Shown: positions 1-48,146 of the stretch, one piece after another
Layout of the letters: every line of letters begins with the position of its first letter
Position numbering within the stretch: position 1 is the stretch's first letter
Origin: Candidatus Saccharimonadota bacterium
GTDB lineage: Bacteria > Patescibacteriota > Saccharimonadia > Saccharimonadales > UBA4665
NCBI GenBank assembly: GCA_020428025.1
Contig: JAGQNO010000003.1
Span: 1-48,146, forward strand
Direction of reading: 5' to 3'
DNA: 48,146 nt
Translations under genes and position numbers: made by a program
The notes under the pieces: model-generated
What the model saw: the letters and a program-made list of their open reading frames with translations, nothing else
The model's database searches: none
What the model was told of the DNA's origin: nothing

Positions 1-910
1 ACGGCCCGGCGTGATGATTCATCGTGCCGTCGTGATTTATAACCTGCACTGGCTGCAAATTGTGGCGCTGGGCAACCTCCCAGTCATCAAAACTGTGGGC
101 GGGGGTAATCTTAACTACCCCTGTTCCAAACTCTGGATCAACCATTTCATCGGCTACTACGCGGACCTCAAACGGGCCGTTAACGCCCTCTACGGTAATG
201 GTCTTCCCTATCCATTCCTGGTAGCGCGTGTCGTCTGGGTGGACGGCCACGCCGGTATCGCCAAACTTGGTCTCTGGCCTAGTAGTCGCCAACGTAAACG
301 GACCATATTTTATGTAGTACAGCGGCGTCTTTACGGTGTCATAGGCCACCTCTATATCTGCAAAGCCAGTGCGGTGCTGCGTGCAGTAGTTTACCAGCCG
401 CTCATCTCTGTAAATCAGCTTATCTTGCCACAGTTTTTTAAAGGTGGCGTGAGCCTGCTTAACCACTTTGGGGTCTAGCGTAAAGGTGTAGTTATCCCAG
501 TCCACACTGGCGCCTAATTGACGGAACTGCGCCCTATAATTTTCTTTATTCTGGGCCACATAGTCCCAAATCTGCTGGTATAACTCTTCCCTGCTAAAAT
601 CAAAGCGAGATTTTCCCTGCGCTGCCAACTGTTTCTCATACACCACCCACGTTTCAAAACCGGCGTGATCCGCCCCTGGCACAAACAGCACAGAGTCCCC
701 TTTTAACCGATGATGCCGACACATAATATCCTCTATGGCCAAGGTCAGCCCGTGCCCAAGGTGTAGGTTGCCGTTGGCATTTGGCGGTGGCACGGCCATG
801 CTGAATGCGTCACGTTTTCCGCCGCTGGGCTTAAAGGCATTTTGAGACTCCCAAAACTCGTAAATCTTGGTTTCAAAATGTTGTGGATTATACTGCGGCT
901 CTAGAGACAT
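1..910 (-). CDS. valS: Valine--tRNA ligase, N-terminal part (runs off left edge)
   Basis: This is the amino-terminal 303 codons of a class Ia aminoacyl-tRNA synthetase that charges tRNA-Val in the cytoplasm; the rest lies beyond the window. The ATG at 910 opens with MSLEPQYNPQHFETKIYEFW, a typical ValS beginning. The HIGH signature reads HLGH inside PPPNANGNLHLGHG at about residues 41-54. Further on, TTRPETKFGDTGVAVHP is the threonine-rich motif of the CP1 editing domain and is closer to ValS than to IleS. The KMSKS loop and anticodon-binding domain are not visible. The gene follows tsaD on the same strand across a 50-base, very AT-rich gap with no clear Shine-Dalgarno. IleS is the only serious alternative and fits less well. 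Confidence 0.9.
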   Translation of the reverse strand, partial: MSLEPQYNPQHFETKIYEFWESQNAFKPSGGKRDAFSMAVPPPNANGNLHLGHGLTLAIEDIMCRHHRLKGDSVLFVPGADHAGFETWVVYEKQLAAQGKSRFDFSREELYQQIWDYVAQNKENYRAQFRQLGASVDWDNYTFTLDPKVVKQAHATFKKLWQDKLIYRDERLVNYCTQHRTGFADIEVAYDTVKTPLYYIKYGPFTLATTRPETKFGDTGVAVHPDDTRYQEWIGKTITVEGVNGPFEVRVVADEMVDPEFGTGVVKITPAHSFDDWEVAQRHNLQPVQVINHDGTMNHHAGP

Positions 911-960
911 AATAAGAAAAGTTAATAATTATTTAATGAAAATTTAATGAAATTTTACAT

Positions 961-2019
961 TCACATGGATAAGCTGGGTTGGATAGCCAATGTGTATGGG
1001 TTGGCCTTTGGTTGAGCGGTCATTGCCTTAAAACAACCCAACGTAGCAATCATGGCCCCGTTATCTGTACATAGTGTAAGGTCTGGGAAGGTAATAGGCA
1101 AGGGCAGCGCCTCTGTTAACTGCTTGCGCAGCTCTTGATTGGCCGCCACGCCGCCGGCAATAACTACACTGGCCGGTTTAAATTCTTGGCAGGCCAGGGC
1201 GGCCTTTTCTGCGATTGTTTCACATGCTACGCGTTGGAAGCTAGCGGCAATATCGGCTACTTGCTGATCTGTTAATTGCTCCGGCAATTTGTAAGAAGGG
1301 AAGCTAAAGTCTTGGCCGCACATGGCCTGGGCAGCCCGCAAAACGGCGGTTTTAGGACCAGAAAAACTAAAATCATACTTACCAACCTTGGCTTTAGGCA
1401 GCGGGACGGCATCTGGATTACCGTTAAGAGCCGCCTTAGACACCGATGGCCCGCCAGGGTAGGGCAGGCCAGTTAGCTTGGCTACTTTATCAAAGGCCTC
1501 ACCAATCGCGTCGTCCTGAGTGCGCCCTAGTAATTGGTACTTGAAATGGTCTTGGAACAGCACCAATTGGCTGTGACCACCAGAGACAATAATAGCTAAC
1601 ATGGGGAATTCCGGCGCCTGTGCGCGCATAACATAGCCGGGCAGGGCAGTGACGGTTAAGAAGTTGGCGTAGACGTGCCCCTCTACGTGATTGCAGGCGT
1701 ACAGCGGTTTGTTATGGGTAATTGCTAAGGTGCGGGCGGCCATAACGCCAATTAACAGCGAGCCACCAAGACCCGCGCCGTAGGTAACGGCAATAGCATC
1801 AATCTGTGGCCAGCCCAAACCGGCTTGATCTAAAGCTGCTTGAATAACAGGGGTCATGGCTTCTATGTGGCTGCGCGCCGCAATCTCCGGCACCACACCG
1901 CCGTACTGCACGTGCAGGTCCATACTACTGGCCACCTGATTAGCAAGCAGCTCATAGCCGTCCTTAACGATGCCGACCGCTGTCTCATCGCAGCTGGTTT
2001 CTATGCCCAGAACTATCAT
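961..2019 (-). CDS. tsaD: tRNA N6-adenosine threonylcarbamoyltransferase TsaD
   Basis: TsaD transfers the threonylcarbamoyl group from TC-AMP to A37 of ANN-decoding tRNAs (t6A), working with TsaB and TsaE, which are not in this window. The protein has 352 residues, normal for the family. It opens with MIVLGIETSCDETAVGIV (ASKHA nucleotide-binding fold). The metal-binding HVEGH motif is at residues 111-115, SGGHSQLV follows, and IAGGVAANQELR is near the C-terminus. A start 32 codons further upstream is open but would add an unconserved hydrophobic tail. The chosen ATG at 2019 has an extended -10 (TG-T-TACAAT, 2032 down to 2027) ending 7 bases before it, suggesting a leaderless message. It is divergent from the gene at 2142 and ends in TGA. 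Confidence 0.95.
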   Translation of the reverse strand: MIVLGIETSCDETAVGIVKDGYELLANQVASSMDLHVQYGGVVPEIAARSHIEAMTPVIQAALDQAGLGWPQIDAIAVTYGAGLGGSLLIGVMAARTLAITHNKPLYACNHVEGHVYANFLTVTALPGYVMRAQAPEFPMLAIIVSGGHSQLVLFQDHFKYQLLGRTQDDAIGEAFDKVAKLTGLPYPGGPSVSKAALNGNPDAVPLPKAKVGKYDFSFSGPKTAVLRAAQAMCGQDFSFPSYKLPEQLTDQQVADIAASFQRVACETIAEKAALACQEFKPASVVIAGGVAANQELRKQLTEALPLPITFPDLTLCTDNGAMIATLGCFKAMTAQPKANPYTLAIQPSLSM

Positions 2020-2080
2020 CAGTTCTATTGTAACAGCGAAGACAAGCATTTGACTATCATATATAATCATTATAAAATAC

Positions 2081-2109
2081 TTGACAATACGGTAATGTTT
2101 TGCTAGAAT
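2081..2109 (+). promoter_or_regulatory. Sigma-70 promoter of the gene at 2142
   Basis: TTGACA at 2081-2086 and TAGAAT at 2104-2109 are separated by exactly 17 bases. The predicted start of transcription (about 2116) leaves a 25-base leader carrying AGGAG at 2134-2138, four bases before the ATG. It lies back to back with the tsaD promoter. Confidence 0.85.
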
Positions 2110-2141
2110 AGTCAACTAGAACTATAAGAGGTCAGGAGTTT

Positions 2142-3647
2142 ATGACTAATACATTTGCTGAAGCAATTTCACCAGAGGCCAGAGCGCAGCTTGAGGCTAT
2201 GGCTACTCCTGATGTACCTTTGAGCCCAGAAGGCCAGAGCGAGGTAGACGGACTCCCCCATGACCTATATGACGATCCTATCTTTGCCGAACCAGAAACA
2301 CCTTCCTCTAACCCAGAAGAAAATCGGCCAAATAGGGCAAAGCTCGCCTTAAAGAAAGTACAAGCTGTCGTGACCAGTTATGATGGCCGCCAAGACACTC
2401 CTGAGGCCGCCGTCAAGATTTTGGAGGATAGATTTGCAGAGGGGTTGCCTACAGCTGATTCTGTAGAAGATGCTGCGCGGTCACTGCAAGATGTCATTAT
2501 CAAATTGCCGTCAGAAGTAAGTAAAGCCCACCCTGACTCAGAGCCAGATACCTCGCTCCGGACTACCATGGCTGTGCAACATACTATAGACGGCGTAAAA
2601 GTCTTTTTGGTTGGTGTGGGCGATGCAAAGTCAGGTGCTAACATCTCCAAGCTAGAAGAGGGTAAAGGTTTTGTACCCCTAGTGCTTTCAACTCCAGGGG
2701 TTGAATCACCCAAAGAGGTGGTTGCTCAGGAACAAGAGGCTGACTCAGTAATCTCAAAATCGCACAAGTTTGGCGTGTCCGGTGTTGTTGCTGGTATTCA
2801 AAAGGCCGTCCAGAAGTCCAAAGAAAAAGCGGGCCAGGGTAAGGCAATTGCAAGCATGGCACGCAGCCGCGCTGTCCAGTTTGCAGATTCATGGAAAGAG
2901 CGTCGTCAACAACCACAGCCCAACAAGCAGCTACGTAAGCTTGGTGACGTTGCGTTGGTAGCAGCAAGCGTGGCCGGTGCCCGTAAGGCGGCTGATTGGC
3001 TCCACTCTGCCGGGTCGCGCACCAAAGCAGAAGTTTACATGGCTCCTACTCACTTGGCACAGTCTATTGGCGCTTGGAATGAGCGTCGTCAGGAGCAGGC
3101 CACAGATGAGCGTAATCGCAAAATCGGCATTGCTGTTTTGGCAGCCACCGGCATTGTAACAGCCGTTGGTCTGTATGTTGCTACTAAGAATGGCGCAGAA
3201 CTTCTAGGCCATTTGAACTTTGGCAACAAGGGTCATGGTGCTGCAAATGACGCGCTTAACCAGCTGCCAACTCCGTCTCCATCTGTTAGCACAAGCGGCG
3301 GCCACGAGACGTTTACGGACCACTCATCGCTGAATGACTTCCTGTCTCCATCTAAGGGCGACGGTCTCAAGGAACACGCGGCCGAGCAGGTAACAGCTCA
3401 GGTAACATCTGTGGAGCTACCAAAGAATGGAACTATTTGGAACGAAGCGCACAACATGCTGCAGGAGGCAGGCCTTGACCACGGCAATGCCAACGTAGAT
3501 GCCGTAACAAATGCACTGCAAGACCAGCTAGGCGTAAATGACTTCCAGGCTACACAATTACCTGTCGGCTTTAGAATCCCGTGGCTTTCAGAAGCACAGC
3601 TCCATGAAATTCTAAGCCACTACGACAACACAATTAAGAAAAGCTAA
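2142..3647 (+). CDS. Uncharacterised single-pass membrane protein
   Basis: I do not recognise a named family for this 501-residue protein. The first ~230 residues are hydrophilic and acidic to mixed. The middle is rich in Arg/Lys/Gln with repeated short motifs such as SWKERRQQPQ and AWNERRQEQ. One hydrophobic helix, GIAVLAATGIVTAVGLYVAT, lies at about residues 330-349. The ~150-residue tail after it is Ser/Thr/Gly-rich at first and ends in a compact segment containing NGTIWNEAHNMLQEAGL that could be a small folded domain. Without an N-terminal signal, the basic N-terminal region would most simply be cytoplasmic and the tail outside. It has its own consensus promoter and a Shine-Dalgarno. An envelope role is inferred only from topology and from the cell-wall gene that follows. 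Confidence 0.8.
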   Translation: MTNTFAEAISPEARAQLEAMATPDVPLSPEGQSEVDGLPHDLYDDPIFAEPETPSSNPEENRPNRAKLALKKVQAVVTSYDGRQDTPEAAVKILEDRFAEGLPTADSVEDAARSLQDVIIKLPSEVSKAHPDSEPDTSLRTTMAVQHTIDGVKVFLVGVGDAKSGANISKLEEGKGFVPLVLSTPGVESPKEVVAQEQEADSVISKSHKFGVSGVVAGIQKAVQKSKEKAGQGKAIASMARSRAVQFADSWKERRQQPQPNKQLRKLGDVALVAASVAGARKAADWLHSAGSRTKAEVYMAPTHLAQSIGAWNERRQEQATDERNRKIGIAVLAATGIVTAVGLYVATKNGAELLGHLNFGNKGHGAANDALNQLPTPSPSVSTSGGHETFTDHSSLNDFLSPSKGDGLKEHAAEQVTAQVTSVELPKNGTIWNEAHNMLQEAGLDHGNANVDAVTNALQDQLGVNDFQATQLPVGFRIPWLSEAQLHEILSHYDNTIKKS

Positions 3648-3686
3648 TCCGCACTTCTAAAGCCGTAGTTTTGTATACTGTAAACA

Positions 3687-4994
3687 ATGAACCCACGCAA
3701 ACTAGTCAAAAAAGCCATCCCTAAAGAGGCCTTTAAGAAGGTTGAGCCGTACGGTCACTTAGTAGAGGCCATAGCGCTGCAGACGCTGGCCAAAAGGCCG
3801 GCCAAGGACATGAAAATAATCGGCGTAACAGGGACAAACGGCAAGACTACGACTACGCTCATGATTCACAAAATGCTGACAGAAGCGGGCTACAAAACCG
3901 GCTTTATGAGCACTGTGGCATGGGGTGTGGGAAACGATGTAAAGCAGCAAATGCACCACATGACCAACGTGGCCGTGCCAGAGATGATTCAGCGGCTCAA
4001 GTACATGCAGCAGCAGGGGGTAGAGTGGCTGGTCTTAGAGACCACTAGCCACGCCTTAGCGCAGCATCGGACCTGGGGTGTACCATACTCTATTGCCGTG
4101 CTGACCAATCTGACGCACGAGCATTTGGCGTACCACGGCACCTTTGAAAAATATCGCGATGCCAAGCGCAAAATGTTCAAACTGGCCAACGCCAACAAGC
4201 AGGGCCTCCGCCTAGGTATTATTAACGCCGATGACCCCAATGCCGATTGGTTTGCCCGTGACATAGACAACCTAATGCTCTACGGCATGGAGCACGGGGA
4301 TATCCGCGCCACGGACGTCCAGCTATCGCCCAAAGGCGCATCGTATACGGCAACTATTAACGGGCAGGACTACCATATTGCAACCAAGCTGCCTGGGTCA
4401 TTTAACGTTTATAACTCCCTAGCGGCCGCCTGTGTGGGCGTAGCTGTGGGTTTAACGCCTAAACAGGTGCAGCGCGGCATAGCCGCCCTAGAAAGCGTAG
4501 AGGGCCGCATGACGCGTATAGAACAGGGCCAGCCGTTTGATGTCATTGTGGACTATGCGCACTCTCCAGACAGCTTTGAGAAACTATTTGCAGATCTAAA
4601 ACCAAGCGTTAAGGGCAAGCTGATTGTCATGTTTGGCTCTTTAGGCGGCGGCGACAAAGCCAAGCGCCCCTTGCAGGGCGAATTAGCTGGCAAGTACGCA
4701 GACCTGGTGATTTTAACAGAGGAAGATGACCGCGATGAGCCGTGGGAGCAGATTCTAGAAGATATTGCCGTAGGCGTCCGCCGCGCTGGCTCCAAAGAGC
4801 CGGTTAAAATTCACTCCCGCCGCGAGGCGATGCAGTACGCGGTAGACCACGCCAAGGCCGGGGACACGGTGTTATTCTTAGGCAAAGGTCATGAAAAAAC
4901 GCAGGAGCACGGTGGGGTAGAGGAGCCGTGGGACGAGTCTGGGGCTGCGCTGGAAGCGATAACCCACGCAACATACCAAGAACATACCAAGTAG
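3687..4994 (+). CDS. Mur ligase family protein, MurE-like
   Basis: An ATP-dependent amide ligase of the Mur family, most like MurE, which adds the third amino acid to UDP-MurNAc-L-Ala-D-Glu. The P-loop GVTGTNGKTTTT is at about residues 46-57. TTSHALAQHR and TNLTHEHLAYHGTFEKYRD follow, with the lysine of DAKRKMF expected to be carbamylated, then VDYAHSPDSFEKLF in the C-terminal domain. At 435 residues it is shorter than usual MurE (~490) because the P-loop begins near residue 46, so most of the N-terminal UDP-binding domain is absent. The specificity motif (DNPR for diaminopimelate in classical MurE) reads EEDDRDEP, so the amino acid added cannot be read off. TATACT at 3674-3679 ends seven bases before the ATG, suggesting a leaderless start. 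MurT or a CapB-like ligase are alternatives. Confidence 0.85.
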   Translation: MNPRKLVKKAIPKEAFKKVEPYGHLVEAIALQTLAKRPAKDMKIIGVTGTNGKTTTTLMIHKMLTEAGYKTGFMSTVAWGVGNDVKQQMHHMTNVAVPEMIQRLKYMQQQGVEWLVLETTSHALAQHRTWGVPYSIAVLTNLTHEHLAYHGTFEKYRDAKRKMFKLANANKQGLRLGIINADDPNADWFARDIDNLMLYGMEHGDIRATDVQLSPKGASYTATINGQDYHIATKLPGSFNVYNSLAAACVGVAVGLTPKQVQRGIAALESVEGRMTRIEQGQPFDVIVDYAHSPDSFEKLFADLKPSVKGKLIVMFGSLGGGDKAKRPLQGELAGKYADLVILTEEDDRDEPWEQILEDIAVGVRRAGSKEPVKIHSRREAMQYAVDHAKAGDTVLFLGKGHEKTQEHGGVEEPWDESGAALEAITHATYQEHTK

Positions 4995-5014
4995 CGTAAT
5001 AAACTTGGTATGTT
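4970..5014. terminator. Tandem AACATACCAAG repeats and convergent hairpin
   Basis: AACATACCAAG occurs twice in tandem at 4970-4980 and 4981-4991. The second copy pairs perfectly with ACTTGGTATGTT at 5003-5014 to form a 12-bp stem (4981-4992) with a 10-base loop, followed by ATTTTAT. The stem contains the stop codons of both the Mur ligase (4992-4994) and the convergent fic gene (5013-5015), so it can end transcription from both sides. The same ACATACCAA unit recurs in front of fic. Confidence 0.75.
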
Positions 5015-6335
5015 ATTTTATCGAGCGAGCGTAGTAATAGATGAATTTGCCGCTCCGCAGCGGGTAGACAAGCTTGTGTTTCTGTAACTCCTTTAGGTCA
5101 AGCTGTGCTGTATTACTGCTGATGTTATTCAGCGAAGCATGTGATTTGGCACTGACGCGATGGTGTGGGTCGGACAAAAGATAGTGCATAACTTGCTTCT
5201 GACGCTCGTTCAGTCGGGCACGGCTCGTAATAAGTTGGTCAACGGCACGATTTTCATCATCCTGTTTCTGGATATATCCCAAAAAGTCTTGCAGCGCAGT
5301 TTTCATTTTTTGGAGGTGATAATCAAGGAAGTACGTAAAATCATTATGGTCTTGCTCTGCGTAGACGTAGGCATCGCTGTATTGCATAGGCGCGCGCTTA
5401 ATGACGGTCGATATTGGCACGTAGGTGGCCAGCCAGTAGTCCTTTTTAAGGAGATACCAATAAAAAATCGCTCGAGCCATACGGCCATTTCCATCCGCAA
5501 ACGGATGGAGGTAACCAATCCAGAAATGAAGGACAATGGCTTTTATGACGGGGTGGAGATAGTGCTCATCATCTTCATCGTTTGCAAAAGCTATCAGACG
5601 ATCAAGCTGTAGCAAGAAAAAGGACTCCTTGGGTGGGACGTAGGTAGTGCGGGGGTCCAATTCTGGTCCAAGGGTGACATTGTCAGTATCACGTCGCCAG
5701 CGGCCAATGTCGCTTTCATCCATGGTATTGGCCGCCAGAATTTGGTGCATTTCTAGCAGCAATTCTCGGCTCAACGGAACATCTTTATAAATATCCGTGG
5801 TTTTGGTCATCATGCGATAGTTATTAAGGATCATCCACTCCGATTTATCGCGCGGGAGACGATTCTCTGCAATCATATTTTTTGCGTCTTTTCTGGTGAC
5901 ACTGGCGCCCTCTAGCTGGCTAGAAGCAATAGATTCCTCAATGATGCCCCTGGTCATGTACGTCTGATGCTCACTTGTACTCAACTGAACTTTGCCGCTC
6001 AACATCTGACCACCACCCATGTACAGCGCAAAATCGTTCAAGTATTTATCCATGTAGGGCAGCCTTGACCACTTAAAAAAATCTTTGTTTGGCGTCTCGA
6101 TTGGCAGGGTAGAAGCGTTGCTGGTGCGCAGATCACGGCCCAGAGTCCAAGCCTCTTCGATATTAAAACCAGCTGGCGGTTTTATGAAACGTGCCTTTTC
6201 CCAGGGAAGATATTTTGGATAGCTTATTTGCTTCACAAAATTATCGAATTCAGGCCGATTATTAATGTAGCGTTCATAGAGGTCAGAGAAATTGACCTTT
6301 TTTTTATCTGGTTGGGAGATGTGGAAAAATTCCAT
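5013..6335 (-). CDS. Fic family protein with C-terminal winged helix
   Basis: Fic proteins usually transfer AMP (sometimes other nucleotide groups) to a hydroxyl of a target protein. The core motif HPFADGNGR lies at residues 277-285 of a 440-residue protein. An inhibitory helix with the (S/T)xxxE(G/N) pattern, SSQLEG around 138-143, precedes it, so this is a class II, self-inhibited Fic. The last ~60 residues (NERQKQVMHYLLSD onward) look like a winged helix-turn-helix, a common architecture for chromosomal Fic proteins. The start at 6335 is favoured over 6377 because TTGATA-17-TACTGT ends six bases before it. The gene sits between copies of ACATACCAA at both ends. The target protein is unknown; a toxin-like or regulatory role is possible. 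Confidence 0.9.
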   Translation of the reverse strand: MEFFHISQPDKKKVNFSDLYERYINNRPEFDNFVKQISYPKYLPWEKARFIKPPAGFNIEEAWTLGRDLRTSNASTLPIETPNKDFFKWSRLPYMDKYLNDFALYMGGGQMLSGKVQLSTSEHQTYMTRGIIEESIASSQLEGASVTRKDAKNMIAENRLPRDKSEWMILNNYRMMTKTTDIYKDVPLSRELLLEMHQILAANTMDESDIGRWRRDTDNVTLGPELDPRTTYVPPKESFFLLQLDRLIAFANDEDDEHYLHPVIKAIVLHFWIGYLHPFADGNGRMARAIFYWYLLKKDYWLATYVPISTVIKRAPMQYSDAYVYAEQDHNDFTYFLDYHLQKMKTALQDFLGYIQKQDDENRAVDQLITSRARLNERQKQVMHYLLSDPHHRVSAKSHASLNNISSNTAQLDLKELQKHKLVYPLRSGKFIYYYARSIK

Positions 6336-6341
6336 ACCCAC

Positions 6342-6370
6342 ACAGTAACACAGAAGATATACATTATCAA
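6342..6370 (-). promoter_or_regulatory. Promoter of fic
   Basis: On the minus strand TTGATA (6370 down to 6365) and TACTGT (6347 down to 6342) are 17 bases apart. The -10 ends six bases before the ATG at 6335, so transcription should begin at the start codon itself. Confidence 0.55.
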
Positions 6371-6375
6371 TTGTC

Positions 6376-6416
6376 ATACCAACTGGTGGTGTTCATTTGG
6401 TATGTATTTGGTATGT
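6376..6416. repeat. ACATACCAA direct repeats with inverted copy upstream of fic
   Basis: TTTGGTATGT occurs at 6396-6405 and again at 6407-6416; read on the minus strand this is ACATACCAAA twice at 11-base spacing. An inverted partner, ATACCAA, lies at 6376-6382. The unit starts directly after the stop codon of the amidinotransferase gene (6417-6419) and matches the repeats at 4970-5014. It could be an operator for the Fic winged-helix domain or the scar of an insertion. Confidence 0.6.
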
Positions 6417-7304
6417 TCAGTTGTCTAAGGTGACGCTGCAGCACCGCACACTGCCACCGTTTTTGGCCAGCTCTTTGTTGCTTAGGGTAGTTACGCTTAA
6501 GCCTGCCTTTTCTATAGCTGCCTGTAGCGTGGGCGCTCCGGCGTTCATAACCACGTGGTAGCCAGATGATACTAGGTTGCAGGCGCTGACGCCCACAGCT
6601 TCCTGCAAGGGCACCTCTATGCGGTCCACAAAGTCTAAGCCGCGGATCGTGGCTTGGCTTGCGGGCTCAAAGGCTTCTGGGCACCAGGCCACTAAGCCCT
6701 TTTGTTCAAGCGTGGGCCAGCGCAGTATGGCAATGGCTAGGTCTATATCGTAAAAGTCGCTGTCTGGCCAGCCAGAAGCCTGGTTAATAACAGGGGTCCC
6801 ATTAGCGTCTCGAGCGGGTATGGTTTGCAATGGAATAACCTTGTAGCCCAAGATTTCAGAGATGGCGGTGTGGGCGGCCGGGTCTGTGCGGTAGGTGGTG
6901 CCGGCAAAGACGTAGTCGCCGCAGGGCAGCGCATCGCCTTGGCCACTAAATCGGATATCTTCTGGCAAAAAGTGCAGTTCTAAGCCTTGCTGCCCTAGCA
7001 CTTTAGCGGCGTAGGCTTCTTCTGCCTGGCGGACATTGGGCAGGTGCGACATCAGCGCCTTGTTGCCACGCGTCAGCGCCCAGTTGGCGGTAAAAATGCC
7101 GTCCTGGCAATCAGTTGGCGGGTCAACTTTTATAACTTTGATACCGGCGTCTTCTAGCGCTTTTTGGATGGAGGAATGCTCGCGCATCGCCTCTTGACGG
7201 TCAAAGGGCTGCCCCTGGTGCATATAGGGGTTAATGGGCGATGCATTGATCATGAAATCTGCGCCGCTCATGAGGACGGTTTGGTTAATAACGGGTTTCT
7301 GCAT
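6417..7304 (-). CDS. Amidinotransferase-fold hydrolase (DDAH/arginine deiminase-like)
   Basis: A 295-residue member of the pentein (amidinotransferase/dimethylargininase) family, which acts on guanidino groups through a covalent cysteine intermediate. Visible signatures are DCQDGIFTANWALTRGNKAL at about residues 66-85 and the catalytic-cysteine region GGSVRCCSVTL at the extreme C-terminus. A highly hydrophobic upstream extension to 7436 is open but overlaps the probable RNA element and is not family-like. The ATG at 7304 has TATACT (7319 down to 7314) ending nine bases before it, consistent with a leaderless message. Its stop is followed at once by the fic-associated repeats. Substrate (arginine, dimethylarginine, citrulline, N-succinylarginine) cannot be decided here. 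Confidence 0.87.
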   Translation of the reverse strand: MQKPVINQTVLMSGADFMINASPINPYMHQGQPFDRQEAMREHSSIQKALEDAGIKVIKVDPPTDCQDGIFTANWALTRGNKALMSHLPNVRQAEEAYAAKVLGQQGLELHFLPEDIRFSGQGDALPCGDYVFAGTTYRTDPAAHTAISEILGYKVIPLQTIPARDANGTPVINQASGWPDSDFYDIDLAIAILRWPTLEQKGLVAWCPEAFEPASQATIRGLDFVDRIEVPLQEAVGVSACNLVSSGYHVVMNAGAPTLQAAIEKAGLSVTTLSNKELAKNGGSVRCCSVTLDN

Positions 7305-7329
7305 ACGGTTATAAGTATACCAGGGTGGG

Positions 7330-7467
7330 GTGGAGCAAGCGGAGAAAGGTGTTGTTGAGAAAAGGAGCGGCCAAGTGGCTGCTGCAACTTTTCCCAGACC
7401 TTTCGTCCGCTTGCGGGGGCCGGAGAAGCCACTCAAGGTAAGGTGGATGCTTGCGCATTGCTCCCAC
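7330..7467 (+). ncRNA. Candidate structured RNA, unknown family
   Basis: This gene-free stretch folds into a long hairpin. GCAAGCGGA (7335-7343) pairs with TCCGCTTGC (7406-7414), AAAGGT (7345-7350) with ACCTTT (7398-7403), GAAAAG (7359-7364) with CTTTTC (7388-7393), and GCGGCC (7367-7372) with GGCTGC (7377-7382) around the loop AAGT. An outer stem is possible between GTGGAGCAA (7330-7338) and TTGCTCCCAC (7458-7467), with GGC/GCC around CGGAGAA (7419-7431) as a third arm. The only wobble is G-U on the plus strand, where it would be C/A on the minus strand, favouring the plus strand. A U-rich run (TTTATCTTTT) follows. It does not match the SRP, tmRNA, RNase P or 6S signatures I know. No convincing promoter was found. 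Confidence 0.5.
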
Positions 7468-7505
7468 TTTATCTTTTGCGAGTGACCCCTCCGGCGTTGT
7501 CCGCG

Positions 7506-7841
7506 TCAGACGCCGGCGGCGATCCAAGCGACGTCGTGGGCGATGCCCGCGGCGAGCTTCTGGAGAGCCGTCTGGCGCTTGTCACCCGTGAGGCGACCGA
7601 TCTGGTAGCGGATGATGATCCAGCCGGGCTCGCGACCGTCGCTGACGCCACTGACTTCGCGTCGCGCGCTGATCTTGGCCTTGAGGCTGTTGATCTTGCC
7701 GACCGGGACGATGCCCACGATGTTCACCTGCATCTGCAGGGTCTGGTCGACGGTGGTCACCCGGACTCGCTTGGCGATCTCAGCGGCGCGCTGCTTGCGT
7801 GCCTCGAGAGCCGGTGCGGCGAGCTTAGCCTGACGGACCAT
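7506..7841 (-). CDS. Small basic protein of unknown function, GC-rich
   Basis: A 111-residue protein rich in Ala, Val, Arg and Lys, with no family I recognise. The N-terminus (LEARKQRAAEIAKRVRV) looks like a basic helix; the centre has alternating hydrophobic residues (QMQVNIVGIVPVG) suggesting beta structure. It is preferred over the longer plus-strand reading frame across the same bases because it has AAGGAGT 5-6 bases before its ATG and a promoter on its own strand: TTGTCA (7937 down to 7932), 17 bases, TATACT (7914 down to 7909). Its base composition is clearly more GC-rich than its neighbours and its third codon positions are dominated by G and C, which may mean acquisition from elsewhere. 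The probable structured RNA begins about 40 bases beyond its stop. Confidence 0.6.
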   Translation of the reverse strand: MVRQAKLAAPALEARKQRAAEIAKRVRVTTVDQTLQMQVNIVGIVPVGKINSLKAKISARREVSGVSDGREPGWIIIRYQIGRLTGDKRQTALQKLAAGIAHDVAWIAAGV

Positions 7842-7908
7842 GTGGTACTCCTTGGGTTGTGACTCCGGAGAGTGGGTGGGGTACTACATCCGATGTTCGG
7901 ACCCCAAC

Positions 7909-7959
7909 AGTATAAACCAGATTGTAAACTTTGACAATATGCAACTTTTGTATTATTAT
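7909..7959. promoter_or_regulatory. Divergent promoters sharing one -35 site
   Basis: TTGACAA at 7931-7937 reads as TTGACA on the plus strand (7931-7936) and TTGTCA on the minus strand (7937 down to 7932). The plus promoter continues 17 bases to TATTAT at 7954-7959 for the gene at 7971. The minus promoter continues 17 bases to TATACT (7914 down to 7909) for the gene ending at 7841. Binding of polymerase to one should exclude the other. Confidence 0.7.
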
Positions 7960-7970
7960 ACAGTTGAATT

Positions 7971-8708
7971 ATGACCGCTGAAGCCTGGAGACCCGATAAT
8001 TACCTAGAAGACCGAAAAGCTGCAATTAATGCAGAGGTAGTTTTAGCTAGCTATGAAGCAATAAGCAGGCAGTGTGAGCTCCTCATAGAACATGGTTTTA
8101 GACTGACGCAAAGACTTGTATCTATCGATGCTATGGGATTTGAGGCTTACGATAAGCTAGATGAAGACGAGCAGCAGATAAATGGTCTTCAGCTATATGT
8201 TTCTCCGACTATGTTTGAGGCATTATGGGCAGGTGAACCACCTGAAAGCGGGGAGAGTGACACTCGTGAGCCGCAAGATGCACTTTCCATAAAGCTTATC
8301 TCAATGGCAGTAGAGGATGACGAACATGCAGGTGATCAACTGGAACTTATATTCCCAGTTCAGCCAGACTATGAATATCCCGGGCCACTTGCTGATGATG
8401 ATTTGCCACCATCAGCATTCCTAAAATATACACCAAATCCGCGCACCGCTGAGCCAGCCATAAGATATGCAATAATCAGGGATGGATTAAGCCCTGGGCA
8501 GCCATTTCGAATTTATCCCTATGAAAGTGCCTGGGACACTGGCGAAGACATTTTACACGATGATTTTAGTGCCAAACGCGCAATGTATGTGCTAACACAT
8601 CGTATGCCAGACATGGCACCTGTCATGGCCCGGTTATTTACATCTTTTGGTAATTTTGATGCCACCCCACAAGTTGATATTAGACCTAGTGGCAAAACGG
8701 AACTCTAG
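7971..8708 (+). CDS. Hypothetical acidic cytosolic protein
   Basis: A 245-residue acidic protein without signal peptide or membrane segment; I do not recognise the family. The first ~60 residues look helical (YLEDRKAAINAEVVLASYEA). A Glu/Asp/Pro-rich stretch follows near residues 90-110, then beta-like segments (LELIFPVQPDYEYPG, AIRYAIIRDGLSPGQPFRIY). Codon use is more AT-rich than in the adjacent groEL. Transcription should start about five bases before the ATG (promoter at 7931-7959), and no Shine-Dalgarno is present, so the message is effectively leaderless. It lies just upstream of the heat-shock operon but is separated from it by the groES promoter. Confidence 0.7.
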   Translation: MTAEAWRPDNYLEDRKAAINAEVVLASYEAISRQCELLIEHGFRLTQRLVSIDAMGFEAYDKLDEDEQQINGLQLYVSPTMFEALWAGEPPESGESDTREPQDALSIKLISMAVEDDEHAGDQLELIFPVQPDYEYPGPLADDDLPPSAFLKYTPNPRTAEPAIRYAIIRDGLSPGQPFRIYPYESAWDTGEDILHDDFSAKRAMYVLTHRMPDMAPVMARLFTSFGNFDATPQVDIRPSGKTEL

Positions 8709-8712
8709 CCTC

Positions 8713-8742
8713 TTGACCCCCACATTAGCACTCTGCTACACT
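8713..8742 (+). promoter_or_regulatory. groESL promoter
   Basis: TTGACC at 8713-8718 and TACACT at 8737-8742 are 18 bases apart. The -10 lies inside the spacer of the CIRCE operator, so repressor binding would block polymerase directly. Confidence 0.7.
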
Positions 8743-8751
8743 GAGTGCTAG
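8725..8751 (+). promoter_or_regulatory. CIRCE operator (HrcA binding site)
   Basis: TTAGCACTC at 8725-8733, a nine-base spacer and GAGTGCTAG at 8743-8751 match the CIRCE consensus with one terminal difference. CIRCE is bound by the HrcA repressor, which releases on heat or protein-folding stress. No hrcA gene is in this window, so the repressor must be encoded elsewhere. Confidence 0.95.
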
Positions 8752-8777
8752 AAACAGATTAAAAAGGAGGTCATACC

Positions 8778-9047
8778 ATGCAGACACTCAAGCCTTTGAG
8801 TGATTATGTGGTCGCGACAGTAGAGGCGGCCCAAACCAAAACCGCCAGCGGTTTTTATCTGCCAGATAGCGCTCAGGAAAAACCTAAAACCGCCATCGTG
8901 TCGGCCGTTGGTCCGGACGTCAAACAGCTGAAGGTTAAAGATCAGATTGTGTACAAGAGCTATAGCCCTACGGAGCTTAAAATCGGCAACACGGAGTACA
9001 TTTTGGTTAAAGAAGAAGACGTTCTTGCAACGGTGGAGGGTAAATAA
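8778..9047 (+). CDS. groES: Co-chaperonin GroES
   Basis: GroES forms the seven-subunit lid of the GroEL folding chamber. The protein has 89 residues, slightly short of the usual 94-97. It begins with the standard LKPLSDYVVATV strand; the mobile loop region is QTKTASGFYLPDSAQEKP at about residues 19-36; the C-terminus IGNTEYILVKEEDVLATVEG is typical. A strong AAGGAGG at 8764-8770 precedes the ATG. The gene follows the CIRCE-controlled promoter and lies three bases upstream of groEL, so the two are co-transcribed. Confidence 0.97.
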   Translation: MQTLKPLSDYVVATVEAAQTKTASGFYLPDSAQEKPKTAIVSAVGPDVKQLKVKDQIVYKSYSPTELKIGNTEYILVKEEDVLATVEGK

Positions 9048-9050
9048 TTT

Positions 9051-10676
9051 ATGGCCAAAAAAGTTTTTTATGACGATGACGCGCGTCGCCGCGTGTTAGC
9101 GGGTGCAGAGATTTTATATAACGCCGTCAAGACCACTATGGGCCCTAAAGGCCGCAACGTGGTCATTAGCAAGGCCTACGGCGGCCCAACGGTGACGCAC
9201 GACGGCGTTACGGTAGCAAAGGGCGTAGAACTCGCCGACGTAGACGATGAAACCTTAGGCCAAAAAGTCGGTGCAGAACTGATTAAGCAAGCCGCCTCCA
9301 AAATGAATGATGTGGCGGGCGATGGCACCACCACTGTTACGGTGCTGACCTATCACATCTTGCAGGAAGCCAACAAACTAATCGCCGCCGGCCACAACCC
9401 TATGCAGCTACGAAAAGGCCTAGAAACGGCTGCACACCAGGTTATTACCGCGCTCTCCAAGCTGGCGGAGCCCATTGAGGGCAACAAGAAGCGTGTGGCA
9501 GAAGTGGCCACCATTAGCGCCGCCGATGCCGCCATTGGCGACCTAATTGCCGACGTTATGGACAAAGTTGGCCGCGATGGCGTGGTTACAGTGGAAGAAG
9601 GACAGGGCCTGGCGCTAGAAAAAGAGGTTGTAGCCGGTTTTACGTTTGACCGCGGTTTTGTTAGCCCCTTTATGGCCACTGATACCGCCCGCATGGAAGC
9701 CGTTTACAATAAGCCGGCCGTGGTTATTACGGACCGTAAACTCAGCTCAATCCAGGAATTCTTGCCGCTGCTAGAAAAGTTGGCGCAGACCGGCAAAAAA
9801 GACCTAGTCTTAATTGCAGAAGATGTCGATGGCGAGGCCCTGGGCACGCTCATCCTAAACCGCCTCAAGGGCGTCTTTAACACCGTGGCCGTCAAGGCAC
9901 CTAGCTTTGGTGACCGCCGCAAAGAGGTGTTAGAAGATATCGCCATCCTAACCGGTGCGCAGGTAATTTCTGCAGACCTTGGCATGACCTTTGAAAACGT
10001 GGACCTGGACGTTGTGGGCACGGCCCGCAAGGTGTTAGTAACCAAAGATGCCACCACTATTATTGAAGGTGGCGGCCGGCCACAGGCTGTGGCGGCCCGC
10101 ATCAAGCAAATCGCGGAGCAGTCCGCAGCCGCGACTAGCTCCTATGACCGCACAGAGTACGACAAGCGCCGCGCCGCCCTAGATGGCCGCGTAGCTGTTA
10201 TTAAGGTTGGCGGTGCCACTGAAACAGAGATAGAAGAGAAGAAATTCCGCGTGGATGACGCCGTGGCCGCTGTTAAAGCTGCCCTGGCTGATGGCATTGT
10301 ACCCGGCGGCGGCGTGACTTTGATTAACCTGGCCTCCAGCGTAAAATCCGCCGATGACCCCGGCGCCCAGCTACTGGTCCGCGCTCTAGAGCAGCCGTTC
10401 CGCATTTTGCTGACCAACGCGGGCCTAAACCCAGACGAATGGCTACCCCAAGTCCGCGCCGCCAAGCCGGGCTACGGTGTTAATGTAAACAACCCCACCA
10501 AACTAGTGGACCTAAAAGCCGCTGGCGTGATTGACCCAGCCCGGGTTACCGCCGAGGCTTTGCAGAATGCGGCTTCCATTGCCGGTACGGCTATGACTAT
10601 GGGGGCTTTAGTGGTTGACGTGCCGAGCGCTGAGCCAGCTGCTCCCGCTGGCGGCCCCGGCATGGGCATGATGTAG
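9051..10676 (+). CDS. groEL: Chaperonin GroEL
   Basis: The 541-residue Hsp60 chaperonin forms the double-ring ATP-driven folding chamber with GroES. Recognisable are [11 protein letters not shown] near residue 28, the nucleotide-binding GDGTTT near residue 85, DRGFVSPFM in the apical region, [12 protein letters not shown], and the Gly-Met-rich C-terminal tail GGPGMGMM. It starts three bases after the groES stop and shares the CIRCE promoter. No clear terminator follows; the next gene on the other strand ends only 15 bases away. Confidence 0.98.
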
Positions 10677-10691
10677 CCCTAACCCTAGGTT

Positions 10692-10862
10692 TTACGTGTG
10701 TAGCCATAGTAGGCTATGCCGCGCCGTCTTTCTAAGTTTTTCTGCCACAGCTTGGCGGATGCATTCGTTACGGCTTAGGTACAGACTGTCTGCTGCAGTA
10801 TCAACCTGATGCAGTAATTCTTTTGAAATTCTGATGTGGACTAGTTGCGTCGGCAAAATCAT
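10692..10862 (-). CDS. Ribbon-helix-helix (CopG-like) DNA-binding protein
   Basis: A 56-residue protein with the ribbon-helix-helix pattern: a short strand (TQLVHIRISKEL), then helix A (LLHQVDTAADSLYL) and helix B beginning SRNECIRQAVAEKL. Such proteins dimerise and bind operators through the paired strand; many are antitoxins or autoregulators. The ATG at 10862 is chosen over an upstream start because AAGGAG lies seven bases before it. An inverted repeat, GTGCAA-15-TTGCAC, surrounds its -10 and is a likely self-binding site. No toxin partner is adjacent, so a stand-alone regulator is more likely than an antitoxin. Confidence 0.8.
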   Translation of the reverse strand: MILPTQLVHIRISKELLHQVDTAADSLYLSRNECIRQAVAEKLRKTARHSLLWLHT

Positions 10863-10899
10863 AGAAGCTCCTTTTTGCTTTGGCGGCGCAATAGTAGTA

Positions 10900-10936
10900 G
10901 TGCAACTAACTATACAGTACTTGCACCCTTGTAAAA
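10900..10936 (-). promoter_or_regulatory. Promoter and inverted-repeat operator of the RHH gene
   Basis: The minus-strand -10 TATAGT (10914 down to 10909) is preceded by TTTTAC (10936 down to 10931) at 16-base spacing. GTGCAA (10900-10905) and TTGCAC (10921-10926) form an inverted repeat framing the -10, the expected position for autorepression. Confidence 0.5.
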
Positions 10937-10965
10937 CGGGTATCAAATGATATCCGTTTTTAGAG
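10933..10965. repeat. Hairpin repeat, copy 1 (terminator-like)
   Basis: AAAACGGGTATCA (10933-10945) pairs with TGATATCCGTTTT (10948-10960), 13 bp with a single G-U, followed by TTTAGAG context. It lies between the 3' end of the minus-strand gene at 10997 and the RHH promoter, and matches the element at 15543-15575 in 31 of 33 positions. It may terminate transcription in either direction. Confidence 0.7.
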
Positions 10966-10996
10966 TGCTTTGGAAGATACTTGCCAGGAGGAAAGG

Positions 10997-11443
10997 CTAG
11001 GCGGATTTTTGGGTAAAGTAGTTAATCTCGTTAACTACGTCTAGCAAAGCCTGGGCTTTGAGTTTTTCATCGGTAATCGCTTGGGCGGCTTGGTAGGCCT
11101 GAGGAATCATAGCGGCATCATCGGTGGCTTGAATCATCATCATGGTGGTGCGGAACTTCTCTTCTGGGGACTGGTCTAGGTGACCCACAAGAGGGGAAAG
11201 TTGACTAAGGGCTTGCTGCTTTATGTTTAGGAGGTCATCGGCAGACTGTTGGTCCTGAGCAGGGGCTGCAGGTGCAGGGCTAGCAGCCACAGGGTCAGCG
11301 GCGTCAAAGCTGGTGGCAACAGGGTCGGCAGCAGCAGGTGCATCCGCCACTACGGCGTCCATGGCTGGTGCGGTTAAAACATCGCCCACTGGTTGATTGT
11401 CGTGGTGCCCGCTATTAGTCTGATCGTTCTGAATCCCAAACAT
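10997..11443 (-). CDS. Hypothetical Ala/Pro/Asp-rich protein
   Basis: A 148-residue protein without a recognised family. The first ~80 residues are low complexity, rich in Ala, Asp, Pro and Val (for example VADAPAAADPVATSFDAADP), and probably unstructured. The second half is predicted helical (DDLLNIKQQALSQLSPLVGH and DEKLKAQALLDVVNEINYFT), perhaps a small helical bundle. Of two in-frame ATGs six bases apart (11449 and 11443), the second has AGGGGG at a workable seven-base distance. The region upstream is shared with the divergent cupin gene, whose -10 overlaps this gene's own. Confidence 0.65.
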   Translation of the reverse strand: MFGIQNDQTNSGHHDNQPVGDVLTAPAMDAVVADAPAAADPVATSFDAADPVAASPAPAAPAQDQQSADDLLNIKQQALSQLSPLVGHLDQSPEEKFRTTMMMIQATDDAAMIPQAYQAAQAITDEKLKAQALLDVVNEINYFTQKSA

Positions 11444-11475
11444 GCCCATCCCCCTAAGATTAGTCGCTCTTTAGG

Positions 11476-11487
11476 TTATACTATAAC
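11476..11487. promoter_or_regulatory. Overlapping divergent -10 elements
   Basis: GTTATACTATAAC is nearly its own reverse complement. It supplies TATACT for the plus-strand cupin gene (11477-11482) and TATAGT for the minus-strand gene at 11443. No strong -35 was seen on either side. Confidence 0.5.
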
Positions 11488-11521
11488 GGTAAAGACCTAG
11501 TAAACACAAGAGGTATGCCGC

Positions 11522-11959
11522 GTGGTTGACGCTCCACATTTTAATCCAAGCCATTTTACTAACGAACCTTACGTTAGACGTATAGAGAAGCCGTGGGGCT
11601 ACGAGCTTCATTTAGTGCCACCGCACGCGCCGTACATGATGAAAATTATTCACATCAACGCCGGGGCGCGCTTTAGCCTGCAGGTGCACGATGCCAAACA
11701 AGAAACCTGGACGCTCATGAACGGCCAAGCTAAATTGATTTGGGAAAATAACAGTGGTGAAATGGTTGAAACAGAGTTAGAGCCATCCAAGGGCTATAAC
11801 ACGCTAGTAGGACAGAAGCATCGGCTTATGGGAGTAACGGATTGCGATATTTTAGAATGTTCTACGCCCGAGCGGGGTGTAACATGGCGCCTAGAAGACG
11901 ACTATTCTCGCCCAGATGAGACGCCAGAACAGCGGGCAAAGGAGCGCGGTGAAAGCTAA
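11522..11959 (+). CDS. Cupin-domain protein, phosphomannose isomerase type II-like
   Basis: A 145-residue single-domain cupin resembling the C-terminal domain of type II phosphomannose isomerase/GDP-mannose pyrophosphorylase; the opening RRIEKPWGYE is characteristic. Metal ligands are visible in SLQVHDAKQETW (first cupin motif) and in QKHRLMG (second). The free-standing domain may isomerise mannose-6-phosphate or a related sugar phosphate, but this is an inference from the family. It starts with GTG; the upstream ATG at 11515 is out of frame and quickly stops. AAGAGG lies at 11508-11513. Its last 11 bases overlap the start of argS, so the two are translationally coupled. Confidence 0.8.
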   Translation: MVDAPHFNPSHFTNEPYVRRIEKPWGYELHLVPPHAPYMMKIIHINAGARFSLQVHDAKQETWTLMNGQAKLIWENNSGEMVETELEPSKGYNTLVGQKHRLMGVTDCDILECSTPERGVTWRLEDDYSRPDETPEQRAKERGES

Positions 11960-13583
11960 ACTAGAACAAATTTTGGCCGATGTTGTTGGCGCACCAGTGA
12001 GTGTGACGCGGCCGGAGCCGCAGTTTGGCGATTTTGCCACCAACGTGGCTATGCAGCTGGCTGGTCAGCAGGGCAGGCCGCCGCGGGAAATTGCGGAAGA
12101 CATTGCAAACAAGTTGCGCCAGCAGCCAGAAATAACAGAAGTAACAGTGGCCGGGCCCGGCTTTATCAATATTCATCTGTCAGATACCGCGCTAATTCAA
12201 GCCCTGCAGGCGCAGCCAGCCCAAACACTTGCCGGCCAGACCGTTTTGGCGGAGTATTCAGACCCCAATCCGTTCAAGCCGCTCCATGCCGGGCATCTGT
12301 ACACCACGTTGGTGGGGGATGTCCTAAGCCGCATTTTAGAGGCGGCTGGCGCGCAGGTTATTAGGCTTAATTTTGGCGGCGATGTTGGTCCCCATGTAGC
12401 CAAAAGCATGTGGGCGATAGTGCAAGAGTTGGGCGCGGAAGACCCATCTAAGCTTACAGAGGTGGAAGATCGGCCCCGGTGGCTGGGCGAGCGCTACGTA
12501 GAAGGCAATAACGCCTACGAAGATAATCCAGAGGCTCAGGCAGAAATCAAAGAGTACAATCGGCGCATCTATGAAATCCAGGCCACGGGTGACCATGAGT
12601 CGCCGCTGGCGCAAATTTACTGGACCTGCCGGCAGTGGAGCTACGATTATTTTGCGGAGCTGTACCGCCAGTTGCAAGTAAAGCCGTTTGACCGATTTAT
12701 CCCAGAGAGCGAGGTCACGCCGCTGGGTTTAGCAACCGTTCAGAAAGAGCTTCAAAACGGCGTATTTACAGAGAGCGACGGCGCTGTGGTCTTTCCAGGA
12801 GAAAAGTACGGTCTGCACACCCGCGTGTTTATTAACCAGCAGGGATTACCGACCTACGAGGCCAAAGATGTTGGCCTCAGCCTAACCAAGTGGCAGGATT
12901 ACCCGGACTTTACGGAATCCATTATTATCACCGCCAATGAGCAGGCCGAGTACATGCGCGTGGTTCTGGCCGCTATTAAGCAGTTTGCGCCAGAGCCGGC
13001 GGAGCGCACCAAACATCTGACGCATGGCATGGTTAAGCTGGCGGGCGGCGTTAAGATGAGCAGCCGCAAGGGCAATGTAGTCACAGCGCTGGAGCTGCTT
13101 GAGGCTGCCCGCCAGGCGGCGCCAGAGGCATCGGAAGAAACTATTTTGGCCGCTGTTAAATATGCTCTAACTAAAAACCGCATGGGCGGCGATATTGCCT
13201 ATGACCCGCGTGAGTCCATTGCCCTAGAAGGCAACAGCGGCCCGTACTTACAGTATGCCCATGCTCGTGCCCGCAGCATTCTGGCCAAACTAGGCGGTTT
13301 GCAGCCGCTGGCAGAAGTCACTCTAGAGCCAGACGAGCGCGTTCTAGTTGCTAAACTGGGCCAATTTACAGAGGTAGTAGATTTGTCGGTGCAAGAGCTC
13401 ATGCCGCACCACATCTGCACCTACCTATACGAGCTGGCGCAGGAATTTAATCGATTTTACGAACGCAACCGCGTGGTGGATGACCCTCGTCAAGTAGTTC
13501 GCGCCGGCTTAGTCCTAGCCTACGCCGACACCCTCCGTCGAGGCCTTGATCTGCTAGGCATCCACGCACCAGAACGCATGTAA
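11949..13583 (+). CDS. argS: Arginine--tRNA ligase
   Basis: A class Ia synthetase that charges tRNA-Arg, 544 residues from the GTG at 11949. The N-terminal Add-1 domain is followed by EYSDPNPFKPLHAGHLYTT with HAGH as the HIGH motif, a KMSSRKGN motif as KMSKS, and the helical DALR anticodon-binding domain at the C-terminus, ending near LDLLGIHAPERM as usual. A longer start at 11916 would be inside the cupin gene; GTG at 11949 has AAAGGAG at 11938-11944, four bases away. The cupin stop (11957-11959) lies inside the first codons of argS. Confidence 0.95.
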   Translation: MKAKLEQILADVVGAPVSVTRPEPQFGDFATNVAMQLAGQQGRPPREIAEDIANKLRQQPEITEVTVAGPGFINIHLSDTALIQALQAQPAQTLAGQTVLAEYSDPNPFKPLHAGHLYTTLVGDVLSRILEAAGAQVIRLNFGGDVGPHVAKSMWAIVQELGAEDPSKLTEVEDRPRWLGERYVEGNNAYEDNPEAQAEIKEYNRRIYEIQATGDHESPLAQIYWTCRQWSYDYFAELYRQLQVKPFDRFIPESEVTPLGLATVQKELQNGVFTESDGAVVFPGEKYGLHTRVFINQQGLPTYEAKDVGLSLTKWQDYPDFTESIIITANEQAEYMRVVLAAIKQFAPEPAERTKHLTHGMVKLAGGVKMSSRKGNVVTALELLEAARQAAPEASEETILAAVKYALTKNRMGGDIAYDPRESIALEGNSGPYLQYAHARARSILAKLGGLQPLAEVTLEPDERVLVAKLGQFTEVVDLSVQELMPHHICTYLYELAQEFNRFYERNRVVDDPRQVVRAGLVLAYADTLRRGLDLLGIHAPERM

Positions 13584-13612
13584 TTGACATTGCAACAAGC
13601 TTATGCTATATT
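13584..13612 (+). promoter_or_regulatory. Promoter of the gene at 13620
   Basis: TTGACA at 13584-13589, 17 bases, then TATATT at 13607-13612 preceded by TG (extended -10). The -10 ends seven bases before the ATG at 13620, so a leaderless transcript is expected. The -35 begins on the base after the argS stop codon. Confidence 0.85.
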
Positions 13613-13619
13613 AAGTGCT

Positions 13620-14135
13620 ATGACTTTTGAAAGAAAACCAACACTGCGGAATCAACAACTATCAGAGATAGATAGTGGTCTTTTTATGGGCCATAATGGT
13701 GCAGAAATTCAGCGTGGTCGGGATGGGGCCGTACGAATCAGAAGCCCTTATGACCAGGTTGCCAAAACGGGCAGAAGCGGGTCGGCTAATGTTGCCACAA
13801 TTGTGGCAACAGACAGAGGTGGCATGCTTCGTGCCAGAATTTATGATTTAGCTTCAAAGGAACAACCAGAGCCAGCAGAGATTCGGATTACTCCGCATGA
13901 AAATGGTAACGACGTAGAGATTTTCTTAGACAACAAGCGTTTTGTTCGTCCAGCTGGGGAGAATGACTTTGCGGTGTCTGATCATAGTCGCCAGGCAACT
14001 CCTGATGAGCTCGTTCGGATAAAGTTTTGCGCCGACGCGCTTATGGCGCTAACCGACCCTGAGGCACATCGTGCTGAGGTTGCTCCGATTGATCCAAGCA
14101 TGGCTGCAAACTTTGGCCGTATTGCGCTACAATAG
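13620..14135 (+). CDS. Hypothetical protein
   Basis: A 171-residue soluble protein that I cannot assign. It has no membrane segment or signal. Short beta-like stretches alternate with charged turns (AEIQRGRDGAVRIRSP, NVATIVATDRGGMLRARIYD, PAEIRITPHENGNDVEIF), and the C-terminal third is helical (PDELVRIKFCADALMALTD). An ATG 36 bases upstream is open but overlaps the promoter -35; the chosen start has a consensus promoter with the -10 seven bases away. Its codon usage is more AT-rich than in argS. It ends five bases before the mscL-like gene. Confidence 0.7.
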   Translation: MTFERKPTLRNQQLSEIDSGLFMGHNGAEIQRGRDGAVRIRSPYDQVAKTGRSGSANVATIVATDRGGMLRARIYDLASKEQPEPAEIRITPHENGNDVEIFLDNKRFVRPAGENDFAVSDHSRQATPDELVRIKFCADALMALTDPEAHRAEVAPIDPSMAANFGRIALQ

Positions 14136-14139
14136 GCGC

Positions 14140-14586
14140 ATGTCTAAAGATACAAACCCCCAAGTCAAAGTAACAGAATCCAAAGACGGCAGCGTAAAAA
14201 TTACGCAGCCCAAAGGCGTACACCGCGGCGTTACCGTGCTCCTAGAGCAGCCGGACGAGGTCGTGCGTGAGAGCGTGGGCGGTTTTGTCACTTTTCTAAA
14301 AGAGAAAGCGGTGGTGGGGCTGGCGGTTGGTTTTATTATTGGTCAGCAGGCCCAGGGGCTCATAAAGCAACTGGTGGATAGCTTTATAACTCCTTGGATC
14401 AACATCATTATTGGCTCAGAGCTACCCAAGCGGGCCACGGTCTTTGGTGGTCAGCAATTTGCGTGGGGTAAATTTTTGTATATTTTAATTAACTTTATTG
14501 CAGTTTTAGTGGCAGTCTACGCCATGGTGCGCATTTTCAAATTGGATAAGCTGGACGCCAAGCCGGTCAAGAAGAAAAAATCCTAG
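14140..14586 (+). CDS. mscL: MscL-family mechanosensitive channel
   Basis: Related to the large-conductance mechanosensitive channel, which opens under membrane tension to release solutes during osmotic downshock. The protein has 148 residues with two membrane helices: FLKEKAVVGLAVGFIIGQQA (about residues 54-73, equivalent to the pore-lining TM1 LAVGVIIG of MscL) and FLYILINFIAVLVAVYAMV near residues 112-130. SFITPWINIIIG follows TM1 as in classical MscL. An unusual ~50-residue charged N-terminal extension precedes TM1. The ATG at 14140 lies five bases after the preceding stop and has no Shine-Dalgarno. Its end overlaps the convergent hxlR-type gene. Confidence 0.8.
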   Translation: MSKDTNPQVKVTESKDGSVKITQPKGVHRGVTVLLEQPDEVVRESVGGFVTFLKEKAVVGLAVGFIIGQQAQGLIKQLVDSFITPWINIIIGSELPKRATVFGGQQFAWGKFLYILINFIAVLVAVYAMVRIFKLDKLDAKPVKKKKS

Positions 14587-14882
14587 CAGGGTTCGTGGTA
14601 TTTGTCGCCCCAGGTGGCCATTTGTTTTAGGATGGGCAGCAGGTCTTTGCCTTTAGGGGTTAGGGCATAACCGGTGGTGCCATCGTTTGTGACAATGCCG
14701 CGGTCTTCCAGTTCTAGCAGGCGAGAGGTGAGCGTGCGCGGATTTATACCTGTTACCAGGCGCTCAAGTTCGCAGAAGCGTTTGGGGCCATCCATGAGGT
14801 CGCGCAAGATTAGGGCGGTCCATTTGGCGCCTAGAATTGTTATGGCCGATTGGATGCAGCCGACTTTTGGCTCGATTTTCAT
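14583..14882 (-). CDS. HxlR-type transcriptional regulator
   Basis: A 99-residue winged-helix regulator of the HxlR family. The motif GAKWTALILRDLMDGPKRF is at about residues 18-36, ELERLVTGINPRTLTSRLLE forms the helix-turn-helix, and TPKGKDLLPIL the wing end. Cys9 and the C-terminal Cys99 are the only cysteines, so a redox-sensing role like other HxlR proteins is possible. It is transcribed divergently from an FMN reductase, the usual arrangement for regulator and target. TATACT (14897 down to 14892) ends nine bases before its ATG. Confidence 0.9.
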   Translation of the reverse strand: MKIEPKVGCIQSAITILGAKWTALILRDLMDGPKRFCELERLVTGINPRTLTSRLLELEDRGIVTNDGTTGYALTPKGKDLLPILKQMATWGDKYHEPC

Positions 14883-14899
14883 CTTGCATCCAGTATAAC

Positions 14900-14924
14900 A
14901 TGTATAGTACTATATAATGTATAG
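14900..14924. promoter_or_regulatory. Probable HxlR operator in divergent promoter
   Basis: ATGTATAG is repeated at 14900-14907 and 14917-14924, 17 bases apart, and TATAGTACTATA at 14903-14914 is a perfect palindrome. The site overlaps the TATAAT -10 (14913-14918) of the reductase gene and sits next to the regulator's own -10, a suitable place to control both. Confidence 0.6.
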
Positions 14925-14945
14925 CAACATAACAGAGGTAACAAC

Positions 14946-15518
14946 ATGAAACTTGCAATTATTAACGGATCAACTCGGCCCGGCAACGTCACTGCTAACC
15001 AGGTAAAATGGATTCTAAAAGCCGCTCAAAACGCGGATGGAGTAGAGTCTACAGTGATTAATTTGGCAGACTTTCCCATGCCGTTCATGGACGAGCCAAT
15101 TTCTCCCAAGTACAACCCTGACCGCAAGCCATCTGCCGCCGTCCAGAAGTGGATGGACGCTGTTGCCGGTTATGATGCCTACTTCTGGGTCACGCCAGAA
15201 TACAACCACTCCGTGCCTGCTGTTTTGAAGAACGCAATTGACTACCTGACCTTTGAACTGGTGCGCAAGCCGTCCGCTATTGCCAGCCACGGCTCGGTTA
15301 ACGGTGCCCGCGCCATTATGGCCCTGAAAGAGATTTTGGCTGAACTTTCTACTCCTGTTATTGGTACAATCGGCGTGGCCGGTTTCCCGCCAGTCTTAAA
15401 CGCTGATGGCGAGCTATCAGCAGAGGCTTTAGCAAACCCTTACGGCCCGCAGTCACAATTGGAAGGGCTTTTGACGGAGCTTAGTTGGTACGCTGACGCT
15501 CTGAAGAACGCCGCCTAA
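14946..15518 (+). CDS. NAD(P)H-dependent FMN reductase
   Basis: A 190-residue flavodoxin-fold oxidoreductase. The FMN phosphate-binding loop is NGSTRPGN near residues 7-14, and the family signature TPEYNHSVPAVLKNAIDYL lies near residues 79-97. Such enzymes reduce FMN, quinones or azo/chromate compounds with NAD(P)H and often serve in oxidative or electrophile stress. AGAGGT precedes the ATG. The divergent HxlR gene and the palindrome between them suggest inducible control. A terminator-like hairpin starts 24 bases after the stop. Confidence 0.92.
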   Translation: MKLAIINGSTRPGNVTANQVKWILKAAQNADGVESTVINLADFPMPFMDEPISPKYNPDRKPSAAVQKWMDAVAGYDAYFWVTPEYNHSVPAVLKNAIDYLTFELVRKPSAIASHGSVNGARAIMALKEILAELSTPVIGTIGVAGFPPVLNADGELSAEALANPYGPQSQLEGLLTELSWYADALKNAA

Positions 15519-15542
15519 CATCCGGTTGTGTAAGTGCGTCTA

Positions 15543-15575
15543 AAAACGGGTATCAAATGATACTCGTTTTTAGAG
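15543..15575 (+). terminator. Hairpin repeat, copy 2 (terminator after FMN reductase)
   Basis: AAAACGGGTATCA (15543-15555) pairs with TGATACTCGTTTT (15558-15570), 13 bp with one G-U, followed by TTAGAG. It matches the element at 10933-10965 at 31 of 33 positions; the two differences move the G-U by one position and keep the stem intact. Confidence 0.75.
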
Positions 15576-15609
15576 CCCAACAAGGTAAGGTGTTATAATC
15601 ATACCCAAG

Positions 15610-16170
15610 ATGGAGATAGATAAGCACAAAAAGCCCACCAAATTCCTGTGGGTGGACCTAGAGATGACCGGTCTGGACCCTGAGCAGCACGTCATTATAG
15701 AGGTAGCGGCAGAGGTGACGGACCTAGAATTTAAGACGCTGGCTAGCTATGAAGCACTGATTAAGCACGATCAATCGGTGATTGATAGGTCTAACGAATG
15801 GGCTGCCAAGCAGCACGCCGCCAGTGGGCTGACAGAGCGTTGCCAAGCAGAGGGTCGGGCGGAAACAGAGGTAATTCATGAGCTGGTGGGTTTTATTCAG
15901 GCTCAGTTTGGCCAGGAGCCGGCGGTGCTGGCCGGCAACAGCATTCATAATGATCGCCTGTTTATTAAAAAGTGGTGGCCAGAGGTGGACAGTTTGCTGC
16001 ACTACCGCATGCTGGACGTCAGCAGCTGGAAGGTGGTTATGCAGACCAAATACGGGCTTAATTTTATTAAGCCGGAGACGCATCGGGCATTTGAAGATAT
16101 TCAGGGCAGTATTGCGGAATTGCAGTATTACTTAGAGTGGCTAGGCAAGCATGGATCACAAGACCGTTGA
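15610..16170 (+). CDS. orn: Oligoribonuclease
   Basis: A DEDDh 3'-5' exoribonuclease that degrades 2-5 nt RNA and pGpG, finishing the work of PNPase and other nucleases. The protein has 186 residues. Catalytic residues are visible in FLWVDLEMTGLD (first D and E), NSIHNDRLFIKKWW (third acidic) and HRAFEDIQGSIAELQYY (His and final Asp). TATAAT at 15594-15599 ends ten bases before the ATG. Its last 20 bases overlap the next gene, indicating a coupled pair. It stops with TGA. Confidence 0.95.
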   Translation: MEIDKHKKPTKFLWVDLEMTGLDPEQHVIIEVAAEVTDLEFKTLASYEALIKHDQSVIDRSNEWAAKQHAASGLTERCQAEGRAETEVIHELVGFIQAQFGQEPAVLAGNSIHNDRLFIKKWWPEVDSLLHYRMLDVSSWKVVMQTKYGLNFIKPETHRAFEDIQGSIAELQYYLEWLGKHGSQDR

Positions 16171-16471
16171 AGACTACATCTTAAGCTTTCCAAACGCTAA
16201 ACTAGAGTATCCGTTTGGCGAGGGTGTGGCGGTATACAAAGTGCAGGACAAGATGTTTGCGCTGATTGCGGAAGGCAAAGAGCCGGTGCGGCTGAGCCTT
16301 AAATGCGACCCGCTGCTGGCTAAGACGCTCAGGGAAGAGTATGAATCGGTTTTGCCCGGGTATCATTTGAATAAAAAGCACTGGAATACGCTGATTTTAA
16401 CCGGCCAGCTCAGCTGGGAGCAGGTGCAGGATTTAATTAGGCTCAGCTACAATTTGGTTACTGCTGGTTGA
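16151..16471 (+). CDS. MmcQ/YjbR family protein
   Basis: A 106-residue protein of the MmcQ/YjbR family, small proteins with a CyaY-like double-wing fold. Signatures are FPNAKLEYPFGEGVAVYKV near residues 13-31, MFALIAEGKEPVRLSLKCDP, and LPGYHLNKKHWNTLIL near residues 70-85. The biochemical role of the family is not settled; DNA binding was proposed from structure. The start overlaps the end of orn by 20 bases. The gene's end overlaps that of the convergent gene at 16458. Confidence 0.85.
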   Translation: MDHKTVEDYILSFPNAKLEYPFGEGVAVYKVQDKMFALIAEGKEPVRLSLKCDPLLAKTLREEYESVLPGYHLNKKHWNTLILTGQLSWEQVQDLIRLSYNLVTAG

Positions 16472-17063
16472 GTTGTTCTAGCAATAGGTTAGTTTGTTCG
16501 TAGTGACTTTTAAGAAGTTTTTTGCCGTTAGGGCCAGCTTTATTAAAGGCTGTGGACAGGTCTCTTTGGTAGATTCCTAATTGGTCGTTTAGAACGGTCT
16601 TGAGGGTGCTGTCTAGATTGCTCGTAGACTGAGCGTCTTGAAGTTGTTTTTGGAGTTTCCCGGACACTTTAAGGCTCAACTCTTTGTCTTTTGGTTTATA
16701 GCGATGTTCTGCTAGGTAGCTTAGCAGCTCTGTTTGCTGGGTTGCTATTGTAAGCTGCGTGCTAACAACTGCATTTTTTAAACTGGCAGTGTTTGTATTT
16801 TGGGCCGTACTTGTAAGCAGCTGGGTAATAGCAGTCTGATCCTGGGCGACACTTAGCAGACTGGGCTTATCAAAACCCGAATTGCCGCCTAAGAGCTTCA
16901 TGACGACCAAAGCTACAATTGCCAACAGTGTAATACCTCCTAGCACGACTGCTAGTCGCGCGGCCATAGAGCTACCCCCAATTACAGGCTTATTGGAAGG
17001 AGCTGCGGGGTTTAGGATAAAATCGTAGTCCGGTTGGGGTTGAGGCGGTGTTTGGGGTTCCAT
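16458..17063 (-). CDS. Hypothetical single-pass membrane protein
   Basis: A 201-residue protein of unknown family. A Pro-rich cytoplasmic start (MEPQTPPQPQPDYDF) is followed by one membrane helix, LAVVLGGITLLAIVALVVMKLL, at about residues 37-58. The outer domain of ~140 residues is Gln/Thr/Leu-rich and probably helical (TAITQLLTSTAQNTNTASL, SGKLQKQLQDAQSTSNLDST), resembling a coiled-coil spacer. TATAAT (17077 down to 17072) ends eight bases before the ATG, with TTAGAA 17 bases further upstream, so the mRNA is likely leaderless. It is divergent from dnaG and the two promoters interlock. Confidence 0.7.
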   Translation of the reverse strand: MEPQTPPQPQPDYDFILNPAAPSNKPVIGGSSMAARLAVVLGGITLLAIVALVVMKLLGGNSGFDKPSLLSVAQDQTAITQLLTSTAQNTNTASLKNAVVSTQLTIATQQTELLSYLAEHRYKPKDKELSLKVSGKLQKQLQDAQSTSNLDSTLKTVLNDQLGIYQRDLSTAFNKAGPNGKKLLKSHYEQTNLLLEQLNQQ

Positions 17064-17071
17064 CGTTCTTA

Positions 17072-17116
17072 ATTATACCGCATATGCTTGAGAGTTCTAA
17101 CGGAATAACGGATACT
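17072..17116. promoter_or_regulatory. Interlocked divergent promoters of dnaG and the membrane gene
   Basis: For dnaG: TTGAGA at 17088-17093, 17 bases, GATACT at 17111-17116, six bases to the ATG at 17123. For the minus-strand gene: TTAGAA (17100 down to 17095), 17 bases, TATAAT (17077 down to 17072). The dnaG -35 lies within the spacer of the other promoter. Confidence 0.6.
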
Positions 17117-17122
17117 AATGGC

Positions 17123-18871
17123 ATGGATGCGGTTGATGAGGTAAAGCAGCGCCTAAGTGTGGAGGATGTGGTTGGGCAGTACGTCCAGCTTAAGCGTGCT
17201 GGCCGCAATTTTAAGGGCCTGAGCCCCTTTAGTAATGAGAAAACGCCCAGTTTTGTAGTTAGTCCGGATAAGCAGATTTGGCATGATTTTTCCTCTGGTC
17301 GCGGCGGCGATATGTTTAGTTTTGTTATGGAAGTAGAGGGCTTGGATTTTAGGGCGGCGCTGGAGCATTTGGCGCGGCAGGCGGGGGTTGATTTAGAGCA
17401 ATTTAAACCCGCTGGCGGCCGCAGTGGGCCGGACAAAAAGCGCTTACTGGCGGCCTGCGATGCCGCGGCAAGGTTTTACCAGCTGCAATTTAGCAAAAAT
17501 CAGACAGCTCTGGAGTATGTGTTTAAAAAGCGCCAATTTGATAAAGAAACGGTTTTGGCCTGGCGACTGGGCTACTCTCCCAACACGGGCACGGCGCTGG
17601 TTTCCTACCTGCGCGGCAAGGGTTTTACGGAGGTAGAAATTAAGTTGGCGGGCCTGACATCGCAGCGGCGGTCGGGTCTGGGCGATATGTTCCGTGGTCG
17701 GTTAATGATTCCCCTCTGCGACGCCACGGGCCAGGTGATTGGCTTTACGGCTCGGCTACTAGCTGACGACCCGCAGGCACCTAAATATATCAACACGCCA
17801 CAGACGCCGCTATACGATAAGTCGCGTCATGTTTTTGGGCTGCATCACGCCAAAGAGGCCATTAGAAAGGCCGGCTACAGCGTGATTGCAGAGGGCAATT
17901 TGGATGTTATTAGCAGCTACCAGGCAGGTGTGCGGCAAGTGGTAGCTACAGCCGGGACAGCCCTAACAGAGTACCAGCTTAAGGCCTTAAGTCGCTTAGC
18001 GGGCGATGTTAGGCTGGCTTTTGATGCGGACCGCGCCGGACTGGCGGCCACAGAGCGAGCAATCCCAATTGCTTCAAAAGTTAAAATTTCATTAAGTGTC
18101 ATTACAATTCCGGCCGGCAAAGACCCGGACGAACTTATTAAAAAAGACCCGGCGCTGTGGACCCAGGCCATTGAAGGGCACGAGTATGCGCTAGACTGGC
18201 TCATGGCGCGTTATGCGGCCCAACTGGACTTAACGAGCGCCCAGGGCAAGCGTCAGTATAGTGACATTTTACTGCCCGTTATTCAGGCTCTAGACGATGC
18301 CGTGGAGCGGGATCACTACTTAAATGCGATTGCAGATAAAATCGGCATTAACAGGGGTGCTTTGGACCAAAAAATGGCGGCGGGCAATCAAGATGCGACG
18401 CCTAAGCGGCTCAAGAAAGTGGTGGCTGCGCCGCTAGAGCAAGCGCCATCGGAATTAGTTAAATTGCAGGACAGATTGCTGGCTATAACGGTACAGGTCC
18501 CGGAGCTTAGGGAGTATCTGGCACCGCTAGAACAAGACATGTTACCGTCCAAAGATGCGCAAAAAATTATGAACTATTTATTAACTCACCCGGACTCTAA
18601 GATGACGCCCAAGACAGATTATGGTAAAATACTGTCATTACTCTACGAAGAGCTCTACAGCGGCCTTGAGCAATCAGAACTTCAATACGAAGCAGCTCGT
18701 GTGCAGGCCCGGCTGGTAGAACAATATGTCAAACACCAGAAAAGCAAAATCGCTCAAGAATTAGATGTCGCAGACGGCCTGCATGCAGAGAAGCTGCTGG
18801 CCCGCGCTGGGGAACTAGATGAACTATTACGCCTAATCACCAAGGAGAACGCCCGTGCCCAAGGATCCTAA
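17123..18871 (+). CDS. dnaG: DNA primase DnaG
   Basis: DnaG makes RNA primers at the replication fork. From the ATG at 17123 the protein has 582 residues and starts like other primases ([19 protein letters not shown]). Two upstream ATG/GTG starts would overlap the promoter, and the chosen ATG is six bases after its -10. The TOPRIM core has [14 protein letters not shown] and [11 protein letters not shown]. The N-terminal zinc-ribbon region is degenerate: the usual CPFH reads SPFS and CFGCG reads WHDFSSG, so no zinc ligands remain although NEKTPSF and GGDMFSFVM are kept. The rpoD start overlaps its last codons, as in the classical macromolecular synthesis operon. Confidence 0.95.
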
Positions 18872-19976
18872 AGACGCTAAACCAGACCTAGAAGCGCTTA
18901 AAGCGCAGCTGCTAGAAAAAGCAAAAAAAGACGGCAACATTAGCCAACGTGACATTTTTGAAGTCATTGCTGACACGCCAGACAACGCCACCACCCTAGA
19001 CAGCCTGTACACCGCACTGGCTGACGCCAGCATAGAAATCACCGCCACAGAGCCGGACGAGGCCAATTTTACAGACGAATGGGTGCTGGAAGAAGAAACA
19101 GAAGAGGTCGATGACGGCACTACCCAAATCTACATGGACGACGACGTGGCCGATGACTCCGTTCGCCTGTACCTGCGCGAAATCGGTAAAATCCCCCTGT
19201 TAAATGCGCAGCAAGAACTAGAACTAGCCCAGCGCGTGGTAGCCGGCGACAAAGACGCCAAAGACAAAATGGCGGAGGCAAACATGCGCTTAGTGGTGTC
19301 TATTGCCAAGCGCTACGTGGGCCGCGGGCTGGATTTGCTAGACCTTATTCAAGAAGGCAATACCGGGCTCCTGCGCGCCGTAGAAAAGTTTGACCCAGAT
19401 AAGGGCTTTAAATTTAGTACCTACGCCACCTGGTGGATTAGGCAGGCCATTACCCGCGCCATTGCGGACCAGGCCCGCACTATTCGTATCCCCGTGCACA
19501 TGGTGGAAACCATTAACAAGCTGCTGCGCACCCAGCGTCGCCTGACGCAGGAGCTCAACCGCGAGCCCACCAATGAAGAAATCGCCAAAGAAATGGAGAT
19601 TGATGTAGACAAGGTGGAGCACATCATGAAAATTAAGCAGGACATTTCTTCTTTGGACGCCTCTATTAGGGACGATGAAGAAGACAGCGTGCTAGCCGAC
19701 TTTATTGAAGACGAAGACACTGTTTCTCCGGAAGAATCCGCAACTTCTCAGCTGCTCAAGGAGCAGGTAAAGGATATGCTGGGCGCCCTAACGGACCGCG
19801 AGCAGAAAATTCTTAAGCTGCGCTTTGGGCTAGAAGACGGCAAATCGCACACCCTGGAAGAGGTGGGGCAGGAGTTTAGCGTGACCCGCGAGCGTATTCG
19901 GCAAATTGAGGCCAAGGCGCTGGCCAAGCTGCGCAAACATCGGGATGCTAAGAAGCTGCATGACTACATCAAATAA
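18855..19976 (+). CDS. rpoD: RNA polymerase primary sigma factor
   Basis: The housekeeping sigma-70 factor, 373 residues. Region 1.2 begins [16 protein letters not shown] near residue 99. Region 2 includes [17 protein letters not shown], which reads the -10 element, followed by [15 protein letters not shown]. Region 4.2 contains [20 protein letters not shown], which reads the -35. Region 1.1 is short and acidic. The start codon is GTG, with AAGGAG at 18842-18847 seven bases upstream, inside the end of dnaG. The predicted specificity fits the TTGACA/TATAAT promoters seen throughout this window. Confidence 0.97.
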
Positions 19977-20550
19977 GCTACAAATTATAGGCATAGCCGG
20001 CACCAACGGCGCTGGCAAAGACACCGTGGGCGAGCTGCTGGCCGAGCACTACGGTTACCTATTTGTATCTGTTACGGAGCTGCTGCGGGCAGAGGCGCGC
20101 CGGCGCGGACTGCCCGTAGAGCGCGAAGTTTTGCGCACCATTAGCGCCGAATGGCGCCGCGAGCTAGGCCTGGGCGTCCTGGTAGACAAAGCCTATGCAG
20201 AATATCAGGTGGGCGACTACAAGGGCTTGGCCATTGCCAGTTTGCGCAACCCGGGCGAGGCAGACCGCGTCCACGCCCTGGGCGGCTCTGTGCTGTGGAT
20301 CGATGCCGACCCCCGCGTCCGCTACGACCGCATTCAAGCCAACGCCAGCGCCCGTGGCCGCGCCTCTGAAGACAACAAAACTTTTGAACAATTTCAGGCA
20401 GAAGAGGCTGCAGAAATGCAAAGCCTTGGCGGCGATGCGGCCACGCTGGATATGGCGGCTGTTAAAGCCAAGGCCGACATTTTTATAGATAACACCGGGG
20501 AAGACCTGGCCTCGTTTAAGAGTGATGTTGAGGAGCTGCTGGGCCTGTAG
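19960..20550 (+). CDS. P-loop nucleotide kinase-like ATPase
   Basis: A 196-residue P-loop protein with Walker [10 protein letters not shown] near residues 13-21, followed by a helix ([20 protein letters not shown]) typical of adenylate/dephospho-CoA kinase-type enzymes. A lid-like [19 protein letters not shown] lies near residues 127-145, and [20 protein letters not shown] at the end is the usual final beta-alpha unit of this fold. The phosphate acceptor cannot be read from the sequence; dephospho-CoA kinase or a deoxynucleotide kinase are both possible. It overlaps the end of rpoD by 17 bases and is probably in the dnaG-rpoD operon. Starts further upstream lie inside rpoD. Confidence 0.8.
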
Positions 20551-20564
20551 CGTATACTATACCT

Positions 20565-23198
20565 ATGCCAACAGAGGTGCCCGCAAAATCAGCTGACAAG
20601 CGCAAAAAACTAGTCGTCATAGACGGCAAGTCGGTCTTTTACCGCGGTTACTATGCCATGCCCAATCTGTCTACTAAGGATGGCACGCCCACCGGTGGGG
20701 TGTTTGGCTTTGCCAGTATGGCACTGGAAATTATTAAGAAGCTCAAGCCGGATTATGTGGCGGTGGCGTGGGATAAGCCCAAGACCAATATTAGAAGAAG
20801 ACTGGATATTTATCCGGAGTACAAGGCGGGGCGCAAGCCGGCGCCAAAGGATTTTTATGAGCAAATTCCGGTGCTGCATGAGCTCTTAGATGCGCTGGGG
20901 TGGCCGCTGTATGAATGCGATGATTACGAGGCGGATGACATCATGGGCACTCTGGCCGTGCAGGCCCGGCAAGCAGATTTAGACACACTGCTGGTGACAT
21001 CGGATTTGGATATGCTGCAGCTGGTCAACGGCAATGTTAAGGTGTATGCGCTCAAGAAGGGGCTGACCAATATTGAGCTGTATTCGCCGGAGTCGTTTAA
21101 GGCTAAGTACGGCATTGATGTGCATCAGTTTAACGACCTAAAAGCGCTCAAAGGAGACAGCAGCGACAACATTCCGGGCGTGCCCGGCGTGGGAGAAAAA
21201 ACAGCGGTGCAGCTACTGCAAGACTACAAGACGCTGGACGGTATTTATGACAATTTACATCTGATAAAGGACGCCGTGCGCCGCAAGCTAGAGGCCGGCA
21301 AAGAGTCCGCCTACATGAGCCACAAGTTGGCAGAAATTTGGCTGGATGCGCCAACGCCGCTGGACCTTGCGGCCATGGATGGGCGTAATCTAAAGCCGTC
21401 GGTTTTAGCCGATGTTTTGACGCGCTTGGAGTTCCGTAGCTTAGCCCGGCAGCTGCCGGACATTTTGCCGGGGCTAGAGGCCGCAGACTTACAAGTGGCC
21501 ACTGGCAAGAAGCTCAAGACGGGCAAACTTGTGCGGGGGCTGCCAGACATAAAAGACCACCACGTCTACGTGTATTCGCGCGCGGCTGGTAAGCACGGAG
21601 CGCGGCCAGAGCTTCTGGCGGTGAGCACAGACGGCATCAACATTTACCAGGTGCCACTAGACAAAGCGGCCGACCTGCTGAGCCAGGCGCATGGTCTGAT
21701 CGGCTACGATGTTAAAAATACGCTGCAGATGCTGCTGGAGCTGGGCTGCACGGAGCTGCCAAAGGTACATCACGATGTATTAATTGGCTCGTTTTTGCTG
21801 GATAGTCTGCGGCGGGAGCAATCGCTCACGGATTTAGCCGCCTCTGATTTGGGTTACGAGGGATCCCCGTTGGATAACCTAGCGCCAGATGAAGTCCCGG
21901 GCAAGCTGCCAGATATAATGGCGGTGCTCAAGGGGCTGCATGAGCAGCAGGAATCGGCCCTTAAAGACCTGCCAGATATCCAAAAATTGGCAGAGGAAAT
22001 TGAGTGGCCGGTGATTCCGGTGCTGGCGCGCATGGAGCACCGCGGCATATTGCTGGATAAACCATACCTGAAGCTGTTTAGCGCCCAAATTGACGATGCC
22101 ATTAGCGACCTGCAGCAGCAAATTTACGGCATGGCGGACACGGAATTTAACATTGCCAGCCCGTCGCAGCTGGCAGATATTTTGTTTGGCACGTTGCAGC
22201 TGCCCACCCAAGGCATTAAGAAGGGTAAAACCGGCTATTCTACCGCGGCATCGGAATTGGATAAGCTGCGCGGCCTGCATCCAATCATAGACATGATTAC
22301 CCAGTTTAGAGAAGTAACTAAGCTCAAAAACACGTACGTGGACACGCTACCTGAGCAGACAGACGGCCAAGGCCGTGTGCACACCACGTTTAATCTAACT
22401 ATTGCGCAGACTGGACGGCTCAGCAGTACGGACCCTAATCTGCAAAATATCCCGACTCGCACAGAGCTGGGCCGCCATATCAGGACGGCATTTGTGGCTG
22501 GACCTGGTAACAAATTAGTCAGCGCGGATTACTCGCAGTTTGAGCTGCGCCTAGCCGCTGTGCTGGCGCGCGATGAAGAACTAATCGATATGTTTAACAG
22601 GGGTGCCGATATCCATACCGCCACTGCCGCCCAGGTCTACGGCCGCGACCCAGAAGACGTCACCAAAGATATGCGCCGCGCCGCCAAAGTGATTAACTTT
22701 GGCATTTTGTATGGCATGAGTCCGCACGGCCTGGCGGCCGCGGCTGGCATGAACTTTGGCCAGGCGGCCGACTTTATTAGCAAATACAAAGCGCTGCGCC
22801 CGCGGCTGTTTGAATACATGGACAGCTTGCTCACGCAGGCCAGAGAACAGGGGTATGTGGCCACACTGCTGGGCCGACGTCGTCCCATGCCGGACATAAA
22901 ATCGTCTAATTTTGCGGTCCGCGGAGCGGCCGAGCGCGCCGCAATTAACATGCCAATCCAGGGCACAGAAGCAGACCTAATGAAGCTGGCCATGATTAAG
23001 GTGGACGACCTGCTGCGCGCCCAGCACAACAACTGTCACCAACTGTTGCAAATCCACGACTCAATCTTGGTGGAGTGCCCGGCAGAGGTAGCGGACCGCA
23101 TTGCTGACCTCTTAAAAACCACCATGGAATCGGTCTACAATTTGCCGGTTCGACTGGACGTGGATGTGACCATTGGGGATAATTGGGGCCAGTTGTAG
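20565..23198 (+). CDS. polA: DNA polymerase I
   Basis: An 877-residue family A polymerase for repair and Okazaki-fragment processing. The N-terminal 5'-nuclease is intact: VVIDGKSVFYRGYYAM, DYEADDIMGTLA, GDSSDNIPGVPGVGEKTA. The polymerase domain carries motif A DYSQFELRLAA, motif B RRAAKVINFGILYGMSPHG and motif C QIHDSILVECP. The central 3'-5' exonuclease domain is degenerate: the DxE of motif I is missing (HVYVYSRAAGKHG) and motifs II and III are unrecognisable, so proofreading is not expected, as in Taq polymerase. TATACT at 20553-20558 ends six bases before the ATG, suggesting a leaderless transcript separate from rpoD. Confidence 0.97.
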   Translation: MPTEVPAKSADKRKKLVVIDGKSVFYRGYYAMPNLSTKDGTPTGGVFGFASMALEIIKKLKPDYVAVAWDKPKTNIRRRLDIYPEYKAGRKPAPKDFYEQIPVLHELLDALGWPLYECDDYEADDIMGTLAVQARQADLDTLLVTSDLDMLQLVNGNVKVYALKKGLTNIELYSPESFKAKYGIDVHQFNDLKALKGDSSDNIPGVPGVGEKTAVQLLQDYKTLDGIYDNLHLIKDAVRRKLEAGKESAYMSHKLAEIWLDAPTPLDLAAMDGRNLKPSVLADVLTRLEFRSLARQLPDILPGLEAADLQVATGKKLKTGKLVRGLPDIKDHHVYVYSRAAGKHGARPELLAVSTDGINIYQVPLDKAADLLSQAHGLIGYDVKNTLQMLLELGCTELPKVHHDVLIGSFLLDSLRREQSLTDLAASDLGYEGSPLDNLAPDEVPGKLPDIMAVLKGLHEQQESALKDLPDIQKLAEEIEWPVIPVLARMEHRGILLDKPYLKLFSAQIDDAISDLQQQIYGMADTEFNIASPSQLADILFGTLQLPTQGIKKGKTGYSTAASELDKLRGLHPIIDMITQFREVTKLKNTYVDTLPEQTDGQGRVHTTFNLTIAQTGRLSSTDPNLQNIPTRTELGRHIRTAFVAGPGNKLVSADYSQFELRLAAVLARDEELIDMFNRGADIHTATAAQVYGRDPEDVTKDMRRAAKVINFGILYGMSPHGLAAAAGMNFGQAADFISKYKALRPRLFEYMDSLLTQAREQGYVATLLGRRRPMPDIKSSNFAVRGAAERAAINMPIQGTEADLMKLAMIKVDDLLRAQHNNCHQLLQIHDSILVECPAEVADRIADLLKTTMESVYNLPVRLDVDVTIGDNWGQL

Positions 23199-23222
23199 TC
23201 CGTGGAATCGATGTCCTAACAC

Positions 23223-23260
23223 GCTCTACCAATTGTGTAAACGTGTACAAAAGGTAGAGC
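23223..23260. other. Hairpin between polA and a small membrane gene
   Basis: GCTCTACC (23223-23230) and GGTAGAGC (23253-23260) form an 8-bp stem with possible inner TTGT/ACAA pairing. No U-run follows, so it is a weak terminator candidate, or a structure in the leader of the next gene. On the minus strand CAATTGGTAGAGC resembles a tRNA D-arm, but the rest of a tRNA cannot be formed. Confidence 0.4.
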
Positions 23261-23287
23261 AATCAGTAATAAGGAGAACCAAACAAA

Positions 23288-23533
23288 ATGGACGAAAAAC
23301 TAGCCAAAAAAATCAATCGCAAACTACGGTTAATTAGCTGGATGCTCAGCTTCTTTAGTATTTTGATTTTGACTGCGCTGGCCGTTATGGGCTTCTTTAT
23401 GTGGCGCGGGTATCAGCAAATCAACAAAGTCCAAAATAGCTGGCAGAGCATTACTAATACCAGTGGTAGCAGCCTAGAAAAACAGCTGTGTAGCAGTAGT
23501 CTGGCGACTAGTTTTAATCTAAAGTGCGAGTAA
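23288..23533 (+). CDS. Small single-pass membrane protein
   Basis: An 81-residue protein with a short basic start (MDEKLAKKINRKLRLI), one long hydrophobic helix (WMLSFFSILILTALAVMGFF at about residues 19-38) and a ~40-residue polar outer part with two cysteines near the C-terminus (KQLCSSSLATSFNLKCE) that could form a disulfide. AAGGAG at 23271-23276 lies 11 bases before the ATG. No family recognised. Its last 20 bases overlap the end of the convergent gene. Confidence 0.65.
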   Translation: MDEKLAKKINRKLRLISWMLSFFSILILTALAVMGFFMWRGYQQINKVQNSWQSITNTSGSSLEKQLCSSSLATSFNLKCE

Positions 23534-23945
23534 TCTTGCGGCGCCGCACGCGTCCGCCGCGGGCGTGGGCAAGCCTAAGAGCCAACATAATTATCCAGGC
23601 CGCCAAGAGGGCGTCGACAATGCTGGTAACCAGGCCCAGCATGTAGTTGTGATGGCGGGCGTTAAACACTGCCACCAGTAGGACTAACCCTTCCGCGCCG
23701 GCCAACAGGAGTGCCAACCGCGGGCTGCGTCGTTCTTGAGCGGCTACAGCTAGAAACCACAGGCCGGTGAACCAAGCTGTTAGCAGCATAAAGTAGAGCA
23801 AGGACAAGATAAGATTGCCCACGCAATCGCTGCCGCCTTTTTGACACTGCGTCACTACAGAGTAGCCGCCGTTTAAGACATTGAGCAGGGTCATGACCCC
23901 TAGTTGCACCAGGCCTGCGGCTGCGGTTTGGTAGGTTAGTTTCAT
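23514..23945 (-). CDS. Hypothetical four-helix membrane protein
   Basis: A 143-residue polytopic protein. Four hydrophobic segments can be seen: near the start (TAAAGLVQLGVMTLLNVL), VGNLILSLLYFMLLTAWFTG, LALLLAGAEGLVLLVAVF and LVTSIVDALLAAWIIMLALR. Two cysteines (TQCQKGGSDC) lie in the first outer loop. The tail is strongly basic (HARGGRVRRRKITR). I recognise no family. TATACT (23960 down to 23955) ends nine bases before the ATG with no Shine-Dalgarno. It is divergent from the gene at 24003. Confidence 0.7.
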   Translation of the reverse strand: MKLTYQTAAAGLVQLGVMTLLNVLNGGYSVVTQCQKGGSDCVGNLILSLLYFMLLTAWFTGLWFLAVAAQERRSPRLALLLAGAEGLVLLVAVFNARHHNYMLGLVTSIVDALLAAWIIMLALRLAHARGGRVRRRKITRTLD

Positions 23946-24002
23946 ATACCAACTAGTATAAAACTGCTTGCAAAATTAGTAAAACTGTGATACTATATGG
24001 AC

Positions 24003-24611
24003 ATGTATGGATCAGGACGTGGACTACGATTCTTTCTAGGCTTTCTAGTTGTTATTTTGGTGCTGTTTTTAGTCATCGTTTTAATTGTGCGCGGCGGGGG
24101 GAGCGACTCTAAGAAAGTGCAAGAGACTAAAAAGACCCTCATGAGCTACGTTGATAACCCAGCAGTTACTGTTACGCAGACTGTTATTGGCCCGGTGCAA
24201 GCATCTCAAAATCACGACCAAGCCACCATTACGGTCTCTAATAGCAGCTCTGTTATGACTATCTACAAAGGCTACGACGGTAGCGTGGTAGACAGTAAAT
24301 CCTACCCAATGAACCAGACTAGTTTTGGTGAATTTCTAAAGGCACTGGACCGCGCCGGTTACACCCGCGGCAACACCCCAGAAGAACTCAAGGACGACCG
24401 CGGCTTCTGCCCCCTTGGCTCACGCTACATCTTTACTATTAGCGAAGGCGGCAATGAACTCCAGCGCTACTGGGCCACCAGCTGTGGCGGCACCCGCACT
24501 TACAACGGTAACTTGTCGCTCACCCGCGCGCTGTTTAAAAATCAGGTTCCTGATTACTACACCATGGTTAATAACGCCAACAAAAACAGCGGCACTGTTC
24601 TTAGCCTTTAA
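24003..24611 (+). CDS. Hypothetical membrane-anchored protein
   Basis: A 202-residue protein with an N-terminal anchor (FFLGFLVVILVLFLVIVLIV, about residues 10-29) followed by an extracytoplasmic domain. That domain has beta-like segments (ATITVSNSSSVMTIYKGYDG) and two cysteines, FCPLGSRYIF and SCGGTRTY, that could form a disulfide. Of two close ATGs (23997 and 24003), the second is eight bases after an extended -10, TG-T-GATACT (23989-23994), which overlaps the first. No family recognised; presumably displayed on the cell surface. Confidence 0.7.
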   Translation: MYGSGRGLRFFLGFLVVILVLFLVIVLIVRGGGSDSKKVQETKKTLMSYVDNPAVTVTQTVIGPVQASQNHDQATITVSNSSSVMTIYKGYDGSVVDSKSYPMNQTSFGEFLKALDRAGYTRGNTPEELKDDRGFCPLGSRYIFTISEGGNELQRYWATSCGGTRTYNGNLSLTRALFKNQVPDYYTMVNNANKNSGTVLSL

Positions 24612-24844
24612 CCAACCCTAAGCACCAGTTTCTTATCTGTTTTGGCCGCCTTTTGGAGCTGCTGCAAATGCAGGCGCAAGCTGCCAATCAGGGCGCTGCT
24701 GCGGCCGCTTATAATAATGTCTTTTTCACGGAGTTGCACAGAGACATCGGCATTAAATTCCGAGTGGACGTACTGCTTAATAGCGGCCACCTCTGGAGGC
24801 ATGTCAAAATCTCTCTTTAGCAGTAGGTCGTGCAGGGAATTCAT
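24608..24844 (-). CDS. Small hypothetical protein
   Basis: A 78-residue soluble protein. Its middle and end (KDIIISGRSSALIGSLRLHL) vaguely resemble the C-terminal part of DUF721/DciA-like domains, which carry a strand followed by a helix with conserved leucines, but the match is too weak for a name. TATACT (24858 down to 24853) ends eight bases before the ATG; it overlaps the -10 of the divergent mutM gene. Its last four bases overlap the end of the preceding convergent gene. Confidence 0.65.
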   Translation of the reverse strand: MNSLHDLLLKRDFDMPPEVAAIKQYVHSEFNADVSVQLREKDIIISGRSSALIGSLRLHLQQLQKAAKTDKKLVLRVG

Positions 24845-24852
24845 GTGCTCTT

Positions 24853-24860
24853 AGTATAAT
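24853..24860. promoter_or_regulatory. Shared -10 region of mutM and its divergent neighbour
   Basis: Eight bases, AGTATAAT, contain TATAAT on the plus strand (24855-24860, seven bases before the mutM start) and TATACT on the minus strand (24858 down to 24853, eight bases before the other start). Both messages would be leaderless and mutually exclusive at initiation. Confidence 0.6.
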
Positions 24861-24867
24861 GGGAGAT

Positions 24868-25755
24868 ATGCCGGAATTACCAGAGGTAGAAACTGTTAAG
24901 CGCGGGTTAGACCGATTATTGCCCGGACACACGGTGGCCAGCGTCAAGTTTGACTCGCCCAAATCTTTTCCCAATAGTCCAGCCGATGTTAACCAATTTT
25001 TACGCGGGGCGCGCGTTCTAAGAGTGCGACGGCGGGCTAAGGTGCTGCTGATTGACCTGACCAGCGGCTACACGCTGGTGACGCATCTAAAAATGACCGG
25101 CCAACTGGTGTTTGACTCGCCCAAAGAGCATTTTGGTGCAGGCCATCCCAATGATAGCCTGGTAGCTCATTTGCCGGACAAATCTACCCGCGTTACGCTT
25201 GGGTTTGAGGACGGTAGTTCATTATTTTTTAATGATCAACGCAAATTTGGCTGGATGCGCCTACTGCCCACAGATACCGTTACTGATCTGCCATTTATTG
25301 CAAAATTGGGCCCAGAGCCGCTAGAACCGGGCTTTACTTGGCAGGTCTTGCGGGAGCGCCTTAAGCGGCGCGCTCGTTCTAATGTAAAGTCGGCCCTGCT
25401 TGATCAGACGGTGTTAGCTGGCGTGGGCAACATTTATGCCGATGAAGCCCTGTGGGGCGCTAAAATCCACCCATCCACGCTGGTAGGGCAGGTATCTGCC
25501 AGGCAGATACAAAGACTGCACCAGGAGCTGCTGGCGGTGCTGCGCCTGAGCATTGATCAGGGGGGCTCCAGCAATCACACCTATGTGGATGCAGAGGGGA
25601 ACAGAGGTAGCTACATGAAATTTGCCAATGTCTTTAGGCGCGACGGGCAGCCATGTCCACGCTGCGGCACGACCATTGCCAAACTGCGCGTGGCCGGGCG
25701 CGGGACCCATATTTGTCCAAACTGTCAGCGGCTACAGGCTGCGCAAAAGATCTAA
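24868..25755 (+). CDS. mutM: Formamidopyrimidine-DNA glycosylase
   Basis: MutM/Fpg removes 8-oxoguanine and formamidopyrimidines and nicks the abasic site. The catalytic proline must be residue 2: the ATG at 24868 gives MPELPEVETVKRGL, so a start nine bases upstream is excluded, and that ATG overlaps the -10 anyway. Other features are LKMTGQLVF, DQTVLAGVGNIYADEALW of the helix-two-turn-helix, and an intact C-terminal zinc finger CPRCG...CPNC. The protein has 295 residues, longer than the usual ~270. It ends overlapping the convergent otsAB gene by 24 bases. Confidence 0.96.
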   Translation: MPELPEVETVKRGLDRLLPGHTVASVKFDSPKSFPNSPADVNQFLRGARVLRVRRRAKVLLIDLTSGYTLVTHLKMTGQLVFDSPKEHFGAGHPNDSLVAHLPDKSTRVTLGFEDGSSLFFNDQRKFGWMRLLPTDTVTDLPFIAKLGPEPLEPGFTWQVLRERLKRRARSNVKSALLDQTVLAGVGNIYADEALWGAKIHPSTLVGQVSARQIQRLHQELLAVLRLSIDQGGSSNHTYVDAEGNRGSYMKFANVFRRDGQPCPRCGTTIAKLRVAGRGTHICPNCQRLQAAQKI

Positions 25756-27906
25756 TACTTTACTGGAACTGCTGAGTCTATAGTTAGCGATGGTCCGTCC
25801 GCGGCCTACTTTAACGGTGGTGGCGCTGGGGGGTGCAGCGGCAAACATGTCCTCGTCTGTAAAATCATCGCCAACAAGGAGCGTAAAGTCGTAATCTTTT
25901 TTGAGCCACAGACTGGCGGCGGTGCCTTTATGAACCAACGGGTCTTTAATCTCTAAAATCTTGTTGCCACTAAACAGTGCAAGACCGTGGGCAGCGGCCA
26001 GCGGACGCAGGATGTGCTGCAAAATGCGCAAGTTTTTTTGGGCGGCAAAGGCGGGCGAGCGTCTAAAGTGCCAGACCAGAGAGAACTGCTTGTCTTCTAC
26101 GGTTGCGCCAGGGGTTAAATCCGCATATTTTTGTAGGACCGGGAGAACCAAAGTCTTCCAGCTTTTACCCAGAGTAGAAGTTTGGCGCCAAGTTTTGTGG
26201 CCTTGGCTACGGCTCAGGGCGCCGTGTTCTGCAATCAGGCTAACTGGTAAATCGCTAAACCACTCGGTCATAGTAGCTTGGGGGCGGCCGCTGATGATAA
26301 CAACGTTGTTCCGTGGGTCATCGCCAAGTTTTTGGAGTAGTTGGCGCAGGGCACGGGGCGGGGCGGCGTCAATATAGCGCTCCGCGTAGGGAACCAGCGT
26401 ACCATCGTAATCCAGCAGTAATAATCGCTTAGTTGCCAGCCGGTACTGGGCGGCCAGTCTTTGCGCCACCGATTCAGAGAGGGCTGGCGTGTAAAGCAGT
26501 TGACGCGGCGGTTTGGCGGGTTGGGCCAAAGTGTCCATAAAGCGGCCTGCCCAGTGGTGGACGGTATTTTCTTTGAGTTGTTTCTGCATAGCTTTAAAGC
26601 GTTTTTTTAGTTCGCGTCGGGGCATGGTAAGCGATTTCTCAAGAGCGGCCACCACGCTGGAGCGCTGGGCGGGGTCAACGAGCAAGGCATCGCTCAGTTC
26701 TTGGGCGGCGCCAGCGGTTTGGCTTAAAATAAGCACGCCTTGCTTGCGGCGACTGGCGATGTATTCTTTGGCAACAAGATTCATGCCGTCCCGAATAGGC
26801 GCAATAAAAGCTACATCGGCAATCTGTAGCAGCGCCACGACCTCTTCCAAGGGGACGGCTACCGGCATGTAGTCTACTGGCTGCCAGGTAAGCGTGCCAT
26901 AGGCCTGATTAATGTCGTCCGCTAATTTTTGCAGGCGCTGACCCAGTTTTTTGTACACGGCAATGTCCGTGCGGGAGGGCGCGGCAATAAGCGCAAACAC
27001 CACTTTGCCGTGCAGCTTAGGGTTGCGGGCTAAGAATTCCCGGTAGGCCTCCAAGCGTTCCTCTAGGCCTTTAGAGGGGTCTAATCTGTCAACCGCGGCA
27101 ATGACCCTGCGCCCGCGGTATTTTAGCTTGTGCTTAAGTGTAGCAGCCGCCACGGCCGCAGACTGGCTGGTAGTGGTAAATTTGTCGTAATCAATGCCCA
27201 TAGGAAAGTCAGCCACGCGGACAATCCGATCCGCAACAATCACCCGGCTGTCGGTGGCAGTACCGGCACTCAGGGCATCAACGCAGTCCAGAAAATTGTT
27301 AACGTATCCCTTAGTGTGAAACCCGGCCAGCTGGGCGCCCAAGATCCCGCGCACCAATCGTGCTGCCTCCGGGAGCTTTTTATACTGAGAGAACTTTGGC
27401 CAGGGAATGTGCAAGAAAAAGCCGATATTTGCCGCTGGCAGATGACGCCGGAGCATTTCTGGTACGAGTAGCAACTGATAATCGTGCACCCAAATGCGGC
27501 TGCTTTTGCTGGCTGCGGTCTGCAAGGCATCGGCGTATTTTTTGTTGACATCATAATACCCCTGCCACCAACTAGACTTAAGTTTTGCGGTCATAGGAAG
27601 GTTATGAAACAGGGGCCACAGCACACTGTTACTGTAGCCGTTATAAAAATCATCAATCTGTTTTTTAGTTAAAAAAACGGGGATACAGTGCTGCTTGGCA
27701 AGCCTGGCGGTTATTTCTTGTTTGTCGGCTTTGGTGAGCTCATCGCTGGCGATGCCCGGCCAGCCAATCCAGCGGTTGCGCGGGTTTTTCATGTACGTCA
27801 TAAGCCCGGTAGCCACACCGCCCGTGCTCTGACTAAACTCCAATTTACCGTTTACTTTTTTGACAGCCACCGGCAAGCGGTTGGAGGCAATAACTACGTT
27901 TCCCAT
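25732..27906 (-). CDS. otsAB: Fused trehalose-6-phosphate synthase/phosphatase (OtsA-OtsB)
   Basis: A 724-residue fusion that makes trehalose from UDP- or ADP-glucose and glucose-6-phosphate, then removes the phosphate. The GT20 synthase half runs from about residue 3 to 460: SNRLPVAVKKVNGK, GGVATGL, WPLFHN, WVHDYQLLLVPEML, FFLHIPWP and DRLDPSKGLEERLEAY. The HAD phosphatase half begins near residue 485 with LLLDYDGTLVPYAERY and ends with GDDFTDEDMFAA. Trehalose protects against drying and osmotic stress. TAGACT (27921 down to 27916) ends nine bases before the ATG; AGAGG in the gap could be a weak Shine-Dalgarno. Divergent from holA. Confidence 0.95.
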   Translation of the reverse strand: MGNVVIASNRLPVAVKKVNGKLEFSQSTGGVATGLMTYMKNPRNRWIGWPGIASDELTKADKQEITARLAKQHCIPVFLTKKQIDDFYNGYSNSVLWPLFHNLPMTAKLKSSWWQGYYDVNKKYADALQTAASKSSRIWVHDYQLLLVPEMLRRHLPAANIGFFLHIPWPKFSQYKKLPEAARLVRGILGAQLAGFHTKGYVNNFLDCVDALSAGTATDSRVIVADRIVRVADFPMGIDYDKFTTTSQSAAVAAATLKHKLKYRGRRVIAAVDRLDPSKGLEERLEAYREFLARNPKLHGKVVFALIAAPSRTDIAVYKKLGQRLQKLADDINQAYGTLTWQPVDYMPVAVPLEEVVALLQIADVAFIAPIRDGMNLVAKEYIASRRKQGVLILSQTAGAAQELSDALLVDPAQRSSVVAALEKSLTMPRRELKKRFKAMQKQLKENTVHHWAGRFMDTLAQPAKPPRQLLYTPALSESVAQRLAAQYRLATKRLLLLDYDGTLVPYAERYIDAAPPRALRQLLQKLGDDPRNNVVIISGRPQATMTEWFSDLPVSLIAEHGALSRSQGHKTWRQTSTLGKSWKTLVLPVLQKYADLTPGATVEDKQFSLVWHFRRSPAFAAQKNLRILQHILRPLAAAHGLALFSGNKILEIKDPLVHKGTAASLWLKKDYDFTLLVGDDFTDEDMFAAAPPSATTVKVGRGRTIANYRLSSSSKVLDLLRSL

Positions 27907-27973
27907 GGTACCTCTAGTCTACCAGGGAATAATCAGGGGTGATGTTAGCCAGCTAACAGTTTATAATAGAACC

Positions 27974-28894
27974 ATGCTAACCACGCTAACGGGGGAGAAC
28001 GATTTTGCCTTGCAGGCCGCTTTGCGGCAGCACATGGCCGATTTTGTGCAGCAGCACACGGACATGGCGGTTGAACAAATTGATGGCGCAGAAGCCGACT
28101 TACCCCAGATAGCGGAAGCCCTGGCCAGTCCACCGTTTCTGACGGAGCGGAAGTTGGTGGTCCTTCATAGGCCATCTTCTAATAAGCAGTTTGTGGAGCA
28201 GTTTGAATCGTCTCTAACAGAGATGCCGGACACTACGGATGTGCTGATTGTTGAGCCAAAACTAGATAAGCGGCTTAGTTATTACAAGTGGCTGAAGAAG
28301 GCCACGGAGTTTACTGAGTTTGCGCCGCTAGATGGCTCGGCGCTGGCGCGTTGGGCAGTGGACTATGTTGCTGGGCAGGACGGAAAATTATCCGTAGCCA
28401 ATGCCACCTATTTAATGCAAAGAGTGGGCACCAATCAGCAACTGCTGGCGCATGAACTAGACAAATTGGTGCTGCACGGCGCAGATATTACCAGAGATAC
28501 CATTAACCTCTTAACAGAGGCCGCACCCCAGAGCAGCATTTTTGAACTACTAGACGCAGCCTTTGCGGGACGTCGTCAAAAGGTGCTGGATTTGTATGCG
28601 GAGCAGCAGGCCCAAAAAGTGGAGCCGCAGCAACTGATTGCCATGCTGGCTTGGCAGTTGCATATCTTGGCGCTGATTGTTACTGCGGAGTCTAGGTCGG
28701 CTACAGAAGTTGCTGCCCAGGCCAAGGTCAGCCCGTATACGGTTAATAAAAGCTGGGCGGCAGGGCGGGGATTGACTCGCGCCAGGTTGCAGCAGCGCCT
28801 GCGCGCCTTAGCAGACATAGATGCCCGCTCTAAGCGTGAAAATCTAGATTTGCATGCCGCTCTGCAGCACTATTTGCTGGCGCTCAGCGCATAA
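27974..28894 (+). CDS. holA: DNA polymerase III delta subunit
   Basis: HolA is the clamp-loader subunit that opens the beta sliding clamp. The protein has 306 residues. The N-terminal AAA+-like domain starts LTTLTGENDFALQAALRQ; SPPFLTERKLVVLHRPS matches the usual segment after strand 2; DVLIVEPKLDKRLSYYKWLK corresponds to the K-L-D-K motif; SIFELLDAAFAGRRQKVLDL and the helical collar domain follow. Starts further upstream lie in otsAB or its promoter. TATAAT at 27962-27967 ends six bases before the ATG, implying a leaderless message. Confidence 0.9.
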   Translation: MLTTLTGENDFALQAALRQHMADFVQQHTDMAVEQIDGAEADLPQIAEALASPPFLTERKLVVLHRPSSNKQFVEQFESSLTEMPDTTDVLIVEPKLDKRLSYYKWLKKATEFTEFAPLDGSALARWAVDYVAGQDGKLSVANATYLMQRVGTNQQLLAHELDKLVLHGADITRDTINLLTEAAPQSSIFELLDAAFAGRRQKVLDLYAEQQAQKVEPQQLIAMLAWQLHILALIVTAESRSATEVAAQAKVSPYTVNKSWAAGRGLTRARLQQRLRALADIDARSKRENLDLHAALQHYLLALSA

Positions 28895-28900
28895 ATAAAA

Positions 28901-28921
28901 AGAGACCCACCAGGGGTCTCT
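28901..28921 (-). terminator. Intrinsic terminator of rpsT
   Basis: AGAGACCC (28901-28908), a five-base loop and GGGTCTCT (28914-28921) form a perfect 8-bp stem. On the minus strand it is followed by TTTTTATTTAT, so it terminates rpsT; it also lies at the end of the convergent holA. Confidence 0.9.
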
Positions 28922-28941
28922 AAGGTACAAACAGTAGCTAA

Positions 28942-29340
28942 TTACTTCTTAGCAGCTGGCTTTTTTGCCGGAGCTTTCTTGGCTGTAGCAGGCTTTTTAG
29001 TAGCAGCGGGCTTCTTGGCGGCAGCTGGTTTCTTAGCTGGGGCAGCCTTCTTGGCGGCAGCTGGCTTAGCGGCAGCTTTCTTGGCTGTAGCAGGCTTAAC
29101 GCCGGCAGCTTTAGCCTGAGCAGCGGCCTGCTTCTTTAGGCGAGCAGCCTTGTTCTTGTGCATGATGCCTTTTTTAACGGCTTTATCTAGGTTGCTTTGC
29201 GCCTCTGAGTGTGTCTCTGGGGAGGCTTTTTTAACAAAAGACTTCATGGCAGTTTTTAGGCTGCGCTTAGTTTTGCTGTTGCGAATAGCTGCCTTAGTGG
29301 CAACGCGGACACGCTTTTTGGCGGATTTGATAATCGGCAT
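28942..29340 (-). CDS. rpsT: 30S ribosomal protein bS20 with Lys/Ala/Pro tail
   Basis: bS20 binds the 5' domain of 16S rRNA. The first ~87 residues are a normal S20: MPIIKSAKKRVRVATKAAIRNSK, MKSFVKKASPET, and NLDKAVKKGIMHKNKAARLKKQ. The remaining ~45 residues are a repetitive tail of AAKKAAPAKKPAAAKK-like units, similar to histone H1 or HU-like tails, bringing the protein to 132 residues against the usual ~87. The DNA of the tail is also repetitive (GCAGCTGG/CTTCTTGG units). It has a consensus promoter, a ~40-base leader and a strong terminator. Confidence 0.95.
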   Translation of the reverse strand: MPIIKSAKKRVRVATKAAIRNSKTKRSLKTAMKSFVKKASPETHSEAQSNLDKAVKKGIMHKNKAARLKKQAAAQAKAAGVKPATAKKAAAKPAAAKKAAPAKKPAAAKKPAATKKPATAKKAPAKKPAAKK

Positions 29341-29387
29341 GTGTTCTTTCTGACCTTGTTTACTTAATAACTTAGTTTCGACTGCTT

Positions 29388-29416
29388 ATTGTACAGGGGT
29401 AGGGTTATTTTGTCAA
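29388..29416 (-). promoter_or_regulatory. rpsT promoter
   Basis: TTGACA (29416 down to 29411), 17 bases, TACAAT (29393 down to 29388), leading to an mRNA with about 40 bases before the ATG at 29340. Confidence 0.8.
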
Positions 29417-29488
29417 AAGTACCCGTTCAATCCGCTTGCGCTTAGGGCAAAAGACTGGTACATTAAAAGCGAAAGTTATAAACAAAAA

Positions 29489-31138
29489 ATGGATACACAA
29501 AACCAATCACCGCAAACAGCCCTTGTTGACAAGATAAAACAGTCGACTAATATTCTGGTTACCGTCAGTACCAACCCAACCGTAGATCAACTGGCAGCCT
29601 GTATTGGTTTAACTCTTTGGCTCAACAAAGCGGGCAAGCACGCCACGGCTGTGTTTAGTGGCGATGTGCCCAGCACGCTAGAATTTTTGCAGCCCGCCGA
29701 CACGCTAGAAAAGAACACGGACTCGCTACGCGACTTTATCATCTCTCTAGACAAGTCCAAGGCGGACAAGCTGCGCTACAAGGTAGAAGACCGTGTGGTT
29801 AAGGTGTTTATTACGCCGTATCGCACCAGCCTGACGGCCGAAGACCTAGAATTTAGCCAGGGTGACTTTAATGTGGACATGGTCTTGGCCCTGGGCGTAA
29901 CCAGCCAGGCCGATCTTGATGTTGCCGTCACCGCGCACGGCCGTATCTTACACGATGCCACGGTGGCTACCATTACCAACGGCGGCGCCAGTGAGCTTGG
30001 GTCAATTAACTGGGATGACGCGAGCGCCAGCAGCTTGAGCGAGCTAGCAGTAGATGTTGGCAATCAGGTAGCCAAGGACGAGCTGGATGGGCAGATCGCC
30101 ACATCACTTCTGACGGGTATTGTGGCCCAGACAGAACGCTTTAGTAACGCAAAGACCACGCCGCAAACTATGAGCATCAGTGCGCAGCTTATGAGTAATG
30201 GCGCAAACCAACAACTGGTGGCAACAAAACTAGATGAAGGCAATGTCTCAGAAGAGAGCGAGTCGCATCCAATTGTAGAGGAAGGGGACGAGCAGTCGAC
30301 AGAGAACAGCGATGGCTCTTTAGAGATTGAGCATGACGCGGCATCGCAAGAAACGCCAGAGGAGCCTATAGAACTACCCGCTCCTTCAGACAACGAAGAA
30401 GATACCGAGCTAGCGGCAGAGGAACAGTCTCTTATTAGCCAGGCACGCGCCACAGGTGATGTCGCAGACTCGGCTCCAACAGAGAAGCAAGCAGGTCGTA
30501 GTAGCAGACTTGTTATTAATCCGCCGAGTTTAGGGGGTACTTTAACCGCAAATAGTCGTCCGGAAGAAGAACTAACGGCAGCAGTGAATCCTTTAGAAGG
30601 AGGCAAAGAGTCGCCGTTACTGAGCCATAATGCAGAGCCTGCATCCCCCATAGGCGCGGGTACTTTGGCAGAAATTGAAGCCGCGGTAGATAGTCCGCAT
30701 TTACAAAATTTGCCCCAGGAGTCATCCGTTGATTCCGCCCTTGAGCAGGTAGAGGCAGCACATAGAGAATCGAGTAGTACCGAGCCACTTCAGCCAATAG
30801 AGGCTTTGAACGCTCAGCCAATAGATTTAACCCCAGAGCAGCCCGATGTGTCAGATACGCCTCAGGCTCCCGCTGCGCAGGACGCCTCTTCTACCGAGTT
30901 CAATCCAGCAGCATTTGAGGTCATGAATGACCCCGTGCCGCCAAAACCCCCAGTAAACCCCATTTTAACCGCCCCGGTTGAACAACCGTTTACGCTGCCA
31001 GTCCCCAGTGGGCCTACTGTTCCACCAGCACTGTCTATACCGCCCGCAAATCCAGTACCGCCAACTTCCACTGCGGCCGGCCCTACAGCGCCGCCACCCG
31101 TGCCACCGCCGCTGATGCCGCCCGGCTTTGGTCAGTAA
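29489..31138 (+). CDS. DHH-like N-terminal domain with long Pro/Glu-rich tail
   Basis: A 549-residue protein. Residues ~10-230 resemble the DHH phosphoesterase fold (NrnA/RecJ-like): NILVTVSTNPTVDQLAACIG fills the place of the first catalytic motif, but its Asp/His ligands are missing, and no DHH triplet appears later (FNVDMVLALGVTSQ, GRILHDATVATI). It is therefore probably a non-catalytic relative. From about residue 245 the chain is acidic and Ser/Glu-rich, then strongly Pro-rich at the end (VPPTSTAAGPTAPPPVPPPL), likely unstructured and perhaps a protein-binding or envelope-spanning segment. TATAAA at 29477-29482 ends six bases before the ATG. Function unknown. Confidence 0.6.
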   Translation: MDTQNQSPQTALVDKIKQSTNILVTVSTNPTVDQLAACIGLTLWLNKAGKHATAVFSGDVPSTLEFLQPADTLEKNTDSLRDFIISLDKSKADKLRYKVEDRVVKVFITPYRTSLTAEDLEFSQGDFNVDMVLALGVTSQADLDVAVTAHGRILHDATVATITNGGASELGSINWDDASASSLSELAVDVGNQVAKDELDGQIATSLLTGIVAQTERFSNAKTTPQTMSISAQLMSNGANQQLVATKLDEGNVSEESESHPIVEEGDEQSTENSDGSLEIEHDAASQETPEEPIELPAPSDNEEDTELAAEEQSLISQARATGDVADSAPTEKQAGRSSRLVINPPSLGGTLTANSRPEEELTAAVNPLEGGKESPLLSHNAEPASPIGAGTLAEIEAAVDSPHLQNLPQESSVDSALEQVEAAHRESSSTEPLQPIEALNAQPIDLTPEQPDVSDTPQAPAAQDASSTEFNPAAFEVMNDPVPPKPPVNPILTAPVEQPFTLPVPSGPTVPPALSIPPANPVPPTSTAAGPTAPPPVPPPLMPPGFGQ

Positions 31139-31155
31139 TCTGTTAGACTAGCTAC

Positions 31156-31839
31156 ATGCAAGGTGTTCTACTAGTAGACAAGCCATCTGGCTGGACCAGT
31201 TTTGATGTGGTTAATTACGTGCGCCGCGCCGTTGCCCGCGTGCAGGGCACTAAACCCAAGAACACCAAAGTTGGCCACACCGGTACACTGGACCCGCTGG
31301 CCACCGGCCTTTTAGTGCTTTTGATAGGCAAAGACTACACTCGCCGGGCAGCCGATATGTCCAAGCACGATAAAACCTACGACGTCACATTAACACTAGG
31401 CCAAACCAGCGCCACCGGTGATTCAGAAGGTCCGTTGACCCCTGTTTCTGATGTTGTTCCCACGGAAGAGGCCGTCCGGGCTGCTCTAGCAAAGTTTACT
31501 GGCGATTTACTGCAAACACCGCCCGCCTTTAGCGCCAAAAAAGTCGGCGGCGTGCGTGCCTACCAACTGGCCAGAGCAGGGGAGCAGCCAGTGCTAGAGC
31601 CGCGGCCTGTGACCATTTATGCCAATGATTTTGTAGATTACAACTACCCAATCGTCCGTTTTACCAGCCGAGTTAGTAGTGGCACATACATTAGATCTTT
31701 GGCGGAAGATATTGGCCTGGAGCTGGGCAGCGGCGCCTATATGTCGGCTTTGCGGCGGACATCGGTTGGGGAGTATGATTTAGCTGAAGCCGTGGCGCCG
31801 GACGACCCTGAGCTGTTGGCCAAAATCTTTCAGGTATGA
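31156..31839 (+). CDS. truB: tRNA pseudouridine(55) synthase
   Basis: TruB makes pseudouridine 55 in the T-loop of most tRNAs. The protein has 227 residues, shorter than E. coli TruB because the C-terminal PUA-like domain is missing or reduced. Clear motifs are VLLVDKPSGWTSFDVVNYV, KVGHTGTLDPLATGLLVLL with the catalytic Asp, KTYDVTLTLGQTSATGDSEG and SSGTYIRSLAEDIGLELG. TAGACT at 31144-31149 ends six bases before the ATG, suggesting leaderless translation. The 15-base sequence around this -10 is repeated in front of the toxin-antitoxin pair downstream. Confidence 0.95.
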   Translation: MQGVLLVDKPSGWTSFDVVNYVRRAVARVQGTKPKNTKVGHTGTLDPLATGLLVLLIGKDYTRRAADMSKHDKTYDVTLTLGQTSATGDSEGPLTPVSDVVPTEEAVRAALAKFTGDLLQTPPAFSAKKVGGVRAYQLARAGEQPVLEPRPVTIYANDFVDYNYPIVRFTSRVSSGTYIRSLAEDIGLELGSGAYMSALRRTSVGEYDLAEAVAPDDPELLAKIFQV

Positions 31840-31844
31840 CCTAC

Positions 31845-31877
31845 TTGACCAACTTTTCTAATCTGTTAGACTAACAG
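31845..31877 (+). promoter_or_regulatory. Toxin-antitoxin promoter with palindromic operator
   Basis: TTGACC (31845-31850) and TAGACT (31867-31872) are 16 bases apart. The -10 lies within CTGTTAG-A-CTAACAG (31863-31877), a perfect 7+7 inverted repeat just before the ATG, the expected autorepression site for a Phd-type antitoxin. Confidence 0.65.
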
Positions 31878-31878
31878 T

Positions 31879-32130
31879 ATGCAAACAATTCCTGTTAATG
31901 AAGTTAAGGCTAAATTTAGCCACTATTTGGCCGCCGCAGAGGCCGGCCAGACTATTTACGTGGGACGGTTTGGTAAGCCTATTGCCCGTATTATGCCGCT
32001 AGAAAAGAAGCAGCCAAAGTCCTGGATTGGGGCCATGAAAGGTCAGTTCCACATCTCTGAAGAAGACTGGGAAGCGTCAGAAAAACTGATGGCTAAAGAT
32101 TGGGACGTTTGGCTAGATAAGGACATCTAA
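31879..32130 (+). CDS. Phd/YefM-family antitoxin
   Basis: An 83-residue antitoxin of the Phd/YefM type. The N-terminal DNA-binding half has the family pattern TIPVNEVKAKFSHYLAAAEAGQTIYVGRFGKPIARIMP; the C-terminal half (SWIGAMKGQFHISEEDWEASE) would wrap the toxin. Such antitoxins neutralise the partner and repress their own promoter, here through the palindrome at 31863-31877. The stop codon overlaps the ATG of the PIN-domain toxin by one base, a tightly coupled arrangement. Confidence 0.9.
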   Translation: MQTIPVNEVKAKFSHYLAAAEAGQTIYVGRFGKPIARIMPLEKKQPKSWIGAMKGQFHISEEDWEASEKLMAKDWDVWLDKDI

Positions 32131-32528
32131 TGTTGGCGGATACGCATATTCTAATCTGGGCTCTAGAGGGTCAAAGGGGCAGTATTGGCCCTAAAACTTG
32201 GGCAATGCTACAAGAGAAATATCAGTCTGTTGCAGTGTCTTCTATTAGTTTACTAGAGATTAAACTTAAGCAGCGCCGCGGTAAGCTTACAGACATTGAT
32301 ACGTCAGCTGCTCTAGCCCTACTCAAACAAAGGCAGGTGCCTATTCTAGAAGTGACAGCAGAGCAAGCGATTGCGACCGCCACTGCTAAAAATGCACCAC
32401 ATGCAGATCCATTTGATTTGTTGCTTGTAGCCCAAGCCCAAGAAAAACAGCTCCCGCTTATCACTTGCGATAAGGCTATTCTGGCCCTCCAGCTGCCGGG
32501 CCTGCAACTTATTGATGCTCGTCAGTAA
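32130..32528 (+). CDS. PIN-domain ribonuclease toxin (VapC-like)
   Basis: A 132-residue PIN-domain protein, the toxin of a type II pair. PIN toxins are Mg2+-dependent ribonucleases, often cutting tRNA or rRNA. The acidic residues expected at the active site are visible: Asp4 (MLADTHILIWAL), Glu43 (SISLLEIKLKQRRG), the aspartates of HADPFDLLLVAQA near residues 91-97, and TCDKAI near residue 111. It overlaps the antitoxin by one base. All key residues are present, so it is predicted active. Confidence 0.9.
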   Translation: MLADTHILIWALEGQRGSIGPKTWAMLQEKYQSVAVSSISLLEIKLKQRRGKLTDIDTSAALALLKQRQVPILEVTAEQAIATATAKNAPHADPFDLLLVAQAQEKQLPLITCDKAILALQLPGLQLIDARQ

Positions 32529-32632
32529 CAAACCCGCTTGATACTATAACCGGCAATTGCGTTAAGCTGTAGCAATTCCGCTTGTGTTTTTTCTTGCCAA
32601 GGAGTATTACAGAGGGAGGAGATAAAACAAAT

Positions 32633-33127
32633 ATGACTAGTAGCGAAGTTGCTTATTTATCGTCGTTGCGATCTATAAAAGAAGAAGCTCAAAAAACAGA
32701 TTGGATGTTTGAGCCAGCAAGAGGTATATTTGAGAACGCGCCTCCCGGCTTCTTTAATGTGTTTTTGGGCGCAGCACCAGACGGGGCAGAGATTTTACGA
32801 GTCGATAAAAAGTATGTTGGACACACCAATGACCCCCTGACTTGGGCAGTGCGGCTGTTTAATCAGCGTACCAATTCCTTGCAGGCAGTAACCAACGTAG
32901 CGGTAGGGGGTGATGTTTTGAACCTTAGAATCTTCCCCCTTGCGTCGTACATGAATCAGCCACCCCCGATACGAGATACCATTGAAGGTGATTTGCTGCA
33001 GGGGAAGTTGAACGTTGATTATCAAGCCGATGAAATGACGATTGTGAGTGGGCTACATGTTACATATACAGCCGTTGAGCTCCACGCCCTGGGTGCTACT
33101 ACTCATGAGCTAAGACAAGCCAGTTAA
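32633..33127 (+). CDS. Hypothetical protein
   Basis: A 164-residue soluble protein of no recognised family. It starts with a helical segment (SSEVAYLSSLRSIKEEAQKT) and continues with beta-like stretches (FFNVFLGAAPDGAEILRVDK, AVTNVAVGGDVLNLRIFP, GLHVTYTAVELHALGATT). The ATG at 32633 is chosen over one 51 bases upstream because GGGAGGAG lies at 32614-32621. Codon use is AT-richer than in its neighbours. It does not appear coupled to the toxin-antitoxin pair, from which it is separated by about 100 bases. Confidence 0.65.
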   Translation: MTSSEVAYLSSLRSIKEEAQKTDWMFEPARGIFENAPPGFFNVFLGAAPDGAEILRVDKKYVGHTNDPLTWAVRLFNQRTNSLQAVTNVAVGGDVLNLRIFPLASYMNQPPPIRDTIEGDLLQGKLNVDYQADEMTIVSGLHVTYTAVELHALGATTHELRQAS

Positions 33128-33155
33128 AACTTTGCGCAACGTGTACAAATGACTC

Positions 33156-33184
33156 TTGCGCAAGGAGCGCACATCTGTTAAAAT
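33156..33184 (+). promoter_or_regulatory. rpsO promoter
   Basis: TTGCGC (33156-33161), 17 bases, TAAAAT (33179-33184), ending nine bases before the rpsO ATG. A Shine-Dalgarno is absent, so the mRNA should have almost no leader. Confidence 0.55.
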
Positions 33185-33193
33185 ACCTAGCAC

Positions 33194-33460
33194 ATGATTA
33201 CAACGGAGAAAAAGACCGCCGCTATTAAGAGCGCGCAGGTCCACAAAGATGACACCGGTGGCGCTAGCGCCCAGGTGGCTGTGCTGTCAGAGCGCATAAA
33301 AGAGTTAACGGAGCACTTGCAGGCTAACAAGCACGATTTTGCGGCTCGCCGCGGGCTACTGCAAATGGTTGGTCGCCGTCGTCGTTTGCTGCGCTACATT
33401 GCAGAGCGTAACCCAGATGGTTACACTGCCTTGATTAAGAAACTCGGCATCCGCAAATAA
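33194..33460 (+). CDS. rpsO: 30S ribosomal protein uS15
   Basis: uS15 binds the central domain of 16S rRNA. At 88 residues it has the normal length. The family motifs are intact: TGGASAQVAVLSERIKELTEHL, KHDFAARRGLLQMVGRRRRLL and YTALIKKLGIRK at the end. It precedes pnp, the usual bacterial order, across a 167-base gap. In E. coli S15 represses its own translation by binding a leader; here almost no leader is predicted, so that mode of control seems absent. Confidence 0.97.
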   Translation: MITTEKKTAAIKSAQVHKDDTGGASAQVAVLSERIKELTEHLQANKHDFAARRGLLQMVGRRRRLLRYIAERNPDGYTALIKKLGIRK

Positions 33461-33462
33461 TT

Positions 33463-33593
33463 TGCTCAGACCAGGGCGTCCATACAGGACGTCCAAGCTT
33501 GTGCACATTAAAACAGATGGGTATCTTATGACCAGAGCCACAGATATATTCGATATTTAGCACAAGATGCGGGTATATTTGCACCCTGAGCAT
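33463..33593 (+). other. rpsO-pnp intergenic region with inverted repeats
   Basis: TGCTCAG (33463-33469) could pair over a distance with CTGAGCA (33587-33593). Within, GGGCGTCC (33475-33482) pairs with GGACGTCC (33488-33495), one G-U, as a compact hairpin. In other bacteria this gap holds an RNase-processed hairpin by which PNPase limits its own message; a similar role is possible here. No clear promoter for pnp was found. Confidence 0.4.
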
Positions 33594-33627
33594 AAGATTC
33601 CACCAAAGTAGAAAGAGAGGTTCTTAT

Positions 33628-35760
33628 ATGAGCCAAACTATCAACCCAAGCGGTAAGCAAATCGTTTCTGTAGAAACCGATTTTTTGGGCCGCAAACTAA
33701 CACTAGAAGTGAACCGCGTTGGTTTCCGCTCTAGCGCCAGTGTGCTGGCTCGCTACGGCGACACCGTGGTCCTAGGCACGGCCATGGTTGGCAAGCCAAT
33801 TGCCGGCATGGACTACTTTCCGCTTAGCATTGACTACGAAGAAAAGTTTTACGCCGCGGGCAAGATTAGCGGTTCGCGCTTTATTAAGCGCGAGGGTCGC
33901 CCATCTGACGACGCAGTTTTGATTGGCCGCCTGATTGACCGCCCAATCCGCCCCCTATGGCCTAAGGGTTACCGCTGCGAAGTGCAGGGCATTGCCACTG
34001 TGCTGTCTATGGACCCGGCTTTCCGTCCAGACATGATTGCTATGATTGCCACCAGCGCCGCCCTCATGCTCACCGGCGCACCATTTGACGGCCCTGTGGC
34101 CGGTCTGCGCGTGGGTTACAACCAAGAAGGCAAGCTAGAAGCTTTCCTCCCAGCAGAACAGCTGGATGAAGGCGCTCTAGACCTCGTAGTCGCCGGTAAC
34201 AAGAACGGCATTATGATGGTAGAAGCCGGCGCATCAGAAGTTACAGAAGAGCAGGTGGTAGAAGCGCTGGACTGGGCCTTTACAGCCATGCAGCCAGCAA
34301 TCGCCTTACAGGAAGAACTGGTTGCTAAGATTGGCGTAACCAAGCAGGAGTACGAGCTTGACCTGCCAGACCAAGCCATCCAGGACGAAGTCGCCAAGTA
34401 TCTAGAAAACAAACTGGGTGAGGATCTGCACAAACCGTACCCAGAGCGCAACGAACTGATTGGCGTTTTGCGCCAAGAAGTCCTAGACCACTTTGCAGAA
34501 AAACTCGGCGAAGATTTTGATAAGTCCGTCTATAACGACGCCTTTGACATGGCCGTTCACAAAGATGTCCGTAAGGGAATTATAGAGAAGGGCCTGCGCC
34601 CCGATGGCCGCAAATTAACAGAAATTCGTCCGCTGAGTTCAGAAGTTGGCTTCTTGCCACGAGCCCACGGCTCCAGCCTGTTTACGCGCGGCGTTACCCA
34701 GGCCATGAACATCGTAACCCTGGCGCCAACCAGCTACGCCCAGCTAGTAGACACCATGGAAAAAAACACGGAGCGCCGGTACATGCACCACTACAACGCT
34801 CCCGGCTGGACCGTGGGCGAGGTTCGTCGCCTGGGCAGCCCTGGCCGGCGTGAGATTGGCCACGGCTACCTAGCAGAGCGCGCACTCACCGCTGTACTGC
34901 CAACAGAGGCAGAGTTCCCATACACCATCCGCTCCGTAACAGAGATTATGAGCCAGAACGGCTCTACCTCTATGGCCGCTACCTGTAGTAGCTGCTTGGC
35001 GCTTATGGACGCCGGCGTGCCACTTAAGGCCCCCGTCTCTGGTATAGCCATGGGCCTGATGATTGAGGGCGACAAGCCCTATGTTCTAAGCGACATTGCA
35101 GATGCAGAAGACTTTGCCGGCGACATGGACTTTAAGGTCACCGGAACCAGCAAGGGCATTACCGCCCTGCAAATGGACATGAAGGTTCACGGCCTGCCGG
35201 TATCTGTCCTTAAGCAAGCGCTAGAGCAGGGCCGTGATGGCCGAGCCCACATTTTGGAGCACATGCTGACTACGCTGGCCCAGCCGCGCGCAGAGATGAG
35301 CCCATACGCACCTCGCGTTGAGTCTATCCAAATCAACCCAGACAAGATTCGGGAGATTATTGGTAAAGGTGGAGAGACGATTCAGAAGATTACCGCAGAA
35401 ACCGGGACAGAAATTGACATTAAAGACGATGGCACGGTCATGATTGCCAGCCCAGACGGCGCCGCCATTCAGGCCGCCAAAGACTGGATTGCCAGCATCG
35501 TAGAAGAGCCAGAAGTGGGCAAAATATACAAAGACCGCCCCGTGGTTTCAGTTCTGGACTTTGGCGCCTTTGTGCAAATCCTGCCTGGCAAAGACGGTCT
35601 GGTGCACGTCTCAGAAATCTCTGAAGAGCGCACAGAAAAAGTCTCAGACAAGCTCAAAGAGGGCGATAAAGTCACTGTAAAACTAGTGGCCATTGACGAC
35701 CGCGGCCGGTTGCAGCTGAGTATGAAAGCCGCTGCCAAGGAACTTGCAGATAAGAAGTAA
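33628..35760 (+). CDS. pnp: Polyribonucleotide nucleotidyltransferase
   Basis: PNPase degrades RNA 3'-5' with phosphate as attacking group. The 710-residue protein has the full family order: first RNase PH domain (GDTVVLGTAMVGKPIAGMDY), helical linker, second RNase PH domain (FTRGVTQAMNIVTLAP, NGSTSMAATCSSCLALMDAG), KH domain (INPDKIREIIGKGGETIQKI) and S1 domain (GKDGLVHVSEISEERTEKVS). AGAGAGGTTC precedes the ATG as a Shine-Dalgarno. Together with orn, rnj and the RNB protein it forms the RNA-decay set of this window. Confidence 0.98.
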   Translation: MSQTINPSGKQIVSVETDFLGRKLTLEVNRVGFRSSASVLARYGDTVVLGTAMVGKPIAGMDYFPLSIDYEEKFYAAGKISGSRFIKREGRPSDDAVLIGRLIDRPIRPLWPKGYRCEVQGIATVLSMDPAFRPDMIAMIATSAALMLTGAPFDGPVAGLRVGYNQEGKLEAFLPAEQLDEGALDLVVAGNKNGIMMVEAGASEVTEEQVVEALDWAFTAMQPAIALQEELVAKIGVTKQEYELDLPDQAIQDEVAKYLENKLGEDLHKPYPERNELIGVLRQEVLDHFAEKLGEDFDKSVYNDAFDMAVHKDVRKGIIEKGLRPDGRKLTEIRPLSSEVGFLPRAHGSSLFTRGVTQAMNIVTLAPTSYAQLVDTMEKNTERRYMHHYNAPGWTVGEVRRLGSPGRREIGHGYLAERALTAVLPTEAEFPYTIRSVTEIMSQNGSTSMAATCSSCLALMDAGVPLKAPVSGIAMGLMIEGDKPYVLSDIADAEDFAGDMDFKVTGTSKGITALQMDMKVHGLPVSVLKQALEQGRDGRAHILEHMLTTLAQPRAEMSPYAPRVESIQINPDKIREIIGKGGETIQKITAETGTEIDIKDDGTVMIASPDGAAIQAAKDWIASIVEEPEVGKIYKDRPVVSVLDFGAFVQILPGKDGLVHVSEISEERTEKVSDKLKEGDKVTVKLVAIDDRGRLQLSMKAAAKELADKK

Positions 35761-35778
35761 GATTTTAGAAGCTAGAGC

Positions 35779-36198
35779 ATGATTGGTCCATTCATAAAAA
35801 AAGTACCTCAAGAGCTAATGCAAGATAGTGTCCCAAATGTTATTGCGCAGATAGGCTATGGTTACGGCTTGAGTGGAGAACGAAAGAAAGCTGCGCGGCG
35901 GCAATGGCGAATTAATTTCATTGCTAGTTTCGTCGTGACCATCGTTGCAATGATTGCGGTTCTAATAGGCAGTATATTGCATGTTTCTGGTAATAAACTA
36001 ATATTCCTTTTTTATGCTCCGGGTTTTATAGGGGCAATCGTAATTGGACTCTATGCTTTTCGGAGAAGAGAGAGTGGCATACAGCTGTATTTTAAGGAGC
36101 GTAAAGCAATTAGAGATTCACGGACTAGCAATCTCCAGGAGCTAAATGACTTCATTAGATCAGCAAAGAGCAATAATGGTCATAAAGATGGAAACTAA
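35779..36198 (+). CDS. Hypothetical two-helix membrane protein
   Basis: A 139-residue protein with two hydrophobic helices, INFIASFVVTIVAMIAVLIG (about residues 46-65) and LIFLFYAPGFIGAIVIGLYA (about 74-93), flanked by basic segments (GERKKAARRQWR, FRRRESG). No family recognised. It begins 18 bases after pnp but its codon use is much more AT-rich. It is the first of three similar small membrane-protein genes that overlap or abut one another. Confidence 0.65.
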   Translation: MIGPFIKKVPQELMQDSVPNVIAQIGYGYGLSGERKKAARRQWRINFIASFVVTIVAMIAVLIGSILHVSGNKLIFLFYAPGFIGAIVIGLYAFRRRESGIQLYFKERKAIRDSRTSNLQELNDFIRSAKSNNGHKDGN

Positions 36199-36664
36199 AA
36201 ATTTTACGATTGAAAACGTGCACGCTGTGGCTGATTGTGACTCGATTTCTGAGCATCAGCTGGAGCAAGACCACAACGAGAAGGTTAGTCCCAAGCATGT
36301 GCAAGCGCTTGTTAAACAGTATGGATTTAAGAAGGAAGTTGCAACTGATATGCTCCAACACTTCTTCTTACCAGATGAAGAGGATTTTAATGCACAAAAT
36401 GTGTACGCTCGTACTTATGAGCACTATGTTAGCGACCAGCAAGTAGGCGACAAAACCCCCTTTAACATAGAACACTTTTCCAAAACCCGCGCCGGTGCCG
36501 CCACATTTGCGGCGCTGACGCTGGGGCTGGCCTACGGCTGCTTTTGTTTGGCCGTGGACCGCGGGAATTTTCTGTGGTATGCGTTGACGCTGGTGTTGGG
36601 GGTGGCCGGGCTCCAGTATGTTTTTAGGGCGGCGGGTATCCTTTTGCGGAGAAAAAAAGTATGA
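36176..36664 (+). CDS. Hypothetical two-helix membrane protein
   Basis: A 162-residue protein with a ~100-residue soluble N-terminal part (HVQALVKQYGFKKEVATDML looks helical) and two C-terminal membrane helices, AGAATFAALTLGLAYGCFCLA and FLWYALTLVLGVAGLQYVF. The start is uncertain: ATG at 36176 (weak AAAGAG upstream) or 36188. Either overlaps the end of the preceding gene, and the stop overlaps the next start as ATGA, so the three genes are one transcription unit. The DNA changes from AT-rich to GC-rich at about 36480, where the membrane part begins. Confidence 0.65.
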   Translation: MVIKMETKNFTIENVHAVADCDSISEHQLEQDHNEKVSPKHVQALVKQYGFKKEVATDMLQHFFLPDEEDFNAQNVYARTYEHYVSDQQVGDKTPFNIEHFSKTRAGAATFAALTLGLAYGCFCLAVDRGNFLWYALTLVLGVAGLQYVFRAAGILLRRKKV

Positions 36665-37068
36665 GCAGGTTTGTCTTGGAGCAAACAGAGCTAGCTCACC
36701 AGCCTTTTCTAGTAACGATTGCATATGGTAGTCAAAGTCAGACTGGCCGCCGCCGCTGGGACCAAATTATCGGTCTGCCAAAATATAACTTATGGCTAAT
36801 CTTTGCTATGAATGTATTTGTGATGCTATTTGTTATTGCCGGGGAGATACTGGTCCTTAAAATAGTTACTACCAAGCACTTATCCATAGTATCTTTTTTG
36901 CCGATATTGGTACTAATCAGTGCACCAATTAAGATGTGTCCGGATATCATAAAACTGGGCAATATCTTAAGAGCTCATGGCTATACGGCTCAAAAACAAT
37001 CAGCACTGGCAGCGAAAATTATTGAAGAAGCAAGGACCCATAAGCAGCAAAGAAAAGGTGGTCAGTAG
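36661..37068 (+). CDS. Hypothetical two-helix membrane protein
   Basis: A 135-residue protein. Two hydrophobic helices, LWLIFAMNVFVMLFVIAGEI (about residues 43-62) and LSIVSFLPILVLISAPIKM, form a short hairpin resembling the gene at 35779 in layout (basic loop, two helices, basic helical tail KIIEEARTHKQQRKGG). A distant duplication is possible but not shown. It overlaps the previous stop by four bases and ends two bases before the uracil-DNA glycosylase gene. Confidence 0.65.
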   Translation: MSRFVLEQTELAHQPFLVTIAYGSQSQTGRRRWDQIIGLPKYNLWLIFAMNVFVMLFVIAGEILVLKIVTTKHLSIVSFLPILVLISAPIKMCPDIIKLGNILRAHGYTAQKQSALAAKIIEEARTHKQQRKGGQ

Positions 37069-37069
37069 T

Positions 37070-37669
37070 ATGCCAGATAAAAGCTTAGGACTTGCCCACA
37101 TTGAGCAAGAAATAATAAACAACAATGTCTGCCCAGAGCTAGCCGCCCAGGCCACCCAACTCGTCTTTGGCGATGGCAACCCAGACGCTAAAATCGTCTT
37201 TATTGGTGAAGCGCCCGGCAAAAAAGAGGATCTAGAAGGCGTGCCATTTGTGGGCGCCGCCGGGAAGTTCCTAGATGAAATGCTGGCCAGCATCAATCTG
37301 AAGCGGGAGGATATTTACATTACCAACATTGTTAAATATAGGCCGCCGAATAATCGGGATCCGTTGCCAGAGGAGAAGAAGGCATTTTTGCCGTATTTGC
37401 AGGCCCAGCTGGAAATCATTCAGCCCAAGATTGTCGTTACATTGGGGCGACACAGCGGCGCGTGTTTCCTGCCGGATTTGCAAATTAGCCGCGACCACGG
37501 GCAGCCAAAGCGCCTAAAGTTGCAGCATAAATCCGATGCCAAGGACGTTTTGGAAGTGGTGATTGTGCCGCTGTTCCATCCGGCCGCAGCATTATATAAC
37601 GGGGGTCTGCGTCAGACGCTACTGGACGATTTTGGGCAGATTCCGGCGATTATTAAGAAAATCAATTAG
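37070..37669 (+). CDS. Family-4 uracil-DNA glycosylase
   Basis: Removes uracil from DNA. At 199 residues it has the family-4 motif A (IGEAPGKKEDLEGVPFVG near residues 45-62), NIVKYRPPNNRDPLPEE, and motif B FHPAAALYNGG near residue 172. Family-4 enzymes carry a [4Fe-4S] cluster held by four cysteines: two in an N-terminal CxxC, one in VKCRPP and one in the following helix. Here only one of the first pair is present (NNNVCPEL); the others read Tyr (VKYRPP) and Phe (KKAFLPYL), so cluster binding is unlikely. The ATG at 37070 follows AAAGGTGG and the previous stop by one base. Confidence 0.9.
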   Translation: MPDKSLGLAHIEQEIINNNVCPELAAQATQLVFGDGNPDAKIVFIGEAPGKKEDLEGVPFVGAAGKFLDEMLASINLKREDIYITNIVKYRPPNNRDPLPEEKKAFLPYLQAQLEIIQPKIVVTLGRHSGACFLPDLQISRDHGQPKRLKLQHKSDAKDVLEVVIVPLFHPAAALYNGGLRQTLLDDFGQIPAIIKKIN

Positions 37670-37698
37670 TCTCATAAAACGAAAGGACAAATACGTTT

Positions 37699-39789
37699 AT
37701 GGAACCACAGAAACAACAAAACAATAATGGACAGAGGCCAAATAACAAGCGGCCGCAGCGCGGTCCACGCCCGCAAGGACAAGGCAACGGTCGGCCACAA
37801 AACAGGGGCGGAAAGCCCGCTGGCAATGGCCAGCAAAACCAGCTGGGCGGTAACTTGACTGTGTCACGCGGGCAAGCCGTGCGGGCGCAGAAGCGAACCC
37901 AGATGGACGCGCAGAAAATCGCTAATCAGTACCAGCAGGCGCAGGAGCGCGGTAGGGCTAACGTGATTAAAGAAGATACCGCTAAGCTCAAGATTACCTT
38001 CCTGGGCGGCCAAGAGGCGATTGGTGAGAAAAACATGCAGGTGCTGGAATTTGGCAACGACGCCCTGATCCTGGACTGCGGCAACCACCTGGGTGTGGAC
38101 CTGCCGGGTATTAACTACGCCATTGCAGACACCACCTACCTAGAGAGCATTAAGCACAAGCTACGCGGCTACGTCATTAGTCATGGTCACCTAGACCACC
38201 TGGGCGGCCTTAAGCACATTGTGCCCAAGTTTCCGGCGCCTATTTACGGCAGCCGCTTTACGTTGGGCGTTGTGGGCAAGTCATTTGAAGATGCGGCCGC
38301 TGAATCTGGCCTAGACTTTGTGCCAGAGCTGGTCATTATGAATATGGACAACCACGAGCGCCTGAAGTTGGGCGAGTTCTTTATTGAGCTGGTGCGCATT
38401 ACCCACTCCGTGCCGGAATCGTCATGTATTGTGGTGGATACGCCGGTTGGCCGCGTCATTAACACCGGTGACTGGCGCCTAGACCCAGAACCGCTAGACG
38501 AGATGCCTACAGACGTCACCCGTCTACGGCAGTTGGGTGATGAAGGTGTGTTGCTCATGATGAGTGACTCCACTGGTGCAGATAAACCAGGTCGTACCCC
38601 AACTGAACACACCCTGCAGGAAAGCTTCCACGACATGATTGGCCGGGCTGAGGGCCGCGTTTTTGTAGCTATTTTTAGCTCCAACATGAACCGCGTGCAA
38701 ATGATTGTAAATGCCGCTGTGCAGTCCGGTCGCCGCGTGGCGCTGGACGGCCGCAGTATGATGAGCTACGCAGAAATCGCCGTCCGTCAGGGCATTCTAA
38801 AAATTCCAAAGGGTACCGTGCTGCCAATGCACGAGATGCCAAACATTCCAGATCGCCAAGTACTCGTTATTTGTACTGGTGGTCAGGGTGAACCACGCGC
38901 CGCACTGCAGCGCATGGCAGAAGGGGAGCACCGTCACATTAAGCTCAAAGAGGGCGACACGGTGGTGGTCAGCTCCACGCCTATTCCAGGTAACGAGGTC
39001 CGCTACCAAGAAATCGGCAACGACCTAATCCGCCGCGGCGTTACGCTTTTTAGGCACCCAACGCATGAGATTGACGGCGTCGGCCCCATGCACGTGTCTG
39101 GTCACGCTGCGCGTGATGAGTACCGGGAGATATTGCACATCGTCCGCCCCAAATACTTCATCCCAATTTATGCCGGCGCTTTGCACCGCAAGTACTTCAA
39201 AGAATTAGCTATAGAAGAAGGTATGCCGCGCAATAACGTGATTGACGCTCAAAACGGTGACCAGCTCCTATTTGATGAAAACAGCTGGACCTTGGGCGGG
39301 AAAGCGCCCTACGGCAGCTTGCTAGTAGACCAAACCGGCTCCGTGGTCAGCAACGTGGTGGTTAAAGACCGCGTGCTTTTGAGTGAGGAAGGCTTGGTGG
39401 CGGTAATTCTAACGGTAGACAAAAAGACCGGCAATCTGTTGACCAGCCCGGACATTATTAGCCGCGGCTTCATTTACATGCGTGACAACGAAGAAATCAT
39501 GAATGGTCTGCGACTAGAGGTCAAGCGCGCCGTCCAGCAGCGCTTTAAGCGCGTAGATCTAGACCGATTTAAGGCAGAACTTAAAGATCACATTACGCAC
39601 TACTTGTTTGAGCAAACGCAGCGTAGCCCCATCGTTATTCCAGTGGTAAATATCATTAGCGGTAAGGGTCAAGAGGCGCAGACAGTGCACCAATCTAAGA
39701 CCAAGACTGCTGAAGAAATTGCTGTGGACCAACAAAAACGATTCCAGGAAATGCGTGCCCGTCTTCTGGGTCAAGACCAACCGGACTAG
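37699..39789 (+). CDS. rnj: Ribonuclease J
   Basis: A metallo-beta-lactamase/beta-CASP nuclease with endo- and 5'-exonuclease activity on RNA. The zinc motif SHGHLDHLGG is intact, with further ligands in THSVPESSCIVV and NTGDWRLDPEP; the beta-CASP region includes VSGHAARDEYREILHI. The 696-residue protein has an extra ~95-residue N-terminal tail rich in Gln, Asn, Arg and Gly (NNKRPQRGPRPQGQGNG), low complexity and probably RNA-binding or condensate-prone. AAAGGA precedes the ATG. It pairs functionally with pnp upstream. Confidence 0.95.
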   Translation: MEPQKQQNNNGQRPNNKRPQRGPRPQGQGNGRPQNRGGKPAGNGQQNQLGGNLTVSRGQAVRAQKRTQMDAQKIANQYQQAQERGRANVIKEDTAKLKITFLGGQEAIGEKNMQVLEFGNDALILDCGNHLGVDLPGINYAIADTTYLESIKHKLRGYVISHGHLDHLGGLKHIVPKFPAPIYGSRFTLGVVGKSFEDAAAESGLDFVPELVIMNMDNHERLKLGEFFIELVRITHSVPESSCIVVDTPVGRVINTGDWRLDPEPLDEMPTDVTRLRQLGDEGVLLMMSDSTGADKPGRTPTEHTLQESFHDMIGRAEGRVFVAIFSSNMNRVQMIVNAAVQSGRRVALDGRSMMSYAEIAVRQGILKIPKGTVLPMHEMPNIPDRQVLVICTGGQGEPRAALQRMAEGEHRHIKLKEGDTVVVSSTPIPGNEVRYQEIGNDLIRRGVTLFRHPTHEIDGVGPMHVSGHAARDEYREILHIVRPKYFIPIYAGALHRKYFKELAIEEGMPRNNVIDAQNGDQLLFDENSWTLGGKAPYGSLLVDQTGSVVSNVVVKDRVLLSEEGLVAVILTVDKKTGNLLTSPDIISRGFIYMRDNEEIMNGLRLEVKRAVQQRFKRVDLDRFKAELKDHITHYLFEQTQRSPIVIPVVNIISGKGQEAQTVHQSKTKTAEEIAVDQQKRFQEMRARLLGQDQPD

Positions 39790-39858
39790 CAAATTAGTTG
39801 CAGATTAATATTGGTTTGCGATACTATTAGCTTAAGAATAGTTTAGAAAGGGGTTTCT

Positions 39859-42255
39859 ATGGCGTCATCGGAAAAGATAAAGAGCCTAAAAAAACAATTT
39901 GTTAGGCGGAGTGGCGTACTGGCTGCCCTTTTTCTAGCGATTGGTTTTGGACTAACCGGCATATTGATCAAAACCCAGTCTAAAGCCGCAGAAGCCGGCT
40001 TTTCCTTTGGCGCTGCCGGTGATCACGGTAACCACGCAGAGTCCGCGGCTGTTTTCCAAGCCGCAGGTGCTTCTGGCATTAGCTTTTTCCAGTCCAATGG
40101 AGATCTAAGCTATAACGAGAATGGTGGGGCACTTAACTGGTGCTCTATGGTTAAGTCTAAGCTGGGCACAATCCCACAAGTCGCCCTAAACGGGAACCAT
40201 GAAGAAGTCAGCCACCTTGGCTATAACGGGGACGACATAAACACTATTATCAGTGCAAGTTGTCTAGCAAAACCAACGGCGCTCAATATCCAAGACTCAC
40301 CTTACACTACAGGTACTGCCGGCACAGCTCCCACTAACTACGGACGCGAATATTACTTTGACTACCCAACGTCTAGCCCTACTGCGCGTTTTATCTCTGT
40401 CTCTCCAGGAATTAATACCATTAACGGTGGTATATATGACTATAGCGTAGGAACGCCACGCTATGACTGGGTCCAGTCTAAAATTAGAGAAGCTAAGGCT
40501 GCAGGTATGTGGGTGGTTGTAAACCAGCACATTCCTTACCTTAATGCAGGTACCTCACACGGCAGCCAGGATATGGCCGCAACTGAGCATCCAAGTGTCA
40601 AGCCATTCTTTAACATGCTGCTTTCTGAGAAGGTAGACTTAATCCTGGCCGCTCACGACCATAACTACCAGCGAACCAAACAGATAGGGGGCGCAGCTTG
40701 CGCAGGCTACAACTTTAATGTGTACACTCCTACCTGCGTTGCAAATGACTCTAACACCACCTACCAGGCTGGCGCTGGATCAATCGTGATCATTACTGGT
40801 TCAGCCGGCGGAAATGAAAAAGATGGCAACAAGATGAACGGTATTAACTATGGCGATCCGGATGCTCCGTATCTGGCTTCTGCTATGGGCAGCAACTCGC
40901 CTAATGCAACATTTGGGTTCTCCAAATTTGATATAACAAGCACATCAATCACAGGTTCGTTTGTACCAGGAGTAGGCCAAACAGGTGGATTTACCGATAA
41001 CTTTACTATCACCAAAGCAGCAACCTCCACAGATGGTGAAGCACCAACAGTAAGCGTCACAGCTCCTACCGCCAATGAAATCATAACAGGCACAAAAACG
41101 CTGACCGCCACTGCTGCAGATAACGTAGGAGTAACAAAAGTTGAATTTTACGTGGGTACTTCAAAAGTAGGTGAAGATACTACTGCCCCATACACCTTTG
41201 ATTGGCCCAGTACCACTGTAGCTAACGGCGACACAACTGTAACAGCCAAGGCTTACGACTCGGCAAACAATCCTGCTACTTCAACTGCAGTCGCAATCAC
41301 GGTTAGCAACCCTGCCGGAACGACTGATACAGAGAAGCCAACTGTATCTTTGACCGCACCAGCAGCAAACGCAACTTTAACTGGCAATGCAACGCTGACT
41401 GCTACTGCTGCAGATAACATAGGTGTCACAAAAGTTAGATTCTACGATGGGTCTACAGAGCTTGGCGAAGATACAACTGCACCTTACACTCTAGCGTGGC
41501 TTACCACCACCAGGACTAACGGCAGTGCCAATCTAACAGCTGTGGCCTATGATGCTGCTGGCAACCATACAACTAGTGCAGCAGTGCCAGTAACAATTGA
41601 TAACCCCACCCAAGCAGCACCTGTTACATTCACAGTTCCAGGCACTGAATCCACTATTGGCTTCTCCGCAACAGGGAGCTGCGCAGCTACCTCAGCAACT
41701 TCGGAGAGCAAGACGGCCCCAGCAGAAGTCACGGGCAGTGTCCTTGCGGGCGCCGGGTTTAGCCTTAACTGTAGCTCACCGGGCTCATCGGCACAGGTCA
41801 CAATCAATTTGGGCAAAGTCTACGATAACGCAAAGATCCGCGTCTTTAAGCAGGTTGCTGGCCAGACATCTGATGTTACTGGCGACGTTACCCTCCAAGA
41901 CGTGGATGTCGCCGGCAAACCAGTCACAACCATTATGTATACGCTGGTAGATGGTGGCTTTGGCGATGACGATAAAGCCGCAAACGGTAAAATTGTGGAC
42001 CCAGTCTTTGTTAGCATTGCGCCCACCGTCTCAACACCAGGCACAAATGAGGGCGTAGGCGCAGATGGAACACCAGCTCCGCAGGCAACATCAGGTGGTC
42101 AGCTGGCTGATACCGGTGCCGGACGCTATGCTCTGATTGTTGGCTCAGTCCTAGCCCTGGGTCTTGGCGTCTTGGCAGCAGTTGTATTCCTGCTCAAAAG
42201 CCGCGACGAAGAAAATCTACAGATTCCGCGCGACCCAACAATCGTAAGCAACTAA
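39859..42255 (+). CDS. Surface-anchored metallophosphoesterase with Ig-like repeats
   Basis: A 798-residue exported protein. It has an N-terminal signal or anchor (LAALFLAIGFGLTGILI, about residues 21-37). The calcineurin-like phosphoesterase domain follows: AAGDHG, GDLSYNENGG, ALNGNHEE, VVNQHIPYL and AAHDHNYQRT supply metal ligands, close to purple acid phosphatases. Two tandem bacterial Ig-like repeats come next, each with TLTATAADN(V/I)GVTKV and ending TTSAAV or TSTAVA. The C-terminus is a sorting signal: LADTG, a hydrophobic helix (YALIVGSVLALGLGVLAAVV) and a basic tail KSRDEEN. LAxTG is the motif of class E sortases. GAAAGGGG serves as Shine-Dalgarno. Confidence 0.88.
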   Translation: MASSEKIKSLKKQFVRRSGVLAALFLAIGFGLTGILIKTQSKAAEAGFSFGAAGDHGNHAESAAVFQAAGASGISFFQSNGDLSYNENGGALNWCSMVKSKLGTIPQVALNGNHEEVSHLGYNGDDINTIISASCLAKPTALNIQDSPYTTGTAGTAPTNYGREYYFDYPTSSPTARFISVSPGINTINGGIYDYSVGTPRYDWVQSKIREAKAAGMWVVVNQHIPYLNAGTSHGSQDMAATEHPSVKPFFNMLLSEKVDLILAAHDHNYQRTKQIGGAACAGYNFNVYTPTCVANDSNTTYQAGAGSIVIITGSAGGNEKDGNKMNGINYGDPDAPYLASAMGSNSPNATFGFSKFDITSTSITGSFVPGVGQTGGFTDNFTITKAATSTDGEAPTVSVTAPTANEIITGTKTLTATAADNVGVTKVEFYVGTSKVGEDTTAPYTFDWPSTTVANGDTTVTAKAYDSANNPATSTAVAITVSNPAGTTDTEKPTVSLTAPAANATLTGNATLTATAADNIGVTKVRFYDGSTELGEDTTAPYTLAWLTTTRTNGSANLTAVAYDAAGNHTTSAAVPVTIDNPTQAAPVTFTVPGTESTIGFSATGSCAATSATSESKTAPAEVTGSVLAGAGFSLNCSSPGSSAQVTINLGKVYDNAKIRVFKQVAGQTSDVTGDVTLQDVDVAGKPVTTIMYTLVDGGFGDDDKAANGKIVDPVFVSIAPTVSTPGTNEGVGADGTPAPQATSGGQLADTGAGRYALIVGSVLALGLGVLAAVVFLLKSRDEENLQIPRDPTIVSN

Positions 42256-42267
42256 AAGCCATCTAGA

Positions 42268-42296
42268 TTGACAAATGATGTAAATATTGCTATAAT
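42268..42296 (+). promoter_or_regulatory. Consensus promoter of the gene at 42303
   Basis: TTGACA (42268-42273), 17 bases, TATAAT (42291-42296): the full sigma-70 consensus. The -10 ends six bases before the ATG, so the transcript should start at the start codon itself. This is the clearest leaderless promoter in the window. Confidence 0.92.
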
Positions 42297-42302
42297 ATTT
42301 AC

Positions 42303-42503
42303 ATGTCAGAAGTACCTCAAGACAGCCGTGATACTATTCTGCAGCGTCGCATAACTCTGTTAGAAGCGTATATACACTACCATCCAAAAGATAGAACAGG
42401 CATAGCCGAATTAGATAAGTACAATCGCCAGCTAGACGCCATCTATGCAGAGCGGCGCGCGGCACTTTTGCAAGTCAGCCAGACTGGACCCCAGGCAGAA
42501 TAA
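42303..42503 (+). CDS. Small hypothetical protein
   Basis: A 66-residue charged, helical protein (DTILQRRITLLEAYIHYHPK, AELDKYNRQLDAIYAERRAA), probably a two-helix coiled coil. No family recognised. It has a perfect consensus promoter and no leader. It ends 20 bases before ftsK, but ftsK has its own -10, so co-transcription is optional. Confidence 0.7.
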   Translation: MSEVPQDSRDTILQRRITLLEAYIHYHPKDRTGIAELDKYNRQLDAIYAERRAALLQVSQTGPQAE

Positions 42504-42523
42504 AGGATATAATTAGCTCCGAT

Positions 42524-44776
42524 ATGGCAGCCAAAAAGAAAAAATCAAGCAAAAGAAAACCAGCCCCAAAAGCCGCTAGTTATGAGCGGTCGCCCTTTTG
42601 GGCGTATAGCGCAGCCATAATCATGTGCCTGCTGGCCGTGTTTTTGTTTTTGGGTGGTTTTGGAGCTGGCGGCAAATTACCAGTTAGCCTATTCCACGGC
42701 GCCTACTGGCTGTTTGGCTGGGGGGCGTATTTAACATCTGTGGCGCTGGTATACTGGGCAATCCACAAATTTAACAGCGAAGACCGACGGATTCCTCTAG
42801 CTAAGTTGGTCAGCATGACGCTGCTGCTTATTTTTGCGGCCTGTTTTGCAGCGGTGGTAACGGCCAGCCATCAGGTCGATGGCCCTGGTTGGGTCAGTGA
42901 GAGCGGCGGGGAAGTTGGCGGCCTGCTTGGCGGTGGCATTTTGGGCGCGCTTGATCAAGTGCCGGCGGCGCTACTGTTCTTAATTGCTACAATTTTGTCA
43001 GCCTGTTTTGCTTTTGGCATAAATATCCGCGACATGCTCGTTAAACTCAAGCCCAAAAAACGCGAGAAAACAGAGGCAGATAAGGACCTGCAAGCACTCA
43101 AGACGGAGCAAAGCTTTACGCTTAATGAGGGCGTGCCGGTGGTGCACCACGGCGCCGGTGTGGCTGAACAAAAAGCTGAATCAGTCCGTCTGAGCTCGTT
43201 AAGAAACACCGCGCAGAAACTGGCGCCAACAGAGAACCACGAGGCGCTTATTACCACCAATGACCCGGACTGGCAGCTGCCATCTACTGATTTATTAAAC
43301 CAAAAACAAGCCAAGGCCGATGCCGGCGATGTCAACGGCAACGCCCAAATTATTCATGACACGTTTGCCAACTTTAACATAGACGTGGACATGGAAGGCG
43401 CCAACATTGGTCCGCGCGTGACGCAGTACACGCTCAAGCCGCCAACAGGGGTAAAACTGACTAAAATTACCGCGCTAGAGAACAACTTGGCGCTGGACTT
43501 GGCCGCCACCAGCATTAGAATGGAAGCGCCAATTCCCGGCAAGCGCGCCGTGGGCATAGAAGTGCCAAACCTTGTGCCGGCTGTGGTGCGCATTAGTAGC
43601 TTACTCAGCTCCAAAGAGTGGTCCGACATGAAAGGACCCTTAAGCTTTGTAATCGGTAAAGACATTGGCGGCAAACCCATCGTGGCGGACCTGGCCAAGA
43701 TGCCGCACATGCTGGTGGCCGGGCAGACTGGGTCTGGTAAATCGGTTATGATTAACACCTTTTTGACGAGTCTTCTGTACCGCAACAGCCCGTCTGATCT
43801 TAAGCTGATTCTGGTGGATCCTAAGCAGGTAGAAATGGCGCCCTACGCGGACTTGCCGCATCTGTTAACACCAGTTATTAACGAGCCAGAAAAGTGCATC
43901 AGCGCGCTTAAGTGGGCTGTGGCAGAAATGGAACGCCGCCTGCGCACCATGGCAGAAGAGGGCAAGCGCGATATTGGCAGTTACAACGCCGCTAAGAAGG
44001 AAGAGGGCATGCCCTATATTGTGGTGGTAATCGATGAGCTGGCCGACCTAATGATGATGGCCGCCCGCGACGTGGAAGCTCTGATTGTCCGCCTAGCCCA
44101 GAAAGCGCGCGCCGCCGGCATTCACCTAGTGTTGGCCACGCAGCGTCCGTCCGTAGATGTTATTACCGGTCTGATTAAGGCTAACGTGCCGGCGCGAATC
44201 GCCTTTACCGTGGCTAGCCAGGTGGACTCGCGCACCATTATTGATCAGATGGGTGCAGAGAAACTGCTGGGCCGCGGTGACATGCTGCTGCTAACGGCCG
44301 ACATGCCTAAGCCTAAGCGCGTTCAGGCCGCCCTTATAGAAGAGGCAGAGACCGCTAAGGTCACCGACTTTATTAGAATGCAGCGGGCCCCGCAGTACGA
44401 TGATGAAGTGGTCAGCATTCCGGTGGTCCTGGGCGGCGGCAAAAACAGCAGCGCCGTTGTGGACTACGGTGGCTCCGACCCAGATGACGACATGTTTAAA
44501 GATGCTGTTCGGGTAGTTATAGAAGCCCGCAAAGCTTCTACCAGCCTGTTGCAACGACGGCTGCGCATAGGATACGGCCGCGCCGCGCGCGTTATGGAAG
44601 AAATGGAAGAGCAGGGCATTATTGGCGCCGCTGATGGCTCCCGTCCGCGTGAAGTCCTAGTGAGCTCTTTGGACGATGTCTTTGGTGCCACTGCGCCCGC
44701 AACCGCTGGGCCTGTTGAGGGTCGCACCAGTAGCGGTTTGGTGGAGCCACCAGATCCTGACAACGCTGGGTACTAG
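42524..44776 (+). CDS. ftsK: DNA translocase FtsK
   Basis: A 750-residue DNA pump that clears chromosomes from the closing septum and supports dimer resolution. The N-terminal membrane part has four helices (for example AAIIMCLLAVFLFLGGF and LFLIATILSACFAFGINI). The motor carries Walker A AGQTGSGKSVMI, Walker B YIVVVIDELADLMM, and LATQRPSVDVITGLIK. The C-terminal gamma domain is a winged helix, LLQRRLRIGYGRAARVMEEM, which reads polar DNA sequences (KOPS). The linker is much shorter than in E. coli. TATAAT at 42508-42513 ends ten bases before the ATG. Confidence 0.97.
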   Translation: MAAKKKKSSKRKPAPKAASYERSPFWAYSAAIIMCLLAVFLFLGGFGAGGKLPVSLFHGAYWLFGWGAYLTSVALVYWAIHKFNSEDRRIPLAKLVSMTLLLIFAACFAAVVTASHQVDGPGWVSESGGEVGGLLGGGILGALDQVPAALLFLIATILSACFAFGINIRDMLVKLKPKKREKTEADKDLQALKTEQSFTLNEGVPVVHHGAGVAEQKAESVRLSSLRNTAQKLAPTENHEALITTNDPDWQLPSTDLLNQKQAKADAGDVNGNAQIIHDTFANFNIDVDMEGANIGPRVTQYTLKPPTGVKLTKITALENNLALDLAATSIRMEAPIPGKRAVGIEVPNLVPAVVRISSLLSSKEWSDMKGPLSFVIGKDIGGKPIVADLAKMPHMLVAGQTGSGKSVMINTFLTSLLYRNSPSDLKLILVDPKQVEMAPYADLPHLLTPVINEPEKCISALKWAVAEMERRLRTMAEEGKRDIGSYNAAKKEEGMPYIVVVIDELADLMMMAARDVEALIVRLAQKARAAGIHLVLATQRPSVDVITGLIKANVPARIAFTVASQVDSRTIIDQMGAEKLLGRGDMLLLTADMPKPKRVQAALIEEAETAKVTDFIRMQRAPQYDDEVVSIPVVLGGGKNSSAVVDYGGSDPDDDMFKDAVRVVIEARKASTSLLQRRLRIGYGRAARVMEEMEEQGIIGAADGSRPREVLVSSLDDVFGATAPATAGPVEGRTSSGLVEPPDPDNAGY

Positions 44777-44811
44777 TAAATCCTCTAGAAATATACTATA
44801 ATATCTGTAAT

Positions 44812-45501
44812 ATGACAGGGCCAAGAATTCCTGGAACAGTGCTTCGGCCAGGCGGCATTGACCCGTGGCGGCTCTTTGTTGCCCAGGGCCCAAACTTGGT
44901 GGAGCAGGCCAGGGATGCGCGGAGACAGGCCAGGCATTACGCCAAAGGCCCATATGTTGGCAGTGTTGTGTTGGCCTATTCTCATGCTACAGACAACATC
45001 GGTATTTTTACAGGGGCTAACCAGAATCTTGCGCCAGGTGATAACCCCACCAAAGTTTGCGCTGAGCGGGTAGCATTACAGAAAGCAGTGCACCACAAGT
45101 TTAGTCATGTCATAGCCATGGTAACAACAGGGGAGCCGCAGCCAGATACGCAGAGCGGCAAGGCTTTTGCCACGCTCCATACCTGCGGCATAGACCGTGC
45201 AGTCATGCAGGCTCGGCCAGAAGTCTATGGGGATACGCTCATCATGACGGTACAGCCAGATAAAGATGTTTTTGAGCTATATCCCTTTGGCCGATTTGTT
45301 GATTTGCACGACACAGATGCTTTAGAGCCAGAACATCACAATGATCCTGGCTTCAGACGCTGGCAAGCGGGTGTGTCTGATTATGATTTATATCAATCTG
45401 GGCTAACGCCAAGCAGAGACGACATTGCCGCCTCCCCAGCAGATTTAGCAGTTATGGCCGTGACGGGTGGCTTCCGGTGTCCCATTATTAGTCTTGACTA
45501 A
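44812..45501 (+). CDS. Cytidine deaminase-like protein with altered zinc motif
   Basis: A 229-residue protein whose centre matches the cytidine deaminase fold: GANQNLAPGDNPTKVCAERV near residues 68-87 has the catalytic CAE. The second motif, usually PCGxCRQ, reads TLHTCGIDRAVM, so the first cysteine is kept and the last ligand is Asp. The ~60-residue N-terminal and ~80-residue C-terminal parts are unlike standard cytidine deaminases. Zinc binding and activity are uncertain; it may act on another substrate. TATAAT at 44797-44802 ends nine bases before the ATG. A strong terminator follows. Confidence 0.6.
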   Translation: MTGPRIPGTVLRPGGIDPWRLFVAQGPNLVEQARDARRQARHYAKGPYVGSVVLAYSHATDNIGIFTGANQNLAPGDNPTKVCAERVALQKAVHHKFSHVIAMVTTGEPQPDTQSGKAFATLHTCGIDRAVMQARPEVYGDTLIMTVQPDKDVFELYPFGRFVDLHDTDALEPEHHNDPGFRRWQAGVSDYDLYQSGLTPSRDDIAASPADLAVMAVTGGFRCPIISLD

Positions 45502-45558
45502 TTAGTCTTGCAAAACTTGCTCAGTGCGCTACAGTAAAAGCATAACAAAAACGTTTTT

Positions 45559-45582
45559 AGCCCGGCTACGGCCGGGCTTTTT
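45559..45582 (+). terminator. Intrinsic terminator
   Basis: AGCCCGGC (45559-45566), loop TACG, GCCGGGCT (45571-45578), then a run of five Ts ending at 45582. The 8-bp GC-rich stem ends transcription of the deaminase-like gene; the convergent RNB gene stops inside it. Confidence 0.95.
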
Positions 45583-46603
45583 AGGCGGCGCTACTATTTT
45601 TAGCTATGGCATGTGCCAGCCACGCAGTGGTCTGTCTCTTGCGGCTATCGCGTTGTGCCGATGCAATTCGCTGGTTCAGGGCGCGAACAGTCTCCAGCAC
45701 TACTCGTTCATCACGTGTACCCACATTTCTATCGCCAGCAGCGTAGACTTTCAGGAGGCCGTTCATAACAAAATCTTCCAGGCGGCGCAGGGGAGATGTC
45801 ACCCGACAATATGGTTCAAGACCTAGGCTAACATGGCGTCCGGGAGATTGGCTAAATCTAGCTACGCTGGTGTCTATAAACTCGGCTAACGTGGTATCGG
45901 ATGGGTCATGGATACGGTAGATTGCCAATAAATCACGCTCTTTAAGCCAGCGGCCTACTAGATGACAGCCACCAACCATGAAGGTTGATGTGATTCGTTC
46001 ACCATCTCGTAGCTTTGTGCTGCTGCTCTCACAGAATGAGCCACTGTGCATTTCCTCTAAAACGCTGGCTGAATTCCAACCAACTCCCAGTTGCGCTCGA
46101 GTTAGAGATGCGGCTCTGGCAATCGGCTGTTTTTCAGGGCTAAAACGGCATTTACTGCCAAACCTACGATAGGTGTAGTTGTGGGCAATCTCTACATTGC
46201 CAAATTGCACATCTACATCAGTGGGTGGACAATTTTCTCCAACAATATAACTTATAACCAAGGCACTTTTAGTCTGACCAGCTTTGAGTTCACGTTGCTT
46301 GATGAAGGGCTCTGGCAGCAGTGGGGTGTAGCCCTCTGAGCCTTGTGGGGTCAGGTAGCGTGCTTCTACAAGAGTTTGCGCATGCTTCACTACCTCGTCT
46401 CTGTAATATGCACTTGAGGTATCGGCAATACAAATCCTGACCCTGTAAGCCTCGGTAGCAGAAGGCAGGGGTTCTACATTAATCCCATCGTCTATTTCTT
46501 TTGGGAACGGGCCATCGGCGGTGAAAATGAGGTAGGGAGAATTTTGGGCAGAAGCAGCGGCATCTAGTTCAAAGAAGTTTGGCCCGCCGCGTGCCGCAAT
46601 CAT
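45581..46603 (-). CDS. RNB-domain ribonuclease
   Basis: A 340-residue protein consisting of the RNB catalytic domain of RNase II/R alone, without the cold-shock and S1 domains. The active-site segment is FTADGPFPKEIDDGINVEP (normally D...DLDDA), with Glu in place of the second Asp. RVTSPLRRLEDFVMNGLL corresponds to the TSPIRRYxDLxxH motif near the end. RNB enzymes are processive 3'-5' exoribonucleases; without RNA-binding domains this one may use short substrates. TATACG (46617 down to 46612) ends eight bases before the ATG. The GC content is moderate and the gene is isolated from its neighbours. Confidence 0.8.
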   Translation of the reverse strand: MIAARGGPNFFELDAAASAQNSPYLIFTADGPFPKEIDDGINVEPLPSATEAYRVRICIADTSSAYYRDEVVKHAQTLVEARYLTPQGSEGYTPLLPEPFIKQRELKAGQTKSALVISYIVGENCPPTDVDVQFGNVEIAHNYTYRRFGSKCRFSPEKQPIARAASLTRAQLGVGWNSASVLEEMHSGSFCESSSTKLRDGERITSTFMVGGCHLVGRWLKERDLLAIYRIHDPSDTTLAEFIDTSVARFSQSPGRHVSLGLEPYCRVTSPLRRLEDFVMNGLLKVYAAGDRNVGTRDERVVLETVRALNQRIASAQRDSRKRQTTAWLAHAIAKNSSAA

Positions 46604-46646
46604 AGCTTAATCGTATACCAGCCATAAGCATTATGGCAAGCCAATC

Positions 46647-46675
46647 TTGACCAACAGAGGTAAATAGCGTAGAAT
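46647..46675 (+). promoter_or_regulatory. Promoter of the rpsF operon
   Basis: TTGACC (46647-46652), 17 bases, TAGAAT (46670-46675). Transcription from about 46682 gives a leader of about 90 bases, unusually long for this window. Confidence 0.8.
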
Positions 46676-46694
46676 AACAGATACATTATTAACT

Positions 46695-46728
46695 TCAGCT
46701 TGCGGCCGACTTAGTGCGCGTAGGCTGA
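46695..46728 (+). promoter_or_regulatory. Possible S6:S18-binding leader hairpin
   Basis: TCAGC (46695-46699) pairs with GCTGA (46724-46728), and GCG (46702-46704) with CGC (46717-46719), leaving CCGAC in the loop region. The known bacterial rpsF leader has a CCG-containing bulged hairpin that mimics the S6:S18 site in 16S rRNA. The position before rpsF, with rpsR in the same operon, fits. Confidence 0.4.
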
Positions 46729-46771
46729 CCATCCTGGAAACGGGCTGGTAACCAAAGGAAGGAAGTCACAT

Positions 46772-47167
46772 ATGGCTCAGTATGAGATTGCGGTGCTATA
46801 TCACCCTGACCTAGAAGTGGACCTAACCAAGGCCGAGGAACGCGTCACCAAAATTATTGAGGGCGCTGGCGGCAAAATTACGGCCACGGACAACTGGGGC
46901 AAGCGCAAGCTGGCCTACAACATTAAGGGCAACGAGCACGCTGTCTACGTGTTCTACACCGCCGACATGCCAGGAGAGGCTGTGGGCAAAGTAGAAAGCA
47001 CGCTGAACATCACGGATGAGGTGATTCGCTTTTTGATCACCAAGCCAGATCTAAAAGCCATTGCCAAAGCCGATGCCGCCAAGGCAGTTAAGGCAGAGCA
47101 GGCCGCCAAGCGCGCTGCTCGCGGTGATTCTGAAGACGAAGAATCTGACGATTCTGACGAAAAATAG
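46772..47167 (+). CDS. rpsF: 30S ribosomal protein bS6
   Basis: bS6 pairs with bS18 in the 30S platform. The protein has 131 residues with the usual beginning (YEIAVLYHPDLEVDLTKAEE) and core (NWGKRKLAYNIKGNEHAVYV). The C-terminal ~35 residues are Ala/Lys then Glu/Asp/Ser-rich (GDSEDEESDDSDEK), an acidic tail that may carry added glutamates in some bacteria but here is encoded. A good AAGGAAGG lies before the ATG. First gene of rpsF-ssb-rpsR. Confidence 0.97.
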   Translation: MAQYEIAVLYHPDLEVDLTKAEERVTKIIEGAGGKITATDNWGKRKLAYNIKGNEHAVYVFYTADMPGEAVGKVESTLNITDEVIRFLITKPDLKAIAKADAAKAVKAEQAAKRAARGDSEDEESDDSDEK

Positions 47168-47275
47168 TCACCCCTGTTATTTGGTCCTAGATAATTAAAA
47201 GTTAATGAACTGGGACTTGCGGTTTGATGGCATCAGCGATACGGTGAAGGCATCACATAAAAGGAGGAATGCCCC

Positions 47276-47731
47276 ATGGCACGTAGTTTTAACCAAGTTG
47301 TTCTAATGGGAAACCTAACGCGCGATCCAGAACTGCGCCAGACACCATCTGGCCAGAACGTCTGCAGTTTTAGCCTGGCGCTCAACCGCTCGTACAAAGG
47401 TGCGGATGGCAATTGGCAAGAGGCCACGGACTACATCGATGTTGTAGCCTGGGGCCCACTGGGCGAGCGCGTGGCGCAGTACCTGTCTAAGGGTCGGCCC
47501 TGCCTAGTTAGCGGCCGCCTACAGTCCCGTTCTTGGGAACAAGAAGGGCAGAAGCGCTCTAAAGTAGAAGTTGTAGCCAGCGATGTTACCTTCCTGGGCG
47601 GTGGCCCTGGCGGGGATGGCGCTCAGGCGTCTGCTCCAGCAGCTAAGCCAGCTGCCAGCAAGCAGAAGGATGATGTTGTTATAGAGGATGCGGGCGAAGA
47701 GCCCATCAACCTGGACGACATCCCGTTTTAA
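47276..47731 (+). CDS. ssb: Single-stranded DNA-binding protein
   Basis: SSB coats single-stranded DNA and recruits repair and replication proteins. The protein has 151 residues. The OB fold starts SFNQVVLMGNLTRDPELRQT and has DYIDVVAWGPLGERVAQYL and VSGRLQSRSWEQEGQKRSKV. A flexible Ala/Pro/Lys linker leads to the conserved acidic tip INLDDIPF used to bind partners. AGGAGG precedes the ATG. It lies between rpsF and rpsR as in most bacteria, though the gaps of 108 and 154 bases are larger than usual. Confidence 0.97.
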   Translation: MARSFNQVVLMGNLTRDPELRQTPSGQNVCSFSLALNRSYKGADGNWQEATDYIDVVAWGPLGERVAQYLSKGRPCLVSGRLQSRSWEQEGQKRSKVEVVASDVTFLGGGPGGDGAQASAPAAKPAASKQKDDVVIEDAGEEPINLDDIPF

Positions 47732-47885
47732 CAAATTTGTCAGCGCACATTCTGGGCCAGAACCTGCGTCAAAAACTTTCACTGTATTTTTATACGGCTC
47801 AAGTTTTGTGCTCGGTTCTGACTCCAGACTGCACTGCTGAAAAATTGTTAAATAAACGATAAATCATGAAGAAAGGATTTGAATA

Positions 47886-48089
47886 ATGGCAAAGATTTTT
47901 AAGCACCGGACAGATGTTGCGTTTTTTGACTACAAGGACTTCAAGACCTTGCAGCGCTACGTAAATGTCTACGGGCAGATTGAAACTCGCAAAAAGACTG
48001 GCCTAACAGAGAGTCAGCAGCGTCGTTTGTCTATCGCTATCAAGCGCGCGCGGCACATTGCACTGCTACCGTTTGTGGCTGCCAACTAA
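47886..48089 (+). CDS. rpsR: 30S ribosomal protein bS18
   Basis: bS18, partner of bS6 on the 30S platform. The protein has 67 residues and no zinc-type cysteines. Core motifs are FDYKDFKTLQRYVNVYGQIE (with F in place of the usual I/V) and GLTESQQRRLSIAIKRARHIALLPF. AAAGGA lies before the ATG. The 154-base gap upstream contains TTCTGG-G-CCAGAA (47750-47762), a short palindrome of unknown meaning. Confidence 0.96.
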   Translation: MAKIFKHRTDVAFFDYKDFKTLQRYVNVYGQIETRKKTGLTESQQRRLSIAIKRARHIALLPFVAAN

Positions 48090-48098
48090 TGAGGATAA

Positions 48099-48130
48099 GG
48101 CAATATGACGCAGTACAAAGTCATATTGCC
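48099..48130 (+). other. Hairpin covering a possible start codon
   Basis: GGCAATATGAC (48099-48109) pairs perfectly with GTCATATTGCC (48120-48130) around a 10-base loop. No U-run follows, so it is not a standard terminator. The ATG of the next reading frame (48105-48107) lies inside the 5' arm. Confidence 0.6.
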
Positions 48131-48146
48131 AACGGGCTTAAAACCG
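48105..48146 (+). CDS. Start of a further gene (runs off right edge)
   Basis: After rpsR, GAGGATAAGG is followed by an ATG at 48105 that opens MTQYKVILPTGLKP with no stop before the window ends. Only 14 codons are visible, so no family can be named; it does not look like the bL9 start (MKVILLEDV). The start codon lies within the hairpin at 48099-48130. Confidence 0.4.
   Translation, partial: MTQYKVILPTGLKP

Follow-up and report, generated by a model that had tools for sequence, protein, structure and literature searches.

The hairpin analysed here lies in a stretch of 48,146 nucleotides (the window) from a Candidatus Saccharimonadota bacterium, between a small gene coding for a basic protein and a gene coding for a DDAH-like amidinohydrolase, both located on the minus strand. 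The features of the locus, read from the sequence, are as follows.

6417-7304, minus strand: DDAH-like amidinohydrolase gene, near leaderless
7314-7319, minus strand: -10 box TATACT of the DDAH-like gene, 9 nt before its ATG, ending the 3' UTR of the small gene
7335-7414, minus strand: hairpin B, the hairpin initially reported, 80 nt, -40.6 kcal/mol (plus strand, -42.9 kcal/mol), outer stem GCAAGCGGA, 3' half of the loop G-poor
7419-7495, minus strand: hairpin A, 77 nt, -39.5 kcal/mol, abutting hairpin B
7499-7503, minus strand: post-stop motif CGGAC, complementary to GTCCG in the leader
7506-7841, minus strand: gene of the 111-aa orphan basic protein, pI 11.2, GC3 0.86, NNC codon choices 19/19
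7848-7853, minus strand: Shine-Dalgarno sequence AAGGAG
7898-7902, minus strand: 5' leader motif GTCCG, located 6 nt downstream of the -10 box, putative pairing partner of 7499-7503
7909-7937, minus strand: small-gene promoter TTGTCA-17-TATACT, 10 of 12 consensus matches
7931-7959, plus strand: promoter TTGACA-17-TATTAT, divergent from the small-gene promoter
7971-8708, plus strand: divergent gene of an acidic 245-aa orphan protein, pI 4.3, with positional counterparts in the related genomes G001, G016, G025 and G145
8778-9047, plus strand: groES, used as synteny anchor

Fold of hairpin B and organisation of the 3' UTR

The four stacked helices described at 7335-7414 by the initial annotation are present. 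The outer stem of 9 bp, GCAAGCGGA/TCCGCTTGC, pairs 7335-7343 with 7406-7414 and encloses AAAGGT/ACCTTT, an A/T-rich inner stem and then GCGGCC/GGCTGC, the helix that carries the single G-U, on the plus strand as had been noted. The region 7330-7467 exhibited a minimum free energy of -63.3 kcal/mol on the plus strand and -55.6 kcal/mol on the minus strand, with z values of -4.1 and -4.4, respectively, and none of 200 shuffled sequences folded as well. After GC correction, hairpin B ranked about 18th of 20,673 windows of 80 nt taken from 452 kb of the same genome; those of the outranking windows that were inspected were mostly long perfect palindromic terminator hairpins beside tRNA genes, so that the strength of the fold alone proves little. 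In agreement with the earlier description, no frame spanning the structure looked convincingly coding. The U-rich run said to follow the outer stem is absent on both strands (plus, GGGGGCCGG; minus, TCCACCCC); as a T-run follows neither 7414 on the plus strand nor 7335 on the minus strand, hairpin B lacks the combination of GC-rich stem and T-run of an intrinsic terminator. The third small arm does exist, but it belongs to a second hairpin of equal size, 7419-7495, reaching beyond 7467. The initial observation was confirmed in part.

The structure folds about equally well on the two strands and was assigned to a minus-strand transcript because of its gene context. On this strand, the stop codon of the small gene is followed by 10 nt, by hairpin A (7495-7419), by hairpin B (7414-7335) and by the -10 box of the next gene (7319-7314); from this position, hairpins A and B fill the whole 3' UTR of the 111-aa gene. 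The initial interpretation is partly supported: the link proposed with the small basic protein gene is supported, since the structure is the 3' UTR of that gene, while a regulatory leader is improbable: just before the ATG of the DDAH-like gene, downstream of the hairpin, there is a separate -10 box, as there is in its relatives. Judged from the promoter consensus only, the structure does not lie within the 5' UTR of the DDAH-like gene, and an equivalent -10 box was found upstream of many of its orthologues.

Several other features of this genome were recorded. The locus L118 (contig C87, 70-131) matched the DUF3800-IX RNA of Rfam with 45.4 bits, above the gathering threshold. At L132, L127, L106, L108 and L099, near-perfect 20-bp palindromes with A/T tracts, probably bidirectional terminators, lie downstream of tRNA genes. 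At L115 (contig C44, 8962-9418), an 89-aa GC3-rich orphan gene (9065-9334, minus strand) lies between two long hairpins, of which the one downstream has a CAAGCGGGC-type stem resembling hairpin B of the window. Within the window, an ORF at 32130-32528 resembles, by eye, a PIN-domain (VapC-like) toxin.

A family of twin-hairpin elements at the groES locus

In 60 relatives, a DNA search with 7300-7510 returned nothing beyond chance matches of 15-29 bases, and the single-sequence covariance models R1 and R2 retrieved only the window in 93 genomes. By synteny, with the interval between groES and the DDAH-like or arginase gene scanned in 40 stretches from relatives and other loci, 11 elements repeating the same layout beside groES were found in nine genomes of one family. 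They comprise the window, two elements each in G001 and G011 (head-to-tail copies in the latter) and one each in G015, G016, G023, G025, G032 and G145. The shared layout consists of a strong promoter, a GUCC-type 5' leader, a small, mostly GC3-rich orphan gene, a complement of the leader after the stop codon, hairpin A, hairpin B and a DDAH-like or arginase gene. The window shows this layout, with a leader pairing of only 5 bp and a hairpin B of the GCAAGCGGA sub-type. In G001, the only same-genus genome compared (about 75% complete), a 104-aa basic gene with C-ending codons occupies the same place; its promoter boxes and their spacing are identical to those of the window, the transcript starts are alike (GTTGTGGTCC vs GTTGGGGTCC), and two tandem hairpins precede the DDAH-like gene. 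The 104-aa and 111-aa proteins share about 29% identity over 49 residues only.

The stem of hairpin A is strong in every member, and its sequence is unrelated from one member to the next. For hairpin B, the outer stem is of the type CCGGGTTYRRT in eight elements, GCAAGCGGA in the window and in gene 1 of G001, and GCCGAG in G023. The membership of the window is based on position and anatomy, because its stem is shared only with that second element, from a genome of the same genus. In the CCGGGTT type alone, double changes were seen at 5 of 12 pairs, and the covariation score was 0.357, compared to 0.180 for shuffled alignments (0/500 as high). When nine distinct outer stems were pooled, a figure mixing stem types that are perhaps not homologous column by column, 92.9% of the cells were paired vs 66.3% after shuffling (0/500), and all 11 pairs had double changes; these pair counts are biased upward, several members having been found via their hairpins. 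In members located through codon bias or hairpins, these features are not independent evidence, because the search looked for them. A lack of covariation in homologues, named by the initial annotation as grounds for rejection, was not observed for the class, although the stem sub-type of the window has one relative only.

The loop of hairpin B also has a conserved composition. In the 24 nt before its 3' arm, on the sense strand, G accounts for 16 of 264 residues vs 67 for the 5' half (binomial test against an expected share of 25%, P 5e-16) and C for 106 of 264; this half of the loop is G-poor in all 11 elements. A small internal arm, often GAGAC/GTCTC, recurs. The antisense strand folds hairpin B better in 10 of the 11 members (-398 vs -334 kcal/mol in total), which is explained at least in part by the G-poor loop.

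The exact pattern CCGGGTT...AACCCGG, searched in 393 genomes of the class, yielded no credible element other than those beside groES in this one family. The covariance model R3, for the CCGGGTT type, found the same eight groES loci in 93 family genomes, plus one weak match (E 0.2). Nine matches to the patterns of both types in viral contigs were rejected; they resemble tRNAs or lack the other parts of the element, and look like chance. Neither the window nor any of eight related loci matched one of the 4227 Rfam models at the gathering threshold, and only weak C/D-box matches, located elsewhere, appeared at E up to 5. Synteny and covariation support a structured element new to Rfam, and literature searches returned no description of it. 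The twin-hairpin element as such is well supported.

At the 5' end of many elements, the longest complementary stretch of the leader begins no more than one base away from position 7 downstream of the -10 box, and the sequence that it matches directly follows the stop codon, ahead of hairpin A (GGTCCTG/CAGGACC in G001, GTCCG/CGGAC in the window). In windows chosen after inspection, the pairing having been noticed post hoc, the complementarity summed to 60 bp over the 11 elements, compared to 43.7 ± 2.9 for shuffled sequences (0/2000); against permuted partners (53.7 ± 3.3, 206/5000), the excess is only marginal. In G032 the complementarity amounts to only 3 bp. From these two controls, the leader motif is conserved, and true covariation of the pair is only suggested.

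The interval from groES to the DDAH-like or arginase gene (7304-8778 in the window) varies in gene content and, from about 0.15 to 2.7 kb, in length, and is a hotspot for orphan genes; in several members it contains CIRCE-like inverted repeats (TTAGCACTC/GAGTGCTAA). In the window, a Fic-domain gene (5013-6377) lies between murE and the DDAH-like gene, which are adjacent without it in G001. Two further loci near groES, L189 (G014, 540-670) and L155 (G030, 969-1090), carry GC3-rich small genes with one strong hairpin after them, in the opposite orientation, and are possibly related elements.

The small gene and its product

The strong promoter, the AAGGAG sequence and the extreme codon bias of the 111-aa gene fit high expression. 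Its codon choice is unmatched among the other credible genes of the 452 kb examined. That the bias stems from recent acquisition from a high-GC donor was judged unlikely, as most counterparts in other genera share it. The small gene of G032 has no codon bias, so that high expression is not suggested for all members.

The 111-aa protein gave nothing convincing in Pfam, PADLOC, PHROGs, NCBIfam and PDB sequences, or with the profile A3, and no relatives were found by peptide-pattern scans of viral and genome contigs or in the phages and plasmids searched. Weak protein matches in G093, G077 and G367 proved to be antisense frames of larger ORFs. A Foldseek search with a single-sequence AlphaFold model (pLDDT 72) reached a best E of 0.02, the matches, which included YbjN-like and secretion-chaperone-like folds, being not significant. 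BLASTP does not recognise the 11 proteins of the elements as relatives of one another (best E 0.008 with these 11 sequences as the database), and none has a convincing family match in Pfam or PADLOC. Their pI is 9.7-11.4 in nine cases, and two are acidic (5.0 and 5.1). A similar order of strands and helices is suggested by the single-sequence models of the window protein and of its G016 counterpart (pLDDT 48, low confidence). The proteins may belong to a single family that has diverged extremely, or the slot may be occupied by different proteins.

Possible functions of the twin hairpins

From the sequence evidence, we tentatively infer that the reported hairpin is the second of a two-hairpin 3' UTR that may close and protect a compact mRNA, highly expressed and coding for a small protein that evolves fast; we rate this reading a little below an even chance. 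The 5' leader would pair with the post-stop motif and thereby close the message, hairpins A and B would set its 3' end and shield it from exonucleases, and hairpin B would also aid transcription termination in the four members with a U-tract (G015, G023, G025 and G032). The outcome would be a very stable, highly translated monocistronic message, with a small, usually basic and fast-evolving product. ORFs of the window that we take, from their sequence, to be RNase J-like and PNPase-like were counted in favour of this reading. No Rho was found in nine genomes, some of them incomplete (contigs C44, C54 and C11 of the present genome and eight related genomes), the best TIGR00767 match having 47 bits vs a cut-off of 509; such weak matches were read as paralogous ATPases. 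Factor-independent 3' ends are expected from this result, and a Rho-utilisation site, prompted by the C-rich, G-poor loop, was rejected. Closing and 3' protection of the message are favoured because most other signs are those of a compact, strongly expressed message and because no Rho was found. Against this reading stand the better antisense fold in 10 of 11 members, the absence of a U-tract in 7 of 11 and the marginal leader pairing. REP-type hairpins that protect 3' ends are likewise 3' UTR stem-loops that could block 3' exonucleases, but the present elements are single-locus and non-repetitive, with a conserved outer-stem sequence and a proposed 5' leader pairing.

Among the alternatives, the likeliest, though doubtful, is that the RNA itself is the functional product, hairpins A and B, perhaps with the closed leader, being cut from the mRNA or acting in it, to bind the basic protein as an RNP or to autoregulate. 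The conservation of RNA ends and stems while the protein diverges, the high pI of nine of the 11 proteins, and, within hairpin B, the small internal arm and the conserved stretch poor in G, presumably unpaired, which together resemble a binding surface, are consistent with this; the two acidic members argue against it, as do the predicted protein folds, which are of low confidence and match no RNA-binding family. OLE RNA is also a structured RNA associated with protein (PMC12265935, PMC12054373), whereas the RNA of the element carries its own ORF, has far smaller twin hairpins and no Rfam match. An ordinary terminator, or a decayed inverted repeat without special function, ranks next and is unlikely. 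Other strong hairpins of the same genome are terminators, and intrinsic (Rho-independent) terminators share with the elements a strong GC-rich hairpin at the gene end and, after four of the 11 B hairpins, a U-tract; the window, however, has no U-tract, like most elements, and two tandem hairpins of 45-82 nt, an internal arm, a G-poor loop, covariation and restriction to a single locus are not terminator features.

Least probable of the three is a DNA element, whose hairpins would form on single-stranded DNA and allow cassettes with small genes to be exchanged at the groES hotspot in the manner of integron attC sites. Those sites are likewise imperfect hairpins that follow small ORFs differing from one another, with occasional tandem arrays, and the different ORFs between similar ends, the paired elements of G011 and G001 and the better antisense fold of hairpin B agree with such a role. 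On the other side, the outer stems CCGGGTT...AACCCGG and GCAAGCGGA...TCCGCTTGC, read from the sequence, do not contain the attC core RYYYAAC...GTTRRRY, no integrase or other recombinase was recognised nearby, there is one locus per genome, the ORF lengths are alike, and the conservation of the promoter, the leader and the post-stop motif favours a role as RNA.

In a broader reading, which we consider possible but rather improbable, the elements would be a new class of RNA-protein cassettes: a conserved, functional RNA frame made up of the 5' leader, the closing pair and hairpins A and B would surround a hypervariable ORF, either as a co-evolving RNP or as an exchangeable slot beside groES in these reduced genomes. 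If the reading preferred here, that of a closed and protected message, is right, an mRNA architecture keeps its fold and its ends while stem sequences and the encoded protein turn over almost completely, which is why sequence searches would miss it. The family would then harbour a hidden small-protein system, probably highly expressed and rapidly evolving, for which CCGGGTTYRRT...AYYRAACCCGG together with the GGUCCUG leader provides a searchable motif.
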